A DNA stretch of 64,000 bases from Bryobacteraceae bacterium. GTDB lineage: Bacteria; Acidobacteriota; Terriglobia; Bryobacterales; Bryobacteraceae. Each line of letters opens with the position of its first letter. Positions within the stretch are counted from its first letter, which is position 1. This document shows, piece by piece, positions 1 through 64,000 of this stretch. Location: positions 1 to 64,000 of the forward strand of contig JAIEPW010000028.1 of the NCBI GenBank assembly GCA_019748195.1, given 5' to 3'. Position numbers and translations under genes: made by a program. The notes under the pieces were generated by a model. The model saw only the letters and a program-made list of their open reading frames with translations, did no database searches and had not been told where the DNA came from.

Positions 1-833
1 GGATTCGCCAGGTTCTGCCCGGCGCGCCGCGGCGCGGACCCGTGGATCGCCTCGAACATCGCGCACTGATCGCCGATGTTCGACGACCCCGCGAGCCCCA
101 CCGACCCCGCGATCTGCGCGGCAACGTCGCTCAGAATGTCCCCGTACAGGTTCGGCATCACGATGACATCGAACGCTTCCGGCGTGTCCGCCATCTTGGC
201 CGCGCCGATATCAACAATCCAGTGTTCCTTTTCGATCTGCGGAAACTCCGCGCCGATCTCGTCGAAGATGCGGTGGAACATCCCGTCCGTCATCTTCATG
301 ATGTTGTCCTTGGTGAACGCGGTCACCTTCTTGCGGTTGTGCTGCACCGCGTAGTTGAACGCGTAACGGATGATTTTTTCACAGCCCGGGCGCGAGATCA
401 GCTTCAGGCACTGCATCACATCGTTGGAGATCCGGTACTCGATGCCGGCGTACAGGTCTTCCTCGTTCTCCCGCACGATCACCACGTCCATCACCGGATG
501 CTTGGTGCGCACGAACGGGTGATAGCTGACGCAGGGCCGAACGTTCGCGAACAGCCCCAGCGCCTTGCGCGCGGTCACGTTCAGGCTCTTGAAACCGCCG
601 CCCTGCGGCGTGGTGATCGGCGCCTTCAGGAAGACCTTGGTCCGCCGCAGCGATTCCCAGGCCGAAGGTTCGATGCCGGCGGTATTACCGCGCAGGTAAA
701 CCTTTTCGCCGATCTCGATCTCCTCGATCGCCAGGCGCGCGCCCGCTTCCTTCAGAATGTGCAGGGTGGCCGCCATGATTTCGGGGCCAATTCCGTCGCC
801 ATGGGCGACCGTAATCGGAGTTTCGTTTGCCAT
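1..833 (-). CDS. icd: Isocitrate dehydrogenase, partial (C-terminus outside window)
   Basis: Reads from an ATG at 833 off the left edge, so the C-terminal part is missing. It belongs to the isocitrate/isopropylmalate dehydrogenase family (oxidative decarboxylation of isocitrate to 2-oxoglutarate in the TCA cycle, cytoplasm). Visible: the N-terminal HGDGIGPEI, the substrate-loop stretch GGGFKSLNVTARK followed by NVRPCVSYHPF, the RENEEDLYAGIEYR motif, a KDNIMK segment, and the cofactor/metal region PNLYGDILSD and AMFEAIHGSAP. The SLN/NVRP combination favours isocitrate dehydrogenase over isopropylmalate or tartrate dehydrogenase. NAD versus NADP preference cannot be settled because the C-terminal specificity residues are cut off. 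It lies alone, upstream (in transcription order) of nothing visible, with the Oar-like receptor gene behind it on the same strand. Confidence 0.86.
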   Translation of the reverse strand, partial: MANETPITVAHGDGIGPEIMAATLHILKEAGARLAIEEIEIGEKVYLRGNTAGIEPSAWESLRRTKVFLKAPITTPQGGGFKSLNVTARKALGLFANVRPCVSYHPFVRTKHPVMDVVIVRENEEDLYAGIEYRISNDVMQCLKLISRPGCEKIIRYAFNYAVQHNRKKVTAFTKDNIMKMTDGMFHRIFDEIGAEFPQIEKEHWIVDIGAAKMADTPEAFDVIVMPNLYGDILSDVAAQIAGSVGLAGSSNIGDQCAMFEAIHGSAPRRAGQNLAN

Positions 834-906
834 AGATTCGGTGCGGAGAATCAACCAAGATACCGCGCCGGGTGGGGCAAGATCAATGAACGGGGAGGGA
901 AAGGAA

Positions 907-936
907 CGGGGACGCGCCCTGGAAGCCGCGTCCCCG
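907..936 (-). terminator. Hairpin between the Oar-like gene and icd
   Basis: Perfect 10-bp inverted repeat, CGGGGACGCG at 907-916 and CGCGTCCCCG at 927-936 with a 10-nt loop, just beyond the stop of the receptor gene. On the minus strand the stem is followed by a short, interrupted U-rich stretch, so it is a plausible but imperfect intrinsic terminator for the receptor transcript. Confidence 0.45.
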
Positions 937-950
937 CGAGGAAGTGGAGG

Positions 951-3900
951 CTAGAAAGTCACCTTCATCCCCAGCATCGTGGTTCGCGGCCCGCTGTCCA
1001 GCGAGGCGCCGATGCGGCCGAACGTGGTCGCAGTAAACGTCTGCGTCGGAACCGCGAACGACGGCGTGTTCGTGAAGTTCGAGAAGTCCGCGCGCAACTC
1101 CACGTTCACCCGCTCCGTAATCCGCGTCCGTTTGGACAGCGAGAAATCCAGGTTTATGAATCGCGGTCCGCGGAAGAGGTTGCGGCCGCCGCTGCCCAAC
1201 TCACCCAGCCGGGTGGCGGTGAACTGCGCCCGCTCCGCCGGGTCGAAGTACCACTTGAATCCGCCTTCCTCGCGCACCTCGCCGATGGAGCGGTCGCAAT
1301 TGTTGCAGTTGGCGAACGCTCCCACCACGCTTTCAAAGGCCAGGGTGCCGCCGAAGATGCTGAACGGCCGGCCCGACATGTAGCGGAACAAGCCGCCGAC
1401 CTGCCATCCGCCGATCACGCCGTTCAGGAAGCGGTTCGCATCGTTCCCGAACCGCTTGCCACGCCCGAAGGGCAGTTCATAGATGAAGTTCGATCCCCAG
1501 GTATGCCTGCGGTCGAAGTCGGACAGCGCATAATTCAACTTCCGGTTGTAGATGTCCAGCGGCGTGCTGGTGGCGCTCTGCACGCTGCCCGTGCTCGCCA
1601 ATGTGAACGTGGGATCGAAGGATCGCGTATCCAGCGACTTCGACAGCGTGTAGTTGAACTGAATCGTCGCGCCGCCGGCGAACCGCTTGTCCATTCGCAG
1701 TTGCAGTCCGTGGTAGGTGGAGAAGTCGTTCGAATCGATCACAAACATGCCGCTGGCGAACTGCGGGAACGGCATCAGGAAGAACGGCCCGAGTCCGGAA
1801 GCGTCAGCCAGCGAAGTGCCGCGCTCCGGCCGCCGGGCTGCCGCGTTCGCGATCGCGCCCGCACTGTTCAGCGTCAGATCGTTCGGGAACTGGCGGCGGA
1901 CGAATTGCGATCCCGTCTCCCCCGGCCGCAACCGCGTGTCGGCCGAAAACAGGCGATTGATTACGGCGCTCTCTCCGCCGGCCTGAACCGTGCGGATGCC
2001 GTCCAGGAACCCGTTGGACCGCATGAACGCCTGGTTGGCGTCATACCCGCCCAGCAGGTTATGTGCCCGCCGTCCGATATAGGAAGCCTCCACCACAAAC
2101 TTCTTGGGTAGCTCCCGCTGCAGCGAGATGCTCCACATGTTCGTCTGCGGCGTCTCGATATTCGGGTCCACCACCGTGTTGTTCGCGTTCGCGAACGCCA
2201 GCGGCTGCCGCAACTGCTCCGGAGTCGCGGTGGGCCGGAACTGCGGCAGATCGGCTAGCCGTCCGCCCTGCGCTCCGAACGCCGAATTCACCACGCTGGT
2301 GGTCGATCCCGGCATGTTCGGCAGCACGAAGGAGCTGATCAGGAACGTGGGGATGCGATCGTAGGCCAGCCGGTAGTTGGCGCGAACCGAGGTCTTCCCG
2401 GTCCCAAACGGATCCCAGGCGAAGCCGATGGACGGTCCAAAATTGTTCCAGTCGTTGTTGTACAGTTGGCCCGGTCCCCAGCGCAAGGAGTTGCTCGGCG
2501 CTCCGCCCGCCACTGGAATCTGATTCGGCGTCAGAATCTGGCTGTCGCCGCCGCCCCTGCCCGCCATCCGCGCATCCAGGCGCAGGCCGAAGTCCACGGT
2601 GAGGTTCTTGGTCACTCTCCAGGTGTCCTGGAAGTAGAAGTCGAACTCGTTGAATCGGGAATCGAAGTGGAACAATCCGTTCGTGAATTGATTCCCTTCC
2701 GCCACAAAGCCTTGCCGGAAGTTGCCCACGCGGCCCAACATCAGATTGATGTAAGTATCCAGCCGGCCGCGATCAAAGGCGGTATTCAGCCCCGTCGTCG
2801 GGATGCCGAACGCCACCGGGTCCACGGCGTTGATCTGAGTCGAGAAGTCGATGACGGCGCCCGAATTCTGGCCGCCCACCGATCCGCGCTCATCCAGGTG
2901 CCGCACGTAACGCAAGTTCACGCCGAACTTGAACGCGTGCTTGCCCCGGAACCAGGAAAAGTTATCGACGATCTGTATCGTGCGCAGCTCGCGGGTGTTG
3001 CCGAACGTGTAATTACCCGGCACGGTGATCAGCGATGTCTCCAGGGTCGGCCGGGAAATGTCCTCCACCGGGTTCGGGAATCCGAAACGGAATTTCGAGA
3101 GTCCAACCACCAGCTCATTGGTGATCCGCGAGGTCGGCGTCGTGCGCCAGTTGAACGCCAGATTCAGCGGGTCGCGAGTGGTGTTCACGATGCACGGCGT
3201 GCCCGGGAACCGTGGCAGCCCGCCGTTCACGCTGTCGCAATCGGTGTATTGAAAACCCCAGTAGACGCGGGCGTACACGCTGTTGCGATCGTTGATCACG
3301 TAATCGCTCTTGAATGTCAGATCGCGCTGGCGTTCTGTCTCAATGGGACGGAACGTGTAGCCCGCCGTGTTCAAGCCGTCGCCCAGATCGAAGCGGTTCG
3401 GCAGCGGCGTCTGTGCGATCTCGGCCAGCACCGTCCGGTCCAGCCCCCGCCGCAGCGGATCGCTGGTGACGGCGTTATAAGTCCCGATCGGCACAATGGG
3501 GTTGCCGCTGGCATCGATCGACGCCCCCGGAACGCCCGCCGGCAGGTTCCGTCCGCCCGTCGCATACCGGAAGATGCCCTGCCGCGCCGTCGCGGTCAGC
3601 ACCGTCTGATTCAGCGTGATCGGCTGCGTCGCCCGCAGTTCCTGCCAGTTGGCAAAGTAGAACAGCTTGTTCTTGATCACCGGACCGCCCAGCGACGCTC
3701 CGAAAATATGTTGAATGAACTTCGGCCGTCCCAGCCCCACGAAGTTGTCCTGCCAGCGGTTCGCGTTCAACCCCGGCGATCGGTAGAACCAGAACGCATT
3801 GCCGTGCAGTTCGTTGGTCCCCGAACGCGTGATCATCGCCACCTGCGCGCCGGAATTACGGCCGAACTCAGCCGACGGATTCGACGTCACCACCTTCATT

Positions 3901-4538
3901 TCCGCCACCGAATCCGGGTTCACGCGGATCGGATTGTTGCCCACGCCGCCGCCCGCCGACACCTCGTTCATGTCGATGCCGTCCAGGGTGAAGTTCCAGG
4001 AGCGGTCCCGCGAGCCGTTCATGTGCCCGCCGCTGCCTGTTGGACCCGACGTCCAGCCCGGCATCGTCGTCAGAATCGTGGTCGGGTCGCGCCGCCGCGT
4101 CGCCACGATCGGCATGTCCGTCATCGTCTTCTGATTCACCAGGGGACCCAGGTTGCTCGATTGCTGCGTCTGCACCACTTCGGCCGACGCGGTCACCTCC
4201 ATCACCTCCGCCACCTGGCCTACGTTCATTACCGCGTTCACCGTCATCGGAGACCCGATGGTGAGCTGGTTGTTCTTCGAAATGAACTTCTTGAAGCCCG
4301 GCGCCTCCACTTCCACCGAATAAAGACCGATCTGCACGGCTTCGAACTGGTAGGTTCCCGCCGTGGAGGTTGTGGTTTCGAAACGAACTCCCGTCGTTTC
4401 GCTTAGAAGTGACACTTTGGCTCCGGCGACCACGGCGCCCGAGCTGTCCTGAACCGTGCCGATTACCCGGGACGTTGTTCCTTGGGAGAACGCCAGTCCG
4501 ATCGCTAGCAGCAAGACCACCCCTAACCTTTTAGGCAT
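951..4538 (-). CDS. Oar-like TonB-dependent receptor with carboxypeptidase-regulatory domain (1195 aa)
   Basis: Large outer-membrane beta-barrel of the Oar/TonB-dependent receptor type expanded in Acidobacteria. N-terminal signal peptide (about residues 1-20, ending AFSQ), then a carboxypeptidase-regulatory-like beta domain (about 23-105, VIGTVQDSSGAVVAGAKV), a plug-like region with DGIDMNEVSAGGG and NSGAQVAMITRSGTNELHGNAF, and a long barrel rich in aromatic strands ending in the terminal Phe (GMKVTF) typical of Bam-inserted proteins. Compared with its two relatives in this window the usual LPLNGRN segment is replaced by MPIVATRRRD. Substrate unknown; members are assumed to import or bind oligomeric nutrients. 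Start ATG at 4538; monocistronic, divergent from the histidine kinase gene across 125 bp. Confidence 0.88.
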   Translation of the reverse strand: MPKRLGVVLLLAIGLAFSQGTTSRVIGTVQDSSGAVVAGAKVSLLSETTGVRFETTTSTAGTYQFEAVQIGLYSVEVEAPGFKKFISKNNQLTIGSPMTVNAVMNVGQVAEVMEVTASAEVVQTQQSSNLGPLVNQKTMTDMPIVATRRRDPTTILTTMPGWTSGPTGSGGHMNGSRDRSWNFTLDGIDMNEVSAGGGVGNNPIRVNPDSVAEMKVVTSNPSAEFGRNSGAQVAMITRSGTNELHGNAFWFYRSPGLNANRWQDNFVGLGRPKFIQHIFGASLGGPVIKNKLFYFANWQELRATQPITLNQTVLTATARQGIFRYATGGRNLPAGVPGASIDASGNPIVPIGTYNAVTSDPLRRGLDRTVLAEIAQTPLPNRFDLGDGLNTAGYTFRPIETERQRDLTFKSDYVINDRNSVYARVYWGFQYTDCDSVNGGLPRFPGTPCIVNTTRDPLNLAFNWRTTPTSRITNELVVGLSKFRFGFPNPVEDISRPTLETSLITVPGNYTFGNTRELRTIQIVDNFSWFRGKHAFKFGVNLRYVRHLDERGSVGGQNSGAVIDFSTQINAVDPVAFGIPTTGLNTAFDRGRLDTYINLMLGRVGNFRQGFVAEGNQFTNGLFHFDSRFNEFDFYFQDTWRVTKNLTVDFGLRLDARMAGRGGGDSQILTPNQIPVAGGAPSNSLRWGPGQLYNNDWNNFGPSIGFAWDPFGTGKTSVRANYRLAYDRIPTFLISSFVLPNMPGSTTSVVNSAFGAQGGRLADLPQFRPTATPEQLRQPLAFANANNTVVDPNIETPQTNMWSISLQRELPKKFVVEASYIGRRAHNLLGGYDANQAFMRSNGFLDGIRTVQAGGESAVINRLFSADTRLRPGETGSQFVRRQFPNDLTLNSAGAIANAAARRPERGTSLADASGLGPFFLMPFPQFASGMFVIDSNDFSTYHGLQLRMDKRFAGGATIQFNYTLSKSLDTRSFDPTFTLASTGSVQSATSTPLDIYNRKLNYALSDFDRRHTWGSNFIYELPFGRGKRFGNDANRFLNGVIGGWQVGGLFRYMSGRPFSIFGGTLAFESVVGAFANCNNCDRSIGEVREEGGFKWYFDPAERAQFTATRLGELGSGGRNLFRGPRFINLDFSLSKRTRITERVNVELRADFSNFTNTPSFAVPTQTFTATTFGRIGASLDSGPRTTMLGMKVTF

Positions 4539-4663
4539 GGTTGAAACTTTAACTGATCTGAAATCAAGGTTTCAAGGGGCGAATTGCATCTGGATGAACT
4601 TTCTTGTAACCGATTGGGTGTATCCGGTGTCAATTTTCTGCTTGATACCATACCGGAGCCTCA

Positions 4664-6889
4664 GTGAGCAGTAGAGCCGAGCCGCCGCCCCAGATTGCCC
4701 CGCTTTGGCGCCAACCCGGCGATGCCGGAGACGAGAAGCTCCTCTCCTTGCTGCGCAGTCACGCCGGCGTCCGCATTCTTTGCCTGGCTGTGCTGTTCAC
4801 ACTGGCTTTCGGGCTGCGGATCGCCCTCGCCCCTTGGCTTCAGTACCGGGCCGCGTTCGCCACTTTCATCCCCGTGATCGTTGCCGCTGCGTACCTGGGC
4901 GGGTTCCGGTGGGGCATTGTGGCCGCGGTCGGCGGCGCCGCGGGCGGCGCCATCGCCTTCCAGGGATTGGGCCTGTACGACTTCCTGTCCGCGGCTCTTT
5001 TCGCCGGCGTCGGCATTTTTCTGTCCTGGGTTGTCGCCGAATACCGCGCCAAGCAGGAGCATCTGGCCGACTCGCGGGCGCAGCTTTCGGCCGTGCTCGA
5101 AAGCATCCGCGATCTGTGCTGCGCCGTCGATCAGGACTGGCGCGTCCGCTACGCCAATTCCCGCATGATCGAAAGCGCCGGCCTCCCCCGCGAGCAGATC
5201 GCCGGTCGCAGCCTTTGGGAGGTGTTTCCGCACCTCGCGTCCACCCCCGCCGGACCTGCCTTGCGCAAAACCATGATGGAGCGTGTTCCCTGTCACGCCG
5301 AGTACTACGTTCAGCCCCGGCGCGAATGGTTCGAACTGGACGCGTTCCCCAGCTCCGGCGGCGTAACGCTTTTCAGCCGCAGCGCCACCCAGCGCCGGAA
5401 AGCCGAACAGGATCTCCAGGACGCCAACCGCCGCCTGGCTCTCCACCTGGCCAACACGCCGCTTGCCGTGATCGAATTCTCCTCGGACTTTCGACTCACC
5501 ATGTGGAGCGGACAGGCCGAACGCATGTTCGGATGGTCGTCCAACGAGGTTGTGGGCAGGCGGATCTTCGACTTCCCCTGGGTCTTCGAATCCGACGCGG
5601 CCGCCATCCGCCGTCTCATGGAGAACATGGAATCGGGCGCCAGCCTCCAGACCGTCAGCCGGAACCGCAATTACCGGAAGGACGGCGCCGTGATCGAATG
5701 CGAGTGGTACAACTCCTCGCTGGTCGATTCCGCCGGGCGTATCGAAAGCGTCTTCTCCTTTGTTCTGGACGTCACCGAGCAGCGCAGGCATCAGCAGGCG
5801 CTACGGGAAAGCGAAGTGCGTTCGAGAGCCATCTTCGACAGCGCCGCCGTCGGCATGGCCACCTGCTCCTTGCCGGAGGGCCGCTACACCGCCGTGAACG
5901 CCAAGATGTGCGAGATCACCGGGTACACCGCCGAGGAGTTGAAGCGCCTGACCTACCTGGACATCACCCATCCCGAGGATCGAGCCGAGAACCGGCGCCA
6001 GTTCACCGAACTCGCCTCCGGGATCCGGCCGTCCTTCAGCCTGAATAAACGCTACATGCGCCGCGACGGCCGCCTGATCTGGGTGCGCGCCACCAATGCC
6101 CTGATCCGCGACGAGAGCGGAATGCCCCTGCATACCGTGGCCAGCATCGAGGACATCACCGCGCAGGTGGAAACCGAAGCGTCCCTCCGCGCGGCCAACG
6201 AGGAGCTGATCCGCGCCAACACCGACCTGGAGCAGTTCGCCTACTCCGCCTCGCACGACCTCAAGGAACCCCTGCGGCAGGTCGGCATCTTCGCTCAGTT
6301 GCTGCAAAAGCGCTACGGACCCACCCTCGATGAGGACGCCAACGCCTTCCTGAACAACATCACCGGCGGCGCGCAGCGCATGGAGCAGTTGCTGAGCGAT
6401 CTGTTGAATTACACCCAGACCGCGACACAGCCCGGGCGCCCGGTGGAGCCTGTCGAGGTGTCGGAAGTGCTCGCCGAAGTGAAGAAAAACCTGGCCACCG
6501 TCATCATGAAAAATGACGCGGCCGTGGTCACCGAAGCTCTGCCCGCGGTTCGAGTGGAACGCGCCCATTTGATCCAGTTGTTCCAGAACCTGGTGAGCAA
6601 CGCCATCAAGTATCGCTCCGCCGGGCGCGCCCCGGTCATCCGCGTCCGCGCTTCCAGCGAAGGCGCGCTGTGGCGCTTCTCCATCCAGGACAACGGCATC
6701 GGCATTCCCGCCGATTATCACAAGCAGGTGTTCGGGCTCTTCAAGCGCCTTCACACCAGCAGCGCCTATCCCGGAACCGGCATCGGGCTCGCCTTGTGCA
6801 AGCGCATCGTGGAGCGCTACGGCGGCGCGATCTGGGTGGAATCCGAACCGGAGAAGGGAAGTACGTTCTTCCTCACGCTGCCTTCCTGA
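4664..6889 (+). CDS. Membrane-anchored multi-PAS sensor histidine kinase (741 aa)
   Basis: Two-component sensor kinase, inner membrane. Residues about 38-125 form several hydrophobic helices resembling the DUF4118 sensor-kinase membrane module, followed by a short coiled linker, three PAS-like domains (about 135-245, 255-375, 385-500; the third has the clear PAC segment RRDGRLIWVRA), a HisKA domain with phospho-acceptor His531 in SASHDLKEP, and a C-terminal HATPase with N box QNLVSNAIKY, G1 DNGIGIP and G2 GTGIGLALCKR. The H-box sequence resembles the phytochrome-type kinases. Start is GTG at 4664 preceded by CGGAGCC. No response regulator gene is adjacent, so it is an orphan here and its signal is unknown. 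Confidence 0.9.
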   Translation: MSSRAEPPPQIAPLWRQPGDAGDEKLLSLLRSHAGVRILCLAVLFTLAFGLRIALAPWLQYRAAFATFIPVIVAAAYLGGFRWGIVAAVGGAAGGAIAFQGLGLYDFLSAALFAGVGIFLSWVVAEYRAKQEHLADSRAQLSAVLESIRDLCCAVDQDWRVRYANSRMIESAGLPREQIAGRSLWEVFPHLASTPAGPALRKTMMERVPCHAEYYVQPRREWFELDAFPSSGGVTLFSRSATQRRKAEQDLQDANRRLALHLANTPLAVIEFSSDFRLTMWSGQAERMFGWSSNEVVGRRIFDFPWVFESDAAAIRRLMENMESGASLQTVSRNRNYRKDGAVIECEWYNSSLVDSAGRIESVFSFVLDVTEQRRHQQALRESEVRSRAIFDSAAVGMATCSLPEGRYTAVNAKMCEITGYTAEELKRLTYLDITHPEDRAENRRQFTELASGIRPSFSLNKRYMRRDGRLIWVRATNALIRDESGMPLHTVASIEDITAQVETEASLRAANEELIRANTDLEQFAYSASHDLKEPLRQVGIFAQLLQKRYGPTLDEDANAFLNNITGGAQRMEQLLSDLLNYTQTATQPGRPVEPVEVSEVLAEVKKNLATVIMKNDAAVVTEALPAVRVERAHLIQLFQNLVSNAIKYRSAGRAPVIRVRASSEGALWRFSIQDNGIGIPADYHKQVFGLFKRLHTSSAYPGTGIGLALCKRIVERYGGAIWVESEPEKGSTFFLTLPS

Positions 6890-6893
6890 GCCT

Positions 6894-7664
6894 TCAGCGG
6901 CTCTTGCGCATGCGATAGTCTTCCACCGCGGGCATCCGGATCACCTTGCACATCTCGAACAGGCGGCTGCGCGCCCGCATCCCGATCACCTCGGACAGCG
7001 TCTTCTTCCCCACCGGCGTGCCGCCCGGAGTGATGTACTCGATCGCCCTGCCCGTCACATCCTGATCGGGCAGATTCGTGGTGGCGATCAGCGGCTTCTT
7101 AAAATTGCAGCGATGCGTCAGGATCGCCGTCACCGTGTCTTCGGTGAAGTCCGTGGCGCGATGCGCGCCCAGGTCATCCAGCAGCAGGATCGGCGCCTCC
7201 AGCGCGGTGCTGTAGGCCTCGCGATCGCTCGCGCCGCTCACCTTGTCGAAACTCGCGCGGATGCGGTCCAGCAGCGTCTGGTAATCGAAGAACACGCCTT
7301 CGTGGCCCTTCGCGATCAAGGCTCGCAGCGCCGCCACCGCCAGGTGCGTCTTGCCCGTCCCCGTGTCGCCGATGAACAGAAGCCCCGGCTTGTCGCCCGT
7401 GGGAAACTCCCGCACAAAGGCTCGAACAGTCAGCAGCGCGGTGCCTAGCCCGGTGCGCGCCACCGGGTTGTCGCTCGGCACCAGAAAGTTGTCCAGCGAG
7501 GCGTTCTGATACAGCGGCGGAATCCGTGCGTTCCGTTCCGATTGCCGCGCCCGTTCCGCGTCCCGGCAATCGCAGCGCGACGCGCCCGAAATCCCGTCGC
7601 GCTCCTGGATCACCCAACCCGATCCGCCGCACTTGGCGCACGTCGATTCCGCTGCAGGAGCCAT
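6894..7664 (-). CDS. DnaC/DnaI-like ATPase with N-terminal zinc cluster
   Basis: AAA+ ATPase of the DnaC/DnaI/IstB family (256 aa). The N-terminus has CAKC (Cys9, Cys12) and CDC (Cys31, Cys33), a likely zinc site like that of DnaI-type helicase loaders; then Walker A GDTGTGKTH near residue 100, Walker B LLLDDLG near 165 and sensor-1 ATTN. Such proteins load the replicative helicase or help transposition. The zinc cluster, the absence of an istA transposase gene and of transposon ends nearby favour a chromosomal helicase-loader-like role over IstB of an IS21 element. Stop lies 5 bp past the end of the convergent kinase gene. A TACACT hexamer lies 8 nt before the ATG and no Shine-Dalgarno is visible. 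Confidence 0.8.
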   Translation of the reverse strand: MAPAAESTCAKCGGSGWVIQERDGISGASRCDCRDAERARQSERNARIPPLYQNASLDNFLVPSDNPVARTGLGTALLTVRAFVREFPTGDKPGLLFIGDTGTGKTHLAVAALRALIAKGHEGVFFDYQTLLDRIRASFDKVSGASDREAYSTALEAPILLLDDLGAHRATDFTEDTVTAILTHRCNFKKPLIATTNLPDQDVTGRAIEYITPGGTPVGKKTLSEVIGMRARSRLFEMCKVIRMPAVEDYRMRKSR

Positions 7665-7687
7665 GCGGGTTCAGTGTAGCCTAGGAT

Positions 7688-8431
7688 TTGGTTACGCGCT
7701 GGACAGAGGCCGCGGGCGAGCTGTTCCTGGAGCGCGCTCCCGCGCCCGGAGCGAAGGCGATGCTGGTCTTCGCCCTGCTTTTGGGCGTTCCCGCGCTGTT
7801 CCTGCTCGGCCTGCTGGCCTCCGCCACCACCACCTGGACCCTGGAACTCCGCCGCGACCCGGCGGGCATTTCCGCAAGCCTCCGTCAGGACAAGTGGCTG
7901 GGCATGGCCCGCCGGCAATGGCACGTTGCCGGCGTTCGAAGCGCCGAAATCTCGGAGTCAACCCTCACCCTGACGTCCGGCTCCGCCGTACTTACCCTCC
8001 CTTACCCACGCCACGCCCGCTACGCCGTCCCCCAGGATCAGATGGAGATGCGATTCTTCTTCCAGGATCGCCGGCGCGCCCAGCTCACCCTGGACCATCC
8101 CAACCTGGCCGATGTCGGCGGCATGTCCATCGCTCTGTGTATCGACCTGGCGGGCTGCCTGGCATTGATCACGATGGCGCTGTGGCGGGAGCGATGGCGC
8201 GCGTGCCCCGGACGCTGGACGCGAAGGCGCGGCTGGCTCGGCTGGCCCTTCCGCGCGGAGGCCAAACCCCCGGTTTCGCTTCGCGTCGAACCCTGCCGCG
8301 ACTGGACGCGTGGTGGTTGGAATCAGCGGCGCATCGCTGCCCGCTTTGCCGATGGTCAGGAATGGAAGATGCGCGTTCCTCCGGATCGCGCCGGTGAGTT
8401 GCGGTCCATCCTCGAACGCTTCGCGTCCTAA
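7688..8431 (+). CDS. Hypothetical protein with two membrane segments
   Basis: Unrecognised 247-aa protein. A hydrophobic segment lies at about residues 24-48 (MLVFALLLGVPALFLLGLL) and a second at about 145-165 (ALCIDLAGCLALITMAL); the stretch between them is rich in beta-strand-like sequence and the C-terminal 80 residues are basic and soluble. The frame is open from a TTG at 7688; an in-frame ATG at 7760 would remove 24 residues and still keep the first membrane segment, so the start is uncertain. A TAGCCT hexamer sits 5 nt before the TTG. It is divergent from the DnaC-like gene (23 bp) and convergent with the biotin-carrier gene. No function is proposed. Confidence 0.6.
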   Translation: MVTRWTEAAGELFLERAPAPGAKAMLVFALLLGVPALFLLGLLASATTTWTLELRRDPAGISASLRQDKWLGMARRQWHVAGVRSAEISESTLTLTSGSAVLTLPYPRHARYAVPQDQMEMRFFFQDRRRAQLTLDHPNLADVGGMSIALCIDLAGCLALITMALWRERWRACPGRWTRRRGWLGWPFRAEAKPPVSLRVEPCRDWTRGGWNQRRIAARFADGQEWKMRVPPDRAGELRSILERFAS

Positions 8432-8435
8432 GCGC

Positions 8436-8933
8436 CTACTCGAGAAACAACAGCGCTTCTCCAGCCGCCACCGTCGCGCCTTCCACCGCCCGGATCTCCT
8501 GCACCACCCCCGCCCGCGGCGCCTTGATCTCGTTCTGCATCTTCATCGCTTCCACCACCACCAGGCCCTGCCCCTCGGCTACCTCTGCGCCCGCCGCCGT
8601 CAAGACCCGGATCACCTTGCCCGGCATGGAAGTCGCGATCCTTAGCCGGCCGCCGCCGGCCGCCGCCCCGCGCTTCCCCGACATCGCGCGCGGATCGCGA
8701 ATCGTCACCGGCAGATGCTTCCCGCACAGATCCACCAGCCAGCCGCCGTTGCCGTCGCCGGTAACCCGCACGTTGTAGCTGCGGCCCTCCACCAGGACGG
8801 AATAAGTGCCTGGCTCCACCTGCAGCACGGAGGCGGCGCCCGCGTAATCTCCCAGCCGGAACTCAACGTGTGAGTTCCGTTGCTGATACTCCAGTTCCTG
8901 CTCCCGGCCCCCGATTTCCACCATCCGCTTCAT
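8436..8933 (-). CDS. Biotin carboxyl carrier protein of an acyl-CoA carboxylase
   Basis: About 165 aa with a C-terminal biotinyl domain carrying VEAMKMQNEI, whose Lys is the biotinylation site, and the matching PGKVIRVL N-half of the hammerhead. The N-terminal 80 residues form a separate beta-rich domain like that seen in carriers of propionyl/acyl-CoA carboxylases. The chosen ATG at 8933 overlaps the biotin carboxylase stop (ATGA), so the two are translationally coupled; a longer reading from 8966 would run into the upstream gene and is less likely. It carries carboxybiotin from the carboxylase to a carboxyltransferase, which is not encoded in this window. Confidence 0.86.
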   Translation of the reverse strand: MKRMVEIGGREQELEYQQRNSHVEFRLGDYAGAASVLQVEPGTYSVLVEGRSYNVRVTGDGNGGWLVDLCGKHLPVTIRDPRAMSGKRGAAAGGGRLRIATSMPGKVIRVLTAAGAEVAEGQGLVVVEAMKMQNEIKAPRAGVVQEIRAVEGATVAAGEALLFLE

Positions 8934-10435
8934 CGTTGCAGGCTCCTGAGGCCGGCGTTGGCCCACCGCGTTTGCCCCGCCGCCGCGGGCTGTGCCGCCG
9001 CCGCGGGCGCCAGGCCCGAGGCGTGAATCGCGGCGGCGATCGCCGCCACTGCTTCCAACTCCGGCTTGTCCGGCGCCGGCGATCCGGCCCGCGCGAAGTA
9101 ATCCTCGATGAACCCCGTATCCAGATCCCCCGACCGGAACCGTCCGTCCGCCAGCACTCCGCGAAAGAACTCCAAATTGGTGCGGATGCCGGAAACGTAA
9201 TACTCACTCAGCGCCCGCAGCAGGCGGTCCGTCGCTCCGGCCCGCGTCTCGCTCCACGCCACCAGCTTCGCCAAAAGCGGATCGTAATCCAGCGGAACCG
9301 TCCATCCGGGATACACGCCGGAGTCGACGCGAATCCCCGGCCCGTCCGGCTCCTCCAGCCGTGTGATGGTTCCCGGAGACGGAAAGAAATTCTGGCTGGG
9401 ATCCTCGGCGTAGACACGGCACTCGATCGCCCACCCTCGCCAGCGGACATCCTCCTGCCGGATCGTGAGCTTCTCACCCGCCGCGATCCGCAGTTGCCAG
9501 TGCACCAGGTCCAGGCCGGTCACCAGCTCCGTCACCGGATGCTCCACCTGCAGGCGCGTGTTCATCTCCAGGAAATAAAAGTTGCCGGCATCATCGGCCA
9601 GGAATTCCATCGTGCCCGCGTTGTAATAACCCGCGGCTCGCGCGATCTTCAGGGCGGCTTCGCCCATCGCCTGCCTCATCCCCGGCCGGGCGTCCACCAG
9701 CGGCGACGGGCACTCCTCGATCACCTTCTGATGCCGCCTCTGAATCGAACACTCACGTTCGCCCAGGGAAATCAAGTTGCCGTGCTGATCCCCCAGCACC
9801 TGGATCTCGATGTGCCTCGGCTTCAGCACCAGCTTCTCGATGTACACTTCGTCGTTGTGGAAGGCGCGGGCCGCTTCACTGGCGGCATCCCGGATGGAGG
9901 ATTCCAGATCCTCCGCCCGGTCCACGCGCCGCATGCCCTTGCCGCCTCCGCCCGCCGCGGCCTTGATCAACACCGGATAGCCGATTTTCCCGGCGATCCC
10001 TATCGCCTCGCCAATGTCGCGGACCGGGTTTTCCGTGCCGGGAACCACCGGCGCTCCCGCCGCGATTGCGAGCTGCCGCGCCGCTGTCTTAGACCCCATC
10101 TTGCCGATCGAGTCCGCCGACGGCCCGATGAACACCACCCCCGCGCCCGCGCACGCCTTCGCAAACTCGGCGTTCTCACTCAGGAAACCGTAGCCCGGAT
10201 GGATCGCTTCGGCCCCGGTACGGGCCGCGGCATCCAGAATCTTGTCCATCCGGAGGTAGCTCTCCGAGGACGGCGCCGGTCCCAGGTGAATCGCTTCGTC
10301 CGCCATGCGAACCGCCAGCGACGCCCGGTCCGCGTCCGAGTAAACGGCGACGCTCGCGATTCCCGCTTCTTTCAGAGCCCGAATGACGCGGACCGCGATT
10401 TCGCCGCGGTTCGCAACCAGCACTTTGCCAAACAT
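8930..10435 (-). CDS. accC: Biotin carboxylase subunit of acyl-CoA carboxylase (501 aa)
   Basis: ATP-dependent carboxylation of the biotin carrier. The N-terminal biotin-carboxylase domain begins FGKVLVANRGEIAVRVIRAL; HPGYGFLSEN follows near residue 95; the ATP-grasp glycine loop KAAAGGGGKGMR is near residue 165; catalytic regions include FLEMNTRLQVEHPVTE near 295 and the C-terminal domain with PSPGTITR. Length is slightly longer than E. coli AccC, with an alanine-rich tail of about 45 residues without obvious domain. It overlaps the carrier gene by 4 nt in one operon. It could serve acetyl- or propionyl-CoA carboxylation; the missing carboxyltransferase would decide. A TAGAAT hexamer lies 9 nt before the ATG. 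Confidence 0.9.
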   Translation of the reverse strand: MFGKVLVANRGEIAVRVIRALKEAGIASVAVYSDADRASLAVRMADEAIHLGPAPSSESYLRMDKILDAAARTGAEAIHPGYGFLSENAEFAKACAGAGVVFIGPSADSIGKMGSKTAARQLAIAAGAPVVPGTENPVRDIGEAIGIAGKIGYPVLIKAAAGGGGKGMRRVDRAEDLESSIRDAASEAARAFHNDEVYIEKLVLKPRHIEIQVLGDQHGNLISLGERECSIQRRHQKVIEECPSPLVDARPGMRQAMGEAALKIARAAGYYNAGTMEFLADDAGNFYFLEMNTRLQVEHPVTELVTGLDLVHWQLRIAAGEKLTIRQEDVRWRGWAIECRVYAEDPSQNFFPSPGTITRLEEPDGPGIRVDSGVYPGWTVPLDYDPLLAKLVAWSETRAGATDRLLRALSEYYVSGIRTNLEFFRGVLADGRFRSGDLDTGFIEDYFARAGSPAPDKPELEAVAAIAAAIHASGLAPAAAAQPAAAGQTRWANAGLRSLQR

Positions 10436-10439
10436 GAAG

Positions 10440-10784
10440 TCACGATTCTAACAGGGTCTCGCCGCCGCCATACCATCGGCCGGCGAGCTCGTTCAGCGGC
10501 TGCAGAACCCCGCGCAACTGCCGCCCACGCTCGCTGAGACGGTAGCTGACCTGAGGCGGCGTCGAAGCCTCCGTGGTGCGCTCAATCAGCCCTTCCCCGG
10601 CAAGCATACGCAGCCTTTCCGTCAACACTTTGGCGGAGATACCCGCAACCTTTTCTTTCAGCGACAGGAAACGCAGCTCGCCGTTCTCCTGAAGCACCCA
10701 CAGGATATACAGGGTCCACGGTCCGGCCAGCAGGCGGATCAGCGTGTCCATCGGGCAGGAGCCGGGTTTGTGAATGCAGGACAT
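10440..10784 (-). CDS. HxlR-family redox-type transcriptional regulator
   Basis: 114-aa winged-helix protein of the HxlR/MarR-like family: LAGPWTLYILWVLQE, then SAKVLTERLRMLAGEGLIER (recognition helix and turn) and the wing VSYRLSERGRQL. Cysteines at positions 3 and 10 precede the first helix. HxlR relatives such as YodB, QorR and HypR sense electrophiles or oxidants through N-terminal Cys, so a thiol switch is plausible. It is divergent from the Old Yellow Enzyme gene with 75 bp between starts, the usual layout for autoregulation plus control of the reductase. It lies 4 bp from the end of the intergenic spacer before accC on the same strand. Confidence 0.85.
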   Translation of the reverse strand: MSCIHKPGSCPMDTLIRLLAGPWTLYILWVLQENGELRFLSLKEKVAGISAKVLTERLRMLAGEGLIERTTEASTPPQVSYRLSERGRQLRGVLQPLNELAGRWYGGGETLLES

Positions 10785-10859
10785 TCGTCACCGCTTACTC
10801 TACGGCACTCGGTTACTTTTTGCAACCAACCTCCTGCGGGATTCATCTGGAGCCCTGTG
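10785..10859. promoter_or_regulatory. Divergent control region of HxlR regulator and flavin reductase
   Basis: The 75-bp spacer contains an imperfect inverted repeat GGTTAC-TTTTT-GCAACC around 10811-10827 (one mismatch between arms), a candidate HxlR operator. HxlR proteins bind as dimers to such short inverted repeats; the assignment is by position only. Confidence 0.35.
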
Positions 10860-11927
10860 ATGGACAAACTCTTCTCCAAGTTCCAGCTCGGACCTCTCAC
10901 CCTTACGAATCGTATGGTGATGGCGCCCATGACCCGCAACCGCGCGTTTGGGACGGTTCCCAACGATCTTCATGTCGCCTATTACACGCAGCGAGCCTCC
11001 GCCGGTCTGATCGTCACCGAAGCGACCCAGGTGACTCCGGAAGGGGTTGGATACCCGAACACGCCCGGGATTCACACCGAGCAGCAGGCGGCTGCATGGC
11101 GCGAGGTGACCGCTTCGGTACACTCGGCGGGTGGACGTATCTTCTTACAGTTGTGGCATGTAGGCCGGATATCGCATCCTTCGCTTCAGCCCGGCGGCCA
11201 GCTCCCCGTGGCCCCCTCCGCCGTCCGCCCCGAAGGCGGCACATATACCTATCAGGGCTTCCAGGAGTTTGTGACCCCCCGCGCCCTCGAGCTGGAAGAA
11301 ATCCCCGGCGTCGTCGCGCAGTACGCCCATGGGGCGAGGCTGGCTAAGGAAGCGGGCTTCGACGGCGTGGAAATCCACGGCGCCAACGGCTACCTGATCG
11401 ACCAGTTTCTCCGTGACGGCACGAACCATCGCACCGACGCTTACGGGGGAACGCTTCAGAAGCGAGCCCGCTTCCTGCTGGAAGTTACAGAGGCGGTTGC
11501 CGGAGTCTGGGGGGCGGACCGTGTGGGCCTGCGCCTGTCGCCCACCAGCGGATTCAACTCAATGTCCGACTCGAATCCGGAGGCGACCTTCACTTACGCC
11601 GCTTCGGCGCTGAACCGCTTCGGCCTGGCGTATCTGCATATCATCGATCCGGTGGCCGAATCGAATCGCGTGGCGCCCGCCCTGCGGGCGGCGTTCCGGA
11701 ATCCTTTCATCGTCAACGGCGGCTACGATCGCGAGACGGGCGAAGCGGCGCTCGCCGGCGGCGAAGCCGATTTAGTCGCGTATGGCGTTCCTTTCCTGGC
11801 CAACCCCGACCTTCCGCACCGCTATCGCCACAATCTGGAACTGAACGCTCCCGACAGGGCGACTTTCTATACGGGCAAGGACAACGGCTACATTGACTAT
11901 CCCGCGGCCGCGGCCGCGCACGCCTGA
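10860..11927 (+). CDS. Old Yellow Enzyme family alkene reductase (NemA-like, 355 aa)
   Basis: FMN-dependent TIM-barrel reductase that uses NAD(P)H to reduce activated C=C bonds, nitro compounds or N-ethylmaleimide, in the cytoplasm. Motifs in order: MVMAPMTRNRA near residue 20, QLWHVGRISHP near 100, VEIHGANGYLIDQFL near 180 (the His and Asn of HGAN bind the substrate carbonyl), DGTNHRTDAYGG, FIVNGGYDR and DLVAYGVPFLANPDLP near the FMN phosphate. The ATG at 10860 (MDKLFSKFQLG) matches family N-termini, so the longer frame from 10770 is rejected. Divergent to the HxlR regulator, which probably represses it until an electrophile is present. Confidence 0.9.
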   Translation: MDKLFSKFQLGPLTLTNRMVMAPMTRNRAFGTVPNDLHVAYYTQRASAGLIVTEATQVTPEGVGYPNTPGIHTEQQAAAWREVTASVHSAGGRIFLQLWHVGRISHPSLQPGGQLPVAPSAVRPEGGTYTYQGFQEFVTPRALELEEIPGVVAQYAHGARLAKEAGFDGVEIHGANGYLIDQFLRDGTNHRTDAYGGTLQKRARFLLEVTEAVAGVWGADRVGLRLSPTSGFNSMSDSNPEATFTYAASALNRFGLAYLHIIDPVAESNRVAPALRAAFRNPFIVNGGYDRETGEAALAGGEADLVAYGVPFLANPDLPHRYRHNLELNAPDRATFYTGKDNGYIDYPAAAAAHA

Positions 11928-11951
11928 CCGGACGTGCGATGCTGGATCGAA

Positions 11952-12887
11952 ATGCCGAGCCTGATCCGCATTGCACCGGTGCTTGTATTTGCGAGCTCCA
12001 CGCTCGCCGCGGCGGACGCGTACCGCGTCTACCGCGCCGACGGATCGCCCGCCGCGCTGGAGGATATCCTCCGCGCGGCGCAGTCGCAGAGCGTTGTGTT
12101 CCTGGGCGAGAACCACGACGATCCCACCGCCCACAAGCTGCAGGTGGAGATCTTCCGCAAGCTCTACGAGACGCGCGGCGCGCCGCTGGCTCTTTCGCTG
12201 GAGATGTTCGAACGCGATGTCCAACTGGTGCTGAACGAGTTCCTCGCCGGGTTGATCCCGGAGGATCAATTTCTGGCGGCCGCCCGCCCCTGGAAGAACT
12301 ATAAGACCGATTACAAGCCGCTGGTCGATTTCGCGAAAGAGAAGAAGCTGCCGGTGATCGCCGCCAACGCCCCGCGCCGCTATGTGAGTCGGGTGGGACG
12401 CGAAGGGGCCGCCGGCCTGGAAGCGCTCTCGCCGCAGGCAAGGCAGTGGATTGCGCCGCTGCCGTACGCCGAAGCGAGCCCGCCCTACGGCGACAAATTC
12501 CTGAAGCTGATGGAGGACATGCGCGAACAGGCTCGCAAGCAGGCCGAGGAGGAAGCCAAGAAGAGCGGCAAGCCCGCCCCCCAGCATCCCCAGCGCGACC
12601 CCCGCAAGAGCCTCCAGTCGCAAAGCCTGTGGGATGCCACCATGGCCTTCTCCATCGCCGAGCACCTGATGCGCGAACCCGCCGCCCAAGTGGTCCATCT
12701 GAACGGCAGCTTCCACACCGATCAGGGTCTCGGCATCCCGGATCATCTCCGCCGCTACCGGCCGGGTACTTCGATGCTGGTGGTCACCATGGTTTCCGAA
12801 AAGTCCTTCCCGAATTTCGAGCCGTCCATGAAGGATCGCGGCGACTTCATCGTGGTGACCGACCCGTCGCTCCCCCGCACGCAGTAA
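11952..12887 (+). CDS. ChaN-like exported protein
   Basis: About 311 aa. The N-terminal segment LIRIAPVLVFASSTLAAADA is a signal peptide. The mature part matches the ChaN/DUF399 family (TIKI-like fold; ChaN binds haem in Campylobacter): VVFLGENHDDPTAH near residue 45, LSLEMFERDVQ near 80, a region YKPLVDFAKEKKLPVIAANAPR near 125, a charged insertion with EQARKQAEEEAKKSGK, and a late VVHLNGSFHTDQGLG. The conserved GEN/H and Glu residues are kept. Start ATG 11952 gives a clean signal peptide; an alternative GTG at 11934 adds six residues. Probably in the same transcript as the flavin reductase (24 bp). Function in this organism is unknown. Confidence 0.8.
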   Translation: MPSLIRIAPVLVFASSTLAAADAYRVYRADGSPAALEDILRAAQSQSVVFLGENHDDPTAHKLQVEIFRKLYETRGAPLALSLEMFERDVQLVLNEFLAGLIPEDQFLAAARPWKNYKTDYKPLVDFAKEKKLPVIAANAPRRYVSRVGREGAAGLEALSPQARQWIAPLPYAEASPPYGDKFLKLMEDMREQARKQAEEEAKKSGKPAPQHPQRDPRKSLQSQSLWDATMAFSIAEHLMREPAAQVVHLNGSFHTDQGLGIPDHLRRYRPGTSMLVVTMVSEKSFPNFEPSMKDRGDFIVVTDPSLPRTQ

Positions 12888-12895
12888 ATATTGGG

Positions 12896-13248
12896 ATTTC
12901 GAAGAGAATTGCCGGCCTCGTCGCGCCCACGCTGATGGTGATGATCGCGGCGGAGTATCCGCTGGTGCAGCCGCATCTTTACGATGCCCTCTTTCCGGCG
13001 TCCTGTGGTTTGTCGCGGGATTGGCGATCGTGCGGGCGCACAATCGGTGGACGCCGGATTGGACGGTGATAGTCACGTTGACCGGCTGGGCCGGCATCGC
13101 GCTCGGGCTGTTGCGAATGTTCGCCGCCAGCCTGTATCAGCGCGGCTCCGCGGCTGTCAGCCAGGGCGCGTTCCAGGTGCTGGAAGGTTTCCTGTTCGCC
13201 TGCGGCGCGGTGATGACGTGGCTCGCCTACCGGCCGGAGCGGAAGTAA
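12896..13248 (+). pseudogene. Frameshifted small membrane protein gene
   Basis: Two frames encode halves of one protein. Codons from about 12896 read ISKRIAGLVAPTLMVM and continue to HLYDA near 12989; the same sense continues in another frame as PLSGVLWFVAGLAIVRAHNR and on to a TAA at 13246-13248. Restoring one base in the CCC run near 12987-12990 joins them into a roughly 118-residue protein with about three membrane segments, a common small-membrane-protein layout. No ATG, GTG or TTG sits at the expected N-terminus (an ATT is at 12896; the first in-frame ATG is 12935). Read as a real decayed gene or a homopolymer sequencing error. The intact 3' piece alone would start at 13021. Confidence 0.6.
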
Positions 13249-13257
13249 CGCCTGCGC

Positions 13258-13719
13258 CTAGTCGAGCCTCGCACCGAACATCGAGAGCAGGTGACGACGA
13301 GCGAAATCCTCGTTCTTGATCTCGCGCCATTGGGAAAACACGTCCTCAGCCTGCTCAACGGCTCGATTGACATCGGTCTCCACGAGTGTCCAGCCAGTAT
13401 CGTAGTCGGCCCGCTCGCGCTCCTTCTGGAGTTGAGAGAAGTCACGGATAATGTTTTGCGGCGCTTGTTCCGGCGGCGTGAGCAGCTTCTTTGCTTTTGG
13501 GGCGAATCCGGAACTCATTTTCGAGTGCAGGAACATCCGCCCCAACCTGGCGCGCTGATCGGGGAATTCCCAATGCTCAACGAAATCCCCGACAAACAGG
13601 TGGAAGACAGCGTAATAAGCTGTCGAAATGCAGCGCCGCATGAGCGTTTGGCGCTGCTCCGCGATGCCCTTGTCTCGCAGAAACCTCGCATCATCAAGAA
13701 GCTCGTCCGCTAGGCCCAC
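13258..13719 (-). CDS. HEPN-like protein, cassette copy 1
   Basis: 153-aa helical protein. The stretch RRCISTAYYAVFHLFVGD near residues 28-45 and ADYDTGW near 107 resemble HEPN-domain proteins of the UPF0332 type, which are often RNases or partners of nucleotidyltransferases. A canonical R-x4-6-H catalytic motif is only loosely present (RLGRMFLH, residues about 60-67). Start is GTG at 13719, overlapping the stop of the preceding small gene by 10 nt, so translation is coupled. A paralogous protein sits at 27888-28391 with the same kind of partner. The RNase or toxin role is inference. Confidence 0.65.
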   Translation of the reverse strand: MGLADELLDDARFLRDKGIAEQRQTLMRRCISTAYYAVFHLFVGDFVEHWEFPDQRARLGRMFLHSKMSSGFAPKAKKLLTPPEQAPQNIIRDFSQLQKERERADYDTGWTLVETDVNRAVEQAEDVFSQWREIKNEDFARRHLLSMFGARLD

Positions 13720-14021
13720 GCCGGTTCCCGCAACATCGCTTGCTCTGACACACTCCGGAAGTTGTGATACGGGAATACACCCAGCGCTGGGAAATCTAGC
13801 TCTTCGGCCAATCTCCCAATCACACGCGTGGCCACTTCTCTGAGGCGGTTTCGGGCGGCATCGTCAGTGAGCACGATCCGGAAGAAAATGGACCACTGAT
13901 CGCTCCAGTCCTGCCCGACCTCGTAACGGATCCGCACCAGATCGGATCCTACAGATTGCTGGACCCGAGCAATGGCGGACTCGATCTCGGCCTGCCTCGT
14001 AACGGCTGCTGGGACAAGCAT
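13710..14021 (-). CDS. Small uncharacterised partner of the HEPN-like protein, copy 1
   Basis: 103 aa, first gene of the cassette. Shared with the second copy (28401-28718): an N-terminal LVPAA, RYxxxxDWS, the block FFRIVLTD followed by AA, and a C-terminal RSxSEQ...PAW. By hand alignment roughly 40% of positions are identical. It lacks the GS...DxD motif of minimal nucleotidyltransferases, so a standard MNT antitoxin is not supported. I do not recognise the family. Start ATG at 14021; 88 bp from the divergent exported-protein gene. Confidence 0.65.
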   Translation of the reverse strand: MLVPAAVTRQAEIESAIARVQQSVGSDLVRIRYEVGQDWSDQWSIFFRIVLTDDAARNRLREVATRVIGRLAEELDFPALGVFPYHNFRSVSEQAMLREPAWA

Positions 14022-14109
14022 AATAGTGTTATTTTACAGCACCAAATGGTCTTCGGATTCAAGAAACCGACTGCCTGCGACGTCAGTCAAAGGGAAACGG
14101 AGGACCGTC

Positions 14110-15846
14110 GTGCCTGCGGCCACAGTCAGTCGCCTTACACTCATTCTGATCTCTCCTCTTCTCGTCCCCGCCCAGGTCCCCGATCGCAAAGCGCAAGCCC
14201 TCGCTCACGCCGCGGATGTTTTCACCAGCGTCCAGCGCCTGAGCGACCGCAACATCGCCCTGCGCACCGCCGCGGCCCTCGCCGCCGAGGTTTGCAAGTA
14301 CGACCAACCCGCGGGGGTGAACCTCTTTCAACAGGCCCGGCTGATTTTTCCGCCGGCCGCGAACGTACCGTGGTATATCGGCGACCGCGGTTTCCTGCGT
14401 TCGCTCGCGCTCGCGTGCGATCCCGCTTTGCAAGCCGATTTCGGGGAAACATCGCCTACCTCCCAGGCCCGTACCGACCTCGCGGCCGCCCTCGCGGCGG
14501 TGCGTGGAAGTGAGCTTCCGGCCGCGGATCTCCCGCAGGTGCTGCAGCGCGCCGCGAGTGGTTTGCCGCTTCACGATCGGCCCGGAATGCTGGCGCTGAT
14601 GGATGTTCTCCAGCAGGTGCGGATGCGGTCGCCGGAGCAGGCGAACGCCGCGTTCCTTCAAGCAGCAGGGTCGCTCACGAACGTCGCGCCCGAAAGCGCG
14701 ATCCAAGGTCTGTATACTCTGGCCACCTACCTCTTTCAGGCGCCGGGTCAGAACGACCCGCGATCGGTGATTGTCCGCCCGCTCGAGGGCGGCGGCTCGG
14801 CATATTACTTCTCCCAGGTGCGCGCCGGAATCCCGGCTGATCTGGTTGCCGCCTATCTGCGGATCGCCGCGCCCCGGCTGGCCCTCATGACCGCCACCGG
14901 AACCGTCCAAACGCGACGCCAGGCGCTGGCTCATCAGCTTCTTCCTTTGGCCGGGCGCTACCACCCCGCCTCGATCGCGGATCTGCAGACCGCCGCCGGT
15001 CTGAAGACCGGCGTCGAAATTACTCCCGAAGTCCAGGCGTTGCTCCGTCCCGTCGATCTGTCGAAGCCGGACTTTGAAAAAGACCTCGCGGCCAAGGCGG
15101 AAGACGAGCTCGACGCGGAAAGGAAGGATGAGCTGCATCTCAGCTTGCTCATCTTCCTGATCCAATCGAACCGCCTCAAGGACGCCCTCGATATTTTGCC
15201 GAAGATCGGCAACAACAGCCTGCGCCGGGCGATGGCGGGACTTGTGGCTTTCCGCCAGGCCGAGGAAGCGCTCGCCTCGAGCCGGCCGGACGACGCCCTC
15301 CAACGAGTCGCCGCGGCGCCGGATCCGGTGTACCCGGCGATCCTGTCTCTGGCGCTGGCGGCGCTGCCGGACGCCGAAACCGCGGGTCGCCTGGGCGTCT
15401 GCCTGGATTTCGTCAACAAAGCCGATCCCGCGCACCGCGCCCCTTTGCTGGCCGGTGTGGCCTCCCTGATGGCGTCCGCCAAACCGGAGTTTGGGTTGGA
15501 AATCCTCCGGGAGGCGGTTCTGCAGGCAAACCAGTCGCTCCGCCCGCCGCGGCGACCGGAGGACCGCGATCCGGTGCTGTCCGTCACGTCCGATCCGCGA
15601 GGGTTCCTGGCCACGGTCGAGTTCCGCGGGAGGAAGCAGGAATTCCGTCTGCAACCAAAGGGGCTGCCGGCACTTGCGTTCACCGACGTGATCCGGGCAT
15701 TCCGCCGCGCCGACCCGGTCGTCCTCGCCGAGATCGCCGGCAAGCTCGACGACGAGAACAGCCGGGCGCGCGCGATCACCGCGGTCGTGGCGGCCGAATT
15801 GGAGCAGGCCTTCCGTCCCGAATCTCAGCCCGCCCCAGGGCGATAA
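14110..15846 (+). CDS. Hypothetical exported alpha-helical protein (578 aa)
   Basis: Start is the GTG at 14110, preceded by a strong GGAGGA at spacing 7; the frame is open further upstream to 13972 but that part overlaps the divergent cassette promoter. Residues 1-22 (RLTLILISPLLVPAQ) form a signal peptide. The rest is alanine/leucine-rich and helical with repeated A-x-x-L patterns, including LPQVLQRAASGLPLHD near 145, SLLIFLIQSNRLKDALDILPKI near 340 and AILSLALAALPDAETAGRLG near 405, consistent with TPR-like or alpha-solenoid repeats. The C-terminal 100 residues contain a beta-strand patch (FLATVEFRGRKQEFRL). No known domain recognised. Confidence 0.75.
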   Translation: MPAATVSRLTLILISPLLVPAQVPDRKAQALAHAADVFTSVQRLSDRNIALRTAAALAAEVCKYDQPAGVNLFQQARLIFPPAANVPWYIGDRGFLRSLALACDPALQADFGETSPTSQARTDLAAALAAVRGSELPAADLPQVLQRAASGLPLHDRPGMLALMDVLQQVRMRSPEQANAAFLQAAGSLTNVAPESAIQGLYTLATYLFQAPGQNDPRSVIVRPLEGGGSAYYFSQVRAGIPADLVAAYLRIAAPRLALMTATGTVQTRRQALAHQLLPLAGRYHPASIADLQTAAGLKTGVEITPEVQALLRPVDLSKPDFEKDLAAKAEDELDAERKDELHLSLLIFLIQSNRLKDALDILPKIGNNSLRRAMAGLVAFRQAEEALASSRPDDALQRVAAAPDPVYPAILSLALAALPDAETAGRLGVCLDFVNKADPAHRAPLLAGVASLMASAKPEFGLEILREAVLQANQSLRPPRRPEDRDPVLSVTSDPRGFLATVEFRGRKQEFRLQPKGLPALAFTDVIRAFRRADPVVLAEIAGKLDDENSRARAITAVVAAELEQAFRPESQPAPGR

Positions 15847-15913
15847 GCCTCCCTCCCGCCTCCCCTTCTGCTAACTTTGAGACGGAATCCAACGTGCTGT
15901 GCCGAGGTATTAA

Positions 15914-16396
15914 ATGAGCGAACCCGCCCGGAAGGACGTCTTCAATCTCCCCGACGAGGAAGACGACTTCAAAATGCAGCATGCGCAGATCGCCCCCGCC
16001 GAGGTGGACGATCTTCCGTCGATCTGCTTCTTCGACGAAAGCATGAACGATCCCAAAAGAAAGGAATGGCTGACGCGGTGCATCTTCGAGGAGAAATGCT
16101 GGGTGCTGCTTCTCGACGACACCATCGTCGCCTACATGGTCTTCGACAAATCCTTTTTTGAACACCACTTGTTGCGGTGGCTGTTCGTCCATCCCGACCA
16201 CCGGCGCGACGGCATCGCGGCGGACCTGGTGGAACACCTGGAATTGCTCGCCATGGACGAGCGCGTCTTTGCCTCCGTCCCGGAGGCGAACACAACCATG
16301 CGCCGCGTGCTCGAACGTCAGGGCTGGAAGATCAGCGGCACGTTGGAACAGGTGGAAGAGACCGGCAGCGCGATCGTCTACTACAAGAACATGTGA
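15914..16396 (+). CDS. GNAT-family N-acetyltransferase
   Basis: 160 aa, acetyl-CoA-dependent acyltransferase fold. The pyrophosphate-binding loop region is LFVHPDHRRDGIAADLVEHLE (residues about 91-111), matching the R/Q-x-x-G-x-G/A pattern; the C-terminal part ERQGWKISGTLEQ is the usual beta6-beta7 region. The first 20 residues are acidic and outside the fold, so the ATG at 15974 is a possible alternative start; 15914 has an upstream GAGG. Its stop overlaps the start of the flavin reductase by one base (TGATG), indicating one transcript. Acceptor unknown. Confidence 0.78.
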   Translation: MSEPARKDVFNLPDEEDDFKMQHAQIAPAEVDDLPSICFFDESMNDPKRKEWLTRCIFEEKCWVLLLDDTIVAYMVFDKSFFEHHLLRWLFVHPDHRRDGIAADLVEHLELLAMDERVFASVPEANTTMRRVLERQGWKISGTLEQVEETGSAIVYYKNM

Positions 16397-17379
16397 TGGC
16401 GATGCAGCGCCGGATCAGCATCGTGGGCGGCGGACCGGCGGGAAGCGCCGCGGCGATCGCCGCCGCGCTGCGCGGCGCGGATGCGCGGCTGCACGAACAA
16501 TCAGCCTTCCCCCGGCACAAAGTATGCGGCGAGTTTCTCTCCGCGGAGATCGAACCGGCGTTGGACCGGCTCGGGATCCGCGCCGGCTTCCTCGACCACG
16601 CGCCTGCTCGCGTCCGCACCCTGCGCCTGTACTTCGGGAAGACGCGAAAGTCCGCGCCTCTCCCTGAAGCCGGGCATGGGCTCAGCCGTTACCTGCTGGA
16701 CGATCTTCTCCGCCGCCGGGCACTGGATCTCGGAGTCTCGTGGACCCGGGAACGAGCCGCACAGCCCACCGGCGCCGCCGTGATCGCCAGCGGACGCGCC
16801 GCGCCGGCCGCCCCGGGCGATCGGCTTTTCGGCTTCAAGGCTCACTTCACCGGACCCCCCGACGATGCCGTGGAGTTGTTCTTCTTCCCCGGCGGCTACG
16901 TGGGCATCAACTGTGTCGAGCAGGGACGCACCAACGTCTGCGGGCTGGCCCGCGAATCCGCCCTGCGGCGATTCGCGTTCCAATACGACGAACTGCTGAA
17001 TGCCACGGCCGCAATCCGCGAACGGTTGGCGCCTCTGCGGCGTGAAATGGATTGGCTGTCGACGGGGCCGCTGGTGTTCGGCAACCGCTTCGGTTCCCCG
17101 GCCCCGCCGGAAACGTTCCTTGCCGGCGATGCGCTTTCCTTCGTCGACCCCTTCACGGGGTCCGGTCTGCTGGTTGCGATCCGCACCGGGGAGCTCGCCG
17201 GTGCGTCGGCGGCGGAGGACAGGCCCGTGGCCGGCTACATGGCGGCCGCCGCCGGCATCATCGGCCGGCCCTTTCGCTTTTCCTCGTTGCTGCGCGATGC
17301 GGTCCGGTGGGGCGAACTGCTGGTGCCCTGGATTCCCTCATCGCTTTTGTACCGGATTACCCGTCCGCGGGCGGGTTGA
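16396..17379 (+). CDS. FAD-dependent oxidoreductase of the geranylgeranyl-reductase type
   Basis: About 327 aa. N-terminal Rossmann fingerprint ISIVGGGPAGSAAAIAAA binds FAD; next KVCGEFLSAEIEP near residue 40 is the PxxKxCG/xxLS block of the GGR family; the second FAD motif FLAGDALSFVDPFTGSGL is near residue 240. Members reduce isoprenoid chains or act as flavin monooxygenase-like enzymes. Length is short for the family (usually 380-420 aa), with a reduced substrate domain. Start ATG at 16396 (an alternative ATG is 16402). Coupled to the upstream GNAT gene. Confidence 0.8.
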   Translation: MAMQRRISIVGGGPAGSAAAIAAALRGADARLHEQSAFPRHKVCGEFLSAEIEPALDRLGIRAGFLDHAPARVRTLRLYFGKTRKSAPLPEAGHGLSRYLLDDLLRRRALDLGVSWTRERAAQPTGAAVIASGRAAPAAPGDRLFGFKAHFTGPPDDAVELFFFPGGYVGINCVEQGRTNVCGLARESALRRFAFQYDELLNATAAIRERLAPLRREMDWLSTGPLVFGNRFGSPAPPETFLAGDALSFVDPFTGSGLLVAIRTGELAGASAAEDRPVAGYMAAAAGIIGRPFRFSSLLRDAVRWGELLVPWIPSSLLYRITRPRAG

Positions 17380-17385
17380 TTCGAC

Positions 17386-17425
17386 AAAAAAGCCGGTGAG
17401 TACTCGGAGGATGATACTCACCGGC
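17386..17425 (-). terminator. Strong intrinsic terminator, minus strand
   Basis: Perfect 11-bp stem GCCGGTGAGTA (17392-17402) and TACTCACCGGC (17415-17425), 12-nt loop, directly followed on the minus strand by six U (A-run 17386-17391). It ends a transcript coming from the right, either the S1/P1 nuclease message or a separate small RNA. Confidence 0.8.
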
Positions 17426-17559
17426 CCGGCTCACCGCGCCACGCGCAGGAGCCAAACTCAGATTCCGGATCTCGGGGACTGGACCTTCACCCTATAGACG
17501 AGATGTAACGGGGGAGGTTACGATCCCAAGCGTACCACGTCACGGAAAGATTTCAAGAG
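17426..17559 (-). ncRNA. Candidate structured RNA ending at the 17386-17425 terminator
   Basis: Gene-free segment between the nuclease stop and the terminator. On the minus strand it holds a GTAAC-CTCCCCC-GTTAC hairpin (about 17504-17520), then a G/C-rich stretch including a GGCTC/GAGCC pair around 17428-17455, then the terminator. No recognised family (tested by eye against tRNA, tmRNA, SRP, RNase P and 6S motifs). Could be a 3' UTR of the nuclease mRNA or an independent small RNA. Confidence 0.4.
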
Positions 17560-18462
17560 CTATTTCAGCAGCGAATTCAACAGATCCGCCAGGCGATAAC
17601 CTGCCTCCGCCATGCGCCGCCGCGCAATTGCTTGAGCCTTAGTGGCATAGGCCGCATCTAGCACGACCGGTTGGGTTTCGCTTCCCCGAATCGGACCGAA
17701 GGTATAGACCTCTCGTTGCGCGATCCCCGCACTTTCGTTTAGCCAATCAGCCGGATTCCTACGCCTGACTGGGCGGAATTCCCTCGTCAGGGCCGCGGCC
17801 AGAACTTCGGAAGATCCGTTACCCGGTAAATCATCCCAATACCAATGGAGATTCCGCTTCTCGCCGGCGGTCTTCACGCCGTTACCGCCCGCGTCCCCAT
17901 CCGGCTGATCCTTCAGGAAGCGGCTGACGGCATGTAGCGGCTGATGAATGTCCCCGCTGATGTGCAGAATCCACGGGAGCGCGTACGCCGGATTGCGAGC
18001 GTCGTCTGGCGGACGGGTGACGTCCTGCATCAGCCGCGCCAGGGCGGTGATCGCGTTCTCGGCCCCGGCTGGCTGCAGCGGCGTTCCGTCCGGGGAAAAC
18101 GGCAAGTCCTTGTAGTGCCAAGGCTTTCGCATCTTCATATCGGGGAATCCCGGAAGCAGCGGTGTCGGTTGGGCGTCCTTCTTCTCATCGTCCCAGAAGC
18201 GCCGGTCGCCCTTGATGGTGTCCGGCCAGACGGCCGCGGCCTGCACGGCTTCCAACATCCGGTTGCCGGGATCGGTGGCGTTCCGCGTCAGGATGGTGAG
18301 GAAATCGGGATGCCGCGCCAGCAGTGAATCGACGCGAGCCCGGGCGCGCGGATTCAGCCGCTGGTAGGCAATCGCCGCGATCGCCCGGTGTCCGGTCGCA
18401 TTCCAGGCGTCCAGCGGCGCCACCATCGTCAGGACCAGAAGAACAGAAGCCGGGGATCTCAT
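17560..18462 (-). CDS. S1/P1-type zinc nuclease
   Basis: 300 aa exported nuclease that degrades single-stranded nucleic acid. Signal peptide SPASVLLVLTMVAPLDA, so that the mature chain starts with Trp (WNATGHRAIAAIAYQRL), as required because the N-terminal Trp and the following His are zinc ligands. Other zinc-ligand regions: KPWHYKDLPF, LHISGDIHQPLH and GGNGV...NLHWYWDD. Start ATG at 18462 gives this signal peptide; the frame stays open far upstream only because it runs antisense to RNase J. Divergent from RNase J over 54 bp. Probably supplies phosphate or nucleosides from extracellular nucleic acids. Confidence 0.9.
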   Translation of the reverse strand: MRSPASVLLVLTMVAPLDAWNATGHRAIAAIAYQRLNPRARARVDSLLARHPDFLTILTRNATDPGNRMLEAVQAAAVWPDTIKGDRRFWDDEKKDAQPTPLLPGFPDMKMRKPWHYKDLPFSPDGTPLQPAGAENAITALARLMQDVTRPPDDARNPAYALPWILHISGDIHQPLHAVSRFLKDQPDGDAGGNGVKTAGEKRNLHWYWDDLPGNGSSEVLAAALTREFRPVRRRNPADWLNESAGIAQREVYTFGPIRGSETQPVVLDAAYATKAQAIARRRMAEAGYRLADLLNSLLK

Positions 18463-18516
18463 GCGCGGAATTCTTGAGGATAGCAGGCGGCCGTACCTGA
18501 TACGCTGAAGGATTCC

Positions 18517-20187
18517 ATGTCTGATCTCAAACTGCAAGTGATCCCTCTCGGCGGCCTCGGCGAGTTCGGAATGAACTCGATGGCGCTTCGCTGCGGGGAC
18601 GACATCATCGTCATTGACGCCGGCATGATGTTCCCCGACGACGAACTGATGGGTGTGGACATCGTTATCCCGGATTTCAGCTACCTGAAAGAGCGCGCCC
18701 ACCAGGTCCGGGGCCTGGTTTTGACGCATGGCCATGAAGACCACATCGGCGGCGTGCCGTTTCTGCTCAATGAACTCGACATCCCCGTGTACGGCACCCC
18801 CTTCACCCTCGCCCTGGTGGAGCGCCGCCTGGACGAGCATGACCTGAAGGGCCAGGTTGATCTCAATCCGGTGAAGCCGGGCGAAAAAATCAAGCTCGGC
18901 TGTTTCGAGGTTGAGTTCATCCATGTCACCCACTCCATCGTGCAGTGCGTCGCCCTGGCGATCACCACGCCGCTGGGGGTCGTGATTCACACCGGCGACT
19001 TCAAGGTAGATCCCACGCCGACCGACAACGAACTGTTCGACCTCCATCGGCTGGCGGAATACGGCCAGCGCGGCGTGCTCCTGCTGTTGTCCGATTCGAC
19101 CAACGTGGATCGCCCCGGCTACACCGAGAGCGAGCGCGCCGTGGTCCCGCGCTTCGAGGATCTGTTCGCCCGGTCCCCGCGGAGGCTGATCGTTTCCTGC
19201 TTCAGTTCCTCCGTGCACCGGCTGCAGATGGTGCTCGACCTCGCCCACGAACACGGCCGCAAAGTCGCGTTCCTGGGCCGCAGCATGATGACCACCACGG
19301 AAATCGCCCACAATCTGGGCCTGCTGCGCGTTCCCGACGGCATCCTGCTGCGCCCGCAGGACATCATGACCGCGGCGCCTTCCAAGGTGTGCGTGGTCGT
19401 ATCCGGCACGCAGGGCGAGCCCATGTCGGCCCTGTCGCGCGTGGCCGTCGACAACCACAAGCATCTGTCCATTCAGCAGGGCGACACCGTCGTGCTCAGC
19501 GCGCGCATCATCCCCGGCAACGAAAAAGCCATTTACCGGATGATCAACCACATCGCGCGCCGCCGCGCCGACATCGTCTACGGCACCATGAACCCGCCCG
19601 TTCACGTCTCGGGCCACGGCTCCGCCGAGGAGTGCCGCCTGGTGCTGAACCTGGTCCGTCCCAAGTATTTCGTTCCCGTGCACGGCGAGTACCGGCAGAT
19701 GGCGAGCCATGCCAAGCTGGCGCAGCACCTTCGCCATTCCGGCCTCCAGGACACCTTCCTGCTCGAAACCGGACAGACTTTGGAGATCGACCGTGACGGC
19801 GCGCGCAAGGGCGACAAGGTCCCCGTCGGCCGCATTTGCATCGACTCCGGAACCGTCGACGAAGTGGTGCAGGATCCCATCATTCGGGACCGCCGGCATC
19901 TCTCCGAGGACGGCTTCGTGATTCCGATTCTGGCCATCAACAAAAGCACCGGCCGCCCCGAAGGCGTCCCCGAGATCGTGACCCGGGGCTTCATGTCGCT
20001 GGAGGAAGGCTCGGCGCTGCTCGAGGAGGCGCGCCGCACCGTCCGGAAGACGCTGGAAGAGTCCAACCCGGAGGAGCGCTCCGATTGGGGCGTCATCCAG
20101 GAAAAGATCCGCGTGGACCTGCGGCGGTTCCTCTCCAAGCAGACGCAGCGGCGTCCGTTGATCATGCCCGTCATCCTGGAGATTTGA
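18517..20187 (+). CDS. rnj: Ribonuclease J
   Basis: 556-aa metallo-beta-lactamase/beta-CASP RNase with endo- and 5'-exonuclease activity in mRNA decay and rRNA processing. Visible: LGGLGEFGMNSM, the zinc motif THGHEDHIGG (His71, His73, Asp75, His76), HTGDFKVD, the beta-CASP region SDSTNVDRPGYTESE, SGTQGEPMSALSR, NPPVHVSGHG and VPVHGEYRQM, and the C-terminal domain ending MPVILEI. Length is that of family members. Its start lies 54 bp from the divergent nuclease gene. Presence of RNase J suits a bacterium outside the RNase E-dominated proteobacteria. Confidence 0.94.
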   Translation: MSDLKLQVIPLGGLGEFGMNSMALRCGDDIIVIDAGMMFPDDELMGVDIVIPDFSYLKERAHQVRGLVLTHGHEDHIGGVPFLLNELDIPVYGTPFTLALVERRLDEHDLKGQVDLNPVKPGEKIKLGCFEVEFIHVTHSIVQCVALAITTPLGVVIHTGDFKVDPTPTDNELFDLHRLAEYGQRGVLLLLSDSTNVDRPGYTESERAVVPRFEDLFARSPRRLIVSCFSSSVHRLQMVLDLAHEHGRKVAFLGRSMMTTTEIAHNLGLLRVPDGILLRPQDIMTAAPSKVCVVVSGTQGEPMSALSRVAVDNHKHLSIQQGDTVVLSARIIPGNEKAIYRMINHIARRRADIVYGTMNPPVHVSGHGSAEECRLVLNLVRPKYFVPVHGEYRQMASHAKLAQHLRHSGLQDTFLLETGQTLEIDRDGARKGDKVPVGRICIDSGTVDEVVQDPIIRDRRHLSEDGFVIPILAINKSTGRPEGVPEIVTRGFMSLEEGSALLEEARRTVRKTLEESNPEERSDWGVIQEKIRVDLRRFLSKQTQRRPLIMPVILEI

Positions 20188-20256
20188 GTTTTGTGCCGAA
20201 CCGCACCCGCGGCACGGTGATGGGAAGAACGTCCGGCGAGCCGCGTCAGTCAGACA

Positions 20257-20280
20257 GGAGTCAACTCGAAAGGAGACTCC
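20257..20280 (+). promoter_or_regulatory. Hairpin overlapping the SDR ribosome binding site
   Basis: GGAGTC (20257-20262) can pair with GACTCC (20275-20280); the AAAGGAG Shine-Dalgarno of the SDR gene (20269-20275, ATG at 20285) lies in the loop and stem edge. It may dampen translation; the stem is only 6 bp. Confidence 0.3.
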
Positions 20281-20284
20281 ACTC

Positions 20285-21277
20285 ATGCGACTGAAGCCGC
20301 TCAACCGGCAGGTGATGGTGATTACCGGAGCAACCAGCGGCATCGGCCTGGTAACCGCCCGGATGGCCGTCCAGAGAGGCGCTCGCGTGGTTCTGGCGGC
20401 GCGCAACGAAAGCGCGCTGCGGGACCTCGCCGGCGAATTGGGCGAGAGCGCGGCCTACGCCGTGGCCGATGTCGCCGATGAGGCGCAGGTCCACGGTATC
20501 GCCGAGGTCGCCCTCGATCGTTTCGGGCATTTCGATACCTGGGTGAATGACGCCGGTGTTTCCATCTATGGCAATCTCATCGACCTCAACATGGAGGACC
20601 AGCGCCGCCTGTTCGACACCAACTTCTGGGGCCTGATTCACGGCTGCCGCGTGGCGATCGAGCACATGCAGGATCGCGGCGGGGCGCTGATCAACATCGG
20701 CAGCGTGCTCTCGGAACGGTCGATTCCCCTGCAAGGCATCTATTGCGCCTCCAAACATGCCGTCAAGGGCTATACCGAGACCCTGCGCATGGAGCTCGAA
20801 AAGGCCCGCATTCCGATTTCGGTGACCCTCATCAAGCCCAGCGCCATCGATACGCCGTACAAGGACCACGCTAAGAACTACCTGGACGTGAAGCCCCAGA
20901 ATCCGCCTCCGGTCTACGCCCCGGAAGCCGTGGCCAGGGCGATCCTGCATTGCGCCCAGCATCCCCGGAGAGACGTCACCATCGGAGGCGGCGGAAAAAT
21001 GATCACCGTGCTGGAGCACTTCGCGCCCGGCGCCGCGGACTTCTACATGAAGACGTTCCTGTTCGATCAGCAGCAGACGGACATTCCGGCCGCGCGCCAC
21101 GCCGCCGACAGCCTGTACACTCCGTCCTCCGGCATGGAGGAACGCGGCGGCTATGCGGGACGCGTCATGGAGTCCAGCATCTACACCAGCGCCGTTCTGA
21201 TGAACCCGCTGGCGGCGACGGCGCTCGCTTTTGCCGGGGGGCTGCTGCTTTCCGCCTTCATGCGGCGGGCAAACTGA
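20285..21277 (+). CDS. SDR-family oxidoreductase with C-terminal membrane segment
   Basis: 330 aa. Classical short-chain dehydrogenase: cofactor motif TGATSGIG near residue 12, NDAG near 90, catalytic Ser in INIGSVLSERS near 140 and Y-x3-K (YCASK) near 155. After the Rossmann domain there is an extra C-terminal part with ENPLA-like hydrophobic segment NPLAATALAFAGGLLLSAF (residues about 304-322), suggesting membrane association. Substrate unknown. It follows RNase J on the same strand by 97 bp with its own Shine-Dalgarno; a terminator lies just after it. Confidence 0.86.
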   Translation: MRLKPLNRQVMVITGATSGIGLVTARMAVQRGARVVLAARNESALRDLAGELGESAAYAVADVADEAQVHGIAEVALDRFGHFDTWVNDAGVSIYGNLIDLNMEDQRRLFDTNFWGLIHGCRVAIEHMQDRGGALINIGSVLSERSIPLQGIYCASKHAVKGYTETLRMELEKARIPISVTLIKPSAIDTPYKDHAKNYLDVKPQNPPPVYAPEAVARAILHCAQHPRRDVTIGGGGKMITVLEHFAPGAADFYMKTFLFDQQQTDIPAARHAADSLYTPSSGMEERGGYAGRVMESSIYTSAVLMNPLAATALAFAGGLLLSAFMRRAN

Positions 21278-21291
21278 GCCCGCAAAAAAAT

Positions 21292-21317
21292 AACGGGACC
21301 CGTTTCCGGGTCCCGTT
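21292..21317. terminator. Hairpin terminator between convergent SDR and PEP-CTERM genes
   Basis: Perfect 10-bp stem AACGGGACCC / GGGTCCCGTT with a GTTTCC loop. On the minus strand it is followed by a U-rich tract (A-run 21284-21291), so it best terminates the PEP-CTERM gene; it may work in both directions. Confidence 0.7.
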
Positions 21318-21340
21318 TGAAAGCTCCTCCGTTCCGCGCC

Positions 21341-22099
21341 TTACGCCGAACGCTTCCGGCGAAGCAGGCCCAACAGAATCAGGCTGCCGCCAAAAAGAGC
21401 GAAGGTCGACGGTTCCGGAACCGGAACGTCGCCGCCGCTGGAGGCGATCCGGAGCGAAAATGTCTCCTGACCGCCCGAAGCGTTCGAAAGCAGGGCGCCG
21501 ATGCCCACCGTGAGGTTAGCGTTCGGCCCCAGGCCATTCAGGATGGCCTGCAGCGCGCCAGCCTGGTTGTCGCCCGGAATGTTGTCCGCCGCGGTGGTCA
21601 GCCGGAACAGATATCCCGAGTTGCCCGTGCCGCTGAAAGGGTTGAAGTTAAGTCCCACCGAGGGGTTCACCAGCGTGCCGTTGGAGTTCCGCAGCCCGGC
21701 GCTGCTGAAAATCGCGGTGTTCCCGTTGTAAACCGTGATTACCAGATCGTTCAGCGTGACCAGGTTGTCATTGCCGGGCTCATTTCCATTGAAAACGAAC
21801 CGCAGATTGGCCGCGAGCACCCCGTTGATGCCGCGGACTGTCGTGTTGGCGCCGGATTGCACCGTCGCGTCCGGAAATCCGCAGTTCGCGGAACCCGTCG
21901 GGCTGATGCAACCGCTTTCGATCTGATCCTGCCCCTGACCTTGGATGGTCAGCAGTGTCTGGACCGCGCCCAAGCCTTGGCCGCTTTCCGGATTCGGTCC
22001 TACCAGGATCAGACTGGCGGACGCCGTCTGAATCAAGACAAGCCCGGCCACGGCAGCCAGCGCCGCCGTTCCGGGCTTGAGTGCCCACATTGTTTTCAT
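21341..22099 (-). CDS. PEP-CTERM sorting-domain exported protein
   Basis: 252 aa. Signal peptide at residues 1-28, then an Asn/Gly-rich beta-type mature domain (two Cys, CISPTGSANCG), and at the C-terminus the tripartite PEP-CTERM signal: VPEPSTF, a hydrophobic helix ALFGGSLILLGLL and the basic tail RRKRSA. Such proteins are cleaved and moved to the surface or extracellular matrix by an exosortase (EpsH), which is not in this window. Start ATG with GGAGG at spacing 8. The mature domain is not recognised. Confidence 0.85.
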   Translation of the reverse strand: MKTMWALKPGTAALAAVAGLVLIQTASASLILVGPNPESGQGLGAVQTLLTIQGQGQDQIESGCISPTGSANCGFPDATVQSGANTTVRGINGVLAANLRFVFNGNEPGNDNLVTLNDLVITVYNGNTAIFSSAGLRNSNGTLVNPSVGLNFNPFSGTGNSGYLFRLTTAADNIPGDNQAGALQAILNGLGPNANLTVGIGALLSNASGGQETFSLRIASSGGDVPVPEPSTFALFGGSLILLGLLRRKRSA

Positions 22100-22116
22100 A
22101 TTATTTAACCTCCGAC

Positions 22117-22138
22117 AGCGCGCCGGGGAGGGCGCGCT
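22117..22138 (-). promoter_or_regulatory. Hairpin in the leader of the PEP-CTERM gene
   Basis: Perfect 8-bp stem AGCGCGCC / GGCGCGCT (22117-22124 and 22131-22138) ending about 8 nt before the GGAGG Shine-Dalgarno. It could stabilise the leader or be part of a regulatory element. The rest of the 22139-22259 spacer shows nothing identifiable. Confidence 0.3.
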
Positions 22139-22259
22139 CCAAAGGTAGAAGCGCTCTTGAGACCTTCAGTTACGCCGTCGATCCGGTACTCGGGTGAAAA
22201 AGGTTGTAAGCAACACAATGGCTGCCAGCGTGTCGCTGTCTTGTAGGACGAACGGGTGG

Positions 22260-24218
22260 TTAGTGCGCGAAAGCGCCTACGCCCGGCTCCGGATTCAGTC
22301 CGATGCCCGGCGGGTAGTCCTTCCCGGTGGTGAATTCCTTGATGGACTGGCAGTTGATGAGCGTGGAGGCGCTCTCCTTCGCCGCCGCATCGTAGGACCG
22401 CTTCAACGCGGCGCGTAGTTCCTCGGGGGTACGCACGTATTCCCCGCGCGCGCCCATCGCCTCCGCCATCTTGTCGTAGCGGATGTTCTCCTGCGTCAGG
22501 TACATGTGCAGTGAACGGGGCGAGTTCAGCGCCTGGGTGAAGGTGCCCCAGCAATTGTTGTTGAAGACCACGCAAACCACCGGGATCTTGTACTTGATCG
22601 CGGTGTCGAACTCCATGATTCCGTAGCCCATGTTGGCGTCGGAGGTAAGAACGAAGACGGGCGCGCCTTTATATGGGGCCTGCGGTCCCACGCCGCGCTG
22701 CACGGCGGCGCCCGCGCCGATGGTCATCGCCAGGTCGCCGCCGATCGCCCCGTACTGGTAGCCGCACATGATCCGCTGCGCCGGACGGTGCGCCCGCATC
22801 CAGCGGCCGCCGAACACGGCGATGGTCCATCCGCCGTAGCCCAGCACGGTCTGCTTCGGATCGATGCTCCCGCGGTACAGAAAATCCGCGAGTTCCTTGG
22901 ACAGCACCGCCGGATGCAACGTGTTGGTGGCTTCCGAGTGCTTCAGGCACAGCGCGTACTCGTCCAGGTTCTTTTTCTCGAACTTCTGCCGCGCGGCGGC
23001 GATCTCGGTAACCCAAGCGGGCCGCTTCCTGGCGGCGAGCTTGTTCGCCAGCGCCTCCAGGAACAGCTTCTCGTCGCTGACGATGCCGAGTTCCAGCGGC
23101 CAGTTGCGGCCCAGATCCTCCTGGATCGGGTGCACGCGGATCGCCTTGACGTCGGGGCTGAAACGGTACTCGCCCGGACTGGGCATGGAATACTGGCCGA
23201 TGAAGATCACCAGGTCCGCGCTCATCAGGGCCTCGGGAGCGACGCTGAGCGACAGCCGGTGCTCGTCCGGAAAATGTCCGCTGATCGGTCCTGAGGTCAC
23301 CACGCCGATCTCGTGCTTCTCCACAAGCTGGTTCAGGATGTCCCATGCCTCGCGGTGCGCAACTCCGTGTCCCGCCACGATCAGCGGCCGTTCCGCCTTG
23401 CTGACCAGGTCGGCCGCCTTCTCGATCTCCTTGGAGCCGGGGCAGGCGCGCGATTCGCTGCGGTACTTCTCCTTGGTGTAGTAATCGGTGAGCGTCGCCG
23501 GATCGGTAAATCGCGCGCGCGCCACCTCGCCCGGGAAGTCCAGGTGCACCGGACCGGGCACGCCGGACTTCAAATTGCGGAACGCGTAGGCCCCGTATTC
23601 CCAGACGCGCTTGGGATCGATGAGCCGTTTGCCGTACTTGCGGAAGACCTCGGTTACCGGCTGCTGGTAGGAAGTTTGAACGAACGTCTCGCGATCGTCC
23701 CCGGAGAGCGCCATGTTGCTCGCCAGCACCAGCAGGGGCGTTCGCGCCGCGTTGGCCTGCGCGATGTTCATGATCATGTGCGTGAAGCCCGGACCCTCGG
23801 TTCCAGAGCACGCCGCCACCTGGCCGGTGACGCGGGCGAAGCCGTCCGCGGCCGCGCACATGTTGCCTTCGGTTCTTCCGCCGTATGTCGGGATTCCCAC
23901 CGAGGCAATGGCGTTGATCACCGTGTAGTTGCCGGGGGCGCAGAACAGCGCGCCCAGCTCCTCTTCCTTGCACAGCTTGGCGAACACTTCCGCGCCGATC
24001 ATGCCGCGGCCTTCAAACGAGAGTTGTTTCGGATTCTCGTTGAGCGTGGCCGGAATTTCCTTGGGGATGGTGATGGAAGGGATGGCGGGCGCGCCGAACA
24101 GCCGTCCCGGCCCTCCCAGAGTGGCGGCCGCGGCGGCGATCGGCGCCGGCGCCAGCAGCGGATCCTTCGCGGCGCGTCCTTCCTGTTTCTCTCGCGGTTG
24201 CTCCGGGTTCTGTTTCAT
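22260..24218 (-). CDS. ThDP-dependent enzyme, acetolactate-synthase-like, with atypical N-terminus
   Basis: 652 aa of the thiamine diphosphate enzyme superfamily (pyruvate/2-oxo acid chemistry). N-terminal PYR domain with GRTEGNMCAAADGFARVTG (the Glu activates the cofactor); central domain RPLIVAGHGVAHREAW and a region with VIFIGQYSMPSPGEY; C-terminal PP domain whose canonical GDG-x-NN motif reads SDAN...FNNNCWG, so the first Gly is Ser. Before the PYR domain is a 60-residue alanine/glycine/proline extension (PAPIAAAAATLGGPGRLFGAPA) that looks like a decayed export signal. Reaction not assigned. Divergent from an MFS gene over a 103-bp spacer. Confidence 0.78.
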   Translation of the reverse strand: MKQNPEQPREKQEGRAAKDPLLAPAPIAAAAATLGGPGRLFGAPAIPSITIPKEIPATLNENPKQLSFEGRGMIGAEVFAKLCKEEELGALFCAPGNYTVINAIASVGIPTYGGRTEGNMCAAADGFARVTGQVAACSGTEGPGFTHMIMNIAQANAARTPLLVLASNMALSGDDRETFVQTSYQQPVTEVFRKYGKRLIDPKRVWEYGAYAFRNLKSGVPGPVHLDFPGEVARARFTDPATLTDYYTKEKYRSESRACPGSKEIEKAADLVSKAERPLIVAGHGVAHREAWDILNQLVEKHEIGVVTSGPISGHFPDEHRLSLSVAPEALMSADLVIFIGQYSMPSPGEYRFSPDVKAIRVHPIQEDLGRNWPLELGIVSDEKLFLEALANKLAARKRPAWVTEIAAARQKFEKKNLDEYALCLKHSEATNTLHPAVLSKELADFLYRGSIDPKQTVLGYGGWTIAVFGGRWMRAHRPAQRIMCGYQYGAIGGDLAMTIGAGAAVQRGVGPQAPYKGAPVFVLTSDANMGYGIMEFDTAIKYKIPVVCVVFNNNCWGTFTQALNSPRSLHMYLTQENIRYDKMAEAMGARGEYVRTPEELRAALKRSYDAAAKESASTLINCQSIKEFTTGKDYPPGIGLNPEPGVGAFAH

Positions 24219-24224
24219 GATCGC

Positions 24225-24262
24225 TTGACAAGGAAACTATCAAGGCGGGAGTGCCTTGTCAA
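24225..24262. promoter_or_regulatory. Inverted repeat overlapping the ThDP-enzyme promoter
   Basis: Perfect 9-bp arms TTGACAAGG (24225-24233) and CCTTGTCAA (24254-24262). Read on the minus strand the right arm gives a consensus -35 TTGACA, and TAGTTT lies 17 nt further as a possible -10. A dimeric regulator could bind the arms and control either divergent gene. Confidence 0.4.
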
Positions 24263-24321
24263 TTCATGGCGGCCATCCGCATTCCGGGGGTCCGCGCCGG
24301 GGGATCTGCTAGCCTGACTTC

Positions 24322-25581
24322 TTGAAAACTGCGTTTCCAGAGGCCGTGGATCCCAGGCCGGGCATCTTCCATGGCTGGTGGATCGTCGCCGCCGTTGCCG
24401 TGACCCTCTCGGTGAGCGTCACCACCGTCGTGATCAACAGCTTCTCCGTCTTTTTGCGGCCCCTCGGCGATACCTTCGGCTGGACGCGCGGGCAGATCTC
24501 GGCGGCGCTGGCGCTCGCCGGCATCGGTACGGCGATCGGAGCGCCGCTCACCGGCATGATCGCGGACCGCTGGGGCGCGCGCGGCCCCATTCTGGCGTCG
24601 ATCTCAGCCGTGTCCCTGTGCCTGATGTCGCTTTTCGCTCTTACCTCCCGAATCGAGCATTTGTACGCGATTTACGCGCTTACCGGTTTGATTTGCCTGG
24701 GGTCCACGCCGCTTCTGTTCTCGCGGATCATCGCCAACTGGTTCGACCGCGGGCGCGGGCTGGCGCTGGGGCTGGCGACCACCGGCATCGGCATCGGGTC
24801 CTTGTTCGTTCCCGTGCTGGCGCAAGGCCTGATCGCGAATTTCGGATGGCGGTGGGCGTATCTCTGGCTGGGCGCCGCGATCGCCCTGGTGGGGCTGCCT
24901 GTCACCGCGCTGGTGATCCGCGAATCGCCGGGCGGCATGGGCCTGCATCCCGACGGCCGGACGCCGGCCGCGCCGGGGAAGCCGCCCCTGGAACGGAATT
25001 TCGGCGACGCGCTGCGCACGCGGGCGTTTTGGCAGATGCTTGCCGTGTTTTTCACGGTATCGGCGTGCCTGAACGGGTGCCTGTCGCAGATGGCCGCGCT
25101 GCTCGGCGATCGCGGCGAGTCGGCCGCGAACGCGGCGCTGGCGATTTCTCTGTTCGGCGGCGCGTCCCTGGTCGGACGGGTGGCCACCGGCTGGCTGGTG
25201 GATCGCTTTGCCGCCCCTCTGGTAGCCGGCGCGTTTTTCGCCTTATCGGGGCTGGCCCTGGCTTCGCTGTGGCAGGGCGCCGGCGGCCCGGCGGCCTACC
25301 TGTCGGCCTTCGGTCTCGGCCTGGGAATGGGCGCGGAAGCCGACGTGATGCCCTATATGGTCAGCCGGTATTTCGGATTCCAGGCGATGAACCGCCTGTT
25401 TGGCCTGATTTTCGGGGCCTTTACCCTGGGCGCGGCGGCGGGGCCGGCGATCATGGGCGCGGGCTTTGACCGCACCGGGTCGTACGCCTGGCCGCTGGGG
25501 TGGCTGACCTTGGCCATGGCGATCGCGATCGCCGGCGTCCTGACTTTACCCAAAATGAGGCCGGCCGAAACCCGATTTTGA
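24322..25581 (+). CDS. MFS transporter
   Basis: 419 aa with twelve predicted membrane helices and the inter-helix basic motif ADRWGARG near residue 75. The opening FHGWWIVAAVAVTLSVSV and overall layout resemble monocarboxylate/OFA-type MFS carriers. The second basic loop is GRVATGWLVDRFA. Substrate unknown; its divergent neighbour, a 2-oxo-acid type ThDP enzyme, makes an organic acid plausible. Start is TTG at 24322 (no ATG fits the N-terminus; a GTG is at 24346), with TAGCCT 6 nt upstream. Confidence 0.86.
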   Translation: MKTAFPEAVDPRPGIFHGWWIVAAVAVTLSVSVTTVVINSFSVFLRPLGDTFGWTRGQISAALALAGIGTAIGAPLTGMIADRWGARGPILASISAVSLCLMSLFALTSRIEHLYAIYALTGLICLGSTPLLFSRIIANWFDRGRGLALGLATTGIGIGSLFVPVLAQGLIANFGWRWAYLWLGAAIALVGLPVTALVIRESPGGMGLHPDGRTPAAPGKPPLERNFGDALRTRAFWQMLAVFFTVSACLNGCLSQMAALLGDRGESAANAALAISLFGGASLVGRVATGWLVDRFAAPLVAGAFFALSGLALASLWQGAGGPAAYLSAFGLGLGMGAEADVMPYMVSRYFGFQAMNRLFGLIFGAFTLGAAAGPAIMGAGFDRTGSYAWPLGWLTLAMAIAIAGVLTLPKMRPAETRF

Positions 25582-25626
25582 CGGGCCGCGTCTGGCACTC
25601 AAGCTACAATGTTAGCTGGAGGCCAT

Positions 25627-26430
25627 ATGTTCTCAGCCGTCCTGATCGCCTTTCTTGCGCAGGAAGCCGCGCCCCTGAAGGATCAAGCGGAGACGGCTCC
25701 CAAGCCCGCATCCGAAGGTGCTTACGTAGTCGAAACGGGAACGCGGGTGCCGCTGGCGCTGATCAATTCCGTCAGCACCAAGAACGCCGTGCCCGGCGAC
25801 CGCATTTACCTGGAGACCACCTTTCCGATTCTGGTGCGCGGCCGCATCGTCATCCCGCCCGGCAGCTACGTGGCGGGCACCGTGACCGCGGTGAAGCGCG
25901 CCGGACGGGTGAAGGGCCGCGCGGAGATGATGGTGAAGTTCGATTCGCTCACGCTGCCGAACGGCGCTACTCGTGACTTCCGGGCCACCATCGCCAACCT
26001 GGACGGGCGGGCGGCGGAAACCCTGAATCGCGAAGAAGGCACCATTAAGGGCGAAGGCAACAAGTCGGGCGATCTGAATACGGTTGTGGGCGGGGCGGGC
26101 GCGGGGGCGGGCATCGGCGCGCTCGGCGGCATCGGCACCAACCCCGGCATGGGCGCGGGGATCGGCGCGGGCGCCGGAGCAGCGGCGGGCCTGATCGGCG
26201 TGCTGCTGACGCGCGGCCCCGATGCCATTCTCGCCAAGGGCTCGTCGGTGGAAATGGTGCTCGACCGCAACATCGCCTTCGAGGCCGCGGAACTCGACTT
26301 CAGCAACGTGTTGATGCAGCAGCGCCGATTCTCCGACTCGGGAACCGGACCCCTGCCGAGCATCAGGCAACAGCAGCAGGGCGGCGCAACCGGCTGGCCG
26401 GGCGCGACGCGGCGTCCCCCGATTCAGTAG
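25627..26430 (+). CDS. Glycine-zipper exported hypothetical protein
   Basis: 267 aa. Start ATG 25627 with GGAGG at spacing 6 (an upstream ATG at 25609 lacks a site). Short signal-like N-terminus FSAVLIAFLAQ. Residues about 40-125 are beta-rich (VETGTRVPLALINSVSTKN, IYLETTFPILVRGRIVIPPG), resembling the VirB10/TrbI-like beta domain seen in many exported proteins. Residues about 150-190 form a glycine zipper (GAGIGALGG, GAGIGAGAG) that may insert in a membrane. The C-terminus is Gln/Pro-rich. Function unknown. Confidence 0.72.
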   Translation: MFSAVLIAFLAQEAAPLKDQAETAPKPASEGAYVVETGTRVPLALINSVSTKNAVPGDRIYLETTFPILVRGRIVIPPGSYVAGTVTAVKRAGRVKGRAEMMVKFDSLTLPNGATRDFRATIANLDGRAAETLNREEGTIKGEGNKSGDLNTVVGGAGAGAGIGALGGIGTNPGMGAGIGAGAGAAAGLIGVLLTRGPDAILAKGSSVEMVLDRNIAFEAAELDFSNVLMQQRRFSDSGTGPLPSIRQQQQGGATGWPGATRRPPIQ

Positions 26431-26473
26431 ACTTTCGGAGTAACATATTCGCGCTTCCAACGTCTTAAGCGCG

Positions 26474-27880
26474 ATGAAATTCACCTTGCTGGCAGCTTTC
26501 TGCGCGGCCGCGGCCGCGCAAACCGGTTCGTTCGATCCCAAAGCGCTAAAGGAAGACCTGAGTATCGCCAAGGCGGCGCTCGAGGAGGGGCACCCGGGCG
26601 TCTACCGCTACTCCACCAAGCAGCAAATCGACCGCGCCTTCGCGGAAGCGGAGCGCAAGCTCATCCGCCCGATGAGCGCGCTGGAGTTTTACCGCGTGCT
26701 GGCGCCCGCGGTGGCGGAGGTGAAATGCGGCCACACCAACACCGGACTCCCCGTCGAGGTGGAAAAGGACCTGCGATCGCGGACAAAACTGGCGCCTTTT
26801 GATATCGACATCATCGGCGGGAAAGCGTACGTGATTCGCGACTACTCGGATCGCGGCATCGAGGGCGCGGAGCTTCTCTCCATCAACGGCCAGAAGATGC
26901 CGGAGCTGCTGGAAACGATGATCGCCGCGGCTTCCACGGACGGGGAAAGCAGGATCGGGCGCACCGGGCGGGTGGCGCGGGCATTCGTGCGGATGCTGCC
27001 GATCATCGGAGGGATCGAAGGTCCTTTCCAGGTCGCGTACCGGCTGAAGGGTCAAACCCAAACGGGCGAATGGGAGGGCATGACCGACGGGGAGCGTGCC
27101 GCCGCAGGGAAGCAGAAGTACGCCTCCGAAGTCGCTCCCAAGCCCTCCGCCACCCTGGAGTTTCCCGGCGACGGCAAGGTAGCGGTGATGACCATCCGCA
27201 GCTTCGGCGGCTTCGCCGACCTGGAGCGCAAGACGCCCCTGAACAAGTTCTACGAGGAGGCGTTCGCGGAGATCGCCAGGCGTGGCGCGAAAGCACTGGT
27301 GCTGGATGTTCGCGGCAACGGCGGCGGGCGCGACGAGTTGGGCAAGCTCCTGTTCGCGCATCTGACGGACAAGGAGTTCAGCTATTACGACGAACTCCGG
27401 CTGAACGCGCGGACGTTTTCCTTCGCGAAATACATGGAGCGTCCGGTGGAGGTTCCGGAGGATCGCGCCAAGCCGCGCGCCGGCGGCGGGTTCCAGGCGG
27501 TAGGTCATCCGAATCTCGGGGTGCAGAAGCCGGCTCAACCGTCCTTCGCCGGCACGGTGATCGCCATAGCCGATCGCGACAGTTTTTCCGCCACGGGTGA
27601 GTTTCTTACCGCGTTTCAGATCGCGCGGCGGGGCAGGATCGTGGGCGAGGAAACCTCGGCCGGATTCACGGGCAATACATCGGGTCCCACCGCCGTGGTT
27701 ACGCTGCCGAACACGAAGGCGCGGGTGATCATTCCGCTGCTCGGATATCATCTGGCCGGGACGGCGGGAAGCAAGTCCAAGCGGGGCGTAATGCCGGATG
27801 TGCCGGTGGGCTATACGGTTGAAGACCGGCTGGCGAAGCGGGATCCGGCGATGGCGAAGGCGATGGAGCTGGCGAAGTAG
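26474..27880 (+). CDS. S41-family (C-terminal processing) peptidase
   Basis: 468 aa. Signal peptide FTLLAAFCAAAAAQ. The substrate-binding helical/PDZ-like part includes GHTNTGLPVE near residue 95 and ELLSINGQKMPELLE near 140; the core S41 domain starts VAVMTIRSFGG, has VLDVRGNGGGRDELGKLL, the serine region ADRDSFSATGEFLTAFQ with Ser in the SFSATGEF block, and the GEETSAGFTGNTSGPT region. A Ser/Lys or related mechanism is usual. It acts in the periplasm. It is 43 bp downstream of the glycine-zipper gene on the same strand. Confidence 0.88.
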   Translation: MKFTLLAAFCAAAAAQTGSFDPKALKEDLSIAKAALEEGHPGVYRYSTKQQIDRAFAEAERKLIRPMSALEFYRVLAPAVAEVKCGHTNTGLPVEVEKDLRSRTKLAPFDIDIIGGKAYVIRDYSDRGIEGAELLSINGQKMPELLETMIAAASTDGESRIGRTGRVARAFVRMLPIIGGIEGPFQVAYRLKGQTQTGEWEGMTDGERAAAGKQKYASEVAPKPSATLEFPGDGKVAVMTIRSFGGFADLERKTPLNKFYEEAFAEIARRGAKALVLDVRGNGGGRDELGKLLFAHLTDKEFSYYDELRLNARTFSFAKYMERPVEVPEDRAKPRAGGGFQAVGHPNLGVQKPAQPSFAGTVIAIADRDSFSATGEFLTAFQIARRGRIVGEETSAGFTGNTSGPTAVVTLPNTKARVIIPLLGYHLAGTAGSKSKRGVMPDVPVGYTVEDRLAKRDPAMAKAMELAK

Positions 27881-27887
27881 CGTCGCC

Positions 27888-28391
27888 TTACACGTTCTTC
27901 TGCCTGCCTATCAGGAGCGCCAAAAGATATGCCTCCGAAGCTTTCTTTGAACGCAGGCGACGGCAGCTCTCAAAGGCGTCCTCGACCTGACGAACGACCA
28001 TGAGCGCTTCGGTTCGGGTCCATTGCTTCGTATTGTCATAGTCCGCCACATGCCGATGATGCTGAGCCTGGACGAAAGTCTCCGCGACTCTGAGCAACTG
28101 CCTCAGTTGCTCTTTTTGGGACTTGGTGATCCGAGTAGATAAGAGTTCCTTTTCACACGATCGGCACTGGTGCTCAGAGGCATCCTTCATTCTGCGATGC
28201 TCGAAATGCCGGGCTAAGAGGGGCCGCTGCTCCGCGATTCTCCAATTCCGGGTGGTTTCCTTGATCAGCAAATGGAACAGGGCGTAATAAGCCGTTGATA
28301 CGGCCCTGCGCAAGCTTGCCTGCCTGGGCCGCCGCCGTTCGCGGTTCGCGAGGTGACGGGCCTGTTCGAGGAGGTCGTCCGGGAGCGGCAT
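27888..28391 (-). CDS. HEPN-like protein, cassette copy 2
   Basis: 167 aa, paralogue of 13258-13719. Shared block RRAVSTAYYALFHLLI near residues 28-43, then AEQRPLLARHFEHRRM with a R-x3-H (RHFEH), and VADYDNTKQW near 117. Cysteines (CRSC) absent from copy 1 lie in a central loop. Start ATG 28391, 9 bp after the partner gene's stop. It follows the S41 peptidase tail convergently. RNase or toxin function is inference only. Confidence 0.63.
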   Translation of the reverse strand: MPLPDDLLEQARHLANRERRRPRQASLRRAVSTAYYALFHLLIKETTRNWRIAEQRPLLARHFEHRRMKDASEHQCRSCEKELLSTRITKSQKEQLRQLLRVAETFVQAQHHRHVADYDNTKQWTRTEALMVVRQVEDAFESCRRLRSKKASEAYLLALLIGRQKNV

Positions 28392-28400
28392 GCGGAGCGC

Positions 28401-28718
28401 TCAGGACCAGGCCGGATCCTTCAGCTTGTTCTGTTCGGAAAGGCTTCGGTAACTGAAGTAGGCATGTACGCCGAACCGGTCCGGCGTGGTTTCCCGCTTC
28501 AACGTCTGGGAGATTCGCTCGCCGATTTCAGCCAAGTTCGGCTGCGCAGCGGCCTCATCGGTCAGGACGATTCGGAAGAACAGAGAGAGGTCTCCGCTCC
28601 AATCCTCGGCGAAATCGTATCGGACCCGGTTCACAAGAGACGACAACTGCCGTTCAGCGCGCCGTACGCCTTCGGCGATTTGCTGTTGATGCAGCTCGGC
28701 TGCCGGTACAAGGGCCAT
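28401..28718 (-). CDS. Small uncharacterised partner of the HEPN-like protein, copy 2
   Basis: 105 aa, first gene of the second cassette. Same landmarks as copy 1: LVPAAE at the N-terminus, RYDFAEDWSGD, LFFRIVLTDEAA and YRSLSEQ...DPAW. Start ATG at 28718, 72 bp from the divergent pirin gene; the frame is open further upstream only antisense to pirin. Family not recognised. Confidence 0.65.
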   Translation of the reverse strand: MALVPAAELHQQQIAEGVRRAERQLSSLVNRVRYDFAEDWSGDLSLFFRIVLTDEAAAQPNLAEIGERISQTLKRETTPDRFGVHAYFSYRSLSEQNKLKDPAWS

Positions 28719-28790
28719 GGCTCCATTATCGCTCGGCCCCCCGCCCCGGGGGGCAGAATCTTTATTGCCCCTGCTGAATCTAAACCGAGC

Positions 28791-29612
28791 ATGAGAACGA
28801 TCACAAGCGTGTTGCAGGGCGAGCAAGTCGAGGACGGCGGCGGCGTGAAGCTGACCCGGTTCTTCGACCCTAGGTCGGCCAAGCTGGCCGACCCGTTCCT
28901 GCTGCTGGACGAGTTTCGCACCGACCAGCCGCTGGACTATGTCGGCGGATTTCCGCCGCATCCGCATCGCGGGTTTGAAACCGTCACCTACATAATCGCG
29001 GGCGCCATGCGCCATGCCGATAATCGTGGCAACACCGGGCGGCTGGAATCGGGAGGCGCGCAATGGATGACCGCGGGGCGCGGCATCATCCATGAGGAAA
29101 TGCCGCAGCAGGAAAACGGCCTGTTGTGGGGCTACCAACTGTGGGTGAACCTGCCCGCGGCGCGCAAAATGGCGGACCCGTTCTATCGCGACCTGCGGCC
29201 GGAGGACATCCCTTCCACCGGGCTTGAAGGCGGCGTGAGAGCGCGGGTGGTCGCCGGCGAACTCGCCGGGGTCCGCGGTCCGATTGCGGGGGGCGAGGTG
29301 AACCCGTATTACTTCGATATCGAGATTCCGGCGGGCGGCCAGTTCACCTGGCAACCGCCCGAGGGCCACCTGGTGCTGATCGTGGGTGTCAGCGGCGAGG
29401 TCAGCGCGCAGGGCGCCGCGGTGGCGTCCCGCAAGCTCGCGATTCTGGAAGGCGAAGGTCCGGTGGAAGCCGGCTCTGCCGTTGGCGGGCGCGTGCTGGT
29501 GATCGCGGGACGGCCCCTGCGCGAGCCCGTGGCTCACGCCGGTCCATTCGTGATGAACACCCGCCAGCAGCTTCTGGAAGCCGTGAACGACTACCAGGCG
29601 GGACGCTTCTAA
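28791..29612 (+). CDS. Pirin-family cupin protein
   Basis: 273 aa bicupin. The N-terminal cupin has the metal ligands in HPHRGFETVTYI (residues about 56-67) with the following Glu and His in GRGIIHEEMPQ; the C-terminal cupin lacks ligands, as usual. Some pirins are quercetinases or transcriptional cofactors; which applies here is unknown. Start ATG at 28791 fits the family (RTITSVLQGEQV). Divergent from the second HEPN-like cassette and convergent with the MFS gene. Confidence 0.88.
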   Translation: MRTITSVLQGEQVEDGGGVKLTRFFDPRSAKLADPFLLLDEFRTDQPLDYVGGFPPHPHRGFETVTYIIAGAMRHADNRGNTGRLESGGAQWMTAGRGIIHEEMPQQENGLLWGYQLWVNLPAARKMADPFYRDLRPEDIPSTGLEGGVRARVVAGELAGVRGPIAGGEVNPYYFDIEIPAGGQFTWQPPEGHLVLIVGVSGEVSAQGAAVASRKLAILEGEGPVEAGSAVGGRVLVIAGRPLREPVAHAGPFVMNTRQQLLEAVNDYQAGRF

Positions 29613-29618
29613 CGGCCT

Positions 29619-30917
29619 CTAGTCCGCCGCCAGAAAGTCGCGAAACGCGGGGCGCGCCGCCGCGCCCGCCACCAGCCCCAGCATCAGAAGCCCGCTGGCG
29701 ATGTAAATCGCCGGAATGTTCTTTCCGGTGGCGTCCCCCAGAAAGCCGCCCAGCACCATCCCAAGGGGGGCGGCCGCGCTGCTGATAGCGATTACCAGCG
29801 ACGTTGTGCGGCCGCGCATTTCCTCCGGAGTTGTTACCTGAATCAGCGTCATGATCAGGATATTGACGAACCCGATACAGATCCCGACTGACGCGAAGAG
29901 CGCCAAGGCAACAAACGGATGGGGAACCGTGCCCACCGACGCGATGAGGGACGCTGTTCCCAGCAGGGCCGCCATCATGAAGCGCGACCTGCGGGCGCCG
30001 TTCAACCGCATCCATCCCACCAGCAGGTAGCCGAGCAGCGAGCCTCCACCGAGCGCTGCCAGAAGAAATCCATACCACGCCGGATCGCTCCGCAGCGTTT
30101 CCGCCACGTAGAAGGGCAGAAGAACGATGACCGGCATCGCCAGGAAGTTGATCCCCGCCGACACTCCCAGGAACAACGCCATTCCGGAACGGCTCCGCAC
30201 ATAGCGAAAGCCGTCCAGAGTGTCCCTGGCGTAAGCGGCCAGCGCCCGTGTGGCGGTCTTCTCCGCCCTGGGCGCTGCGCCGGAAAGCCGGATAAAGCTG
30301 GAACTCGCGGCGGCGAACAGAAAAGTCGCTCCGTCAAAAAGGAACAACTGGGCGGCGCCGAGCCACTGGTAGAGCAAACCTCCAGCGGCCTGGCCAACCA
30401 GGATGGAGGCCTGAAGCGAAAACTGGTTCAACGCGTTGGCGGAGGCGACCTTCTCGCGAGGGACCAGTTCCGGAATCGCCGCCGCTACCGCCGGCTGAAA
30501 CGCCGCGTTGATCAATCCGCCCAAAAAACCTGAGGCGAACAGAAGACCAACGACCAGCCTTGTGTCGCGGGAACCGGCGAACACCGCCGCGGCGACGGCC
30601 ACGCCGGCAACCCCGCGGATCAGATCCGACGTGACGATGATGCCGAGCCGGGAATGGCGGTCCGCCAGCGCGCCGCCCAAGGGCCCGGCCACTACGCCGG
30701 GGAGCAAGGCAGCCATCATCATCATGCCCATCAGGCTGGCCGAGCCCGTTGTCTCCATCAGCCAGTACATCATGCCCAGCAGAAACGCCTGGTTGCCAAG
30801 CTGGCTGACCAATTGGCCCTGCCACAGCAGGACAAAGTCGCGGTTCATCAGTGCTGTTCGCGGCACGCTTGGCTCCGGAAGGTCCTCCGGGGGAACCGTT
30901 CGGACTGACAGCTCCAA
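29619..30917 (-). CDS. MFS transporter (MFS_3/EntS-like)
   Basis: Up to 432 aa, about twelve membrane helices. N-terminal core begins NRDFVLLWQGQLVSQLGNQAF, and the loop GGALADRHSRLG is the MFS motif A. The family includes exporters of siderophores and macrolides. Start is ambiguous: TTG 30917, GTG 30866 or ATG 30848; a TATGAT hexamer at 30917-30922 overlaps the TTG, which would favour one of the downstream starts. It shares a 112-bp spacer with the divergent Oar-like gene. Confidence 0.82.
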   Translation of the reverse strand: MELSVRTVPPEDLPEPSVPRTALMNRDFVLLWQGQLVSQLGNQAFLLGMMYWLMETTGSASLMGMMMMAALLPGVVAGPLGGALADRHSRLGIIVTSDLIRGVAGVAVAAAVFAGSRDTRLVVGLLFASGFLGGLINAAFQPAVAAAIPELVPREKVASANALNQFSLQASILVGQAAGGLLYQWLGAAQLFLFDGATFLFAAASSSFIRLSGAAPRAEKTATRALAAYARDTLDGFRYVRSRSGMALFLGVSAGINFLAMPVIVLLPFYVAETLRSDPAWYGFLLAALGGGSLLGYLLVGWMRLNGARRSRFMMAALLGTASLIASVGTVPHPFVALALFASVGICIGFVNILIMTLIQVTTPEEMRGRTTSLVIAISSAAAPLGMVLGGFLGDATGKNIPAIYIASGLLMLGLVAGAAARPAFRDFLAAD

Positions 30918-31029
30918 TCATAGATCGCGGTTGACCCCACTGGGATTGAAATGCTGCTGTGACTCAGATACCCTAATGCCATACCCGGGCCGTTGAGGGT
31001 CCCGGTTTTGCTTTGCATAGGGGTGAGTT

Positions 31030-34000
31030 ATGACTGGATTCCGCGCGAAGAGCCTGGCGCTCTTTCTGTTCCTGGCTGTTCTGGCGTTCGGCCAGACCTC
31101 CACATCTCAAATTTCAGGAACCATTTCCGACTCCAGCGGCGCCGTGGTTCCCAACGCCACCGTAACGGCAACGAACGAAGCGACGGGGGTGAAGTACACC
31201 CAGGTGACCACCGAAGCGGGCGTGTACGCGTTCCCGTCGCTGCCCGTGGGAGCCTACACGGTCACCGTGGAAATGGCCGGCTTCAAGAGATACAGCCGCA
31301 CCGGCAACACCATCCTGGTGAACACGCCGTTGACCGTCGATATCGCGCTGGAGGTGGGCGGCGCGGCGGAAACCGTGCAGGTGGAAGCCAGCGCTCAACA
31401 ATTGCAGACCAACAACGCCGTGATCGGCAACGTGGTGGAGCGCAAGGCCATCGTCGATCTGCCCCTGAACGGGCGCAACCCGCTGACGCTGCTTTCCTAT
31501 GAGCCGGGCGTGGTGCAGCGTTCCGGCAATACGGTGAACGTGAACGGAGCCCGCTCGGCGGCCGCGAATGTCACCATCGACGGCATCGAAGCGAACGAGT
31601 CCACCAATCCCAATCCGACCAGCAACCTGTTCCGCCTGAATCCGGACAACGTGCAGGAATTCAAGGTGACCACGCAGAACCCGTCGGCTGAAGAGGGCCG
31701 CAACTCGGGCGCGAACGTCTCCATCGCCACGCGCTCCGGAACCAACGAGTTCCACGGCACCACCTACTACTTCAATCGGAACACCGCCTTCAACTCGAAC
31801 GAGTTCTACTCGAACGCGCAGGGGCTGCCCCGGCCGGAGCTGAAGCTGCACCAGTGGGGCTTCGAGGCGGGAGGGCCGATTGTCAAGAATAAGACGTTCG
31901 TATTCGGAAGCTGGCAGGGCCAGCGGGTGGCGTTCTCGGATCCCGTGGACAAGGCGTTCGGGGAGCCGGTGAACGTGTTCGCCCCCACCGTGCTGAACAA
32001 CGGCATTTTCCGTTACGCGCAGATCGATCCGAACATTCCCTGGGTGATCGGGAACCAGAGAATCACGCAGAACGGTCCTCAGCTCATCGATCAGCGGACC
32101 GGCGCCCTGGCGCCCGGCGTGCGGGCATGCTCGGGACCCACGGACGTGAATTGCGTGGGCAGCTACAACATTTTCGCCAACGATCCGCGCGGCATCGGCC
32201 CGGACCGTACCATCCAGCGCCTGTTCCAGGGCTATCCCGGACCGAATTCGTATCAGGCCGGCGACGGCTTGAATGAAGGCGCGTACGTGTGGAACTCGCC
32301 GACGCAGGTTCGCGGACCCCATTGGATGGTTCGCGTGGACCACACCTTCAATGAGAAGCACTCCGTGTTCTTCCGCTGGCTGCAGGCGGAGCAGAACACC
32401 CTGGGCGGCGACCCCCTGAACGGCCGTCCGCAGATTTTCCCGGGCTTCCCGCCGCGCGGCGAAGTCTTCCGCCCCGGCAAGAACGCGGCGCTGGGAGTCC
32501 GCAGCACGCTGACCCCGCGCCTGATCAACGAACTGACGATCGGATACTCGCGGTTCACCTTCCTGTTCTCGCAAGGCGAGGCGAATCCGAACTTCCCGAA
32601 CACTCCGCCCTGGACCTTCGACTTCGTGGATCGCGACTATATCAACACGCCGCGCACGTTCCGCGCCGTCAACACGCCGCAGATCATCAACAACATGACC
32701 TACGTGAAGGGCGCGCACGTGTTCCGCTGGGGCTTCAACGCCCGCTTCTACCAGCACAACGATCAGCGCGGGGACCTGGGCGGCGCGACGCTGACCCCGT
32801 CGGTGAACTTCTCGCGCACCGCGCGGCCGCCGGTGGGCTTCAACACGCCGGTGGTTTCCGCGGCGGGCCGCCCCGGCATCGCGGCCGCCGACAACAACCG
32901 GCTTCTGAGCTACATCAATATCCTGACCGGCATCCCGGCGCAGATCACCCAGAACTTCGTCGGCGATCTGACCAGCGATTCGTTCCTGCCCTACCGGTCG
33001 GGCGATGCCGTCACGCTGTGGTATGCCAGCACCCGCGCCAATCAGTACAACCTGTTCATTCAGGATGAATGGAAGATCCGCCGGGATCTGACCTTGAGCT
33101 ACGGCGTGCGCTGGGAGATGAATCCGGCGCCGACCGAGAAATACGGCCGGGTGTACACGCCGGACAAGGATATCCGCGGCACGGAAGGACTGGTCCGCTT
33201 CCGGCAGTCGGATCGCTGGTTCGGGCGCAACAACATGAATCTGTTCGCGCCGCGTTTCGGCCTTGCCTGGCAGCCGTTCGGCAGCCAGAAGACCGTGATC
33301 CGCGCCGGATACGGAATCGCCTACGACACCATCTCGACGTTCCAGGTGACGGCCGCGGCCAACAGCGTTCCGGGACTTCGCGGCTCGTGTTCCTCCACGG
33401 TGGGCGGGGCGACGACGCCCGGCTGCACCCCGGCGCCGGACGTGCGCATCGCGGGCGGTTTCCCCACCGAGTTGCCGCCGCCGAGCTTCCGTCCCTCGCA
33501 GTTCCTGTCACCGCCGGCGCAGACGCGCAACAACGCGCCGAACGTGACCGTGTTCACGAACGATCTGAAGATCCCCACGACGCACATGTGGAACCTGACG
33601 GTGCAGCGGGAAGCTCCGCTGGGCCTGGTGGTGAGCGCGGGTTACGTCGGACGCCGCGGCACGCGGCTGTTCTTCACGCGCGACGCCAACCAGATCACCG
33701 CCAACGCGGCGGTGCTGGAATCGTTCGGCGTGATGCAGCGCAACGCGGCGATCAGCGGCTGCCGTCCGGACGGCACCACGGCGGCGGGAGCGGTTTGCGG
33801 AAGTCCCGTTCCGCTGGTGCAGCGCGGCGTGCTGACCAGCGCTTTCGTGAACGGCGCGCAGACCGTCACGGATCTGAATCAGAACGCCGCCGGTAACTTC
33901 GCCGGGCGGGCGGACGACATCAACGTCGCGACGTCGCAGGCGCTGGGTGTGCGGCCGAATCTTCAGTTCAACCGCATCACCTTCATCGACAACGCCGGCG

Positions 34001-34824
34001 ACAGTTACTATCACGCGGCGCAGTTCACGTTCCGCCGCCGCTTCGACCAGGCGGGATTCCTGCTGACCGGCGCTTACACGCTCGGCAAGTCGATCGACAA
34101 CCAGTCGCTGGACCCCGTGGGCGCGGCATCGGGCGGCGGCCTCGGCCAGACCGCCACTCGCACGCCCGTGGATTCCTACAATCTGCCGCTGGAGCGCGCG
34201 CGTTCGGACTTCGACCAGCGCCATGTGCTGAACATCTCCGGCATTTACGAATTGCCCTTCGGCAGGACCAAGCCGATCGGCAAGGATGCGCCGGGCTGGG
34301 TGAACGCAATCATCGGTGGCTGGAGCCTGAACGGTATCTACACCTATCAATCCGGCGAGCCGTTTACCGTTCGCTCCGGCGCGCTGACGCATAACTTCTC
34401 GTCGCAATCGCGCGCCGCGCTGACCGGCGAATTGCCGCGCACGCAGATGCAGGAGATCCCCGGCGTCACCGGTCCGGTGTTCTTCCGCGACGCGAGCGCC
34501 TTCACCTTCCCCAGCCCGGGGCAGGTGGGCATCGGCCGCAACCTGTTCCAGGGGCCCAGCTTCTGGAACCTGGACGCGTCCATCGCCAAGTCGGTGAACT
34601 TCACCGAAAAAGTCCGGCTGATCATCCGCGCGGAGGCGTTCAACGCGCTGAACCATCCGAACTTCCGCAACCCGCGCGACGCCAGCGTCGGCAGCCCGGC
34701 CATCACCTCCTCGGTGTTCGGCCAGGCCTGCTGCGTGACGTTGTCGACGGCGAGCTCGGCCACGACGAATCAGAACGGCGAAAGCTGGCGCGTAATTCAG
34801 CTCGCCGCGAAGATCGTTTTCTGA
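31030..34824 (+). CDS. Oar-like TonB-dependent receptor (1264 aa)
   Basis: Signal peptide LALFLFLAVLAFGQ, carboxypeptidase-regulatory-like domain (about 25-105, ISGTISDSSGAVVPNATV), the segment DLPLNGRNPLTLLSYEPG typical of acidobacterial Oar-like proteins, plug-like region (about 150-235), then a long barrel ending AAKIVF. Two Cys-rich extracellular-loop-like stretches occur (RACSGPTDVNCVG, RGSCSSTVGG...GCTP). Shine-Dalgarno GGGGTGAG precedes the ATG. Stands alone with a strong terminator after it. Substrate unknown. Confidence 0.88.
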   Translation: MTGFRAKSLALFLFLAVLAFGQTSTSQISGTISDSSGAVVPNATVTATNEATGVKYTQVTTEAGVYAFPSLPVGAYTVTVEMAGFKRYSRTGNTILVNTPLTVDIALEVGGAAETVQVEASAQQLQTNNAVIGNVVERKAIVDLPLNGRNPLTLLSYEPGVVQRSGNTVNVNGARSAAANVTIDGIEANESTNPNPTSNLFRLNPDNVQEFKVTTQNPSAEEGRNSGANVSIATRSGTNEFHGTTYYFNRNTAFNSNEFYSNAQGLPRPELKLHQWGFEAGGPIVKNKTFVFGSWQGQRVAFSDPVDKAFGEPVNVFAPTVLNNGIFRYAQIDPNIPWVIGNQRITQNGPQLIDQRTGALAPGVRACSGPTDVNCVGSYNIFANDPRGIGPDRTIQRLFQGYPGPNSYQAGDGLNEGAYVWNSPTQVRGPHWMVRVDHTFNEKHSVFFRWLQAEQNTLGGDPLNGRPQIFPGFPPRGEVFRPGKNAALGVRSTLTPRLINELTIGYSRFTFLFSQGEANPNFPNTPPWTFDFVDRDYINTPRTFRAVNTPQIINNMTYVKGAHVFRWGFNARFYQHNDQRGDLGGATLTPSVNFSRTARPPVGFNTPVVSAAGRPGIAAADNNRLLSYINILTGIPAQITQNFVGDLTSDSFLPYRSGDAVTLWYASTRANQYNLFIQDEWKIRRDLTLSYGVRWEMNPAPTEKYGRVYTPDKDIRGTEGLVRFRQSDRWFGRNNMNLFAPRFGLAWQPFGSQKTVIRAGYGIAYDTISTFQVTAAANSVPGLRGSCSSTVGGATTPGCTPAPDVRIAGGFPTELPPPSFRPSQFLSPPAQTRNNAPNVTVFTNDLKIPTTHMWNLTVQREAPLGLVVSAGYVGRRGTRLFFTRDANQITANAAVLESFGVMQRNAAISGCRPDGTTAAGAVCGSPVPLVQRGVLTSAFVNGAQTVTDLNQNAAGNFAGRADDINVATSQALGVRPNLQFNRITFIDNAGDSYYHAAQFTFRRRFDQAGFLLTGAYTLGKSIDNQSLDPVGAASGGGLGQTATRTPVDSYNLPLERARSDFDQRHVLNISGIYELPFGRTKPIGKDAPGWVNAIIGGWSLNGIYTYQSGEPFTVRSGALTHNFSSQSRAALTGELPRTQMQEIPGVTGPVFFRDASAFTFPSPGQVGIGRNLFQGPSFWNLDASIAKSVNFTEKVRLIIRAEAFNALNHPNFRNPRDASVGSPAITSSVFGQACCVTLSTASSATTNQNGESWRVIQLAAKIVF

Positions 34825-34845
34825 TTTCACACCGCGCGTAACAGG

Positions 34846-34877
34846 ACAAAAGCCGGCGTTCGCACGCCGGCTTTTGT
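34846..34877 (+). terminator. Terminator after the Oar-like gene
   Basis: 14-bp perfect stem ACAAAAGCCGGCGT / ACGCCGGCTTTTGT with a TCGC loop; the A/T flanks of the stem supply a U-tract in both directions. Confidence 0.82.
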
Positions 34878-34896
34878 GATTGGGCATACTGGAGCA

Positions 34897-36054
34897 ATGA
34901 GGCGTTGTCTGCCCGCCATTCTGCTGGCCGTGAGTTTGCGGGCGGCCGAATGGTCCGACTCCCCCGCTTTTCAAGAGTTCTACAACCTGCGTTATGACCG
35001 TGCCCTGGAGCTGATCGAAAAGCAACTGGCCGGTTCCCCGCGGGATGCCAATCTGCACAACTTCCTCGCCTACACCCTCCTGTACCGCCGGCTGTACCTT
35101 TCCGGCGCGCTCGATTCCAGCCTCGCGCTGGATATCGGAGGATTCCAGCGGCGCGGCCCCGTGGAGATGACTCCGGAGGAGCGGACGCGATTCGAGAACG
35201 CCGTGCGGACGGCGATCGAGTTGGGGGAGGCGCGGCTCGCCGCGAACCCCCGCGATCCGCAAGCGCTGTACGCGCTCGGCGTCGCGAATGTGCATCGCGC
35301 CAGCTACGCCTACCTGGTGAAGAAGAGCTGGCGGGAGGCTTTATCCGGCGCGAGCAACGCCCGCAAGTTCCATCAGCGGGCGCTGGAAGCGCAGCCTTCC
35401 TTCGCCGACGCCCTGCTGCTCCCCTCGGTGCATGACTATATCGTGGGCAGCCTTCCCACATGGGTGAAGGCGGTGGTGTTTCTGGCCGGGTTCCGAGGCG
35501 ATAAGGCAGGCGGCTTGCGCGGCATCGAACGGGTGGCGAAGGAAGGGAAGAGCGTGCAGGTGGAATCGCAGGTGATTCTGTCGTTGTTCTACCGCCGGGA
35601 GAAGCAGATCGACCGCGCGATGCCGATCATGATCGCGCTGGCGGCGCGGTTTCCATCCAACTACCTGTATCGCATGGAGCTCACGCGCCAGTTGCTGGAG
35701 GCGGGGCGTCCCCAGGAGGCGGAGCGGGAACTCGCGGTGCTGGAGGAAGGCGCCCGGCCCGGCGGGCGTTACGCCAACGTCTCGCAGGAGCGGATGCTGA
35801 CCCTGCGGGCTGACGTTCTCACCGCCGCGCGGGACTGGGATCGCGCCATGGAGGCGCTGGCGCGCCTGGAATCGCTGAACGGGGCGACGCAGGTTACCCA
35901 GGCGAAAGCGTGGCTGAAACGCGGCTACGTCTACGACCTCAAGGGAGACCGGCAGCAGGCGCTGGCCGCGTATCGCAAGGCGATCCGGCTTGCGCCCGAG
36001 TCGGAGTGGGCCGAGCAGTCGCGCCGCTATCTCAACAAGCCGTTTAAGGTGTAG
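34897..36054 (+). CDS. Exported tetratricopeptide-type protein (385 aa)
   Basis: Signal peptide CLPAILLAVSLRAAEW. The mature part is helical with TPR-like units: LRYDRALELIEKQLAGSPRD near residue 28, RLAANPRDPQALYALGVAN near 113, RQLLEAGRPQEAERELAVLEE near 262 and KGDRQQALAAYRKAIRLAPES near 345. A protein-protein scaffold role is typical. ATG 34897 is preferred; the GTG at 34876 sits inside the terminator stem. A CATACT hexamer lies 6 nt upstream. First gene of a compact run: hemerythrin follows after 6 bp. Confidence 0.8.
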   Translation: MRRCLPAILLAVSLRAAEWSDSPAFQEFYNLRYDRALELIEKQLAGSPRDANLHNFLAYTLLYRRLYLSGALDSSLALDIGGFQRRGPVEMTPEERTRFENAVRTAIELGEARLAANPRDPQALYALGVANVHRASYAYLVKKSWREALSGASNARKFHQRALEAQPSFADALLLPSVHDYIVGSLPTWVKAVVFLAGFRGDKAGGLRGIERVAKEGKSVQVESQVILSLFYRREKQIDRAMPIMIALAARFPSNYLYRMELTRQLLEAGRPQEAERELAVLEEGARPGGRYANVSQERMLTLRADVLTAARDWDRAMEALARLESLNGATQVTQAKAWLKRGYVYDLKGDRQQALAAYRKAIRLAPESEWAEQSRRYLNKPFKV

Positions 36055-36060
36055 ATCCCA

Positions 36061-36606
36061 ATGCCTGTTCACATCGGCGGCAAACCGGAAAGCGATTTCG
36101 GCAATCCCATCGGCCTTCTGGGCGACTGCCACCGCCGGATCGAGAACTTCCTGAATGTGCTGCATCGCGTGGCCCATGAGGCCCGCGGGGCCGCGCTGAC
36201 CGCCGCGCGGCGGGACGCGTTCGACCGCGCGCTGACCTATTTCCGCACGGGGGCGCCGCGCCACACCGAGGACGAGGATGATTCGCTGTTCCCGCGGTTG
36301 AGAGAGATCGACGCGGGACGCGAAGCGCTGGAGCAGATGGAGCGGCTGCGCCAGGATCACCAGCAGGCGGCGATCCTCGAGGCGCGCGTTCAGGAACTGG
36401 GCTCCCGCTGGCTCGCCTCCGGAACCCTTTCGCGGGAGGACGCGGGCGCCCTGTGCGACACCCTGGATCGCATGCAGGCGCTGTATCGCGAGCACATCGA
36501 ACTGGAGGATTCGCGCCTGTTTCCGCTGGCGGATCGCGTGCTGCCGGCGCGGGCGAAAGCCGAAATCGGGCGGGAGATGGCGGAACGCCGCGGAGTGGCA
36601 CGCTGA
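36061..36606 (+). CDS. Hemerythrin HHE-domain protein
   Basis: 181 aa four-helix bundle. Candidate di-iron ligands: His in DCHRRIENF, His in RHTEDEDDSLFPRL (with the following acidic residues), His in RQDHQQAAILE and His in REHIELEDSRLFPLA. This is the two-repeat HHE (hemerythrin-like) arrangement involved in O2, NO or iron handling. Its TGA overlaps the ATG of the DUF58 gene by one base (TGATG). Confidence 0.85.
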   Translation: MPVHIGGKPESDFGNPIGLLGDCHRRIENFLNVLHRVAHEARGAALTAARRDAFDRALTYFRTGAPRHTEDEDDSLFPRLREIDAGREALEQMERLRQDHQQAAILEARVQELGSRWLASGTLSREDAGALCDTLDRMQALYREHIELEDSRLFPLADRVLPARAKAEIGREMAERRGVAR

Positions 36607-37712
36607 TGCGCCTCCTCCGGCGGCTGGGAACCAGGCTGCGCGGCCTGTTTGAGGATTCCATTCGCCAGCAGGTGACCCGCACGGGCCTGGTGTACACGGC
36701 GGCCATCCTGCTGACCGGCCTGGCGGCGTTCGCGTCGGCCAACAATCTGCTGTTCCTGATTCTGGCCGCGATGCTGTCGACGCTGCTGGTCGCGGGCTTC
36801 ATCAGCCGGCTCAGCCTCGCCGGGCTGGAGTTGGAGCTGCTGCATCCGGAGCACGTCTCCGCACGGCGCAGGACGCCCGCCCGCGTCCGCCTGCATAACG
36901 AAAAGAACTGGATACCTTCGTTTTCCATTCACCTGAAGGGCGCGGAGGGGTCCAGCCTGGACTCGGCGATTTACTTCCCGGTGATCCCGGGCAAGGCGGT
37001 GCTGGAGCACCTGGTGGAGCTGCGGTTCGAGCGCCGCGGCACGCATCGCGAGAACGCCTTCCAGCTTTCCACGCGGTTTCCCTTCGGGTTCACCGAGCGG
37101 CACGCGATCGTGACGCTGCGCAGCGACATCCTGGTGTATCCGTGCCTGGATCCGCAGCCCGGTTTCGAGGAGCTGCTGGCATCGGTGGCGGGCGAAATGG
37201 AATCCCAGGCGCGCGGCCGGGGCAGCGACTTTTACCGCATCCGTCCGTATGAGCACACCGAAAGCGCCCGGAACGTGGATTGGAAAGCGACCGCCCACAC
37301 CGGCGAGCTTCAGGTCCGCGAGTTCGCACGGGAGCAGGAACGGCTGGTGGTGCTGATGCTGGATCTGGAACTGCCGCCCGGCGCGGAGGATTGGTTCGAG
37401 CGCGCCGTGGACTGCGGCGCCTTTCTGTTGTGGGAGTTGTCGCGGAGGGGAGCTCGCGTCCGGCTGCGCACCCAGAACTTCGATCTGCAGTGTCCGGAAG
37501 AGGGCGATGTGTATAGTATGTTGAAGTATTTGGCGCTGGTGACTCCCGGCGCCGGGAAGAACTCGCTATCGCTTGATGATCCGCACGGCTATCCGATCCT
37601 GCTCAGCGCGCGTCCCCAGTCCGCGCTGGGCGAACTTGCCGGCGAGGCGCGTGTGGTGGGCCGCGATGCTCTGCCTGCTCGCGCGGCCGGCGACGGCGCA
37701 GCAGCCCGTTGA
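36606..37712 (+). CDS. DUF58-domain membrane protein
   Basis: 368 aa. Two membrane helices close to the N-terminus (GLVYTAAILLTGLAAFA and LLFLILAAMLSTLLVAGFI), then a beta domain, then the DUF58 motif RIRPYEHTESARNVDWKA near residue 215. DUF58 proteins usually pair with a MoxR ATPase and VWA proteins; none is seen here. It overlaps the receptor gene that follows by 62 nt if that gene starts at the GTG at 37651. Its last 20 residues are alanine-rich and lie wholly in the overlap. Confidence 0.82.
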   Translation: MRLLRRLGTRLRGLFEDSIRQQVTRTGLVYTAAILLTGLAAFASANNLLFLILAAMLSTLLVAGFISRLSLAGLELELLHPEHVSARRRTPARVRLHNEKNWIPSFSIHLKGAEGSSLDSAIYFPVIPGKAVLEHLVELRFERRGTHRENAFQLSTRFPFGFTERHAIVTLRSDILVYPCLDPQPGFEELLASVAGEMESQARGRGSDFYRIRPYEHTESARNVDWKATAHTGELQVREFAREQERLVVLMLDLELPPGAEDWFERAVDCGAFLLWELSRRGARVRLRTQNFDLQCPEEGDVYSMLKYLALVTPGAGKNSLSLDDPHGYPILLSARPQSALGELAGEARVVGRDALPARAAGDGAAAR

Positions 37713-39567
37713 CCCGCAGCCTCCGGTCCTGGAACCGGTTCGCACCAGCATCACGGTAACCGAACGCGTCAGCACGGAGAGCCCCGCCCCGGTGACGCTG
37801 CTGAACCGGCTGTTTTTGCAGGCTTCTCCCGGCGTAAATCTGGATGACCGGCTGCGGGCGGTTCCAGGGTTCAGCCTGTTCCGGCGATCCTCCAGCGTGG
37901 CCGCGAATCCCACCACGCAAGGGGTGTCGTTGCGCGGCATCGGGTCCACGGGCGCGAGCCGGACGCTGGTGTTGTGGGACGGCATTCCCCTAAACGATCC
38001 CTTCGGCGGCTGGGTGTACTGGACGCGGATCACGCCCGAGGAGATCGAGCAAGTGGAAGTGCAGCGCGGCGCATCCACCAGCGTATTCGGGGACCGGGCG
38101 CTGGGCGGCGCGCTGGCGTTGTTTTCGAGGCCCGCGCGGCCCGTATCGCTTCGCTTGAGTTACGAAGGCGGCAACCGCGATACGCATGAGCTCGCGGGCG
38201 GCGTTTCCCACCTGTGGCGGCGCATCGGAGTGTCTGCCCAGGTTCGAGCCTTCACCACCGGCGGTTATTTCATCGTGCCGGAATCGATCCGCGGCGCGGC
38301 GGATCGCCCGGCGGGCGTGAAATTTGTCGCGGGGTCCACGCGATTCGATTATCTGGGCGCGCGCAACCGGCTGTTCGTACGCCTGGACGTGCTGGCGGAG
38401 GATCGCCGGAACGGAACCGTGCTGCAAACGAATTCCACCGCCTTGGGCACGGCGGCGGCGAACTACACCCATGAATCCGGCGGCATGGGCCTGACGCTGC
38501 TCGGATACCACACGCGGGGCGATTTCCGCGCCAACTTCTCCGCCATCGCCGCGGATCGCAACAGCGAGAGGCTTACGGCGGTCCAGCGAGTCCCTTCCGA
38601 GGCCACCGGCGGCGCGGGCATCTGGCGGGCGTCCGGCGCGAAATGGCAGGCGCTGGCGGGGGGCGATTTCGAGCGCGTCTCGGGGGTGAGCGTCGAACGG
38701 CTATTCCCGCCCGGTCTGCGGATCGGCGGGGGCACGCGCGCGCAGGGCGGAGTTTTCGGCCAGGCGAACGCGACGCTGGGAATCGCGAGATTTTATGCCG
38801 GAGTGCGCGAGCACTTTCTTTCGACCAACGACGCGTTTTTCAATCCGAGCGGCGGCCTTACCGTAGGTCGCGCCTGGTGGCGCGCGCGCGCTTCCGCCTA
38901 CCGGTCCTTCCGGGCGCCCACGCTGAACGAGTTGTTTCGCGAGTTCCGGGCCGGCAACGCGGTGACGCGCGCCAATCCGGCGCTCCAGCCCGAGGAATTG
39001 ACCGGCGTGGAAGCCGGATTCGACCTGCTGGGCGAGACGCGGCGGCTGCGGCTGACCGCGTTCCGCAACGACATGCGGGAATTGATCGCGAACGTGACGC
39101 TGAGCTCGACGCCCACCCAGGTGATCCGGCAGCGGCAGAACGCGGGCGCGGCGCTGGGCCGGGGGGTGGAAGCGGAGATCGAGCAATCGTGGCGGTTTCT
39201 TCGGTTCCAGGCCAATTACCTGTTCGTCGATAATCGCTTTTCGAACCGATTGCGCGTGCCGCAGGTGGCGCGGCACCAGGGCTCCGGCATTCTGATTTTC
39301 GATCGGGGCGGCACGTTCGCATCGGCGCAGCTCCGGTCGTTCAGCTCGCAGTTCGAGGACGACCGCAACCTGCGGTCGCAGTTGATGCCCGGCTTCGCCA
39401 GCATGCAGTTCGCGGTGCGAAGGAGGCTGAAGTCGCACCTGAGCGCGTCGCTGGTGGTGGAGAATGCGTTGAATCGCGAGTACATCACCGGATTTACGCC
39501 GCAGCCGCAGATCGGGCCGCCGGTGCTGTGGCGCGCGGGACTTCGCTGGGACGGACCGCTGCGATGA
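37651..39567 (+). CDS. Classical TonB-dependent receptor (siderophore/B12 type)
   Basis: About 638 aa, distinct from the Oar-like proteins (no carboxypeptidase-regulatory domain). Signal peptide WWAAMLCLLARPATAQQ with GTG start at 37651 (ATG 37666 is the alternative; the frame is open back to 37573 inside DUF58). Plug domain: SPGVNLDDRLRAVPGFSLFRRSSS, VSLRGIGSTGASRTLVLWDG and EEIEQVEVQRGASTSVFG, the hallmark plug motifs; then a 22-strand-type barrel with late NALNREYITGF. Substrate unknown. Possibly cotranscribed with the TPR-hemerythrin-DUF58 run. Confidence 0.85.
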   Translation: MWWAAMLCLLARPATAQQPVDPQPPVLEPVRTSITVTERVSTESPAPVTLLNRLFLQASPGVNLDDRLRAVPGFSLFRRSSSVAANPTTQGVSLRGIGSTGASRTLVLWDGIPLNDPFGGWVYWTRITPEEIEQVEVQRGASTSVFGDRALGGALALFSRPARPVSLRLSYEGGNRDTHELAGGVSHLWRRIGVSAQVRAFTTGGYFIVPESIRGAADRPAGVKFVAGSTRFDYLGARNRLFVRLDVLAEDRRNGTVLQTNSTALGTAAANYTHESGGMGLTLLGYHTRGDFRANFSAIAADRNSERLTAVQRVPSEATGGAGIWRASGAKWQALAGGDFERVSGVSVERLFPPGLRIGGGTRAQGGVFGQANATLGIARFYAGVREHFLSTNDAFFNPSGGLTVGRAWWRARASAYRSFRAPTLNELFREFRAGNAVTRANPALQPEELTGVEAGFDLLGETRRLRLTAFRNDMRELIANVTLSSTPTQVIRQRQNAGAALGRGVEAEIEQSWRFLRFQANYLFVDNRFSNRLRVPQVARHQGSGILIFDRGGTFASAQLRSFSSQFEDDRNLRSQLMPGFASMQFAVRRRLKSHLSASLVVENALNREYITGFTPQPQIGPPVLWRAGLRWDGPLR

Positions 39568-39885
39568 GAGTAGCGGCCCCCGTCGTCGTGTAGACACACC
39601 TCGGCCCCGGAAGGCGGGCTCCGGCGGATCGCCGAAGCCCTTTCCGCTTCCGGTTCAGACAAATTTGTTGCGGGATCGATCCCGGCTTAAGAAGCAGGCT
39701 GGCCAGCCCGTCGCGCTTCGGTTTTGTTGTAGCAGGCGGAAGTTGCGTTCGGCTTGGGGAAGGAGTGAAGGTGCTGAGAAGAAAGCGAATAAAATCTCGC
39801 CGGCCTTGTGACTGGGTTGGATTGGATTCCGGCTGTCGCACTGCGATATTCCGCGGCGCCGCGCGGCGAGGTCCTGGCTGCGGAT
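39568..39885. other. Gene-free spacer before repeat element A
   Basis: No credible gene. It contains a perfect 14-bp palindrome CGGGATCGATCCCG at 39671-39684. Open frames here have no family features and are not annotated. Confidence 0.6.
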
Positions 39886-39910
39886 CGGTGCCTGGCACCA
39901 CCAGGCACCG
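39886..39910. repeat. Palindromic repeat 1
   Basis: CGGTGCCTGG - CACCA - CCAGGCACCG: perfect 10-bp arms and a 5-nt spacer. Same family as 61128-61156 (spacer TGGTG on the other strand). Confidence 0.75.
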
Positions 39911-40202
39911 AGGGAGGGGGCGGTTCGCGGGTAAGTTTTGGTCGTGCAGGAGCTTACAGGTGGAATGGAGCGTGGGCGAAAGTGTGCCGGGAGCAACTGC
40001 CCCCCTTTTCGGGTCGCCGTCCGGAAGCTGCTGCCATTCGGGGAAAAAGGCGGTGCAACCATCCTGATTTCGCCCGATTTTGAAGTAAGAGCCGGCGGGC
40101 GAAAAACGTGGAGGTCTTACTGGGGGCACTTTTCCGGATCCGCCTGAGTCGGGCTTAACACGAACAAAGGAAACCAGTTCCGCGACTGACCTCGGGCGGG
40201 GC

Positions 40203-40223
40203 GTGCCAGGCGCCACCAGGCAC
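40203..40223. repeat. Palindromic repeat 2
   Basis: GTGCCAGG - CGCCA - CCAGGCAC, one mismatch between 8-bp arms and the same 5-nt spacer length. It is the other end of copy A. Confidence 0.65.
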
Positions 40224-40225
40224 CG

Positions 40226-40329
40226 AATAGGCGCCTTCAGTTTGCGTTTCCGCGGTGTCCTACAGGCATTAGCCGACGCGTGCTACATTGAAACACGACC
40301 GTCGCACTCGATCCTTTGGGGAGCCTTCC
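40226..40329. promoter_or_regulatory. Leader of the third Oar-like gene
   Basis: Short spacer from the end of repeat element A to the ATG at 40330. A GGGGAG Shine-Dalgarno is at about 40318-40323; no operator or clear promoter is seen. The element sits directly upstream and could supply or alter a promoter. Confidence 0.35.
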
Positions 40330-43300
40330 ATGAAAACTCTGACGACGACCGCCGCGTTGCTGGCGGTCCTTTTCACTGCGGCGGCTTTCGCCCAGACCAG
40401 CGGCACCATCAGCGGAACAGTGAGCGATTCGACGGGCGCGGTGATCCCCGGCGTCCGCGTGGCGATCCGCAACATCGACACCAGCGAGCGCAGGGAAGCG
40501 GCATCGAACGGCGCGGGGCAGTATGCGTTCGCGTTCCTGCCGCCCGGCCGCTATGAAATCGAGTTCTCACAGGCAGGTTTTGCGACAGTCACGCGCACCG
40601 CGACGCTGAACATCACGGAACGCATCGCGGTGGACGCTGTTCTGCAGCCCTCCACGGTGGCCGAGAAGATCGAGGTGACCGAGGCGGCTCCGCTGCTGCA
40701 GAGCGAGACCTCGGCCTTGGGACGCGTGGTGGACGGCGGCGCTCTCCGCGACCTTCCCTTGTCCACGCGCAACTTCACGCAACTGCTGGCGCTGTCGCCC
40801 GGGACCTCGGCGCCGCTGAATGACGCGGGAGCCCTGGGGCGGGGCACGCAGAACATTTCCTCGGGAGGCGCGCGCCTGGGCTCGAACGCCATTTACGTGG
40901 ACGGCGTCGACGCGGTGAACCTGCACAGCAACAGCGCCTCGGAAAACGCATTCGCCTCGAACGGGATCGTGGTGCCGTCGCCGGAGGCGGTGCAGGAATT
41001 CAAGGTGCAGACGGGTCTGTACGACGCGCAGTCCGGCCGCAGCGGCGGGGCCAACGTGTCGCTGGTCACGCGCTCCGGATCGCCGCGATTCCACGGCTCG
41101 CTTTTCGAGTTCTTCCGCAACGACCGCCTGAACGCCAATTCGTTCTTCTTCAATCGCACGGGCCAGGAGCGGCCGGTGCTGAAGCAGAACCAGTTCGGCG
41201 GCACCTTCGGCGGACCGCTGATCAAGGACCGGACGTTCTTCTTCTTCAGCTATCAGGGCACGCGGCAGCGCAACGGGCTGTCCGGTTCGAGCTCGCTGAC
41301 GCTACCGGCGATTCCGCTCGACCGCTCGCGCGCTTCGCTCGGCCGTGCGTTCGCGGGACAGACCGGGGCGCGCGGCGGCCCGGCGATCGCCGCCGACGGC
41401 TCCAACATCAATGATGTCGCGCTTGCGCTGCTGAATCTGAGGCGTCCGGACGGCGGCTTCGTCATTCCCTCGCCGCAGACCTCGGCAGCCGGAGTGAATT
41501 ACGCCGTGTCGATTCCCGCGCGTTTCAGCGAGGACCAGTACATCGGCAACGCCGACCACCAGTTTGGGACGAAGAACCGGATTTCGTTCAAGTCCGTGGT
41601 GGCGGAGCAGCCCACCTTCCAGCCGCTGCCCGCGGCCAACGTGCCCGGTTTCGGCACCGGGCAGGACTTCAAGAGCCGCATCTTCAGCGTGTCGGACACG
41701 CATGTATTCAGTTCCCGCCTGGTGAACGAGGCGCGCATGGGCGTGGCGCGTCTCATCGGCACGATGCAGCAGGAAAGCCAGATTCCGCTCTCCGCCATCG
41801 GGATGCGCCGTTTTAATTCCGGCGCCTTCCCCGATATCCCGCAGATCACCGTTACCGGAGCGTTCAGCATCGGCTACAGCGTGAACGCGGATCAGGCGGT
41901 GGCTCTCACCACCTGGCAGTACAACGATACGCTGTCCTACACCGCCGGCAAGCATGAGATCCGGGGCGGATTCGAATTCCGCCGGTATCAGGACAATTAC
42001 TTCTCGAACAACCGCATGCGGGGCACGACGACGTTCCAGCGCTTTCCCGACCTGCTGCTGGGGCTGCCGGGAACTCCCTTGGCGCAGGGCGGCAACGGGA
42101 CCGGGTTCAGCAACATCAACAGCTCCAGCGTGGCCAGCGGCAATGTGGACCGCGCCGATCGGGTGAGCGATTTCGCGCTGTTCGTGCAGGATACCTGGAA
42201 AGCCACGCAGCGCCTGACGCTGACGCTAGGGCTCCGCTGGGAGTATCTCGGGTTCCCGGTGGACGTGTTCGGGCGCAACGCGACGTTCGATACGCGGCTG
42301 TACCAGCCGCCGCCGGCCGGAGGCTCCACCAGCGCGGGATTCGTGCAGAATTCCAACGCCGCGCGCCCGGTGCCGGCCATCCCGCTGAAGAACGAGACGC
42401 TGGTGGACAACTCTCCCACGCGAAATTTCGCGCCGCGTTTCGGCCTGGCGTACAAGATCACCGACAACCTGGTGATGCGCGGCGGGTACGGCGTTTACTT
42501 TGACCGCATCTCGAACCAGCTCGGGCTGCTGGAGTCGCTGTCGCTGCCGAATTACGTGCGGACGGATCTGCAGGGCGCGGCCAACATCAGCTACAGCCTG
42601 CGAGACCCGTTCCCCACCCTGCCGTTGCGCGAGGAATTCCCGGTAGTGCCGTTGCTGTTCGCGCCGCCCTACACCACGTCGCGGCCGGCGCTGTCCCTGA
42701 ATGCCGTCGATCCCACGTTCCGATCGCCGTATCTGCAGCAGTGGGGCGTCAACTTCCAGTGGCAGTTCCTGAAGGACACGGTGGCGGAAGTGGGGTACGT
42801 GGGAACGAAGGGCAGCGCGCTGCCCTCCATGCGGCTGGCCAACCAGGCGCTGCTGGCGTCGGCGGAGGCCCCGGTGAACGGGATCACCACCAACACGGCG
42901 GCCAACGCGCAGTTGCGGGTGCCCTATGTCGGGTTCTCGCCGACGGGGTTGATCTGGCTCGAAAGCTCCACGGATTCGCGTTACAACTCGCTGCAGGCGA
43001 GCGTCAGCCGCCGCCTGAGCGCGGGGCTGCGCGCGCTCGCCAGCTACACCTGGGGCAAGTCGCTGGACAACAACTCGGGCTCCGGCACCGGCGCCACCTT
43101 CACTCAATTCGACGGCGACCAGAACAACCTGGGCAGCAACCGCGGGCCGTCGGATTTCGACCGGACGCACCGCTTCGTTCTCAACTTCACCTATGCGATC
43201 CCCAAGTGGGGTTTCGGGTGGAATGAAACGCCGGTGGGCAAGCGGATGTTCAGCGGCTGGGAAATCGCCGGAGTGGCCATCCTGCAGTCCGGCGTGCCGT

Positions 43301-43710
43301 TCAGCATTCTGGATCCGAACGGGGCGACGTTGTATGGAGTCACCAGCAGCCGCGCGAGCTACGCCCCGGGAGCGACGCTCGAAACCGCCAAGACATCCGG
43401 ACGCGTTCAGGATCGCCTGGACGCCTACATCAACCGGGCGGCGTTTCGTCCAGCGGGAACCGGATTCGGCGACACCGGGCGCAACATCCTGCGCGGGCCG
43501 TCACAGCGCAACTTCGACCTCACCGTGAACAAGCGCATTCCGCTGACCGAGGCCATTCGGATGGAGTGGCGGACGGAGTTTTTCAACCTGTTCAACTTCG
43601 TCAACTTCGCCACTCCGGGCACGAACATCACCGCCGGGAATTTCGGCGTGATCCGCACCGCGACCGGGAATCCGCGGGTGATTCAGTTCGCGTTGAAGCT
43701 GCTGTTCTAG
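40330..43710 (+). CDS. Oar-like TonB-dependent receptor (1126 aa)
   Basis: Signal peptide TAALLAVLFTAAAFAQ, carboxypeptidase-regulatory-like domain (about 23-105, ISGTVSDSTGAVIPGVRV), DLPLSTRNFTQLLALSPG, a plug-like region with NSRLGSNAIYVDGVDAV-type sequence (GSNAIYVDGVDAVNLHS) and a long barrel ending FALKLLF. ATG 40330 is preferred over 40288 because it gives the signal peptide directly. It is preceded by repeat element A and followed by the convergent aminotransferase. Confidence 0.87.
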   Translation: MKTLTTTAALLAVLFTAAAFAQTSGTISGTVSDSTGAVIPGVRVAIRNIDTSERREAASNGAGQYAFAFLPPGRYEIEFSQAGFATVTRTATLNITERIAVDAVLQPSTVAEKIEVTEAAPLLQSETSALGRVVDGGALRDLPLSTRNFTQLLALSPGTSAPLNDAGALGRGTQNISSGGARLGSNAIYVDGVDAVNLHSNSASENAFASNGIVVPSPEAVQEFKVQTGLYDAQSGRSGGANVSLVTRSGSPRFHGSLFEFFRNDRLNANSFFFNRTGQERPVLKQNQFGGTFGGPLIKDRTFFFFSYQGTRQRNGLSGSSSLTLPAIPLDRSRASLGRAFAGQTGARGGPAIAADGSNINDVALALLNLRRPDGGFVIPSPQTSAAGVNYAVSIPARFSEDQYIGNADHQFGTKNRISFKSVVAEQPTFQPLPAANVPGFGTGQDFKSRIFSVSDTHVFSSRLVNEARMGVARLIGTMQQESQIPLSAIGMRRFNSGAFPDIPQITVTGAFSIGYSVNADQAVALTTWQYNDTLSYTAGKHEIRGGFEFRRYQDNYFSNNRMRGTTTFQRFPDLLLGLPGTPLAQGGNGTGFSNINSSSVASGNVDRADRVSDFALFVQDTWKATQRLTLTLGLRWEYLGFPVDVFGRNATFDTRLYQPPPAGGSTSAGFVQNSNAARPVPAIPLKNETLVDNSPTRNFAPRFGLAYKITDNLVMRGGYGVYFDRISNQLGLLESLSLPNYVRTDLQGAANISYSLRDPFPTLPLREEFPVVPLLFAPPYTTSRPALSLNAVDPTFRSPYLQQWGVNFQWQFLKDTVAEVGYVGTKGSALPSMRLANQALLASAEAPVNGITTNTAANAQLRVPYVGFSPTGLIWLESSTDSRYNSLQASVSRRLSAGLRALASYTWGKSLDNNSGSGTGATFTQFDGDQNNLGSNRGPSDFDRTHRFVLNFTYAIPKWGFGWNETPVGKRMFSGWEIAGVAILQSGVPFSILDPNGATLYGVTSSRASYAPGATLETAKTSGRVQDRLDAYINRAAFRPAGTGFGDTGRNILRGPSQRNFDLTVNKRIPLTEAIRMEWRTEFFNLFNFVNFATPGTNITAGNFGVIRTATGNPRVIQFALKLLF

Positions 43711-43729
43711 GGCGCCGGCGGCGGACCCG

Positions 43730-45091
43730 CTAGCGCGTGGCGACGGCGATGCACTCTTCGAGAGTGTCCACCGCGAAATCCGCCTGATCCTTGTTCACCA
43801 CCAGAGGCGGGCACAGGCGCAGCGAGTTCGGACCGCAGCCGAGCACCAGCAGGCCGCGATCGAAGGCGAGCATTTCGACGCGGTCGCGCAGTTCGTGATT
43901 CCGTTCCCGCGTTTCCTGGTTCTTGACGAACTCGATGCCGATCATCAGGCCGCGGCCGCGCACGTCGCCCACGTGGGGGAAGCGCGCGGGCCAGGTCTTC
44001 AGGCGGTCCATGATGTGCGCGCCGATGCGGGCGGCGTTGTCGATCAGCTCCTGTTCCAACAGCTCGATGGTGGTCAGCGAAGCGGCGCACGCCACGGGAT
44101 TGCCGCCGAAGGTGGAAGCATGCGCCCCCGGTTTCCAGCTCATGAACTCGGGGCGCGCCACCACGGCGGAGAGCGGCAGTCCGCTGGCGATGCCCTTGGC
44201 CAGCGCCAGAATGTCGGGCTCGAGGCCGAAGTGCTCGCTCGCGAACATCTTGCCGGTGCGTCCCATGCCGCTTTGTACTTCGTCGGCGATGATGCAGATC
44301 TTGTGGCGGTGGGCGATGGACTGCAACTCGTCAAACCACTTCCGCGGGGGAACAACGTAGCCGCCTTCGCCCTGAATCGGCTCCATCAGAATGCCGGCGA
44401 CCTCGTCGGCCGGCAGGATGTGACGGAAAAGCTGATCCTCGATCACCTTCAGGCACTCGACGTTACAGGTTTCCGGCTTCAGATGGTAGGCGCAGCGGTA
44501 GCAGTTGCCGTAGGGGATGTGATGCACGCCCGGCAGCAGGTTGCCGAATCCCTTACGCTGCACATACTTCGACGCGGTGAAGGAAAGCGAGCCCAGGGTC
44601 CGCCCGTGGAAGCTGCCAAGGAACGCGATGAACTTCTCCTTGCCGGTGTGATAGCGCGCGGCCTTGATGGCGCCTTCGATGGCTTCCGTTCCGGAGTTGC
44701 CGAAATACACCCGCCGCTGGCCGTTGCCCGGCGCCAGGCGAGCCAGCTTCTCGGCGAGATCCACCATGCACTCGTAGTAGAAGTCGGTTCCGGACATGTG
44801 GATCAGGTTCGCCGCCTGGCGCTGGATGGCTTCCACCACCTTGGGGTGGCTGTGACCCGTGGCCACCACGGCGATGCCGGCGTTGAAGTCCAGGAAGCGA
44901 TTGCCGTCCGGGTCCTCGATGATGGCGCCTTCGCCTCGCTTGGCCACCAGGGGGTAGCCGCGAGTATAGGAGGGCGAGAGCACGGCGTGGTCGCGGTCGA
45001 TGATCTTCTTGGCTTTCGGCCCCGGAAGCGGGGTCACCAGATGGGGCAGATCCGCGCGGACGGGCGCGGACGTCTTAAGGGCTGAATCCAT
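43730..45091 (-). CDS. Class III PLP aminotransferase (acetylornithine/4-aminobutyrate type)
   Basis: 453 aa. Features: FGNSGTEAIEGAIKAAR, EPIQGEGGY near residue 235, IIADEVQSGMGRTGK near 270, and the PLP lysine in ILALAKGIASG near 300. It carries a Cys-rich insert NCYRCAYHLKPETCNVEC near residue 195, also known in a subset of archaeal and bacterial relatives and possibly a metal site. Reaction likely moves an amino group from an omega-amine or acetylornithine to 2-oxoglutarate; exact substrate not resolved. Shine-Dalgarno AGGAG. The 45092-45215 spacer shows no other feature. Confidence 0.84.
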   Translation of the reverse strand: MDSALKTSAPVRADLPHLVTPLPGPKAKKIIDRDHAVLSPSYTRGYPLVAKRGEGAIIEDPDGNRFLDFNAGIAVVATGHSHPKVVEAIQRQAANLIHMSGTDFYYECMVDLAEKLARLAPGNGQRRVYFGNSGTEAIEGAIKAARYHTGKEKFIAFLGSFHGRTLGSLSFTASKYVQRKGFGNLLPGVHHIPYGNCYRCAYHLKPETCNVECLKVIEDQLFRHILPADEVAGILMEPIQGEGGYVVPPRKWFDELQSIAHRHKICIIADEVQSGMGRTGKMFASEHFGLEPDILALAKGIASGLPLSAVVARPEFMSWKPGAHASTFGGNPVACAASLTTIELLEQELIDNAARIGAHIMDRLKTWPARFPHVGDVRGRGLMIGIEFVKNQETRERNHELRDRVEMLAFDRGLLVLGCGPNSLRLCPPLVVNKDQADFAVDTLEECIAVATR

Positions 45092-45215
45092 GGTCTTAGA
45101 CTCCTGAATCGACGGTTACGGAGTGGAAGTTGAGGGCCGACGGGATCGCCGGTCTAGTCGGAGCCAAAGAGCGCGGGACGTGCGGATGCGGGGTGCATTC
45201 GTGAAGGTATTCTAA

Positions 45216-45257
45216 CATGTCTCCGGAACCCTGCCCTCGGAGGGTCCCGGAGACATG
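45216..45257 (-). terminator. Long hairpin after the NHL gene
   Basis: 17-bp arms CATGTCTCCGGAACCCT / AGGGTCCCGGAGACATG with one mismatch and an 8-nt loop, 5 bp beyond the NHL-gene stop. There is no U-run after it on the minus strand, so termination is likely but not classical. Confidence 0.5.
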
Positions 45258-45261
45258 CGGA

Positions 45262-48200
45262 TCAGCGGACCGAAATGGTGGTTCGCAGCGTGATCGGCGG
45301 GTTGCCCGGGCCGTCGGTGCTGCGGATGTCGTACAGCAGGATGCCGACCGGGATCGAATTGGAGGGCGGCACGTTCATTCCGACCACGGCGTTGATCTGC
45401 CACAGGCCGACAAAGCCCGGCGCGAGGCCGGAATACTGCACCTCTGCCGGACCGTCATTGATGATCACGCGCAGGAAATTCAGGTTCTCGGGAATGCGCA
45501 CCGGGCCGGGGGCGGGCTCGCCGTCCGCGGGATAGCCGCTGACCGGGCCGTTCTCACCGACGCCCACTCCGGTTCCGTAGAGCGAGATCACCTGGCCGCG
45601 GGGAACCGGGTTCGACGGAGAGTTGATGGTTCCATCCTGGTTGATGGCCGAGATCTGCCCGGTGCCCTGCTGATTGGCGGTGAACAGCGACGGCGATCCG
45701 CGGTCCATCTGGATCTGGCCGACGGCGATCACCTGCCCGTCGGTCTTGGAGATCTGCACTTCGGCCAGGCCGGAGGTAGGCGCGTTGCGCGGCACCTGGA
45801 AATCAATGCGCGACGGAACCAGGCGGAAGATGCGCGCCGGGACGCCGTTGAAGGACACCTGATATTCGCCCAGCGTGGTCGGCCAAGGGTAGGCCTCGGC
45901 GGAAGCCGAGGGCACATCCAGCCCCAATCCCAGCCGGTACAAATACGCAAGCTGGCCGGGCGCGAGCCGGGTGGTGGAGTAGCTGGCCGCGTTCTGGAAC
46001 GTCAGCGCGGCATAGTAGAACGACACGCGGTTGATGCCTTCGGCGAACACCGGGTTGTCGTTGTCGTCCAGCGCGAGCGCCAGCGGCAGCGGCACGGAAA
46101 GCCGCGACAGGACCTGATCCGGATTCAGAAGAAGCCGGGAAAACTCGGGGTAGCGGCGGACTTCGTTGGCGCTGGTGTTCGCTACCCACACTTCACCCGA
46201 TCGCGAGCTGACGAAGATCCCCTGCGGGGAGCTGAACCCGGTCAGCGTAACGGCCGGAGAGGGATCGTTGCCCGCCGCGGGCGCCCGCGTGTAGATGTGC
46301 ACCCGGTTGTTACCCGAATCGGCGACGTACAGCCGGTCATCGGTGTCGGTGGCGATGTGGCGAGGCGAGTTCATGCGGGTCGCCGTGTTGCCGGCCGAGA
46401 CGGTGTTGAAATCGGGTTGGCCGAACACCAGCGCGGCGTCCTGCCCGTTACGGAAGTCACCTCCGGCGGGCTTGCGGAACAGGACCACGCGATTGTGCGC
46501 GACGTCGCTGACCGCGATGCTGCCGTCGAAAAAGATCGCGAGGCCGTAGGGATTGCGCAGCGTGGCCGAGCTCGCGTCGGTGATGCGAGTGAAAAAGTTG
46601 GCCTGGCCCAAGACCAGATTGGGACGCTGCGCGGTTTGCGCGAAGGGCGTGGGATAGCGCAGCACGCGTCCGTTTCCCGTGTCGGCCACGAACAGGTTCC
46701 CGTCGCCGTCCACGGCCAGGCCGCTGGGCGAATTCAACCCGCTGTCGTTGAACTGCGTGGCGTCGTCGCTGGGGGAGTTCACCAGGTTCTTGTTGAACCC
46801 CGTCTGCCCGATCACGATGTCGGCGCGGTCCCCGGGGCGGACGTTGCGGGCATCGCGGAAGCCCAGAACGCGGTTATTCAGGGCGTCGGCGACGTAGAGC
46901 CGCGGCGGCGAGGAGCGGCGGTCAATGGCGATTCCCGCGCTCGCGACGTTGCCCGCCAAGAAGAACGCCTCGCGCCCCTCCAGCAGATTCGGCGCGGCTT
47001 CATCGAACTCGGCCTGTCCCACCAGGCGCGTGGACCCGCCGAAAGTGTCGCCCTGGACGGGCAGGGAAAGCACGCGATGGTTGCCGGAGTCCGCCACCCA
47101 CAGTTCGTTGTTCGCGAAAACCATGTGCACCGGCGCGCTCAGCGAACTCGAAGTGGGGTCGGGGCGTCCGCCGTTGGGCCTTCCGGCCAGGAAGTCCACC
47201 TGGGCGTAGACGGCGCGCATGTTGGGCGACGGCGCGGCGTCGGTTTCCGCCGGCCACTGTTCCGGAGCGTCGTACTTCACCAGCCGGTTGTTGGGGGTGT
47301 CGGCGACCCAAAGGTTATTGCCGACAACAGCCAAGCCCTCGGGCGGCGCGAACGCGCCTTGCGCGTTGGGCAGGCCGAGAGCGGTCGCGTTGGGGTAGGC
47401 GGGAACCGGCGTGTTCGGCTGCCGGATGAGAACGCCCAGAACGCGGGAAGCGGCCTTGCCGTTGGTGAACGGCGCGGTGTAGTAGAGAACGCGCGAGAAG
47501 CCGTCCGAGACGTAAAGGTTGCCGGCGGCGTCGAAGGCGAGGCCGCTCGGCTGCACCAGCCCGGTCTTGGCCACCTGAATCGTGGTGGCGCCGGCAGGCG
47601 GGGTCGGCTGGTTGCGCGAAGTGAAATCGAACTGCCCGAGCACGCGGTCCGCGGCGGGCTCGCTGGTGTTGGCCGCAAGCTGCGACACCGGATACCGCAG
47701 CACGCGATTGTTCCCCGAATCGGTAACCCACAGGTTGCCGTCGCGATCGAACGCCATGCTCAGGCGGAACACGCCGCCCGCCGTAAAAGCCAGGGTGCGT
47801 TCATTGGGCGCCGCCAGTCCCTGATTGGGGCTCACGCCCGAGGACACGGTTCGCTGTCCGATCACCAAGTCCACGGGAAGCAGCGATCCGGTCTGGTCCA
47901 GCGGCCGGGGATACCGGAGAATGCGGTTGTTGGCGGCGTCGGCGACATAGAGGTTGCCCTGCCGGTCCACGGCGACGGCGGTGGGCAAAGAGAGCCCGCT
48001 GGTGAGCCCGCCGGGTCCGGCCTGCGGGCCTTGCGACAAGGTGGATTGGAGGTCGCGCTGGCCGATCACCCGGTCCGCGGTGTTGCCGCGGATGAGATTC
48101 GCGCCCACCCGGAACGCCAGCACCCGGTTGTTGCCGGTATCGGCGACATAAAGGATCGGCGGGCTGGAGGTCGTGTCCACCGCAACCGACTGGGGACCGT

Positions 48201-48360
48201 TCAGTTCGCGGCCCTCCACCAGGTTGGGGGCCACGGTGACCGCCGGTATCCGCAACGAGGGGCTGCCGAAAACGCGCGACGGCAACGGGTTGATCACCAC
48301 TTGTGCCCGAGCGGCGGCACAGACTCCGATAGCGAAGAAAACAAAGCGCAAATATCTCAT
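45262..48360 (-). CDS. Secreted NHL-repeat beta-propeller protein with Solibacter C-terminal domain
   Basis: 1032 aa. Signal peptide (RYLRFVFFAIGVCAAARAQ), then about a dozen NHL-type repeats of the form LYVADTGNNRVL, LYVADAANNRIL, LWVTDSGNNRVL, LWVADTPNNRLV and LFVADTGNGRVL spread over residues about 65-760, likely two six- or seven-bladed propellers. The last ~240 residues (from NAASYSTTRLAPGQ) include QISAINQDGTINSPSNPVPRG, YGTGVG, INAVVG and PIGILL-type strands of the TIGR03437 domain named for Solibacter. Outside the cell, function unknown; likely ligand binding or adhesion. Divergent from mqnA. Confidence 0.82.
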   Translation of the reverse strand: MRYLRFVFFAIGVCAAARAQVVINPLPSRVFGSPSLRIPAVTVAPNLVEGRELNGPQSVAVDTTSSPPILYVADTGNNRVLAFRVGANLIRGNTADRVIGQRDLQSTLSQGPQAGPGGLTSGLSLPTAVAVDRQGNLYVADAANNRILRYPRPLDQTGSLLPVDLVIGQRTVSSGVSPNQGLAAPNERTLAFTAGGVFRLSMAFDRDGNLWVTDSGNNRVLRYPVSQLAANTSEPAADRVLGQFDFTSRNQPTPPAGATTIQVAKTGLVQPSGLAFDAAGNLYVSDGFSRVLYYTAPFTNGKAASRVLGVLIRQPNTPVPAYPNATALGLPNAQGAFAPPEGLAVVGNNLWVADTPNNRLVKYDAPEQWPAETDAAPSPNMRAVYAQVDFLAGRPNGGRPDPTSSSLSAPVHMVFANNELWVADSGNHRVLSLPVQGDTFGGSTRLVGQAEFDEAAPNLLEGREAFFLAGNVASAGIAIDRRSSPPRLYVADALNNRVLGFRDARNVRPGDRADIVIGQTGFNKNLVNSPSDDATQFNDSGLNSPSGLAVDGDGNLFVADTGNGRVLRYPTPFAQTAQRPNLVLGQANFFTRITDASSATLRNPYGLAIFFDGSIAVSDVAHNRVVLFRKPAGGDFRNGQDAALVFGQPDFNTVSAGNTATRMNSPRHIATDTDDRLYVADSGNNRVHIYTRAPAAGNDPSPAVTLTGFSSPQGIFVSSRSGEVWVANTSANEVRRYPEFSRLLLNPDQVLSRLSVPLPLALALDDNDNPVFAEGINRVSFYYAALTFQNAASYSTTRLAPGQLAYLYRLGLGLDVPSASAEAYPWPTTLGEYQVSFNGVPARIFRLVPSRIDFQVPRNAPTSGLAEVQISKTDGQVIAVGQIQMDRGSPSLFTANQQGTGQISAINQDGTINSPSNPVPRGQVISLYGTGVGVGENGPVSGYPADGEPAPGPVRIPENLNFLRVIINDGPAEVQYSGLAPGFVGLWQINAVVGMNVPPSNSIPVGILLYDIRSTDGPGNPPITLRTTISVR

Positions 48361-48535
48361 GGGATTGTCTAACCTGGCGCGCGCGGGATACGCCCGACTT
48401 CAACATAGCACACGCACCCTCAGGCTTTAATCGGCCTCTTCGTACTGGACGTACAGGGCTGTACCGGTTTCGCGCGTCCACCCCGGCCTGCAGGTCCCGT
48501 CGCCAAGCGGACCTCTCTCCCGCTAAAATGATGGA
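48361..48535. promoter_or_regulatory. Divergent spacer of the NHL gene and mqnA
   Basis: 175-bp spacer. A TAAAAT hexamer at 48524-48529 stands 6 nt before the TTG of mqnA. No Shine-Dalgarno for mqnA and no clear -35 box were seen. Confidence 0.35.
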
Positions 48536-49333
48536 TTGATTCCCGATACCCACCGGCTTCCCAAGGTTTGCGCGGTCAGCTACCTGAATACCGTCCCGCT
48601 GGTCTGGGGCATGCTTCACGGACCGCAGAAGGGCCTGGTGGATCTCAGCTTTGAACTCCCCAGCGTGTGCGCCGATCGCGTGCGCAGTGGCGAGGCCGAC
48701 ATCGGCATCCTGCCGGTGATCGAGATGCAGCGGCAAGGTTTGGAGATGTTCCCGGGGGCGGCGATCATCGCCCGCGGGCCGGTACGCAGCATCCTGCTGA
48801 TCTCCAAGGTTCCCTTCGCGCGGATCCGGACGCTGGCCGCGGATTCAGGTTCGCGAACGTCGGTGATGCTGGCGCGGGTGATTCTGGCGCGCCGGCATGG
48901 CATCGATCCCGAGGTGCGGACGCGAAAAGCCGCGTTGGAGGCGATGCTCGCCGAATGCGACGCGGCGCTGATTATCGGCGATCCCGCCCTGCGGATCGAC
49001 CCCGCCGCACTGCCATACCATGTCGCGGACCTGGGCGAAGAATGGACGAAGCTGACCGGCCTGCCGATGGTGTTCGCCGTCTGGTCCGGCAAGCCGGGGC
49101 TGGTGACTCCCGAGCTGACGGCGCTGTTCACGGACTCCTGCGCCTACGGGCTGGAGCGAATCGAGGAGATTGCCGCGCGCGAGCACGCCGCGCGGGGGAT
49201 CTCCGCCGGGCTGGCCCGCGAATACCTGACCAGGCACATCCAGTTCCAGATGTCGGAGCGCGATTACGCGGGCATGCAGACGTATTTGCAGTACGCGGCG
49301 GCTTTGGACAGCATCGAACAGTTCAGCACCTGA
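48536..49333 (+). CDS. mqnA: Chorismate dehydratase, futalosine menaquinone pathway
   Basis: 265 aa periplasmic-binding-protein-like enzyme that removes water from chorismate to 3-enolpyruvyl-benzoate, first step of the futalosine route. N-terminus VCAVSYLNTVPLVWGML and the block DIGILPVIEMQRQG, plus ADSGSRTSVMLARVIL, match MqnA. Start TTG 48536 (no in-frame ATG upstream; family proteins start about here). mqnC follows after 14 bp, with a good Shine-Dalgarno. Confidence 0.88.
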   Translation: MIPDTHRLPKVCAVSYLNTVPLVWGMLHGPQKGLVDLSFELPSVCADRVRSGEADIGILPVIEMQRQGLEMFPGAAIIARGPVRSILLISKVPFARIRTLAADSGSRTSVMLARVILARRHGIDPEVRTRKAALEAMLAECDAALIIGDPALRIDPAALPYHVADLGEEWTKLTGLPMVFAVWSGKPGLVTPELTALFTDSCAYGLERIEEIAAREHAARGISAGLAREYLTRHIQFQMSERDYAGMQTYLQYAAALDSIEQFST

Positions 49334-49347
49334 GGAAGAAGGTTCTT

Positions 49348-50382
49348 ATGATGACCCGCGCGGAAGCGATTGACCTGTATCAAAGCAACGACCTGATCGG
49401 CATCGGCATGGCTGCCGACGCCGTCCGCCGCAAACTGCATCCGCACGGCGTGGTCAGCTACATCATCGATCGCAATATCAACTACACCAACGTTTGCACC
49501 GAGTACTGCAGCTTCTGCGCCTTCTACCGTCCGGTGGGACATGCCGAAGGCTACGTGCACCCGAAGGAGGTGATCTTCCAGAAGATCCAGGAGACGCTGG
49601 ACCTGGGCGGGACGGGCATTCTGATGCAGGGCGGCCTCCATCCGGACCTGAAGATCGAGTGGTATGAGGATCTGCTGCGCTCCATCAAGCAGCGCTTCCC
49701 CCGGATTTGGAACCACTGCTTTTCCGCGCCCGAGATCATGAATATCGCCAAGGTGAGCGACCTGACCGTGCGCGACACCATCGCGCGCCTGCGCGATGCC
49801 GGGCTCGATTCCATCCCCGGCGGCGGGGCGGAGATTCTGGATAACGAAGTGCGTCACCGGATCTCGCGGCTGAAGTCGACCGTGGACGATTGGATCCTGG
49901 TGCATCGCACGGCGCATCAACTCGGGCTGCGCACCACGGCGACCATGATGTTCGGCACCGGCGAGACCATCGAGCAGCGCATGAATCACTTCGATATCGT
50001 GCGCCAGATCCAGGAGGAAACCGGCGGCTTCACGGCGTTCATCCCCTGGAGCTTCCAGCGGGAAAACACATCGCTGGGCCGGTTTGTGAAGGAAGAAGCG
50101 ACGGCGGTGGAGTACCTGAAGATGCTCGCGTTGTCGCGGCTGTACCTGGAAAACATTCTGAACATTCAGAGCTCCTGGGTGACGCCGGGGCTGAAGACGT
50201 GCCAGATCGGGCTGCGTTTCGGCGGCAACGACGTGGGCTCGATCATGATCGAGGAGAATGTCGTTTCGGCGGCGGGTACGCACAACCGCGCGACGGAAGA
50301 GGAGCTGCGGCGGCTGATCCGCGATGCGGGGTTCGTGCCGAAGCAGCGGGATACGTTGTACCGGACGTACTTTTTGAATTAG
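49348..50382 (+). CDS. mqnC: Cyclic dehypoxanthinyl futalosine synthase (radical SAM)
   Basis: 344 aa. Radical SAM cluster CTEYCSFC preceded by RNINYTNV near residue 55; then QGGLHPDLKIEWYEDLL, HCFSAPEI, AGLDSIPGGGAEIL, TTATMMFGTGET, FTAFIPWSFQREN and the C-terminal EENVVSAAGTH of MqnC. These distinguish it from MqnE. It cyclises dehypoxanthinyl futalosine in the menaquinone pathway. A GAGGAAGAAGG site precedes ATG 49348. Presence of this pair predicts that the host uses the futalosine route; mqnB/D/E/G are not here. Confidence 0.92.
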   Translation: MMTRAEAIDLYQSNDLIGIGMAADAVRRKLHPHGVVSYIIDRNINYTNVCTEYCSFCAFYRPVGHAEGYVHPKEVIFQKIQETLDLGGTGILMQGGLHPDLKIEWYEDLLRSIKQRFPRIWNHCFSAPEIMNIAKVSDLTVRDTIARLRDAGLDSIPGGGAEILDNEVRHRISRLKSTVDDWILVHRTAHQLGLRTTATMMFGTGETIEQRMNHFDIVRQIQEETGGFTAFIPWSFQRENTSLGRFVKEEATAVEYLKMLALSRLYLENILNIQSSWVTPGLKTCQIGLRFGGNDVGSIMIEENVVSAAGTHNRATEEELRRLIRDAGFVPKQRDTLYRTYFLN

Positions 50383-50548
50383 GGTCGCGGGGGCAAAAAT
50401 CCGAAATGAGGCGTCGAGACGTTTAGGGCCTTGTCAAGGATCTGGTGTAGCCATATATTCTCGCTGCCCGCATCTGCTGGCCTCCTTCATGGATGTTGTT
50501 CGGAGCGAGGTAATCCCAGAGCGCAGATACTCCGGGATTCGAACTTGT
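50383..50548. other. Spacer between mqnC and the SBBP-like gene
   Basis: 165 bp between convergent genes. No hairpin terminator, tRNA or other feature was recognised. Confidence 0.5.
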
Positions 50549-52766
50549 TTACCGCACCACCACCGGCACGCTGTTCGAGTTCCCCGAAGGGGTCGTCAAC
50601 ACCAGCGGATGAATTCCAGGCGTCAACCCCTGGGGGACCACTACGTTGATTTGATACGCGCCGGGGCCGCCGGGGGCGTAGCCCGAGAAATCGACGCGGG
50701 CATCGACGCCGCCGATACGGACGCCGGTGTTCACAAGCGTTCTCGCGATTCCATCCACCCTTGCGCCGGTCACCAGCGCGGGCTCCACCGCGCCCAGGCC
50801 GCCGGCGTACACCAGCAGGATGTCGCCGGGCCGGACGGGATTGTCGGCGTTTACCAGACGGCCCGCCAGCGGACCGGCGCCGAAGATCACCGCCCCGGTT
50901 CCGGCGGCGTCCACCAGAAAGATCGACGGGTTGAGGGGCGAGACATTCACCGTCGCCGTGACGCGGCTGCCCTGATCGTTTACCACGGAGACATCGGCCG
51001 GACCGGTGGCAAGCTCGAACGGCGCCAGGAAATTCACCTGGCCGGCGGAGCAGTAGTAAAGCGGCGCGGCGAACTCCCGGCCGGCGGAATCGCGAATCCG
51101 CACCTGGATGTCGCAGAGCCGGGTGGGCAGTGGGAGATCGGCGAACGCGGCGGTGGAGCCAGCCAGAGCGTTGCCCCAGATGGTATGAGCGCTGCCGCCG
51201 ACCAGCGGGCCGGCCACGCCGTTCGAGGTCGCCGTTACCGCGGCGATCAGCCGCGCCTGCTCCAGGTCGCGAACCAGCCTTCCGTCGCTACTGTAGCGGA
51301 TCACGTAACCGTCGGACTCGCCTTCGGTGACGATCGGAACCACACCCGCGCCAGGGTCGGTGTCCAGAGTCCCGAAAAAGGTTCCGGATACCAGCCAAAA
51401 GCCCCGCCCGTCGCTGATCACGCTGGATGCGGCAGCCAGGTTCTCGGGGGAACTGGACGGGGTCCCGCCCAAACCCACCACCCAGCCCAGCGTTCCATCG
51501 GCGTTGTACCGCGCCAGGTAGCCGTCGGTGGCGCCGTTCACGCCGCGCGCGGTGACGGTCGACGTGCCGGCGCCGGGGTCGAAGTCGGCGGTTCCGACAA
51601 AGGCGCCAGCGACGTACGCGGCATTGTCAGCGCCCGTGGCCAGGCGCAGCACGGTATCGTTGCCCGCGCCGCCCCAGGAAATCGCCGACCGGAAGTTGAA
51701 CTGGCTGTCGATCCGCGCCAGGAACGCATCGGCGCCTCCGTTGCTGTTGCGAATGCCGCCGGGCCGGCCCGCGGGCTCGAAGTTGGTGGTGACGTTGAAG
51801 GTCCCGGTGATGACGATGTTGTTGGCGGAGTCCACCCACACGCCGCCGGGCGCCGCGATGTCGGAGTTCACTCCGCCGAAACGCTGCGAGCCCAGATGCA
51901 CGCCTCCGTCGGCGCTGTAGACCGCCAGGAACAAGTCCGGAAACTCGATGTTGCCGTCGCGAGTCAGGTTGCGGCCCAGGTCGCTGGGATCGAAGTCCAC
52001 GATGCGGCTGGCGAAAGTTCCGTAAAGGACCACGTTGCCGGCCGCGTTGAAGGCGATCCCGTAGCCGATCTCGTCGAAGTTGAACCCGACTCCGAAGCCC
52101 CATTGAAAATCGCCCGCCGGGGAATACTTGGCCAGGAACAGATCCTTCTGGCCCTGGCTGGTGATGGTGGCGATGCGGCCTTCCACGGGATCCAGATCCA
52201 CCGTCTGCTGAAAATAGCCGGTCATATACACACTACCGGTTGCGTCGAGTTTCAGATGGAACGCTTCGTCCGCCAGGGCGGAGCCGATGACGTTCAGCCA
52301 CAGCAAGGCGCCGTCGGGGCTGTACTTGGCAAGGAAGATATCGTCCTGCCGGGAGGTTACCTCGCGCACGGAGTTCGAGGGATCGAAATCGACAACGCCG
52401 TTGAAGATTCCGCAAACCAGGATGTTACCCTGGGCGTCGGCGGCGATGGATCGCGGCGTTTCGACGCCTGGGCCGCCGATGCGAACCGCCCAAACATAAC
52501 GGCCATTGGCATCATACTTTGCCAGGAACATGTCGGCGGCGGTGGGAGCCACCAGGACATCCTCCGGGGCGGCGGGGTTGAAGTCGACGTTGCGGGTGAA
52601 GGTGCCGGTCACAACCAGGTTGCCGCGCGGGTCGACAGCAGTGTCGCGGACCGTGTCGGCGCCGGCCCCGCCGATGCGCAGGGGCAGCGTGATCGCGGTC
52701 TGCGACCAGACCGGCCCGGAAAGCAAGGCTCCGCAAAGAACCGGAAACAAGGGGAGGCGGCTCATC
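50549..52766 (-). CDS. Secreted SBBP-type beta-propeller protein with Solibacter C-terminal domain
   Basis: 739 aa. Signal peptide SRLPLFPVLCGALLSGPVWS (ATG 52766; a longer frame to 52793 has no better start). Repeats of the type FLAKYDANGRYVWAVRIGG, FLAKYSPDGALLWLNVIG, FLAKYSPAGDFQWGFGVG and YLARYNADGTLGWVVGLGG match the SBBP beta-propeller repeat, with intervening GTF/DFDPA blocks. The last ~220 residues (from VSVVNDQGSRVTATV) carry the same C-terminal Ig-like pair as the NHL protein (GAVIFGAGPLAG, DILLVYAGGLG, INVVVP), that is TIGR03437. Function unknown; probably extracellular. Confidence 0.8.
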
Positions 52767-52824
52767 CAATACTTAGAGTACCGCAGCAACATAAATGCGA
52801 TACATTGTTGGTCGGTAGCCCACA
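52767..52824. promoter_or_regulatory. Divergent spacer of the SBBP gene and coaA
   Basis: 58 bp between starts of divergent genes. A TACTCT hexamer precedes the SBBP start by 9 nt; nothing else supportable. Confidence 0.25.
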
Positions 52825-53790
52825 GTGACCAATCCGTTACCCCTGGCGGACGCCGCCAAGCTGACGCCGCACTTGAGCTTCTCCCGTCAGGAATGGGCCC
52901 GGCTGCGAGCGGCCACACCCCTGACTCTGACCGAACAGGACTTGGCGACGCTGCGCGGCATCAACGAGAGGTTGTCGCTCGAAGATGTCGCCGACGTCTA
53001 CCTGCCTTTGTCGCGGCTGCTGAATCTGTACGTCGGCGCTACCCAGGCCCTGCACAAGGCGACCGACACGTTTCTCGGCAATCTTCCGGCGAAGGTGCCG
53101 TATGTGATCGGAATCGCCGGATCGGTCGCGGTGGGCAAGAGCACTACCGCGCGCGTGCTGCAGGCGCTGCTGAAGCGGTGGCCGGATCATCCCAAGGTGG
53201 ATCTGATCACCACCGACGGTTTTCTGCATCCCACGCGTGTTCTGGAAAGCCGCGGGCTGATGAAGCGCAAGGGATTTCCGGAAAGCTATGACCAGCGGCG
53301 GCTGGTGCAGTTCGTCTCCGACGTGAAAGCGGGCAAGCCGGAGGTGACGGCTCCGGTCTATTCGCACCTGCTGTACGACATCGTGCCGAACGAGCAGCAG
53401 GTGGTCCGCAAGCCGGACATCCTGATCGTGGAGGGGCTGAACGTGCTGCAGACGGGGGAGGCCGCGCCGGGCCGCGCGCCGCGCCTGTTCGTCAGCGATT
53501 TCTTCGATTTCTCCATCTATATCGACGCCGCCGAGGAGGCCATCGAAGAGTGGTATGTCGCGCGGTTCCTGAAGCTGCGGGAGAAGGTGTTCGTGAACCC
53601 GCGCTCGTACTTCCACAAGTACGCAAGCCTGAGCGAAGCCGAAGCCGCCGCCACGGCGCACGGCATCTGGGGCGAGATCAACGGGCCCAACCTGCGGGAG
53701 AATATCCAGCCGACGCGGGAGCGGGCGCAGTTGATTCTGGAAAAGGGCGGGGATCACGGCATCCGCGGCGTGCGGCTGAGGAAGCTGTAG
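52825..53790 (+). CDS. coaA: Type I pantothenate kinase
   Basis: 321 aa. Phosphorylates pantothenate, first step of coenzyme A synthesis, cytoplasm. P-loop [17 protein letters not shown] near residue 95, DGFLHP near 132 and EGLNVLQ near 205, and GFPESYDQR near 150 match CoaA (type I, usually inhibited by CoA). GTG start at 52825; the N-terminal ~85 residues are as long as in the family. It is followed by a small unknown gene after a TATAAT box. Confidence 0.92.
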
Positions 53791-53800
53791 GACCGCCGGT

Positions 53801-53806
53801 TATAAT
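53801..53806 (+). promoter_or_regulatory. TATAAT -10-like hexamer 7 nt before the start of 53814-54269
   Basis: Consensus TATAAT followed by GGAGCTT and then ATG 53814. A transcript starting 7 nt downstream would begin at the start codon (leaderless); no -35 box is evident. Confidence 0.35.
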
Positions 53807-53813
53807 GGAGCTT

Positions 53814-54269
53814 ATGTTCTTCCGCAGCGTGAAAGCCGCCAAGGTTCTATTTCCGGAGAGGCTGGATCAACTCCGGCAGGCCGGCTTCCAGGTAGCGCCG
53901 GCGAGCGCGGGCCGCGCGCGCGTGTCCAAGGGCAACTGCGCCGCCATCATCGAGGACGCCGGCGACAAAGTCAAGGTCGGCAAGTCGGGCGTGCTGGTGA
54001 ACGGTGAACTCGCGCACCTGGTCAGCGGCGGATATCAGATGTTCCTGCGGACGGAATCGGGTAAGATGACGCCCGCGGTGGCGGAGCAACTAAAGGCGAT
54101 TCATGCCTTCGACGAGGACCTGCGGGATATCATCGGCGATATCAGCTTCTACAACGAGGGTCTGGGAACCACCAGCGAGGAACACCTGTATGACCGGGTG
54201 GTCGCCCGGGACAAGGGTGTCCCGCCGCGTCCCTGGGAGTTGAAGGGCAAGGCGTCGTTGAAGAACTAG
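53814..54269 (+). CDS. Hypothetical protein (151 aa)
   Basis: Not recognised. Soluble, no signal peptide; N-terminal FFRSVKAAKVLFPERLDQLRQ is helical, then a beta-rich middle (VKVGKSGVLVNGELAHLVSGGY), and a C-terminal half with EDLRDIIGD and RVVARDKGVPPRPWELKGK. Preferred ATG 53814 has a GGAG 3 nt upstream (ATG 53805 would add three residues). Stops share a CTAG with the convergent coiled-coil gene. No function proposed. Confidence 0.65.
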   Translation: MFFRSVKAAKVLFPERLDQLRQAGFQVAPASAGRARVSKGNCAAIIEDAGDKVKVGKSGVLVNGELAHLVSGGYQMFLRTESGKMTPAVAEQLKAIHAFDEDLRDIIGDISFYNEGLGTTSEEHLYDRVVARDKGVPPRPWELKGKASLKN

Positions 54270-54598
54270 TCGAAGCAAAGGCGGGCAGCGAGGCTTTCCA
54301 GGCGGCGGCCCAACCGTTCGCCCGCGGCTTCCAGCCGTTCCCCCATGTGCTCCAGCCGTTCCCCGGCGCGCTCCAATTGATGGCCCGCGGACTGCATCTT
54401 CTCTTCCAGCCGGCGGCCTTTCTGCTCCAGCCGCCGCTCCAGAACCTCGGCTTTGCGGCTCAGCCGCTCGGCGTTCTGTTCGAACTTTTCCGATTGCCGC
54501 TCCAGCTTCTGCTGCAGGCGGCACCAGCGGTCCTCAGAAAAGCCATCGCTGAATGCGAAGGCGAGTGCAATCAGGAACCCGGCAAGCAAAGTCTTCAT
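54266..54598 (-). CDS. Exported coiled-coil protein (110 aa)
   Basis: Signal peptide KTLLAGFLIALAFAFSDG, then an almost continuous run of heptad-like Leu/Glu/Arg repeats (RLQQKLERQSEKFEQNAERL, RRLEEKMQSAGHQLERAGER), a predicted long coiled coil. ATG at 54598. Likely a periplasmic or surface-anchored filament or spacer. It overlaps the convergent gene by 4 nt at the stop codons and precedes the TPR lipoprotein gene on the same strand. Confidence 0.65.
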   Translation of the reverse strand: MKTLLAGFLIALAFAFSDGFSEDRWCRLQQKLERQSEKFEQNAERLSRKAEVLERRLEQKGRRLEEKMQSAGHQLERAGERLEHMGERLEAAGERLGRRLESLAARLCFD

Positions 54599-54633
54599 AC
54601 AGGTACCTATCAGACGGAAATACGAGGGCGGAA

Positions 54634-56421
54634 TTACTTCGGTTCCACGAAAACGGAGGGGCTGTCGCCCTGGGCGGCCGCGACTCGCTTCCGCGCCGCC
54701 TCGTCCCCCAGCGCCGCCGCGCGGACGCCGAGGAAGCGGGGATAGATGGAGAAACCCACGCTGTCGTCGCCTCCGGAGGCCGGAATCGGGTAAAGCTGGA
54801 CCAGCTTCGCCGCTTCCGCCCTCTGTCCGGTTTGCAACAGGCACCAGGCATACAGCGTGCGGGCTAATCCGTCGGCTCCAGGTGGCGTCCGCTCGTATAG
54901 TTTCTTATAGATAGGGAGGGCTTTGGCGAATTCTCCGGCGACGATCGCCGCCGCGCCCTCCACCAGATCCTGGCCCTGGCCGCCGCGGAAGAACGTACCG
55001 GGGTCAACCTCCGGTTCGGTGAGGATTCGCGCCACCAGGGCGATGCCCTTGATCGGGGGCGCCTGCGCGTTCTTGATTGCGCCGGCCGCGGCGAGCCGGG
55101 CTGCTTCCTTTTGCCCCGTTTCCAGAAGCCAGAAGGTGAGCTGGGCTCCGGCGACGGCCGCGATGTCTCCCGTTCCCTCGCTCATCGCCCGCAGGCGAGC
55201 CATCGCCTGCTTGCGTTTACCTTGAAGGAATTCCCACTCCGCGGTTTGCATCTCCCGGCGGGGGTCGCGAGCCTTGCCGCGCGCCTCCAGATGTTGCTGG
55301 AAGAGGCGGTCCGCGCCCGCCGAGTCGCCGGTCATCCACCGCGCCAGCGCCGCCTTGCGCAGCGACGCGCCCCCCAGGAAGGCAGGATTCGCCTTGTGGC
55401 ATTCCAGGAAGAACTTCTCTGCGTCGGCGAACCGGCCGTGATAGAAATGGACCTCCCCGAGCGAATCGAGGGCATTGGCCTCCTGCCCCGGCTGCTTGCG
55501 GTATCGCCCCAGTTCTTCGGCGGCCTGATGGAGATCGCCGGCGAAGGCGAGCGCGTAGCCGAGCGAATTCCGCGCCGCGCTGTCGGCCGGATCCGCTTCC
55601 AGCACTCTCCGGAAGAGCGCGATCGCCTCGGGAAAGCGGCGGGCGCTTTGTTCGAGTTCGCCCAGGGTGCGGGCGGCGGCGAGGTCGGCTGGAGAAGCGG
55701 CCACCACTTGCGATAGCGCCTTCCGGCGGGCGCCGGCATCGCCCCGGAGCTCCGCCAGGATCAGGTCCACGCGAGCCCGGTCGCTCTGCGGGGCGAGTTT
55801 CTGCCGTCCGGCGGCGGAGGCAAGAACTCGCTGCGCGCCCTCGCGGTCGCCGCCGGATAACAGAAGCTGCGCCCATCCGAGATACGCCTGGGCAAAGTCC
55901 GGGTCCGCGGCGGCGGCGCGCTCGAATGCCGCCGCGCTCTCTTCGCGGGTGCGTGCCGTCTGCGCCAGACCCCATTCCCGGATCGCCGCCGCGTCGCGGG
56001 TGGGCGATGCGGCGGCATCCGGTGCGATCAGGCGCGCCATCTGTTCCAAGCCCCCGGCCGGATCCTCCGGATTCACCGCGATGACACGGGGATCGTCCAG
56101 CCGGTGTGACGCCAGGTCTTCCCTCTGAAAGTGGATTTCCGCGCCCGCACCTGCTCTCTGGTACCAGGCGTGAAGCACCTGGGAGGCTTTCAGGGAGTAG
56201 GCATCGCGGATGGCGGCGACGCGAACGGGGGACACGGCTTTCGATGCGGTCAACTGGCTGGCAAGCACGCCGGCGCCGGCGTTCTCCATCCAATCGAGCG
56301 AAGCGTCGCCGGACAGGTTCTCAAACGGAAGCACGGCAAGGCGAACGGTGGCGGGGGAACCGGCCTGGCGCGCGCAACCCGCGAACGCGAGCACGGCGAT
56401 AACAAAGGCTGGAAGGCGCAT
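54634..56421 (-). CDS. TPR-repeat lipoprotein (595 aa)
   Basis: Lipoprotein signal with lipobox AFAGC (Cys about residue 16). The region VRLAVLPFENLSGDASLDWM resembles the start of FlgO/adenylate-cyclase-type TPR proteins; from about residue 150 on it is helical with TPR units such as FEAAAAADPDFAQAYLGWAQLLLSGGD, RVLEADPADSAARNSLGYALAFAGD and EVHFYHGRFADAEKFFLECHKANPA. ATG 56421 is used; a preceding TTG is less likely. Probably membrane-anchored in the periplasm or outer membrane, role unknown. Confidence 0.78.
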   Translation of the reverse strand: MRLPAFVIAVLAFAGCARQAGSPATVRLAVLPFENLSGDASLDWMENAGAGVLASQLTASKAVSPVRVAAIRDAYSLKASQVLHAWYQRAGAGAEIHFQREDLASHRLDDPRVIAVNPEDPAGGLEQMARLIAPDAAASPTRDAAAIREWGLAQTARTREESAAAFERAAAADPDFAQAYLGWAQLLLSGGDREGAQRVLASAAGRQKLAPQSDRARVDLILAELRGDAGARRKALSQVVAASPADLAAARTLGELEQSARRFPEAIALFRRVLEADPADSAARNSLGYALAFAGDLHQAAEELGRYRKQPGQEANALDSLGEVHFYHGRFADAEKFFLECHKANPAFLGGASLRKAALARWMTGDSAGADRLFQQHLEARGKARDPRREMQTAEWEFLQGKRKQAMARLRAMSEGTGDIAAVAGAQLTFWLLETGQKEAARLAAAGAIKNAQAPPIKGIALVARILTEPEVDPGTFFRGGQGQDLVEGAAAIVAGEFAKALPIYKKLYERTPPGADGLARTLYAWCLLQTGQRAEAAKLVQLYPIPASGGDDSVGFSIYPRFLGVRAAALGDEAARKRVAAAQGDSPSVFVEPK

Positions 56422-56460
56422 CAACCTTCAGTCTACAGCGTCGATTTCCGCTTGACTTGC

Positions 56461-57285
56461 CTACAGCACCTTGGCTTCGATTTTCAGGATCTCCTGAAAC
56501 TCGGGCAGGTCCTTAACCTGGGCAAACTCGGAGTCCGTCAGGAACTTCTGACGGTCCTTGAAGCCTTCCTCGATGGCCTTGCGCACGTACATGAGAGCCC
56601 GTTCCGTGTTTCCGTTCTTGGCGTACAGTTTCGCCAGGTGGTAGTGAAACGTAGCGCGCTCGGTGACGCTGCGCTCCTGCAGCATGACGCCGTGCGTGTT
56701 GCGATGCTCAAAGATATCGGGATCGATCTCCATGGCCTTGGTGTAGCATTCCATGGCTTCCTTGTACTTCTTGCGGGCAAAGTGCGCGGTGCCGAGGTTG
56801 GAGAGAATCGACGCGGAGTTCGGCGCGATTTCGAGCGCCTTGTTGTAGGTGGAGATGGCCCGGCGATAGCGCTTCTGCCCGTAATGAACCGTGCCGAGGT
56901 TGTTGAGCGCCTCGGCGTACTTGGGGTTCAGCTTGACGGCGCGCTCGTAATACTTCTTGGCGGTATCGAGGTCGAGCATCTGGTGATATCCGATGCCGGT
57001 CTTGTTGACGATGACGGCGGAACTGCCGGGAATGCCGCGGTAGACCTCGATGGCTTCGCGGTAGTTCTTGCGAGCCATCAGGATGTCGCCGCGCATCTCG
57101 GGAGTGATGGCCTTCGAAGGATCCACCGCGGTTGCCGGGCGGGCGAGACCCTGATCTCCCCGCGAGGAAGCGGTGATGGCGGGAGACTGCTGAGGGGCGC
57201 TTTGCGCGAACAGGCTTGCCGTGCAACATCCCAGGACGAGAATGCCGTGTTGACGGGTAAAGCGACAGGTGAGAGGCAGAAGCAT
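56461..57285 (-). CDS. Exported TPR protein (274 aa)
   Basis: Signal-like N-terminus with LTCRFTRQHGILVLGCCTASLFAQ. Five or more TPR units follow from about residue 75, e.g. ARKNYREAIEVYRGI, TAKKYYERAVKLNPKYAEAL, RYRRAISTYNKALEIAPN and KYKEAMECYTKAMEIDPD. Start ATG 57285 has AAAAGGAGG at spacing 7. It sits between the PBP and the TPR lipoprotein on the same strand and could share their transcript. Confidence 0.8.
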   Translation of the reverse strand: MLLPLTCRFTRQHGILVLGCCTASLFAQSAPQQSPAITASSRGDQGLARPATAVDPSKAITPEMRGDILMARKNYREAIEVYRGIPGSSAVIVNKTGIGYHQMLDLDTAKKYYERAVKLNPKYAEALNNLGTVHYGQKRYRRAISTYNKALEIAPNSASILSNLGTAHFARKKYKEAMECYTKAMEIDPDIFEHRNTHGVMLQERSVTERATFHYHLAKLYAKNGNTERALMYVRKAIEEGFKDRQKFLTDSEFAQVKDLPEFQEILKIEAKVL

Positions 57286-57314
57286 GAACGGGCCTCCTTT
57301 TGCCGAATAGTTTA

Positions 57315-59867
57315 TCACTTCAGCATATCGCGCAAGCGGCCGAAAAAGCCCTTCTGCCGGGACTTATCGGCCGGTTTCGGGGGTGAACCGGGCTCCACGG
57401 GGATGACTGCCACTTTCCGGTCCTGACGGGAAGACGCCGTCTGCGGGCCGGAGCCGCCGCTTACCTGGGCGGGTTCCGGGTCCTTCACCGGGTCCCATCC
57501 GGCGATCTGAGTGCGTCCCGACCCGCCGCAAAGCTCCAGCGGCTGCGTTCCGGCGATGAAGACTTCGGTCTTTTGGCCGGAGCAGCTTGGCGACGCCAGA
57601 AGTCCCGACACGGGATCAATATCCGCCGTGACAATCCCATCCGGCGGCTGGAAGCCGGAGACATTGCGATACGTGCGCCGCTGGTGGGCGCGCTTCATGA
57701 ACTCCGTCCAGACCGGCAGGGCGGACTTGGCGCCCTCCAGCTTGATGTCGGCGTTGTCGTCAAAGCCGACCCAGACGACGCAGATCAGCCGCGAGGTGAA
57801 ACCGGCGAACCAGCCGTCGCGGGAGGATCCGGTTTTGCCGGCGGCGGGCTGCCAGAAGCCCCGGGCGCGCGCGCCCGCTCCGGTGCCGGATCGCATGACC
57901 TCTTCCATCAGATTCGTCACCAGGTAGGCGACCCGGGGATCCAGCACCCGTTTCTTCTGAGGCTGATTGGTGTAAATGATGGCGCCGGACTCATCCCGGA
58001 TGCTGGCGATATGCGCCGGCTTGAGCGCCGTGCCGTATGTCGAGAAGACGGTGTAGGCGCCGGCGACCTCCAGCGGCGTGGTGACATACGCTCCCAGCGC
58101 CACCGCCGGGGTCCCGCGCACTTCCATGTTCATTCCGGCGTCGCGAGCCAGTTGCGCCACGCGGCGGTATCCCACCTTCTCGGCCAGCTTCACGGTGGGT
58201 ACATTCAACGACTTGGCAAGCGCCTGCCGCACCGTTACGGGACCGTTGTACTGATCGCCGAAGTTTTCCGGTTCATACGGCTTGCCGTCGTAGAAGAACG
58301 TAGTGGGCTGGTCGGTAATGCGGGTGATGGGCGTGATGGCTTCATGGGAGCCGCCGACGCCGCTCGCCAATGCCGCGGCATACACGAACGGCTTGAACGC
58401 GCTGCCCGGCTGGCGCCGCGCCAGCGTGCGGTTCAACTGGCTCTTGCCGTAATCGCGGCCGCCCACCAGCGCCTTCACCTCGCCGGTCTGGGCGTCGAGG
58501 GCTACCAGGGCCGCCTGCACCGCCGGCACCGTGGCGCCGTAGCCCTTGAACTTCCGCGCCATTTGCTTGTCTACTTCCTCCATGCCCGCCTTCATGGCAG
58601 CCACGGCGTCGCGCTGCAGATCGAGATCGAGCGTGGTGTAGACCCGATAGGAGTGAGCCTGGAAATCGCGATCCTGGAACGTCTGCTGCAGGAACTCGTT
58701 GGCCATATCCACGTAGTAGGGGGCTTCGTTGTTCCCCTCCGCGCTTTCGCTCGATACGCTGAGCGGAGCGGCCATCGCCGACGTCATTTCGGAGGTGTTC
58801 AAGAACCCGGCCTCATTCATCATTTTCAGCACCTGGTTCCTGCGGGAGCGCGCCCGGTCCGGGTGCCGGAACGGGTTGCGATTGATCGGCGATTGAATCA
58901 GCCCGGCGATCAAAGCCGCCTCCGGCAGCGTGACGCGATTCAGGTCCTTGCCCAGGTAGACGTTGGCCGCTTCGGCAAAGCCGTGAATGGAGAAGGTCCC
59001 GTGATGGCCGAGATAGATGGTGTTGGCGTAATGCTCGAAGATCTGCTCCTTGCTCAGCTTCTGCTCCAGGTGCAAGGTGATCAGGGCCTCGGGGATCTTG
59101 CGGCGCCAGGAACGTTCGTTCGTCAGCCAGATGGACCGGGCGAGCTGCATCGACAGCGTGGAGGCGCCCTGATTATTGCCGCGATTCTTCAGGTCGACGT
59201 AGATGGCGCGAAGAATCCCGATGGGATCGAAGCCGGCATGCGCGAAGAATCGCTTGTCCTCGGCCGCCAGGGCGGCGTCCACCATCACCTTGGGAATGTC
59301 CTGGAACTTCACCAGACGGCGCTTCTCGCGTTTGCGGTCGAACAGATTGGTGATCAACTCCGGCTCCAGCCGGTATTGGGTGCGGGGAGCGTTATCGCGC
59401 AGGGAGATGATCTCGCTGAGCCGCCCGTTGTCCACCTTCAGGACGGCGGGCTCGCTTTCGAACCCGTCCGGACCCGGGTACACGTCAATGCCGTCGTTGC
59501 GGACGAAGTACCAGCCCATGCGGTTGTTCCGCGACTCGGAGTATCCGCACCGGCGCAGATAATTGGAGATCTCGCCGACGGAGGTCTCCTCGCCGATCAT
59601 CAGCGGCCGGGGGGCGCTGAACAGACGCGACGCGTTCCCATATGGGCCAGCCGCCAGCTTCTCGTCGATCAGCCGGGAGTATTTGGTGTAAAAGTAAGCG
59701 AACATCGAGACGGACACCAGTCCGCCCGCCGCCAACAGGATCACCAGGATCCGGCCGTACCGGTTGCCCCAGATCCGGCCGGCCAGTTTTCCAGCTCGGG
59801 AGGAGGAAGCAGGACGCTTACTTCTTGGTGTTTTGGAAGGACTCGAGTTCGGTCCAGATGTCTTCAT
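57315..59867 (-). CDS. Bifunctional penicillin-binding protein (PBP1-type transglycosylase/transpeptidase)
   Basis: 850 aa. Cytoplasmic basic tail, one membrane helix (ILVILLAAGGLVSVSMFAYF), then a UB2H-like stretch as in PBP1b, transglycosylase motif AAEDKRFFAHAGFD near residue 210 (catalytic Glu in AAED), RGASTLSMQLARSIW, then transpeptidase motifs RQPGSAFKPFVY (Ser-x-x-Lys) near 475, SLNVP near 545 and AGKTGSSRDGWFAG near 680. Cross-links and polymerises peptidoglycan. Its start overlaps the end of the upstream small gene by 50 nt; the C-terminal tail is Pro/Ser-rich. Confidence 0.92.
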   Translation of the reverse strand: MKTSGPNSSPSKTPRSKRPASSSRAGKLAGRIWGNRYGRILVILLAAGGLVSVSMFAYFYTKYSRLIDEKLAAGPYGNASRLFSAPRPLMIGEETSVGEISNYLRRCGYSESRNNRMGWYFVRNDGIDVYPGPDGFESEPAVLKVDNGRLSEIISLRDNAPRTQYRLEPELITNLFDRKREKRRLVKFQDIPKVMVDAALAAEDKRFFAHAGFDPIGILRAIYVDLKNRGNNQGASTLSMQLARSIWLTNERSWRRKIPEALITLHLEQKLSKEQIFEHYANTIYLGHHGTFSIHGFAEAANVYLGKDLNRVTLPEAALIAGLIQSPINRNPFRHPDRARSRRNQVLKMMNEAGFLNTSEMTSAMAAPLSVSSESAEGNNEAPYYVDMANEFLQQTFQDRDFQAHSYRVYTTLDLDLQRDAVAAMKAGMEEVDKQMARKFKGYGATVPAVQAALVALDAQTGEVKALVGGRDYGKSQLNRTLARRQPGSAFKPFVYAAALASGVGGSHEAITPITRITDQPTTFFYDGKPYEPENFGDQYNGPVTVRQALAKSLNVPTVKLAEKVGYRRVAQLARDAGMNMEVRGTPAVALGAYVTTPLEVAGAYTVFSTYGTALKPAHIASIRDESGAIIYTNQPQKKRVLDPRVAYLVTNLMEEVMRSGTGAGARARGFWQPAAGKTGSSRDGWFAGFTSRLICVVWVGFDDNADIKLEGAKSALPVWTEFMKRAHQRRTYRNVSGFQPPDGIVTADIDPVSGLLASPSCSGQKTEVFIAGTQPLELCGGSGRTQIAGWDPVKDPEPAQVSGGSGPQTASSRQDRKVAVIPVEPGSPPKPADKSRQKGFFGRLRDMLK

Positions 59868-60258
59868 GAGGCTCCCAGTCCGGCTCCTGCCGGCCCGTGA
59901 TCTGCAGTTCCGCCACCTTCAGGGTGCCATGTCCGTAAAGGCAAATATATTCAGTGCTTGGGGGACCCAGCAGCACGTGCGTCCAGGAGCCGCGAACCAC
60001 CGGCATGCGCAGACGCCGCAGACAGGTGCGGCAGCGATAGCGCTGGTCCCAGACGATCAGATAGAGCAAGCCGGCCGCGAACAGCCAGTACAGCAGGACG
60101 ACCACGGTATATCCCAGGTCGTATCCGAACGGTTGAGCCGGAACGTGCATCATGAACGGCTGCGGGTCCGGCAACGCCGCCCCGAGGATGCGGCCAATCA
60201 CCCACATCACGCCGTAACCAAGGGCGAGCTTGCCGAGGAGGAACCCCCAGTACTTCAT
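59818..60258 (-). CDS. Small membrane protein with zinc-ribbon-like CxxC
   Basis: 146 aa, two predicted membrane helices (YWGFLLGKLALGYGVMWVIGR and YTVVVLLYWLFAAGLLYLIVW), followed by RYRCRTCLRRLRM (CxxC) and a soluble C-terminal tail with acidic residues. Start ATG 60258. It overlaps PBP1 by 50 nt at its 3' end, so expression may be linked. No family assigned. Confidence 0.65.
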   Translation of the reverse strand: MKYWGFLLGKLALGYGVMWVIGRILGAALPDPQPFMMHVPAQPFGYDLGYTVVVLLYWLFAAGLLYLIVWDQRYRCRTCLRRLRMPVVRGSWTHVLLGPPSTEYICLYGHGTLKVAELQITGRQEPDWEPHEDIWTELESFQNTKK

Positions 60259-60399
60259 AGCTAGTAAGACTCCCTTTGAAGTCTCCAGGTTCCCCCTTCG
60301 GTAATAGTGTGGCACAACCGGAGGTTACGCCAACTGGCTTGACAGAATAAGACACGCCTGGGCCTGGAAGCCGCGCGGCCGGAGGATGCAATCCACCAC

Positions 60400-60747
60400 G
60401 TGGACGAGGGCTTGACCTACGCCTCGGTGGAAAGCCTGGCCCGGCTGCTCGAAATCTCGGCTTCGCGGCTGGCGCAGGCGCTGGGGATTCCGGAGCGGAC
60501 GCTGGTTCGGCGCAAGGCGGCGGGAAGGTTTTCAAGCGAAGAAAGCGAGAAACTGTTGCGGCTGGCGCTGCGATTCGAGGAAGCCGTGGGGTTGTTTCAG
60601 GGTGACACCACGGCGGCGGCACGTTGGATGGCGACGCCGGCGCCGGCGCTTTCCGGCCATTCCCCGCTCGAATACTGCCGGACGGAGATCGGCGGCAGGG
60701 AAGTAGAGAGCCTGATCGGACGGCTGGAGCACGGGGTTTTCTCGTAA
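60400..60747 (+). CDS. MbcA/ParS/Xre-type antitoxin (DUF2384) of a RES system
   Basis: 115 aa from a GTG at 60400. LLEISASRLAQALGIPERTL is the helix-turn-helix-like part and RWMATPAPALSGHSPLEYC...EVESLIGRLEHGVFS the DUF2384 toxin-binding domain. Family-like residues (RLGLEAARPEDAIHHVDEGL) continue upstream to a stop at 60340, without ATG, GTG or TTG, so the true N-terminus may be CTG or the start decayed. The toxin gene overlaps its stop by one base. Confidence 0.78.
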   Translation: MDEGLTYASVESLARLLEISASRLAQALGIPERTLVRRKAAGRFSSEESEKLLRLALRFEEAVGLFQGDTTAAARWMATPAPALSGHSPLEYCRTEIGGREVESLIGRLEHGVFS

Positions 60748-61127
60748 TGCCCGCCGCCTGGCGAATTGTCAAGCGGAAGCACAGCCAGACGGCATTCAGC
60801 GGGGAGGGGGCGCGGCGATTCGGAGGGCGCTGGAACTCGATCGGCGTGCCCGTGGTGTATACGGCGGGTTCGATATCGCTGGCTGCGCCGGAACTGCTGG
60901 TGCATCTGCGGGCGCCGGAACTGCTGCGGAACTACGTGGTCTTTCCGGTGGAGTTTGAAGATTCCCTGGTAAGCAGCTCGCGGCGCGGGGCGATCTCGCG
61001 GGACGGGCTGCAGGGTCCGGCAACGCTGGAAACGCGGGCGGTGGGGAACGCCTGGGCGGCGTCCGGGAGGTCGGCGGTGTTGCGGGTGCCGAGCGCGGTG
61101 GTCGCCTCGGAGTGGAACTTCCGGGGG

Positions 61128-61156
61128 ATCGGTGCCTGGTGGTGCCAGGCACCGAT
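61128..61156. repeat. Palindromic repeat 3
   Basis: ATCGGTGCCTGG - TGGTG - CCAGGCACCGAT: perfect 12-bp arms and a 5-nt spacer. Confidence 0.78.
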
Positions 61157-61459
61157 GGCTGGGCGACCAAAGGCGGAAGTGGCTTTATCGCAAGGCGGTT
61201 ACCCTGTTGAAAACGGCTCCCGGAAAAGTACCCCTGTTCGGACTTCCCCGGTTTCCGGCGACGGGTTTTTCGAGCCAGATCCAGATGTAAGTATAGGGAA
61301 GCGTTGGTCTTCCAGCGCTTCGGGGCGACAGGCGCGACGCAGGCATGGCATACGGCCGGAAAAGTGGGGGGAGTTGGCCCTAACGCTCTTCTCGGAGCGC
61401 GGAAATCTGTTAATAAGTTCTAATAGCTCATATGCTTACCGGAGATCCCGGCGAGCGGC

Positions 61460-61482
61460 GGCGCCAGGTGGTGCCTGGCGCC
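61460..61482. repeat. Palindromic repeat 4
   Basis: GGCGCCAGG - TGGTG - CCTGGCGCC: perfect 9-bp arms, same spacer TGGTG. It is the other end of copy B. Confidence 0.72.
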
Positions 61483-61523
61483 GGTGCTAACCTGGCAGCG
61501 ATGCTAGCGGAACAAGGCGCCCG

Positions 61524-62432
61524 TCAGCGGAACAGATTGCGCAGCAGGAACAGGACGTTCGCGGGCCGCTCCGCAAGGCGGCGCATGAAGTACGGATACC
61601 ACGCTGTCCCATACGGGACGTAAAGCCGCATGCGATAGCCGTCCTTCACCAATTTCGATTGCAGGTCCCTGCGGATCCCATACAACATTTGGAACTCGAA
61701 GCGATCCGCCTCGATCCGCTTCTCCCGCGCAAAGCGGAGGCACTCGGCGATCATGGCCTCATCATGCGTCGCGATCGCGGGGTAGGTTCCGTGTTCCAGC
61801 AGAGTGCGCATCAGCGCGACGTAGTTGCGATCCACTCCCGCCTTGTCGGGGATGGCGACGGATGCCGGTTCGTCGTAAGCGCCCTTGCACAAGCGCACCG
61901 GGATACGGGCGGCGTTCAACGCATCGATGTCCCCGGCGCTGCGGTGGAGGTACGCCTGGATCACGGCGCGGACATTGCCGAACTCCTGGTGCATGTCGCG
62001 GACAATCTCCAAGGTCCGGTCCGTGTACTCGGTGGACTCCATGTCGATCTCCACGCGGTTGTTGTGACCGCTGGCGCGTTCGGCGAGCGCGCGGACATTG
62101 CTCCGGCACAACCCGGTGGACAGATCGAGACCGAACTGGGTCAGCTTGATCGATACCGTGGACGGGAGCGCGGCTTTCGCGATCTGATCCAGGGCCGCCA
62201 GGTAGGCGTCGCGCGACTGTGCCGCTTCCGCCTCTGAACTGACGTTCTCGCCCAAGTGATCGAGCGTGGCCAGGATCTTTTCCTGATGCAGCTTGCGGCA
62301 GACGTTCACCCCGTCCTCGATGGTCTCGCCGGCCACGAAGCGGCGGGTGAGGTTGCGCGCCAGCGACGACGTCTCCATCCAGGAACGCAGCTTGCGCTGT
62401 TGCGAGAGGTGCAGGAAGAATGCGCGAGTCAT
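61524..62432 (-). CDS. Proline dehydrogenase
   Basis: 302 aa, single-function PutA/ProDH family: FAD-dependent oxidation of proline to pyrroline-5-carboxylate at the membrane. Motifs: STVSIKLTQFGLDLS near residue 90, VEIDMESTEYTDRTLEIV near 125, IPVRLCKGAYDEPASVAIP near 175 and YVPYGTAWYPYFMRRLAERP near 275. Length equals the family core. Its ATG overlaps the RmuC stop (ATGA), so it is translationally coupled to rmuC. Convergent with the broken RES gene. Confidence 0.9.
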   Translation of the reverse strand: MTRAFFLHLSQQRKLRSWMETSSLARNLTRRFVAGETIEDGVNVCRKLHQEKILATLDHLGENVSSEAEAAQSRDAYLAALDQIAKAALPSTVSIKLTQFGLDLSTGLCRSNVRALAERASGHNNRVEIDMESTEYTDRTLEIVRDMHQEFGNVRAVIQAYLHRSAGDIDALNAARIPVRLCKGAYDEPASVAIPDKAGVDRNYVALMRTLLEHGTYPAIATHDEAMIAECLRFAREKRIEADRFEFQMLYGIRRDLQSKLVKDGYRMRLYVPYGTAWYPYFMRRLAERPANVLFLLRNLFR

Positions 62433-63613
62433 TTGCAGAAATCAGCGACGCCGTCGGCGCGCGGAACCCGCGCCTGCAGGTCCACTGGTTCCAGGGTCAG
62501 TTCCGGGGCGCCCGCGGGGAGCCCAAGATCGCGGATTTTCTTGAGCGATGGCGCCAGCCGCGCTTCCCAGGAACCCACAGAACGATTGTACGACTCCAGG
62601 GCCCGCTGCAATCCCTGTCCGGCTTCAGCGTAATGCGTGGCGAAGATCCCGAGGCGATCGATGAATTCGACGGCCGCCGCGCGGATCTGAATCGCATTCT
62701 CCGCCAGTTGCTGCTGGTTCCAGCCGTAGGCGATCCCCTTCAGCACGGAAATCAGCGTGACCGGCGTGGCGATGAGAACGCGCCGTTCCACGGCGCGTTC
62801 CAGCAGGTCCGGCTGCGCTTCGAGCGCCGCGGCGAAGAAGTGATCCCCGGGCAGGAATAGCACCACCAGTTCCGGCGCCGGTTGGAATTGCGCCCAATAC
62901 TGTTTGCCGGCGAGCTGATCGGCGTGGCGTCCGATTTGCGCGGCGTGACGCTCCAGGGCCGCGCGGCGCTGCGCCTCGCTTTCCGCCGCGCAGGCGTCGA
63001 GATACGCGCTGAGCGGTACCTTGGCATCGATCACGATGGTCCGCCCGCCGGGCAGGCGGACGGTCATGTCCGGCCGGATGCGATCGCGCGTGTCCTGCTC
63101 GACGAAGTCACAATGGGAACTCAAGCCCGCGAGTTCCACCACGCGCCGCAGCGTGATCTCGCCCCAGCGCCCGCGGGTCTGCGGCGCTTTCAGGGCGCTG
63201 CTGAGCGCTCCGGTTTCCTGCGACAGCAGCTTCAACTGCTGTTCCAGGCCCCCGAACATCGCGGCGCGATCCGCTTCCACCTTGCGAACCTGCCTGTCGA
63301 GCTTGTCGAGAGATTCCGAAAGCGGCTTCACGACGCCTTCAAGCGCGGTCTGCCGCACCGCGAGATCGCCCGACAGGCGGGCGTGCAGCGTGTCGAGAGC
63401 CGACTGCGCGGCCTGCAGGAAGGCTCCCTGGTTGGAGCGGAGCGCTGAGTCGGCCATGGCCTGGAAGGTCGCCGAGGCCTGCTGGTTCAGGGCGTCGGCA
63501 GCGACGGCCTTGGCTTCGGCGATCGCCACGCGGCCGCGCATCCACAGCCAGGCGATACAGGCGGCCGCGGCCGCGCCTAAAACAATTCCGGCGGAAAATG
63601 ATCCAACATCCAT
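62429..63613 (-). CDS. rmuC: DNA recombination protein RmuC
   Basis: 394 aa. N-terminal membrane-like segment (GIVLGAAAAACIAWLWM), coiled-coil middle, then the RmuC domain with QTRGRWGEITLRRVVELAGL and RPDMTVRLPGGRTIVIDAKVPL and the late CxxG-free ALKGIAYGWNQQQLAENA. RmuC limits DNA inversions and is a putative nuclease. It overlaps proline dehydrogenase by ATGA and follows the DinB-like gene by about 30 bp. Confidence 0.88.
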   Translation of the reverse strand: MDVGSFSAGIVLGAAAAACIAWLWMRGRVAIAEAKAVAADALNQQASATFQAMADSALRSNQGAFLQAAQSALDTLHARLSGDLAVRQTALEGVVKPLSESLDKLDRQVRKVEADRAAMFGGLEQQLKLLSQETGALSSALKAPQTRGRWGEITLRRVVELAGLSSHCDFVEQDTRDRIRPDMTVRLPGGRTIVIDAKVPLSAYLDACAAESEAQRRAALERHAAQIGRHADQLAGKQYWAQFQPAPELVVLFLPGDHFFAAALEAQPDLLERAVERRVLIATPVTLISVLKGIAYGWNQQQLAENAIQIRAAAVEFIDRLGIFATHYAEAGQGLQRALESYNRSVGSWEARLAPSLKKIRDLGLPAGAPELTLEPVDLQARVPRADGVADFCK

Positions 63614-63643
63614 GCCGCTCTTATCGTCGCACGAAAAGCGGGA

Positions 63644-64000
63644 TTAGTGCGGAAATCCTCGGGATTCAAGCACCCGCCGCGCCTGCAGCAGGTGCCGGCG
63701 TTCATGCGCTTCCATGATGTGGACCCCGGCGCCGATCGTGAACCGCACCGGGCCGAACGGGCTCCAGAAGCGGATGGCGTTCCAGTCGAGTCCGGCGCCG
63801 GAGGCGATGAGGCCGGCGGCGGCATCCTGGGAAGCGAGGAACGCCGCGAGCGCTTCACGGGCTTGCGCCGGGTGCACGGAAGGGCGGATCCGCAGAGGCG
63901 CGGGGACCTTCCAACGAGGCGGCGGCTCCACCAGCGAGAGAAACCATCGTGCGAACCAGCTCAATTGAATCTCGCCGCGGCGCTTGGGCGAGGCCGAGGA
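63644..64000 (-). CDS. DinB-like protein, partial (5' end outside window)
   Basis: The frame is open to the right edge, so the N-terminus is missing; a TTG at 63964 is not needed as the start. Readable part: PSVHPAQAREALAAFLASQDAAAGLI and the C-terminal GAGVHIMEAHERRHLLQARRVLESRG, matching the DinB/YfiT four-helix bundle with His ligands (HIM.AHERRH). Function unknown (stress or thiol-transferase relatives). Confidence 0.7.
   Translation of the reverse strand, partial: SSASPKRRGEIQLSWFARWFLSLVEPPPRWKVPAPLRIRPSVHPAQAREALAAFLASQDAAAGLIASGAGLDWNAIRFWSPFGPVRFTIGAGVHIMEAHERRHLLQARRVLESRGFPH

Follow-up and report, generated by a model that had tools for sequence, protein, structure and literature searches.

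An invariant CCUCC loop in a conserved terminator hairpin points to a small RNA gene in the Bryobacteraceae

What, if anything, is encoded in a gene-free gap that lies between two convergent genes and contains a strong terminator-like hairpin? The question is raised by positions 17380-17559 of the window, i.e., the whole 64,000-nt stretch of the Bryobacteraceae contig JAIEPW010000028.1 that was analysed, where the ends of the flanking ORFs delimit such a gap and where a first-pass annotation, made from the letters of this DNA, had considered an orphan structured RNA possible. The gap very probably holds a conserved structured RNA gene; with moderate confidence, the segment can be read as encoding a small RNA of about 137 nt that would act in trans, have its own promoter and repress translation through an anti-Shine-Dalgarno loop in its terminator. 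If true, this is a new RNA family with a sharp seed that spans most of the searched genera of the Bryobacteraceae, and the anti-Shine-Dalgarno loop strategy of the alphaproteobacteria is also found in a distant phylum. Acidobacteria are widespread in soils, yet few of their small RNAs are annotated (four in the table of a 2022 survey; PMC9029176).

The architecture of the locus is collected in Table 1. Inspection of the window sequence confirmed the minus-strand 11-bp perfect hairpin with its six-U tail that had been noticed at the outset, and the minimum free energy (MFE) fold contains a second GC-rich hairpin, as had also been proposed. The convergent gene gave no Pfam match at 1e-5, and we take it to be FAD-dependent oxidoreductase-like on account of its GGGPAGSA motif.

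Table 1. Flanking genes and predicted RNA parts at the gap, in window coordinates
Feature	Position	Strand	Basis or remark
S1/P1 nuclease, upstream gene	17560..18462	-	Pfam PF02265, E 5.5e-39; stop codon 17560-17562
Convergent gene, presumably FAD-dependent oxidoreductase-like	16396..17379	+	Start uncertain; homologue faces the RNA in related loci
Predicted small RNA, about 137 nt	17387..17523	-	Between promoter candidate and U-tail; both ends inferred, 5' end uncertain by a few bases
Terminal hairpin	17392..17425	-	Perfect 11-bp stem, 17392-17402 / 17415-17425
Terminal hairpin loop, 12 nt, UCAUCCUCCGAG	17403-17414	-	Window sequence
U6 tail of intrinsic terminator	17386..17391	-	Window sequence; also rich in U across the 90 aligned loci
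Second GC-rich hairpin, just 5' of the terminator	17428..17453	-	MFE fold; unaligned across genera
Possible 5' hairpin GUAAC-CUCCCCC-GUUAC with a further CCUCC	17505..17521	-	Sequence; absent from the MFE structure, uncertain
Candidate extended -10 element TACGCT with upstream TG	17529..17534	-	Best-scoring site upstream of the window's hairpin
Candidate -35 element TTGAAA, 16-nt spacer	17551..17556	-	Just after the nuclease stop codon

For a 183-nt stretch the folding energy is -68.6 kcal/mol (z -2.0), a value equalled by 6 of 200 shuffles, and for the predicted transcript it is -56.1 (z -3.21), equalled by none of 200. A simple scan of positions 15000-20000 found no promoter-like site and four terminator-like ones, where shuffles gave 4.2, and the terminal hairpin was missing from its results because the scan allows loops of 3-8 nt only; the scan therefore lends the hairpin no support, which comes from conservation instead. 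The longest ORF in the predicted RNA of the window has 18 codons. That the transcript codes for a small protein is highly improbable: in some of the 23 loci inspected the ORFs reach 46 codons but look like chance ones, and in the 18 loci of one genus the longest ORFs range from 13 to 46 codons and begin at differing places.

Conservation was traced first by blastn of the segment against 60 relatives, which gave significant matches in five other genera; these span the hairpin plus at most some 15 preceding nt. Two further matches (L007 and L008) did not contain the hairpin and were set aside; in one of them, window positions 17421-17471 align with positions 1501-1555 of L007 (genome G019; 79% match, E 9.1e-5), and this partner of the middle of the segment seems to be protein-coding DNA, so that the similarity may be due to chance or to a gene remnant. 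A covariance model built from six sequences, namely the window and the matches in the five genera, finds the hairpin in 169 of the 237 genomes of the window's family, its own genome included, and in 56 of 76 genera, which supports the orphan structured RNA. Exactly one match is present in 148 of these 169 genomes and two or three in the other 21, where some of the additional matches may be the palindrome read on the other strand (model score 21-26 bits). The genomes of the family with no match (68 of 237 with this model, 56 with a second model built from 90 loci) may be true losses or misses, since only about 25 candidates were scored per genome. No second genome of the window's own genus came up.

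The second model sets the limits of this distribution. In the order, 181 of 257 genomes match and all 181 belong to the window's family; in the class, 46 of 250 match, five of them outside the family, and in the phylum 6 of 199, four of them outside. The nine matches outside the family are weak (29.3-33.7 bits), and CCTCC is present in none of their hairpins, the nearest sequences being TTCCTCA (L224) and TTCCTTCGAGG (L220, L222); they were rejected as members since their loops hold no CCTCC, and for the same reason they resemble ordinary terminators that share a similar stem. With all in-order matches inside the family and those outside without CCTCC, the hairpin RNA appears to be a family-level feature of the Bryobacteraceae. 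In other acidobacterial families, terminator-like stems similar to GCCGGTG...CACCGGC enclose unrelated loops (L219-L227), which suggests a terminator style common in the phylum. A pattern scan of named genomes returned 60 stretches, titled Acidobacteria, Bryobacterales, Bryobacteraceae, Terriglobia, Acidobacteriales/Acidobacteriaceae, Ca. Sulfopaludibacter and similar. The hairpin was also seen in records titled Bordetella parapertussis (L134, CALQCC020000024.1) and Arcobacter (L107, DYJN01000040.1); both titles seem to be mislabelled, and L134 has the same hit position as contig C24 of G024, a genome of the window's family.

The stem and loop were analysed in 90 loci (78 distinct sequences) kept from 125 matches, the other 35 being the reverse strand of the same palindrome. 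Paired cells make up 98.5% of the stem against 86.9% in shuffles, in an alignment that was fitted to the hairpin model and hence leans towards pairing. For 10 of the 11 stem pairs, one or more sequences carry a change on both sides, 119 cells in total; none of 500 shuffles reaches the observed values of pairing or of two-sided change, and sliding the stem partner by 1-3 columns lowers pairing to 30-45%. The stem thus covaries, and both terminator features, the covarying hairpin and a U-rich tail, are present in the related loci. Conversely, the loop does not vary: UCCUCC is invariant in 90 of 90 loci, in part because it was a model of the hairpin that retrieved them. GAG, which follows UCCUCC, is nearly so: G stands in column 25 in 88 loci, A in column 26 in all 90 and G in column 27 in 87. 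When 110 nt upstream are included in the fold, the bases of UCCUCC have, in order, mean unpaired probabilities of 0.40, 0.74, 0.94, 0.95, 0.94 and 0.99, so that the loop is predicted to be mostly open. CCUCC is the core of the anti-Shine-Dalgarno sequence, and this loop, absent from the first-pass annotation, is the main clue to function. A repeat or mobile element was considered and discarded, as the window's own genome has one copy and the exact pattern has no match in the viral collection. A DNA-level element, for instance a recombination or chromosome-organising site, would suit a palindrome that mostly gives one match per genome, but it is a very remote alternative given stem changes that keep pairing, a U-rich tract on one side and the absence of the pattern from viral contigs.

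Whether the hairpin is an RNA of its own or the end of a message is a question for its neighbours, which were defined by ORF homology in single-linkage groups, with one protein per named group checked in Pfam. Counts cover 86 of the 90 loci, 75 of which have an upstream and 74 a downstream gene with homologues in other loci. The nearest upstream gene is on the same strand as the hairpin in 71 of 75 loci, its end and the hairpin being a median of 137 nt apart, and its groups include Nramp (23), MFS (14), an unnamed group (8), S1/P1 nucleases as in the window (7) and others. Downstream, 58 of 74 loci have a convergent gene; most often, in 28 of 74, the first gene with family support there is FAD oxidoreductase-like, as at the window. 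Shared neighbours support the orthology of the loci. Since the hairpin stands behind several upstream gene families that are exchanged between lineages, it is not tied to the nuclease, and the plain nuclease 3' end, which would have spoken against a separate RNA, is argued against.

The constant same-strand position behind a gene would also fit a 3'-UTR origin. According to this alternative, the hairpin does no more than terminate the upstream mRNA strongly, although a small RNA with no promoter of its own might be processed from the 3' UTR. The proximity of the upstream gene and promoter scores that are weak overall speak for this alternative. We consider it quite unlikely, because stem and loop persist while the upstream gene differs between lineages, because an ordinary terminator needs no invariant loop (the nine stems outside the family have other loops), and because one genus keeps elements resembling a -35 and a -10. 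Specifically, in this genus, the only one to be deeply sampled, CTGTACA is kept in 18 of 18 loci, with TANNNT 17-18 nt further on, and GTCCAGTT and CGTCTCTTTC are conserved after TANNNT while the sequence further upstream drifts, a pattern consistent with a sigma70-like promoter. The RNA body upstream of the hairpin is conserved there as well: in the RNAalifold structure of 16 of the 18 loci, a 5' hairpin is followed by two stems in the middle and by the terminal hairpin; compensated change is seen in 11 of 37 pairs, and several middle pairs are broken in some sequences. The 5' part of the window aligns poorly with this genus outside the terminal hairpin. Conservation beyond the terminator, whose lack would have counted against an orphan RNA, therefore holds for the RNA body and the promoter-like elements of one genus, whereas across genera clear sequence conservation is limited to the terminal hairpin. 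In another genus (five loci: L032, L042, L043, L045, L049), a block of about 35 nt around TTTATGATGGGGTACTATACAAT is nearly invariant; it falls within the last part of the Nramp reading frame and is more conserved in nucleotides than the coding sequence before it, which suggests that it is probably an overlapping promoter of the small RNA. As to the window, its promoter candidate TTGAAA-16-TACGCT has a score of 10.6, compared with 6.1 on the other strand and a mean of 6.6 in shuffles. Across all 90 loci, the promoter scores exceed shuffles by only a small margin (z averages 0.75 and is above 2 in 13 loci), and they are better than those of the other strand in 58.

The mechanism that we favour would start from a promoter just behind the upstream gene, from which the small RNA would be transcribed on the minus strand to end at the intrinsic terminator. 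The terminator hairpin would double as the active part, its single-stranded loop exposing UCCUCC, and the loop would pair with the GGAGG ribosome-binding sites of target mRNAs and block their translation. Transcription, target pairing, repression and any role of Hfq are inferred. An Hfq gene is present in the window's genome (94.8 bits); it permits the use of Hfq and decides nothing.

Repression of translation in trans is the most likely function by analogy with NfeR1 of Sinorhizobium meliloti, a 123-nt trans small RNA of the alpha-r14 family that is conserved in related bacteria, has three hairpins with differing stems, each with an CCUCCUCCC anti-Shine-Dalgarno motif in unpaired regions, and silences ntrB at its translation initiation region independently of Hfq (PMC10746234). 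Measured against that description, the Bryobacteraceae RNA is alike in that stems vary around a conserved loop. It differs in the loop itself, which is UCUUCCUCCGAG (UCAUCCUCCGAG in the window) and not CCUCCUCCC, CCUCC alone being common to both, and in the number of motif hairpins: one is clear in the window, in the terminator loop, and a second CCUCC hairpin is found in some lineages only. Moreover, NfeR1 is alphaproteobacterial and has a known target, whereas the Bryobacteraceae RNA belongs to a different phylum. The small RNAs CcsR1-4 of Rhodobacter sphaeroides carry CCUCC-type loops, in copies arranged in tandem. They are made by RNase E processing of the ccaF1 3' UTR (PMC8625941); they likewise stand behind a protein gene, whereas the Bryobacteraceae RNA has varied upstream genes and likely its own promoter.

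Searches for known families point to novelty. Rfam 15 at the gathering cut-off had no match in the window, and with E up to 10 the region 17300-17650 gave one microRNA-family match alone (15 bits, E 5.6), which is of no relevance here; among 16 related loci, Rfam reported solely a tRNA elsewhere in L091. Neither Acido-1 nor Acido-Lenti-1 (RF01686, RF01687), structured RNAs of Acidobacteria (PMC2864571), matched 17300-17650 at E up to 10. The Solibacter-1 motif is listed for the acidobacterium Solibacter usitatus in a table of the same source that gives no Rfam accession for it (PMC2864571). No description of the hairpin RNA was found in titles and abstract beginnings of the open-licence papers that literature searches returned. 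As far as tested by Rfam and these papers, and Solibacter-1 apart, it is a new RNA family of a known kind.

A target test was negative: in the 237 genomes, exact 12-nt complements of the loop precede an ATG in 32 cases, compared with 42 for a control with scrambled flanks and the GGAGG core kept. The reversed patterns gave 9 (loop complement) and 11 (scrambled-flank control), and since both patterns exceed their reversed controls, the excess is that of any Shine-Dalgarno-like sequence; the test, with its exact 12-nt complements, is crude, and such RNAs may use shorter seeds. Of the 32 matches and of the 42 control matches, 30 each were inspected as loci; among 16 proteins of 40 aa or more encoded downstream of the first set, one pair, from one genus, is related. 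The window's genome has four 11-nt complements, one being the RNA's own hairpin and the other three no convincing ribosome-binding sites. One site is shared by L168 and L183, from different genera (G001 and G229), which are identical over at least 120 bases there; it was rejected as a target because its ATG runs straight into a stop and is hence no start codon, and the sharing may reflect a recent transfer or a shared or misbinned contig. A search for 16S rRNA, the gene from which its own anti-Shine-Dalgarno sequence would be read, had no match in the window's assembly; as 5 of 14 control genomes went undetected too, the gene may still be in the assembly.

The lack of specific enrichment bears on two other readings. 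The RNA may be a core global regulator of the Bryobacteraceae whose loop seed would compete broadly for ribosome-binding sites rather than act on few targets; we hold this to be unlikely, and it fits the family-wide and mostly single-copy presence, the invariant loop and the absence of a specific conserved target. As part of this reading, the number of seed hairpins would vary by lineage. Alternatively, the conserved small RNA may use its invariant loop to bind a protein or an RNA site other than Shine-Dalgarno sequences. This is rather doubtful: the unenriched targets and the conserved GAG in columns 25-27, which exceeds what a Shine-Dalgarno mimic needs, would agree with it, but CCUCCGA recurs in a second, different hairpin of other lineages, as expected of a pairing seed, even if the duplicated CCUCCGA could also be a duplicated protein site.

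This recurrence is seen in the 105 nt before the terminal hairpin, where CCTCC is present in 27 of 90 loci (shuffles 11, other strand 6) and CCTCCGA in 12 of 90 (0.6 and 1, respectively), in counts that take related loci apart and ignore kinship. In nine compared loci, the upstream CCTCC forms the loop of a separate 6-bp GCCAGC/GCUGGC hairpin, whose stem is invariant among the nine and hence gains no support from covariation. In the window, one further CCUCC lies in a C-rich stretch near the predicted 5' end of the RNA.

Follow-up and report, generated by a model that had tools for sequence, protein, structure and literature searches.

Palindrome-ended elements in a Bryobacteraceae genome as probable gene-less derivatives of a mobile RAYT element

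RESULTS AND DISCUSSION

Two palindrome-ended elements in the window

The window, that is, the whole stretch of 64,000 nucleotides that was analysed, carries two complete copies of an element bounded by palindromes. Copy A is intergenic and ends 105 bp before position 40330, the likely ATG of an outer-membrane beta-barrel gene; copy B lies in a toxin-antitoxin locus. An earlier note had reported palindromes, loops and GAAAAG boxes at both places. All of these are present; the limits given for copy B (61128-61482), however, had to be moved, and the proper element spans 61130-61483. The features are as follows.

39886..40225, + strand: copy A, complete non-autonomous element, 340 bp (family profile)
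39886..39910, + strand: left-end hairpin of A, 10-bp arms, loop CACCA
39933..40011, + strand: left inward box array of A, AAGT - TTA - GAAAG - TTTTC
40005-40010: box 1 of A, CTTTTC (GAAAAG in the earlier note), within the left array
40098..40179, - strand: right inward box array of A, inverted, limits approximate
40129-40134: box 2 of A, CTTTTC (GAAAAG in the earlier note), within the right array
40201..40225, + strand: right-end hairpin of A, loop CGCCA, in direct orientation relative to the left hairpin
60400..60747, + strand: Xre/MbcA/ParS antitoxin gene of the toxin-antitoxin pair
60747..61129, + strand: RES-domain toxin gene of the same pair, shortened by copy B, at whose edge the domain match ends
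61130..61483, - strand: copy B, complete non-autonomous element, 354 bp, in the orientation opposite to A
61130..61154, - strand: right-end hairpin of B
61223..61228, + strand: GAAAAG box 2 of B, 99 bp from the right end
61359..61364, + strand: GAAAAG box 1 of B, 120 bp from the left end
61459..61483, - strand: left-end hairpin of B

In copy A, the left palindrome (39886-39910) reads CGGTGCCTGG-CACCA-CCAGGCACCG and the right one (40201-40225) reads CGTGCCAGG-CGCCA-CCAGGCACCG. The motif GGTGCCTGG occurs six times in the window, where 0.58 occurrences are expected, and every one falls within A or B. Read in the orientation of the element, CTTTTC (GAAAAG on the other strand) stands at position 120 in both copies, and a second CTTTTC stands 97 (A) or 99 bp (B) from the other end, so that the same boxes do recur in the same order and spacing in the two oppositely oriented copies, as had been proposed.

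A family profile, whose training set included A and B, matched these two copies over their whole length, scoring 219 and 198 bits, its only other hits in the window being their own weak reverse-strand echoes. The resemblance is not confined to the palindromes, a possibility that the earlier note had left standing: with the palindromes removed, the scores against a profile built from the other copies were 87.7 bits for A and 62.1 bits for B, whereas the best shuffle of any copy reached 5.4 bits with the palindrome-free profile, the alignment behind it having included all copies. Neither A nor B contains a transposase domain, and both are therefore non-autonomous, in agreement with the earlier reading.

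Copy B truncates a RES toxin gene

The RES match of the toxin stops at profile position 133 of 157, and its alignment with ParT (160 residues) stops at ParT residue 132, in both cases at the edge of copy B. The frame of the truncated toxin continues for ~119 codons into the element. The missing end of the toxin was sought beyond copy B and was not found there, which points either to its later loss or to an insertion accompanied by a deletion. As judged from these alignments, copy B lies inside the RES toxin gene, at its 3' end, and truncates it.

The family in the genome

The whole genome (5.83 Mb, 154 contigs) was searched, and the copy counts given here come from these searches. The degenerate palindrome GGYGCCWGGYRCCACCWGGCRCC has 36 exact matches in the genome and none in 395 other genomes of the phylum; ~50 palindromes were found at two mismatches or fewer in the loci fetched from the genome. 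A covariance model of the left ends recovered 18 ends above 70 bits, four of them on the transposase-bearing copies described below. In 60 genera of the family the palindrome occurred near background, and the commonest palindrome had no exact match in viral contigs. The genome holds about 14 gene-less copies. Twelve complete ones were aligned. The complete gene-less copies measure 340 to 373 bp, apart from one of ~435 bp (C126:13707-14141). A and B are thus not the only copies in the genome, and the dispersal that had been suspected is borne out: the complete gene-less copies, 12 or more in number, and the 18 strong left ends are spread over many contigs.

The complete gene-less copies are ~50% identical to one another, as are their interiors, and the best pair of copies reaches 64%. 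This low identity, together with the many lone palindromes in the genome, would suit a loose dimer in which two REP palindromes came to lie side by side by chance with unrelated DNA between them. However, the boxes keep a constant spacing from the ends, the complete gene-less copies are mostly 340-373 bp long, and each of them, stripped of its palindromes, scored 32-88 bits against a profile of the others, compared with at most 5.4 bits in shuffles, although the test was not fully independent since the held-out copies had been in the alignment. A chance pairing of palindromes is scarcely credible in the light of these results. The whole-element profile gave ~9-16 bits at places with a palindrome only and 42-85 bits at the ends of the long copies.

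Direct hairpins and inverted inner box arrays

In the 16 paired elements the end hairpins show the loop CACCA or CGCCA on the same strand at both ends. Transposases of the IS200/IS605 type, which act on single strands, require hairpins placed in this way. The earlier description is corrected accordingly: the two end palindromes of a copy are direct, not inverted, with respect to each other. Three of the 10 pairs of the left hairpin vary, all with two-sided changes, and 98.3% of the cells are paired; the right hairpin pairs less well in its lower stem (76%). The dinucleotide AT precedes the left hairpin in about half of the complete copies, and no GTAG (or GT[AG]G) was seen at the hairpin foot in the listed flanks of complete copies. 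The search for target-site duplications recommended in the earlier note revealed none beyond 0-2 bp in 16 elements.

Inside the hairpins, the elements carry a spaced motif, AA[CG]T - TTA - GAAAG - TTTY, which runs inward from both ends and begins 21-22 nt from the hairpin. Ten of the 14 left ends and nine of the 14 right ends carry it, none of 14 does so in the reverse sense, and shuffling yielded at most one per round; having been composed after both ends were viewed, the motif has descriptive statistics only. When a profile of the left end was tested for inverted symmetry the bit scores were weak, and it is the spaced motif alone that showed symmetry. The GAAAAG boxes first noticed belong to this inverted inner array. 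An IS21-like origin of these boxes was considered and was dropped once the transposase-bearing copies had been found.

Hairpins so strong and conserved, enclosing a more variable interior, could also belong to a structured non-coding RNA or to a regulatory or terminator element repeated by chance, the hairpins acting as terminators; the position of A just upstream of an outer-membrane receptor gene would fit such a role. However, no Rfam family matches in the window, and the consensus fold consists of the end hairpins plus one pairing between a C-tract and a G-tract that lacks two-sided changes, consensus RNA folding of the interior having given no supported structure. Moreover, the same ends flank a transposase gene in four places, and copy B sits inside a toxin gene. 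We regard an RNA or terminator function as very improbable.

A separate observation concerns the hairpin surroundings. Short tandem duplications of 12-20 bp, formed by the hairpin foot and adjoining flank, were found at 11 of 100 hairpin sides, compared with 3 of 2000 for shuffled flanks (for example G000:C126:9570, C147:94873, C124:62144 and C56:8526). They may reflect slippage at the hairpin or the footprint of a transposase that cuts and rejoins.

Long copies carry a RAYT gene

Four long copies of 946-951 bp (~947 bp) combine the ends of the family with a 237-aa reading frame, and the suggestion that a transposase encoded elsewhere might be involved gained substance here: these copies share the palindromic ends and the subterminal motifs and encode a transposase of the RAYT/Y1 type. 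Three of them (C152, C126 and C119) share 97.9-98.8% identity along 946-951 bp; they stop at the palindromes, their flanks are mutually unrelated, and no target duplication beyond 2 bp was seen for these three. The long form has multiplied recently, and from the sequences the RAYT here appears to move as a unit. The fourth copy (C124) has ~80% identity in the coding part, and the dN/dS of its gene (0.26) indicates purifying selection. A further copy, of 227 bp (C152:82999-83225), has clearly arisen from the long form by internal deletion, which implies that gene-less derivatives do form.

The 237-aa protein matches Y1_Tnp (PF01797) above the cut-off. Its best NCBIfam match is the REP-associated tyrosine transposase, with 66.5 and 70 bits, below the curated cut-off of 80. 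H60, H62 and Y119, corresponding to the HUH motif and the catalytic tyrosine, are invariant in 20 sequences, and the residue between the two histidines is Ser or Gln (HSH/HQH) rather than hydrophobic. Against the PDB, a profile of 20 relatives hit 4er8 best (1.6e-7), which is the E. coli TnpAREP bound to a REP hairpin. The same entry is the closest fold to the predicted structure (pLDDT 91.6; TM 0.72 of target), and the IS608 and ISDra2 transposases come next. A C-terminal helix-turn-helix is a trait of TIRYT subclass 2.1; a Pfam search of the final 73 residues gave no such match, and the structure model places C-terminal helices at 178-190, 197-207 and 220-235.

The link between the two forms was examined with a palindrome-free profile of the gene-less copies; the long copies had been left out of its alignment, which makes this an independent test. 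Three long-copy ends were found with 45, 31 and 27 bits; in the commonest long type the left end scored only 14-15 bits. In addition, when A is aligned with the long copies, its right box array falls on the 3' end of their RAYT frame; in the long copies themselves the right array overlaps that end of the transposase frame.

The closest RAYTs in other genomes are ~46% identical. By these searches, the palindrome motif and the close transposase are private to this genome in a comparison with 395 other genomes of the phylum. Six further Y1_Tnp matches occur in the same genome (G000 C93, C140, C142, C151, C42 and C35), and none was found with the ends of the family.

Taken together, the results make it very probable that A and B derive by deletion, as non-autonomous forms, from a mobile RAYT element. 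The absence of a target duplication fits the Y1 transposase class rather than a classical DDE-type MITE, and the latter is ruled out by this absence together with the Y1 transposase partner.

A closely related reading takes A and B for deletion derivatives of long standing that have ceased to move, and leaves mobility today to the RAYT-bearing form alone. It shares the origin proposed above and differs as to present activity. The gene-less copies are at most 64% identical in pairs, whereas the long copies reach 98-99%, and since their mutual identity is only ~50%, no complete gene-less copy is, by sequence divergence, a recent arrival; only long copies moved recently. Relics should, however, decay evenly, whereas here the end palindromes are nearly identical across copies (several 25-mers exactly so) despite the diverged interiors, a pattern that fits continuing use of the hairpins. 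We consider immobile relics a possible but rather doubtful reading.

Comparison with known systems

Several described systems resemble this family in part. The palindrome-associated transposable elements (PATEs) of Haloquadratum walsbyi are transposase-free, have palindromes near their ends and cause no target duplication; some are core deletions of IS605-type elements, and heterogeneous PATEs are very divergent in sequence (PMC3119063). Likewise, the element described here is transposase-free, with palindromes close to both termini and a target duplication of 0-2 bp, and it is tied to an element with a Y1 transposase through shared ends and the 227-bp deletion copy. PATEs are, however, defined by the absence of terminal inverted repeats and are paired with IS605-type transposons of an archaeon (PMC3119063), whereas here there is an inverted inner box array, and a RAYT takes the place of the partner.

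A REPIN is a short doublet of inverted REPs with a GTAG foot, and the RAYT that accompanies REPINs is described as single-copy and incapable of mobilising itself (PMC3116915, PMC3733652). Our element is similar in being a miniature non-autonomous unit bounded by two palindromes, in a genome that also encodes a RAYT (PMC3116915), but it differs in its ~340 bp, its direct hairpins, the lack of a GTAG foot and the three near-identical RAYT copies.

In the TIRtron or TIRYT arrangement, a RAYT-like gene is flanked by long inverted repeats that sometimes overlap the gene; one well-defined TIRYT group comes from Acidobacteria, and TIR repeat families exist, for instance in Koribacter (PMC3733652, PMC6006769). 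Inverted box arrays surround the RAYT gene here and recur in the gene-less copies, although they are imperfect and a simple inverted-repeat comparison did not pick them up. Many related RAYT genes of the same bacterial family lie between inverted repeats, at similar distances, that contain GGGGACAG or a variant close to it, the layout to which the name TIRtron was given (PMC3733652). Unlike in TIRtrons, the hairpins form the outermost ends of the element. The motif GGGGWSAS of the TIRtron inverted repeats is present only in the three near-identical long copies, in their right arm (GGGGTCAC), and not in A or B. Among the named arrangements, the TIRtron is the best fit, with hairpin ends added. 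As a side observation, a related RAYT of another genus (L190, G005:C325) is flanked by GAAAAAGTGACAGGCACTTTTT palindromes, which are reminiscent of the GAAAAGTG...CACTTTTC module in the present genome.

Finally, IS608 and ISDra2 of the IS200/IS605 family share the HUH/Y1 fold, direct hairpins at both ends and the lack of a target duplication. To our knowledge, inverted box arrays have not been described at their ends. Elements of that family cleave single strands and insert 3' of a fixed short target; no such tetra- or pentanucleotide emerged for the copies described here. In our view the element is best classed as non-autonomous and PATE/REPIN-like, belonging to a mobile RAYT element.

Proposed mode of movement and significance

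The autonomous form of ~947 bp consists of a hairpin, a left subterminal region of ~140 bp, the 237-aa HUH/Y1 gene, a right subterminal sequence overlapping the 3' end of that gene, and a second hairpin. By analogy with the IS200/IS605 and TnpAREP families, we infer the following mode of working. The four long copies would supply transposase in trans to the gene-less copies, and it is this enzyme that presumably moved A and B. The transposase would recognise both end hairpins on the same strand of single-stranded DNA and cleave beside them; the cleaved ends would be joined into a single-stranded circle, which would then be inserted without target duplication. The inverted inner boxes (AA[CG]T, TTA, GAAAG, TTTTC) probably bind protein as double-stranded DNA, possibly the C-terminal domain of the transposase itself.

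Tentatively, then, this may be a non-domesticated RAYT, one that still transposes whole, accompanied by gene-less derivatives of its own, and that recognises its ends in two ways, through direct single-strand hairpins and through inverted double-strand box arrays; we advance this as a conjecture that could well prove wrong. If true, such a RAYT would be intermediate between the IS200/IS605 insertion sequences and the immobile RAYT/REP systems. Three near-identical dispersed RAYT copies with exact hairpin ends and gene-less relatives in one genome offer a natural test system for the origin of RAYT/REP systems from insertion sequences, and for the respective roles of hairpins and inner boxes.
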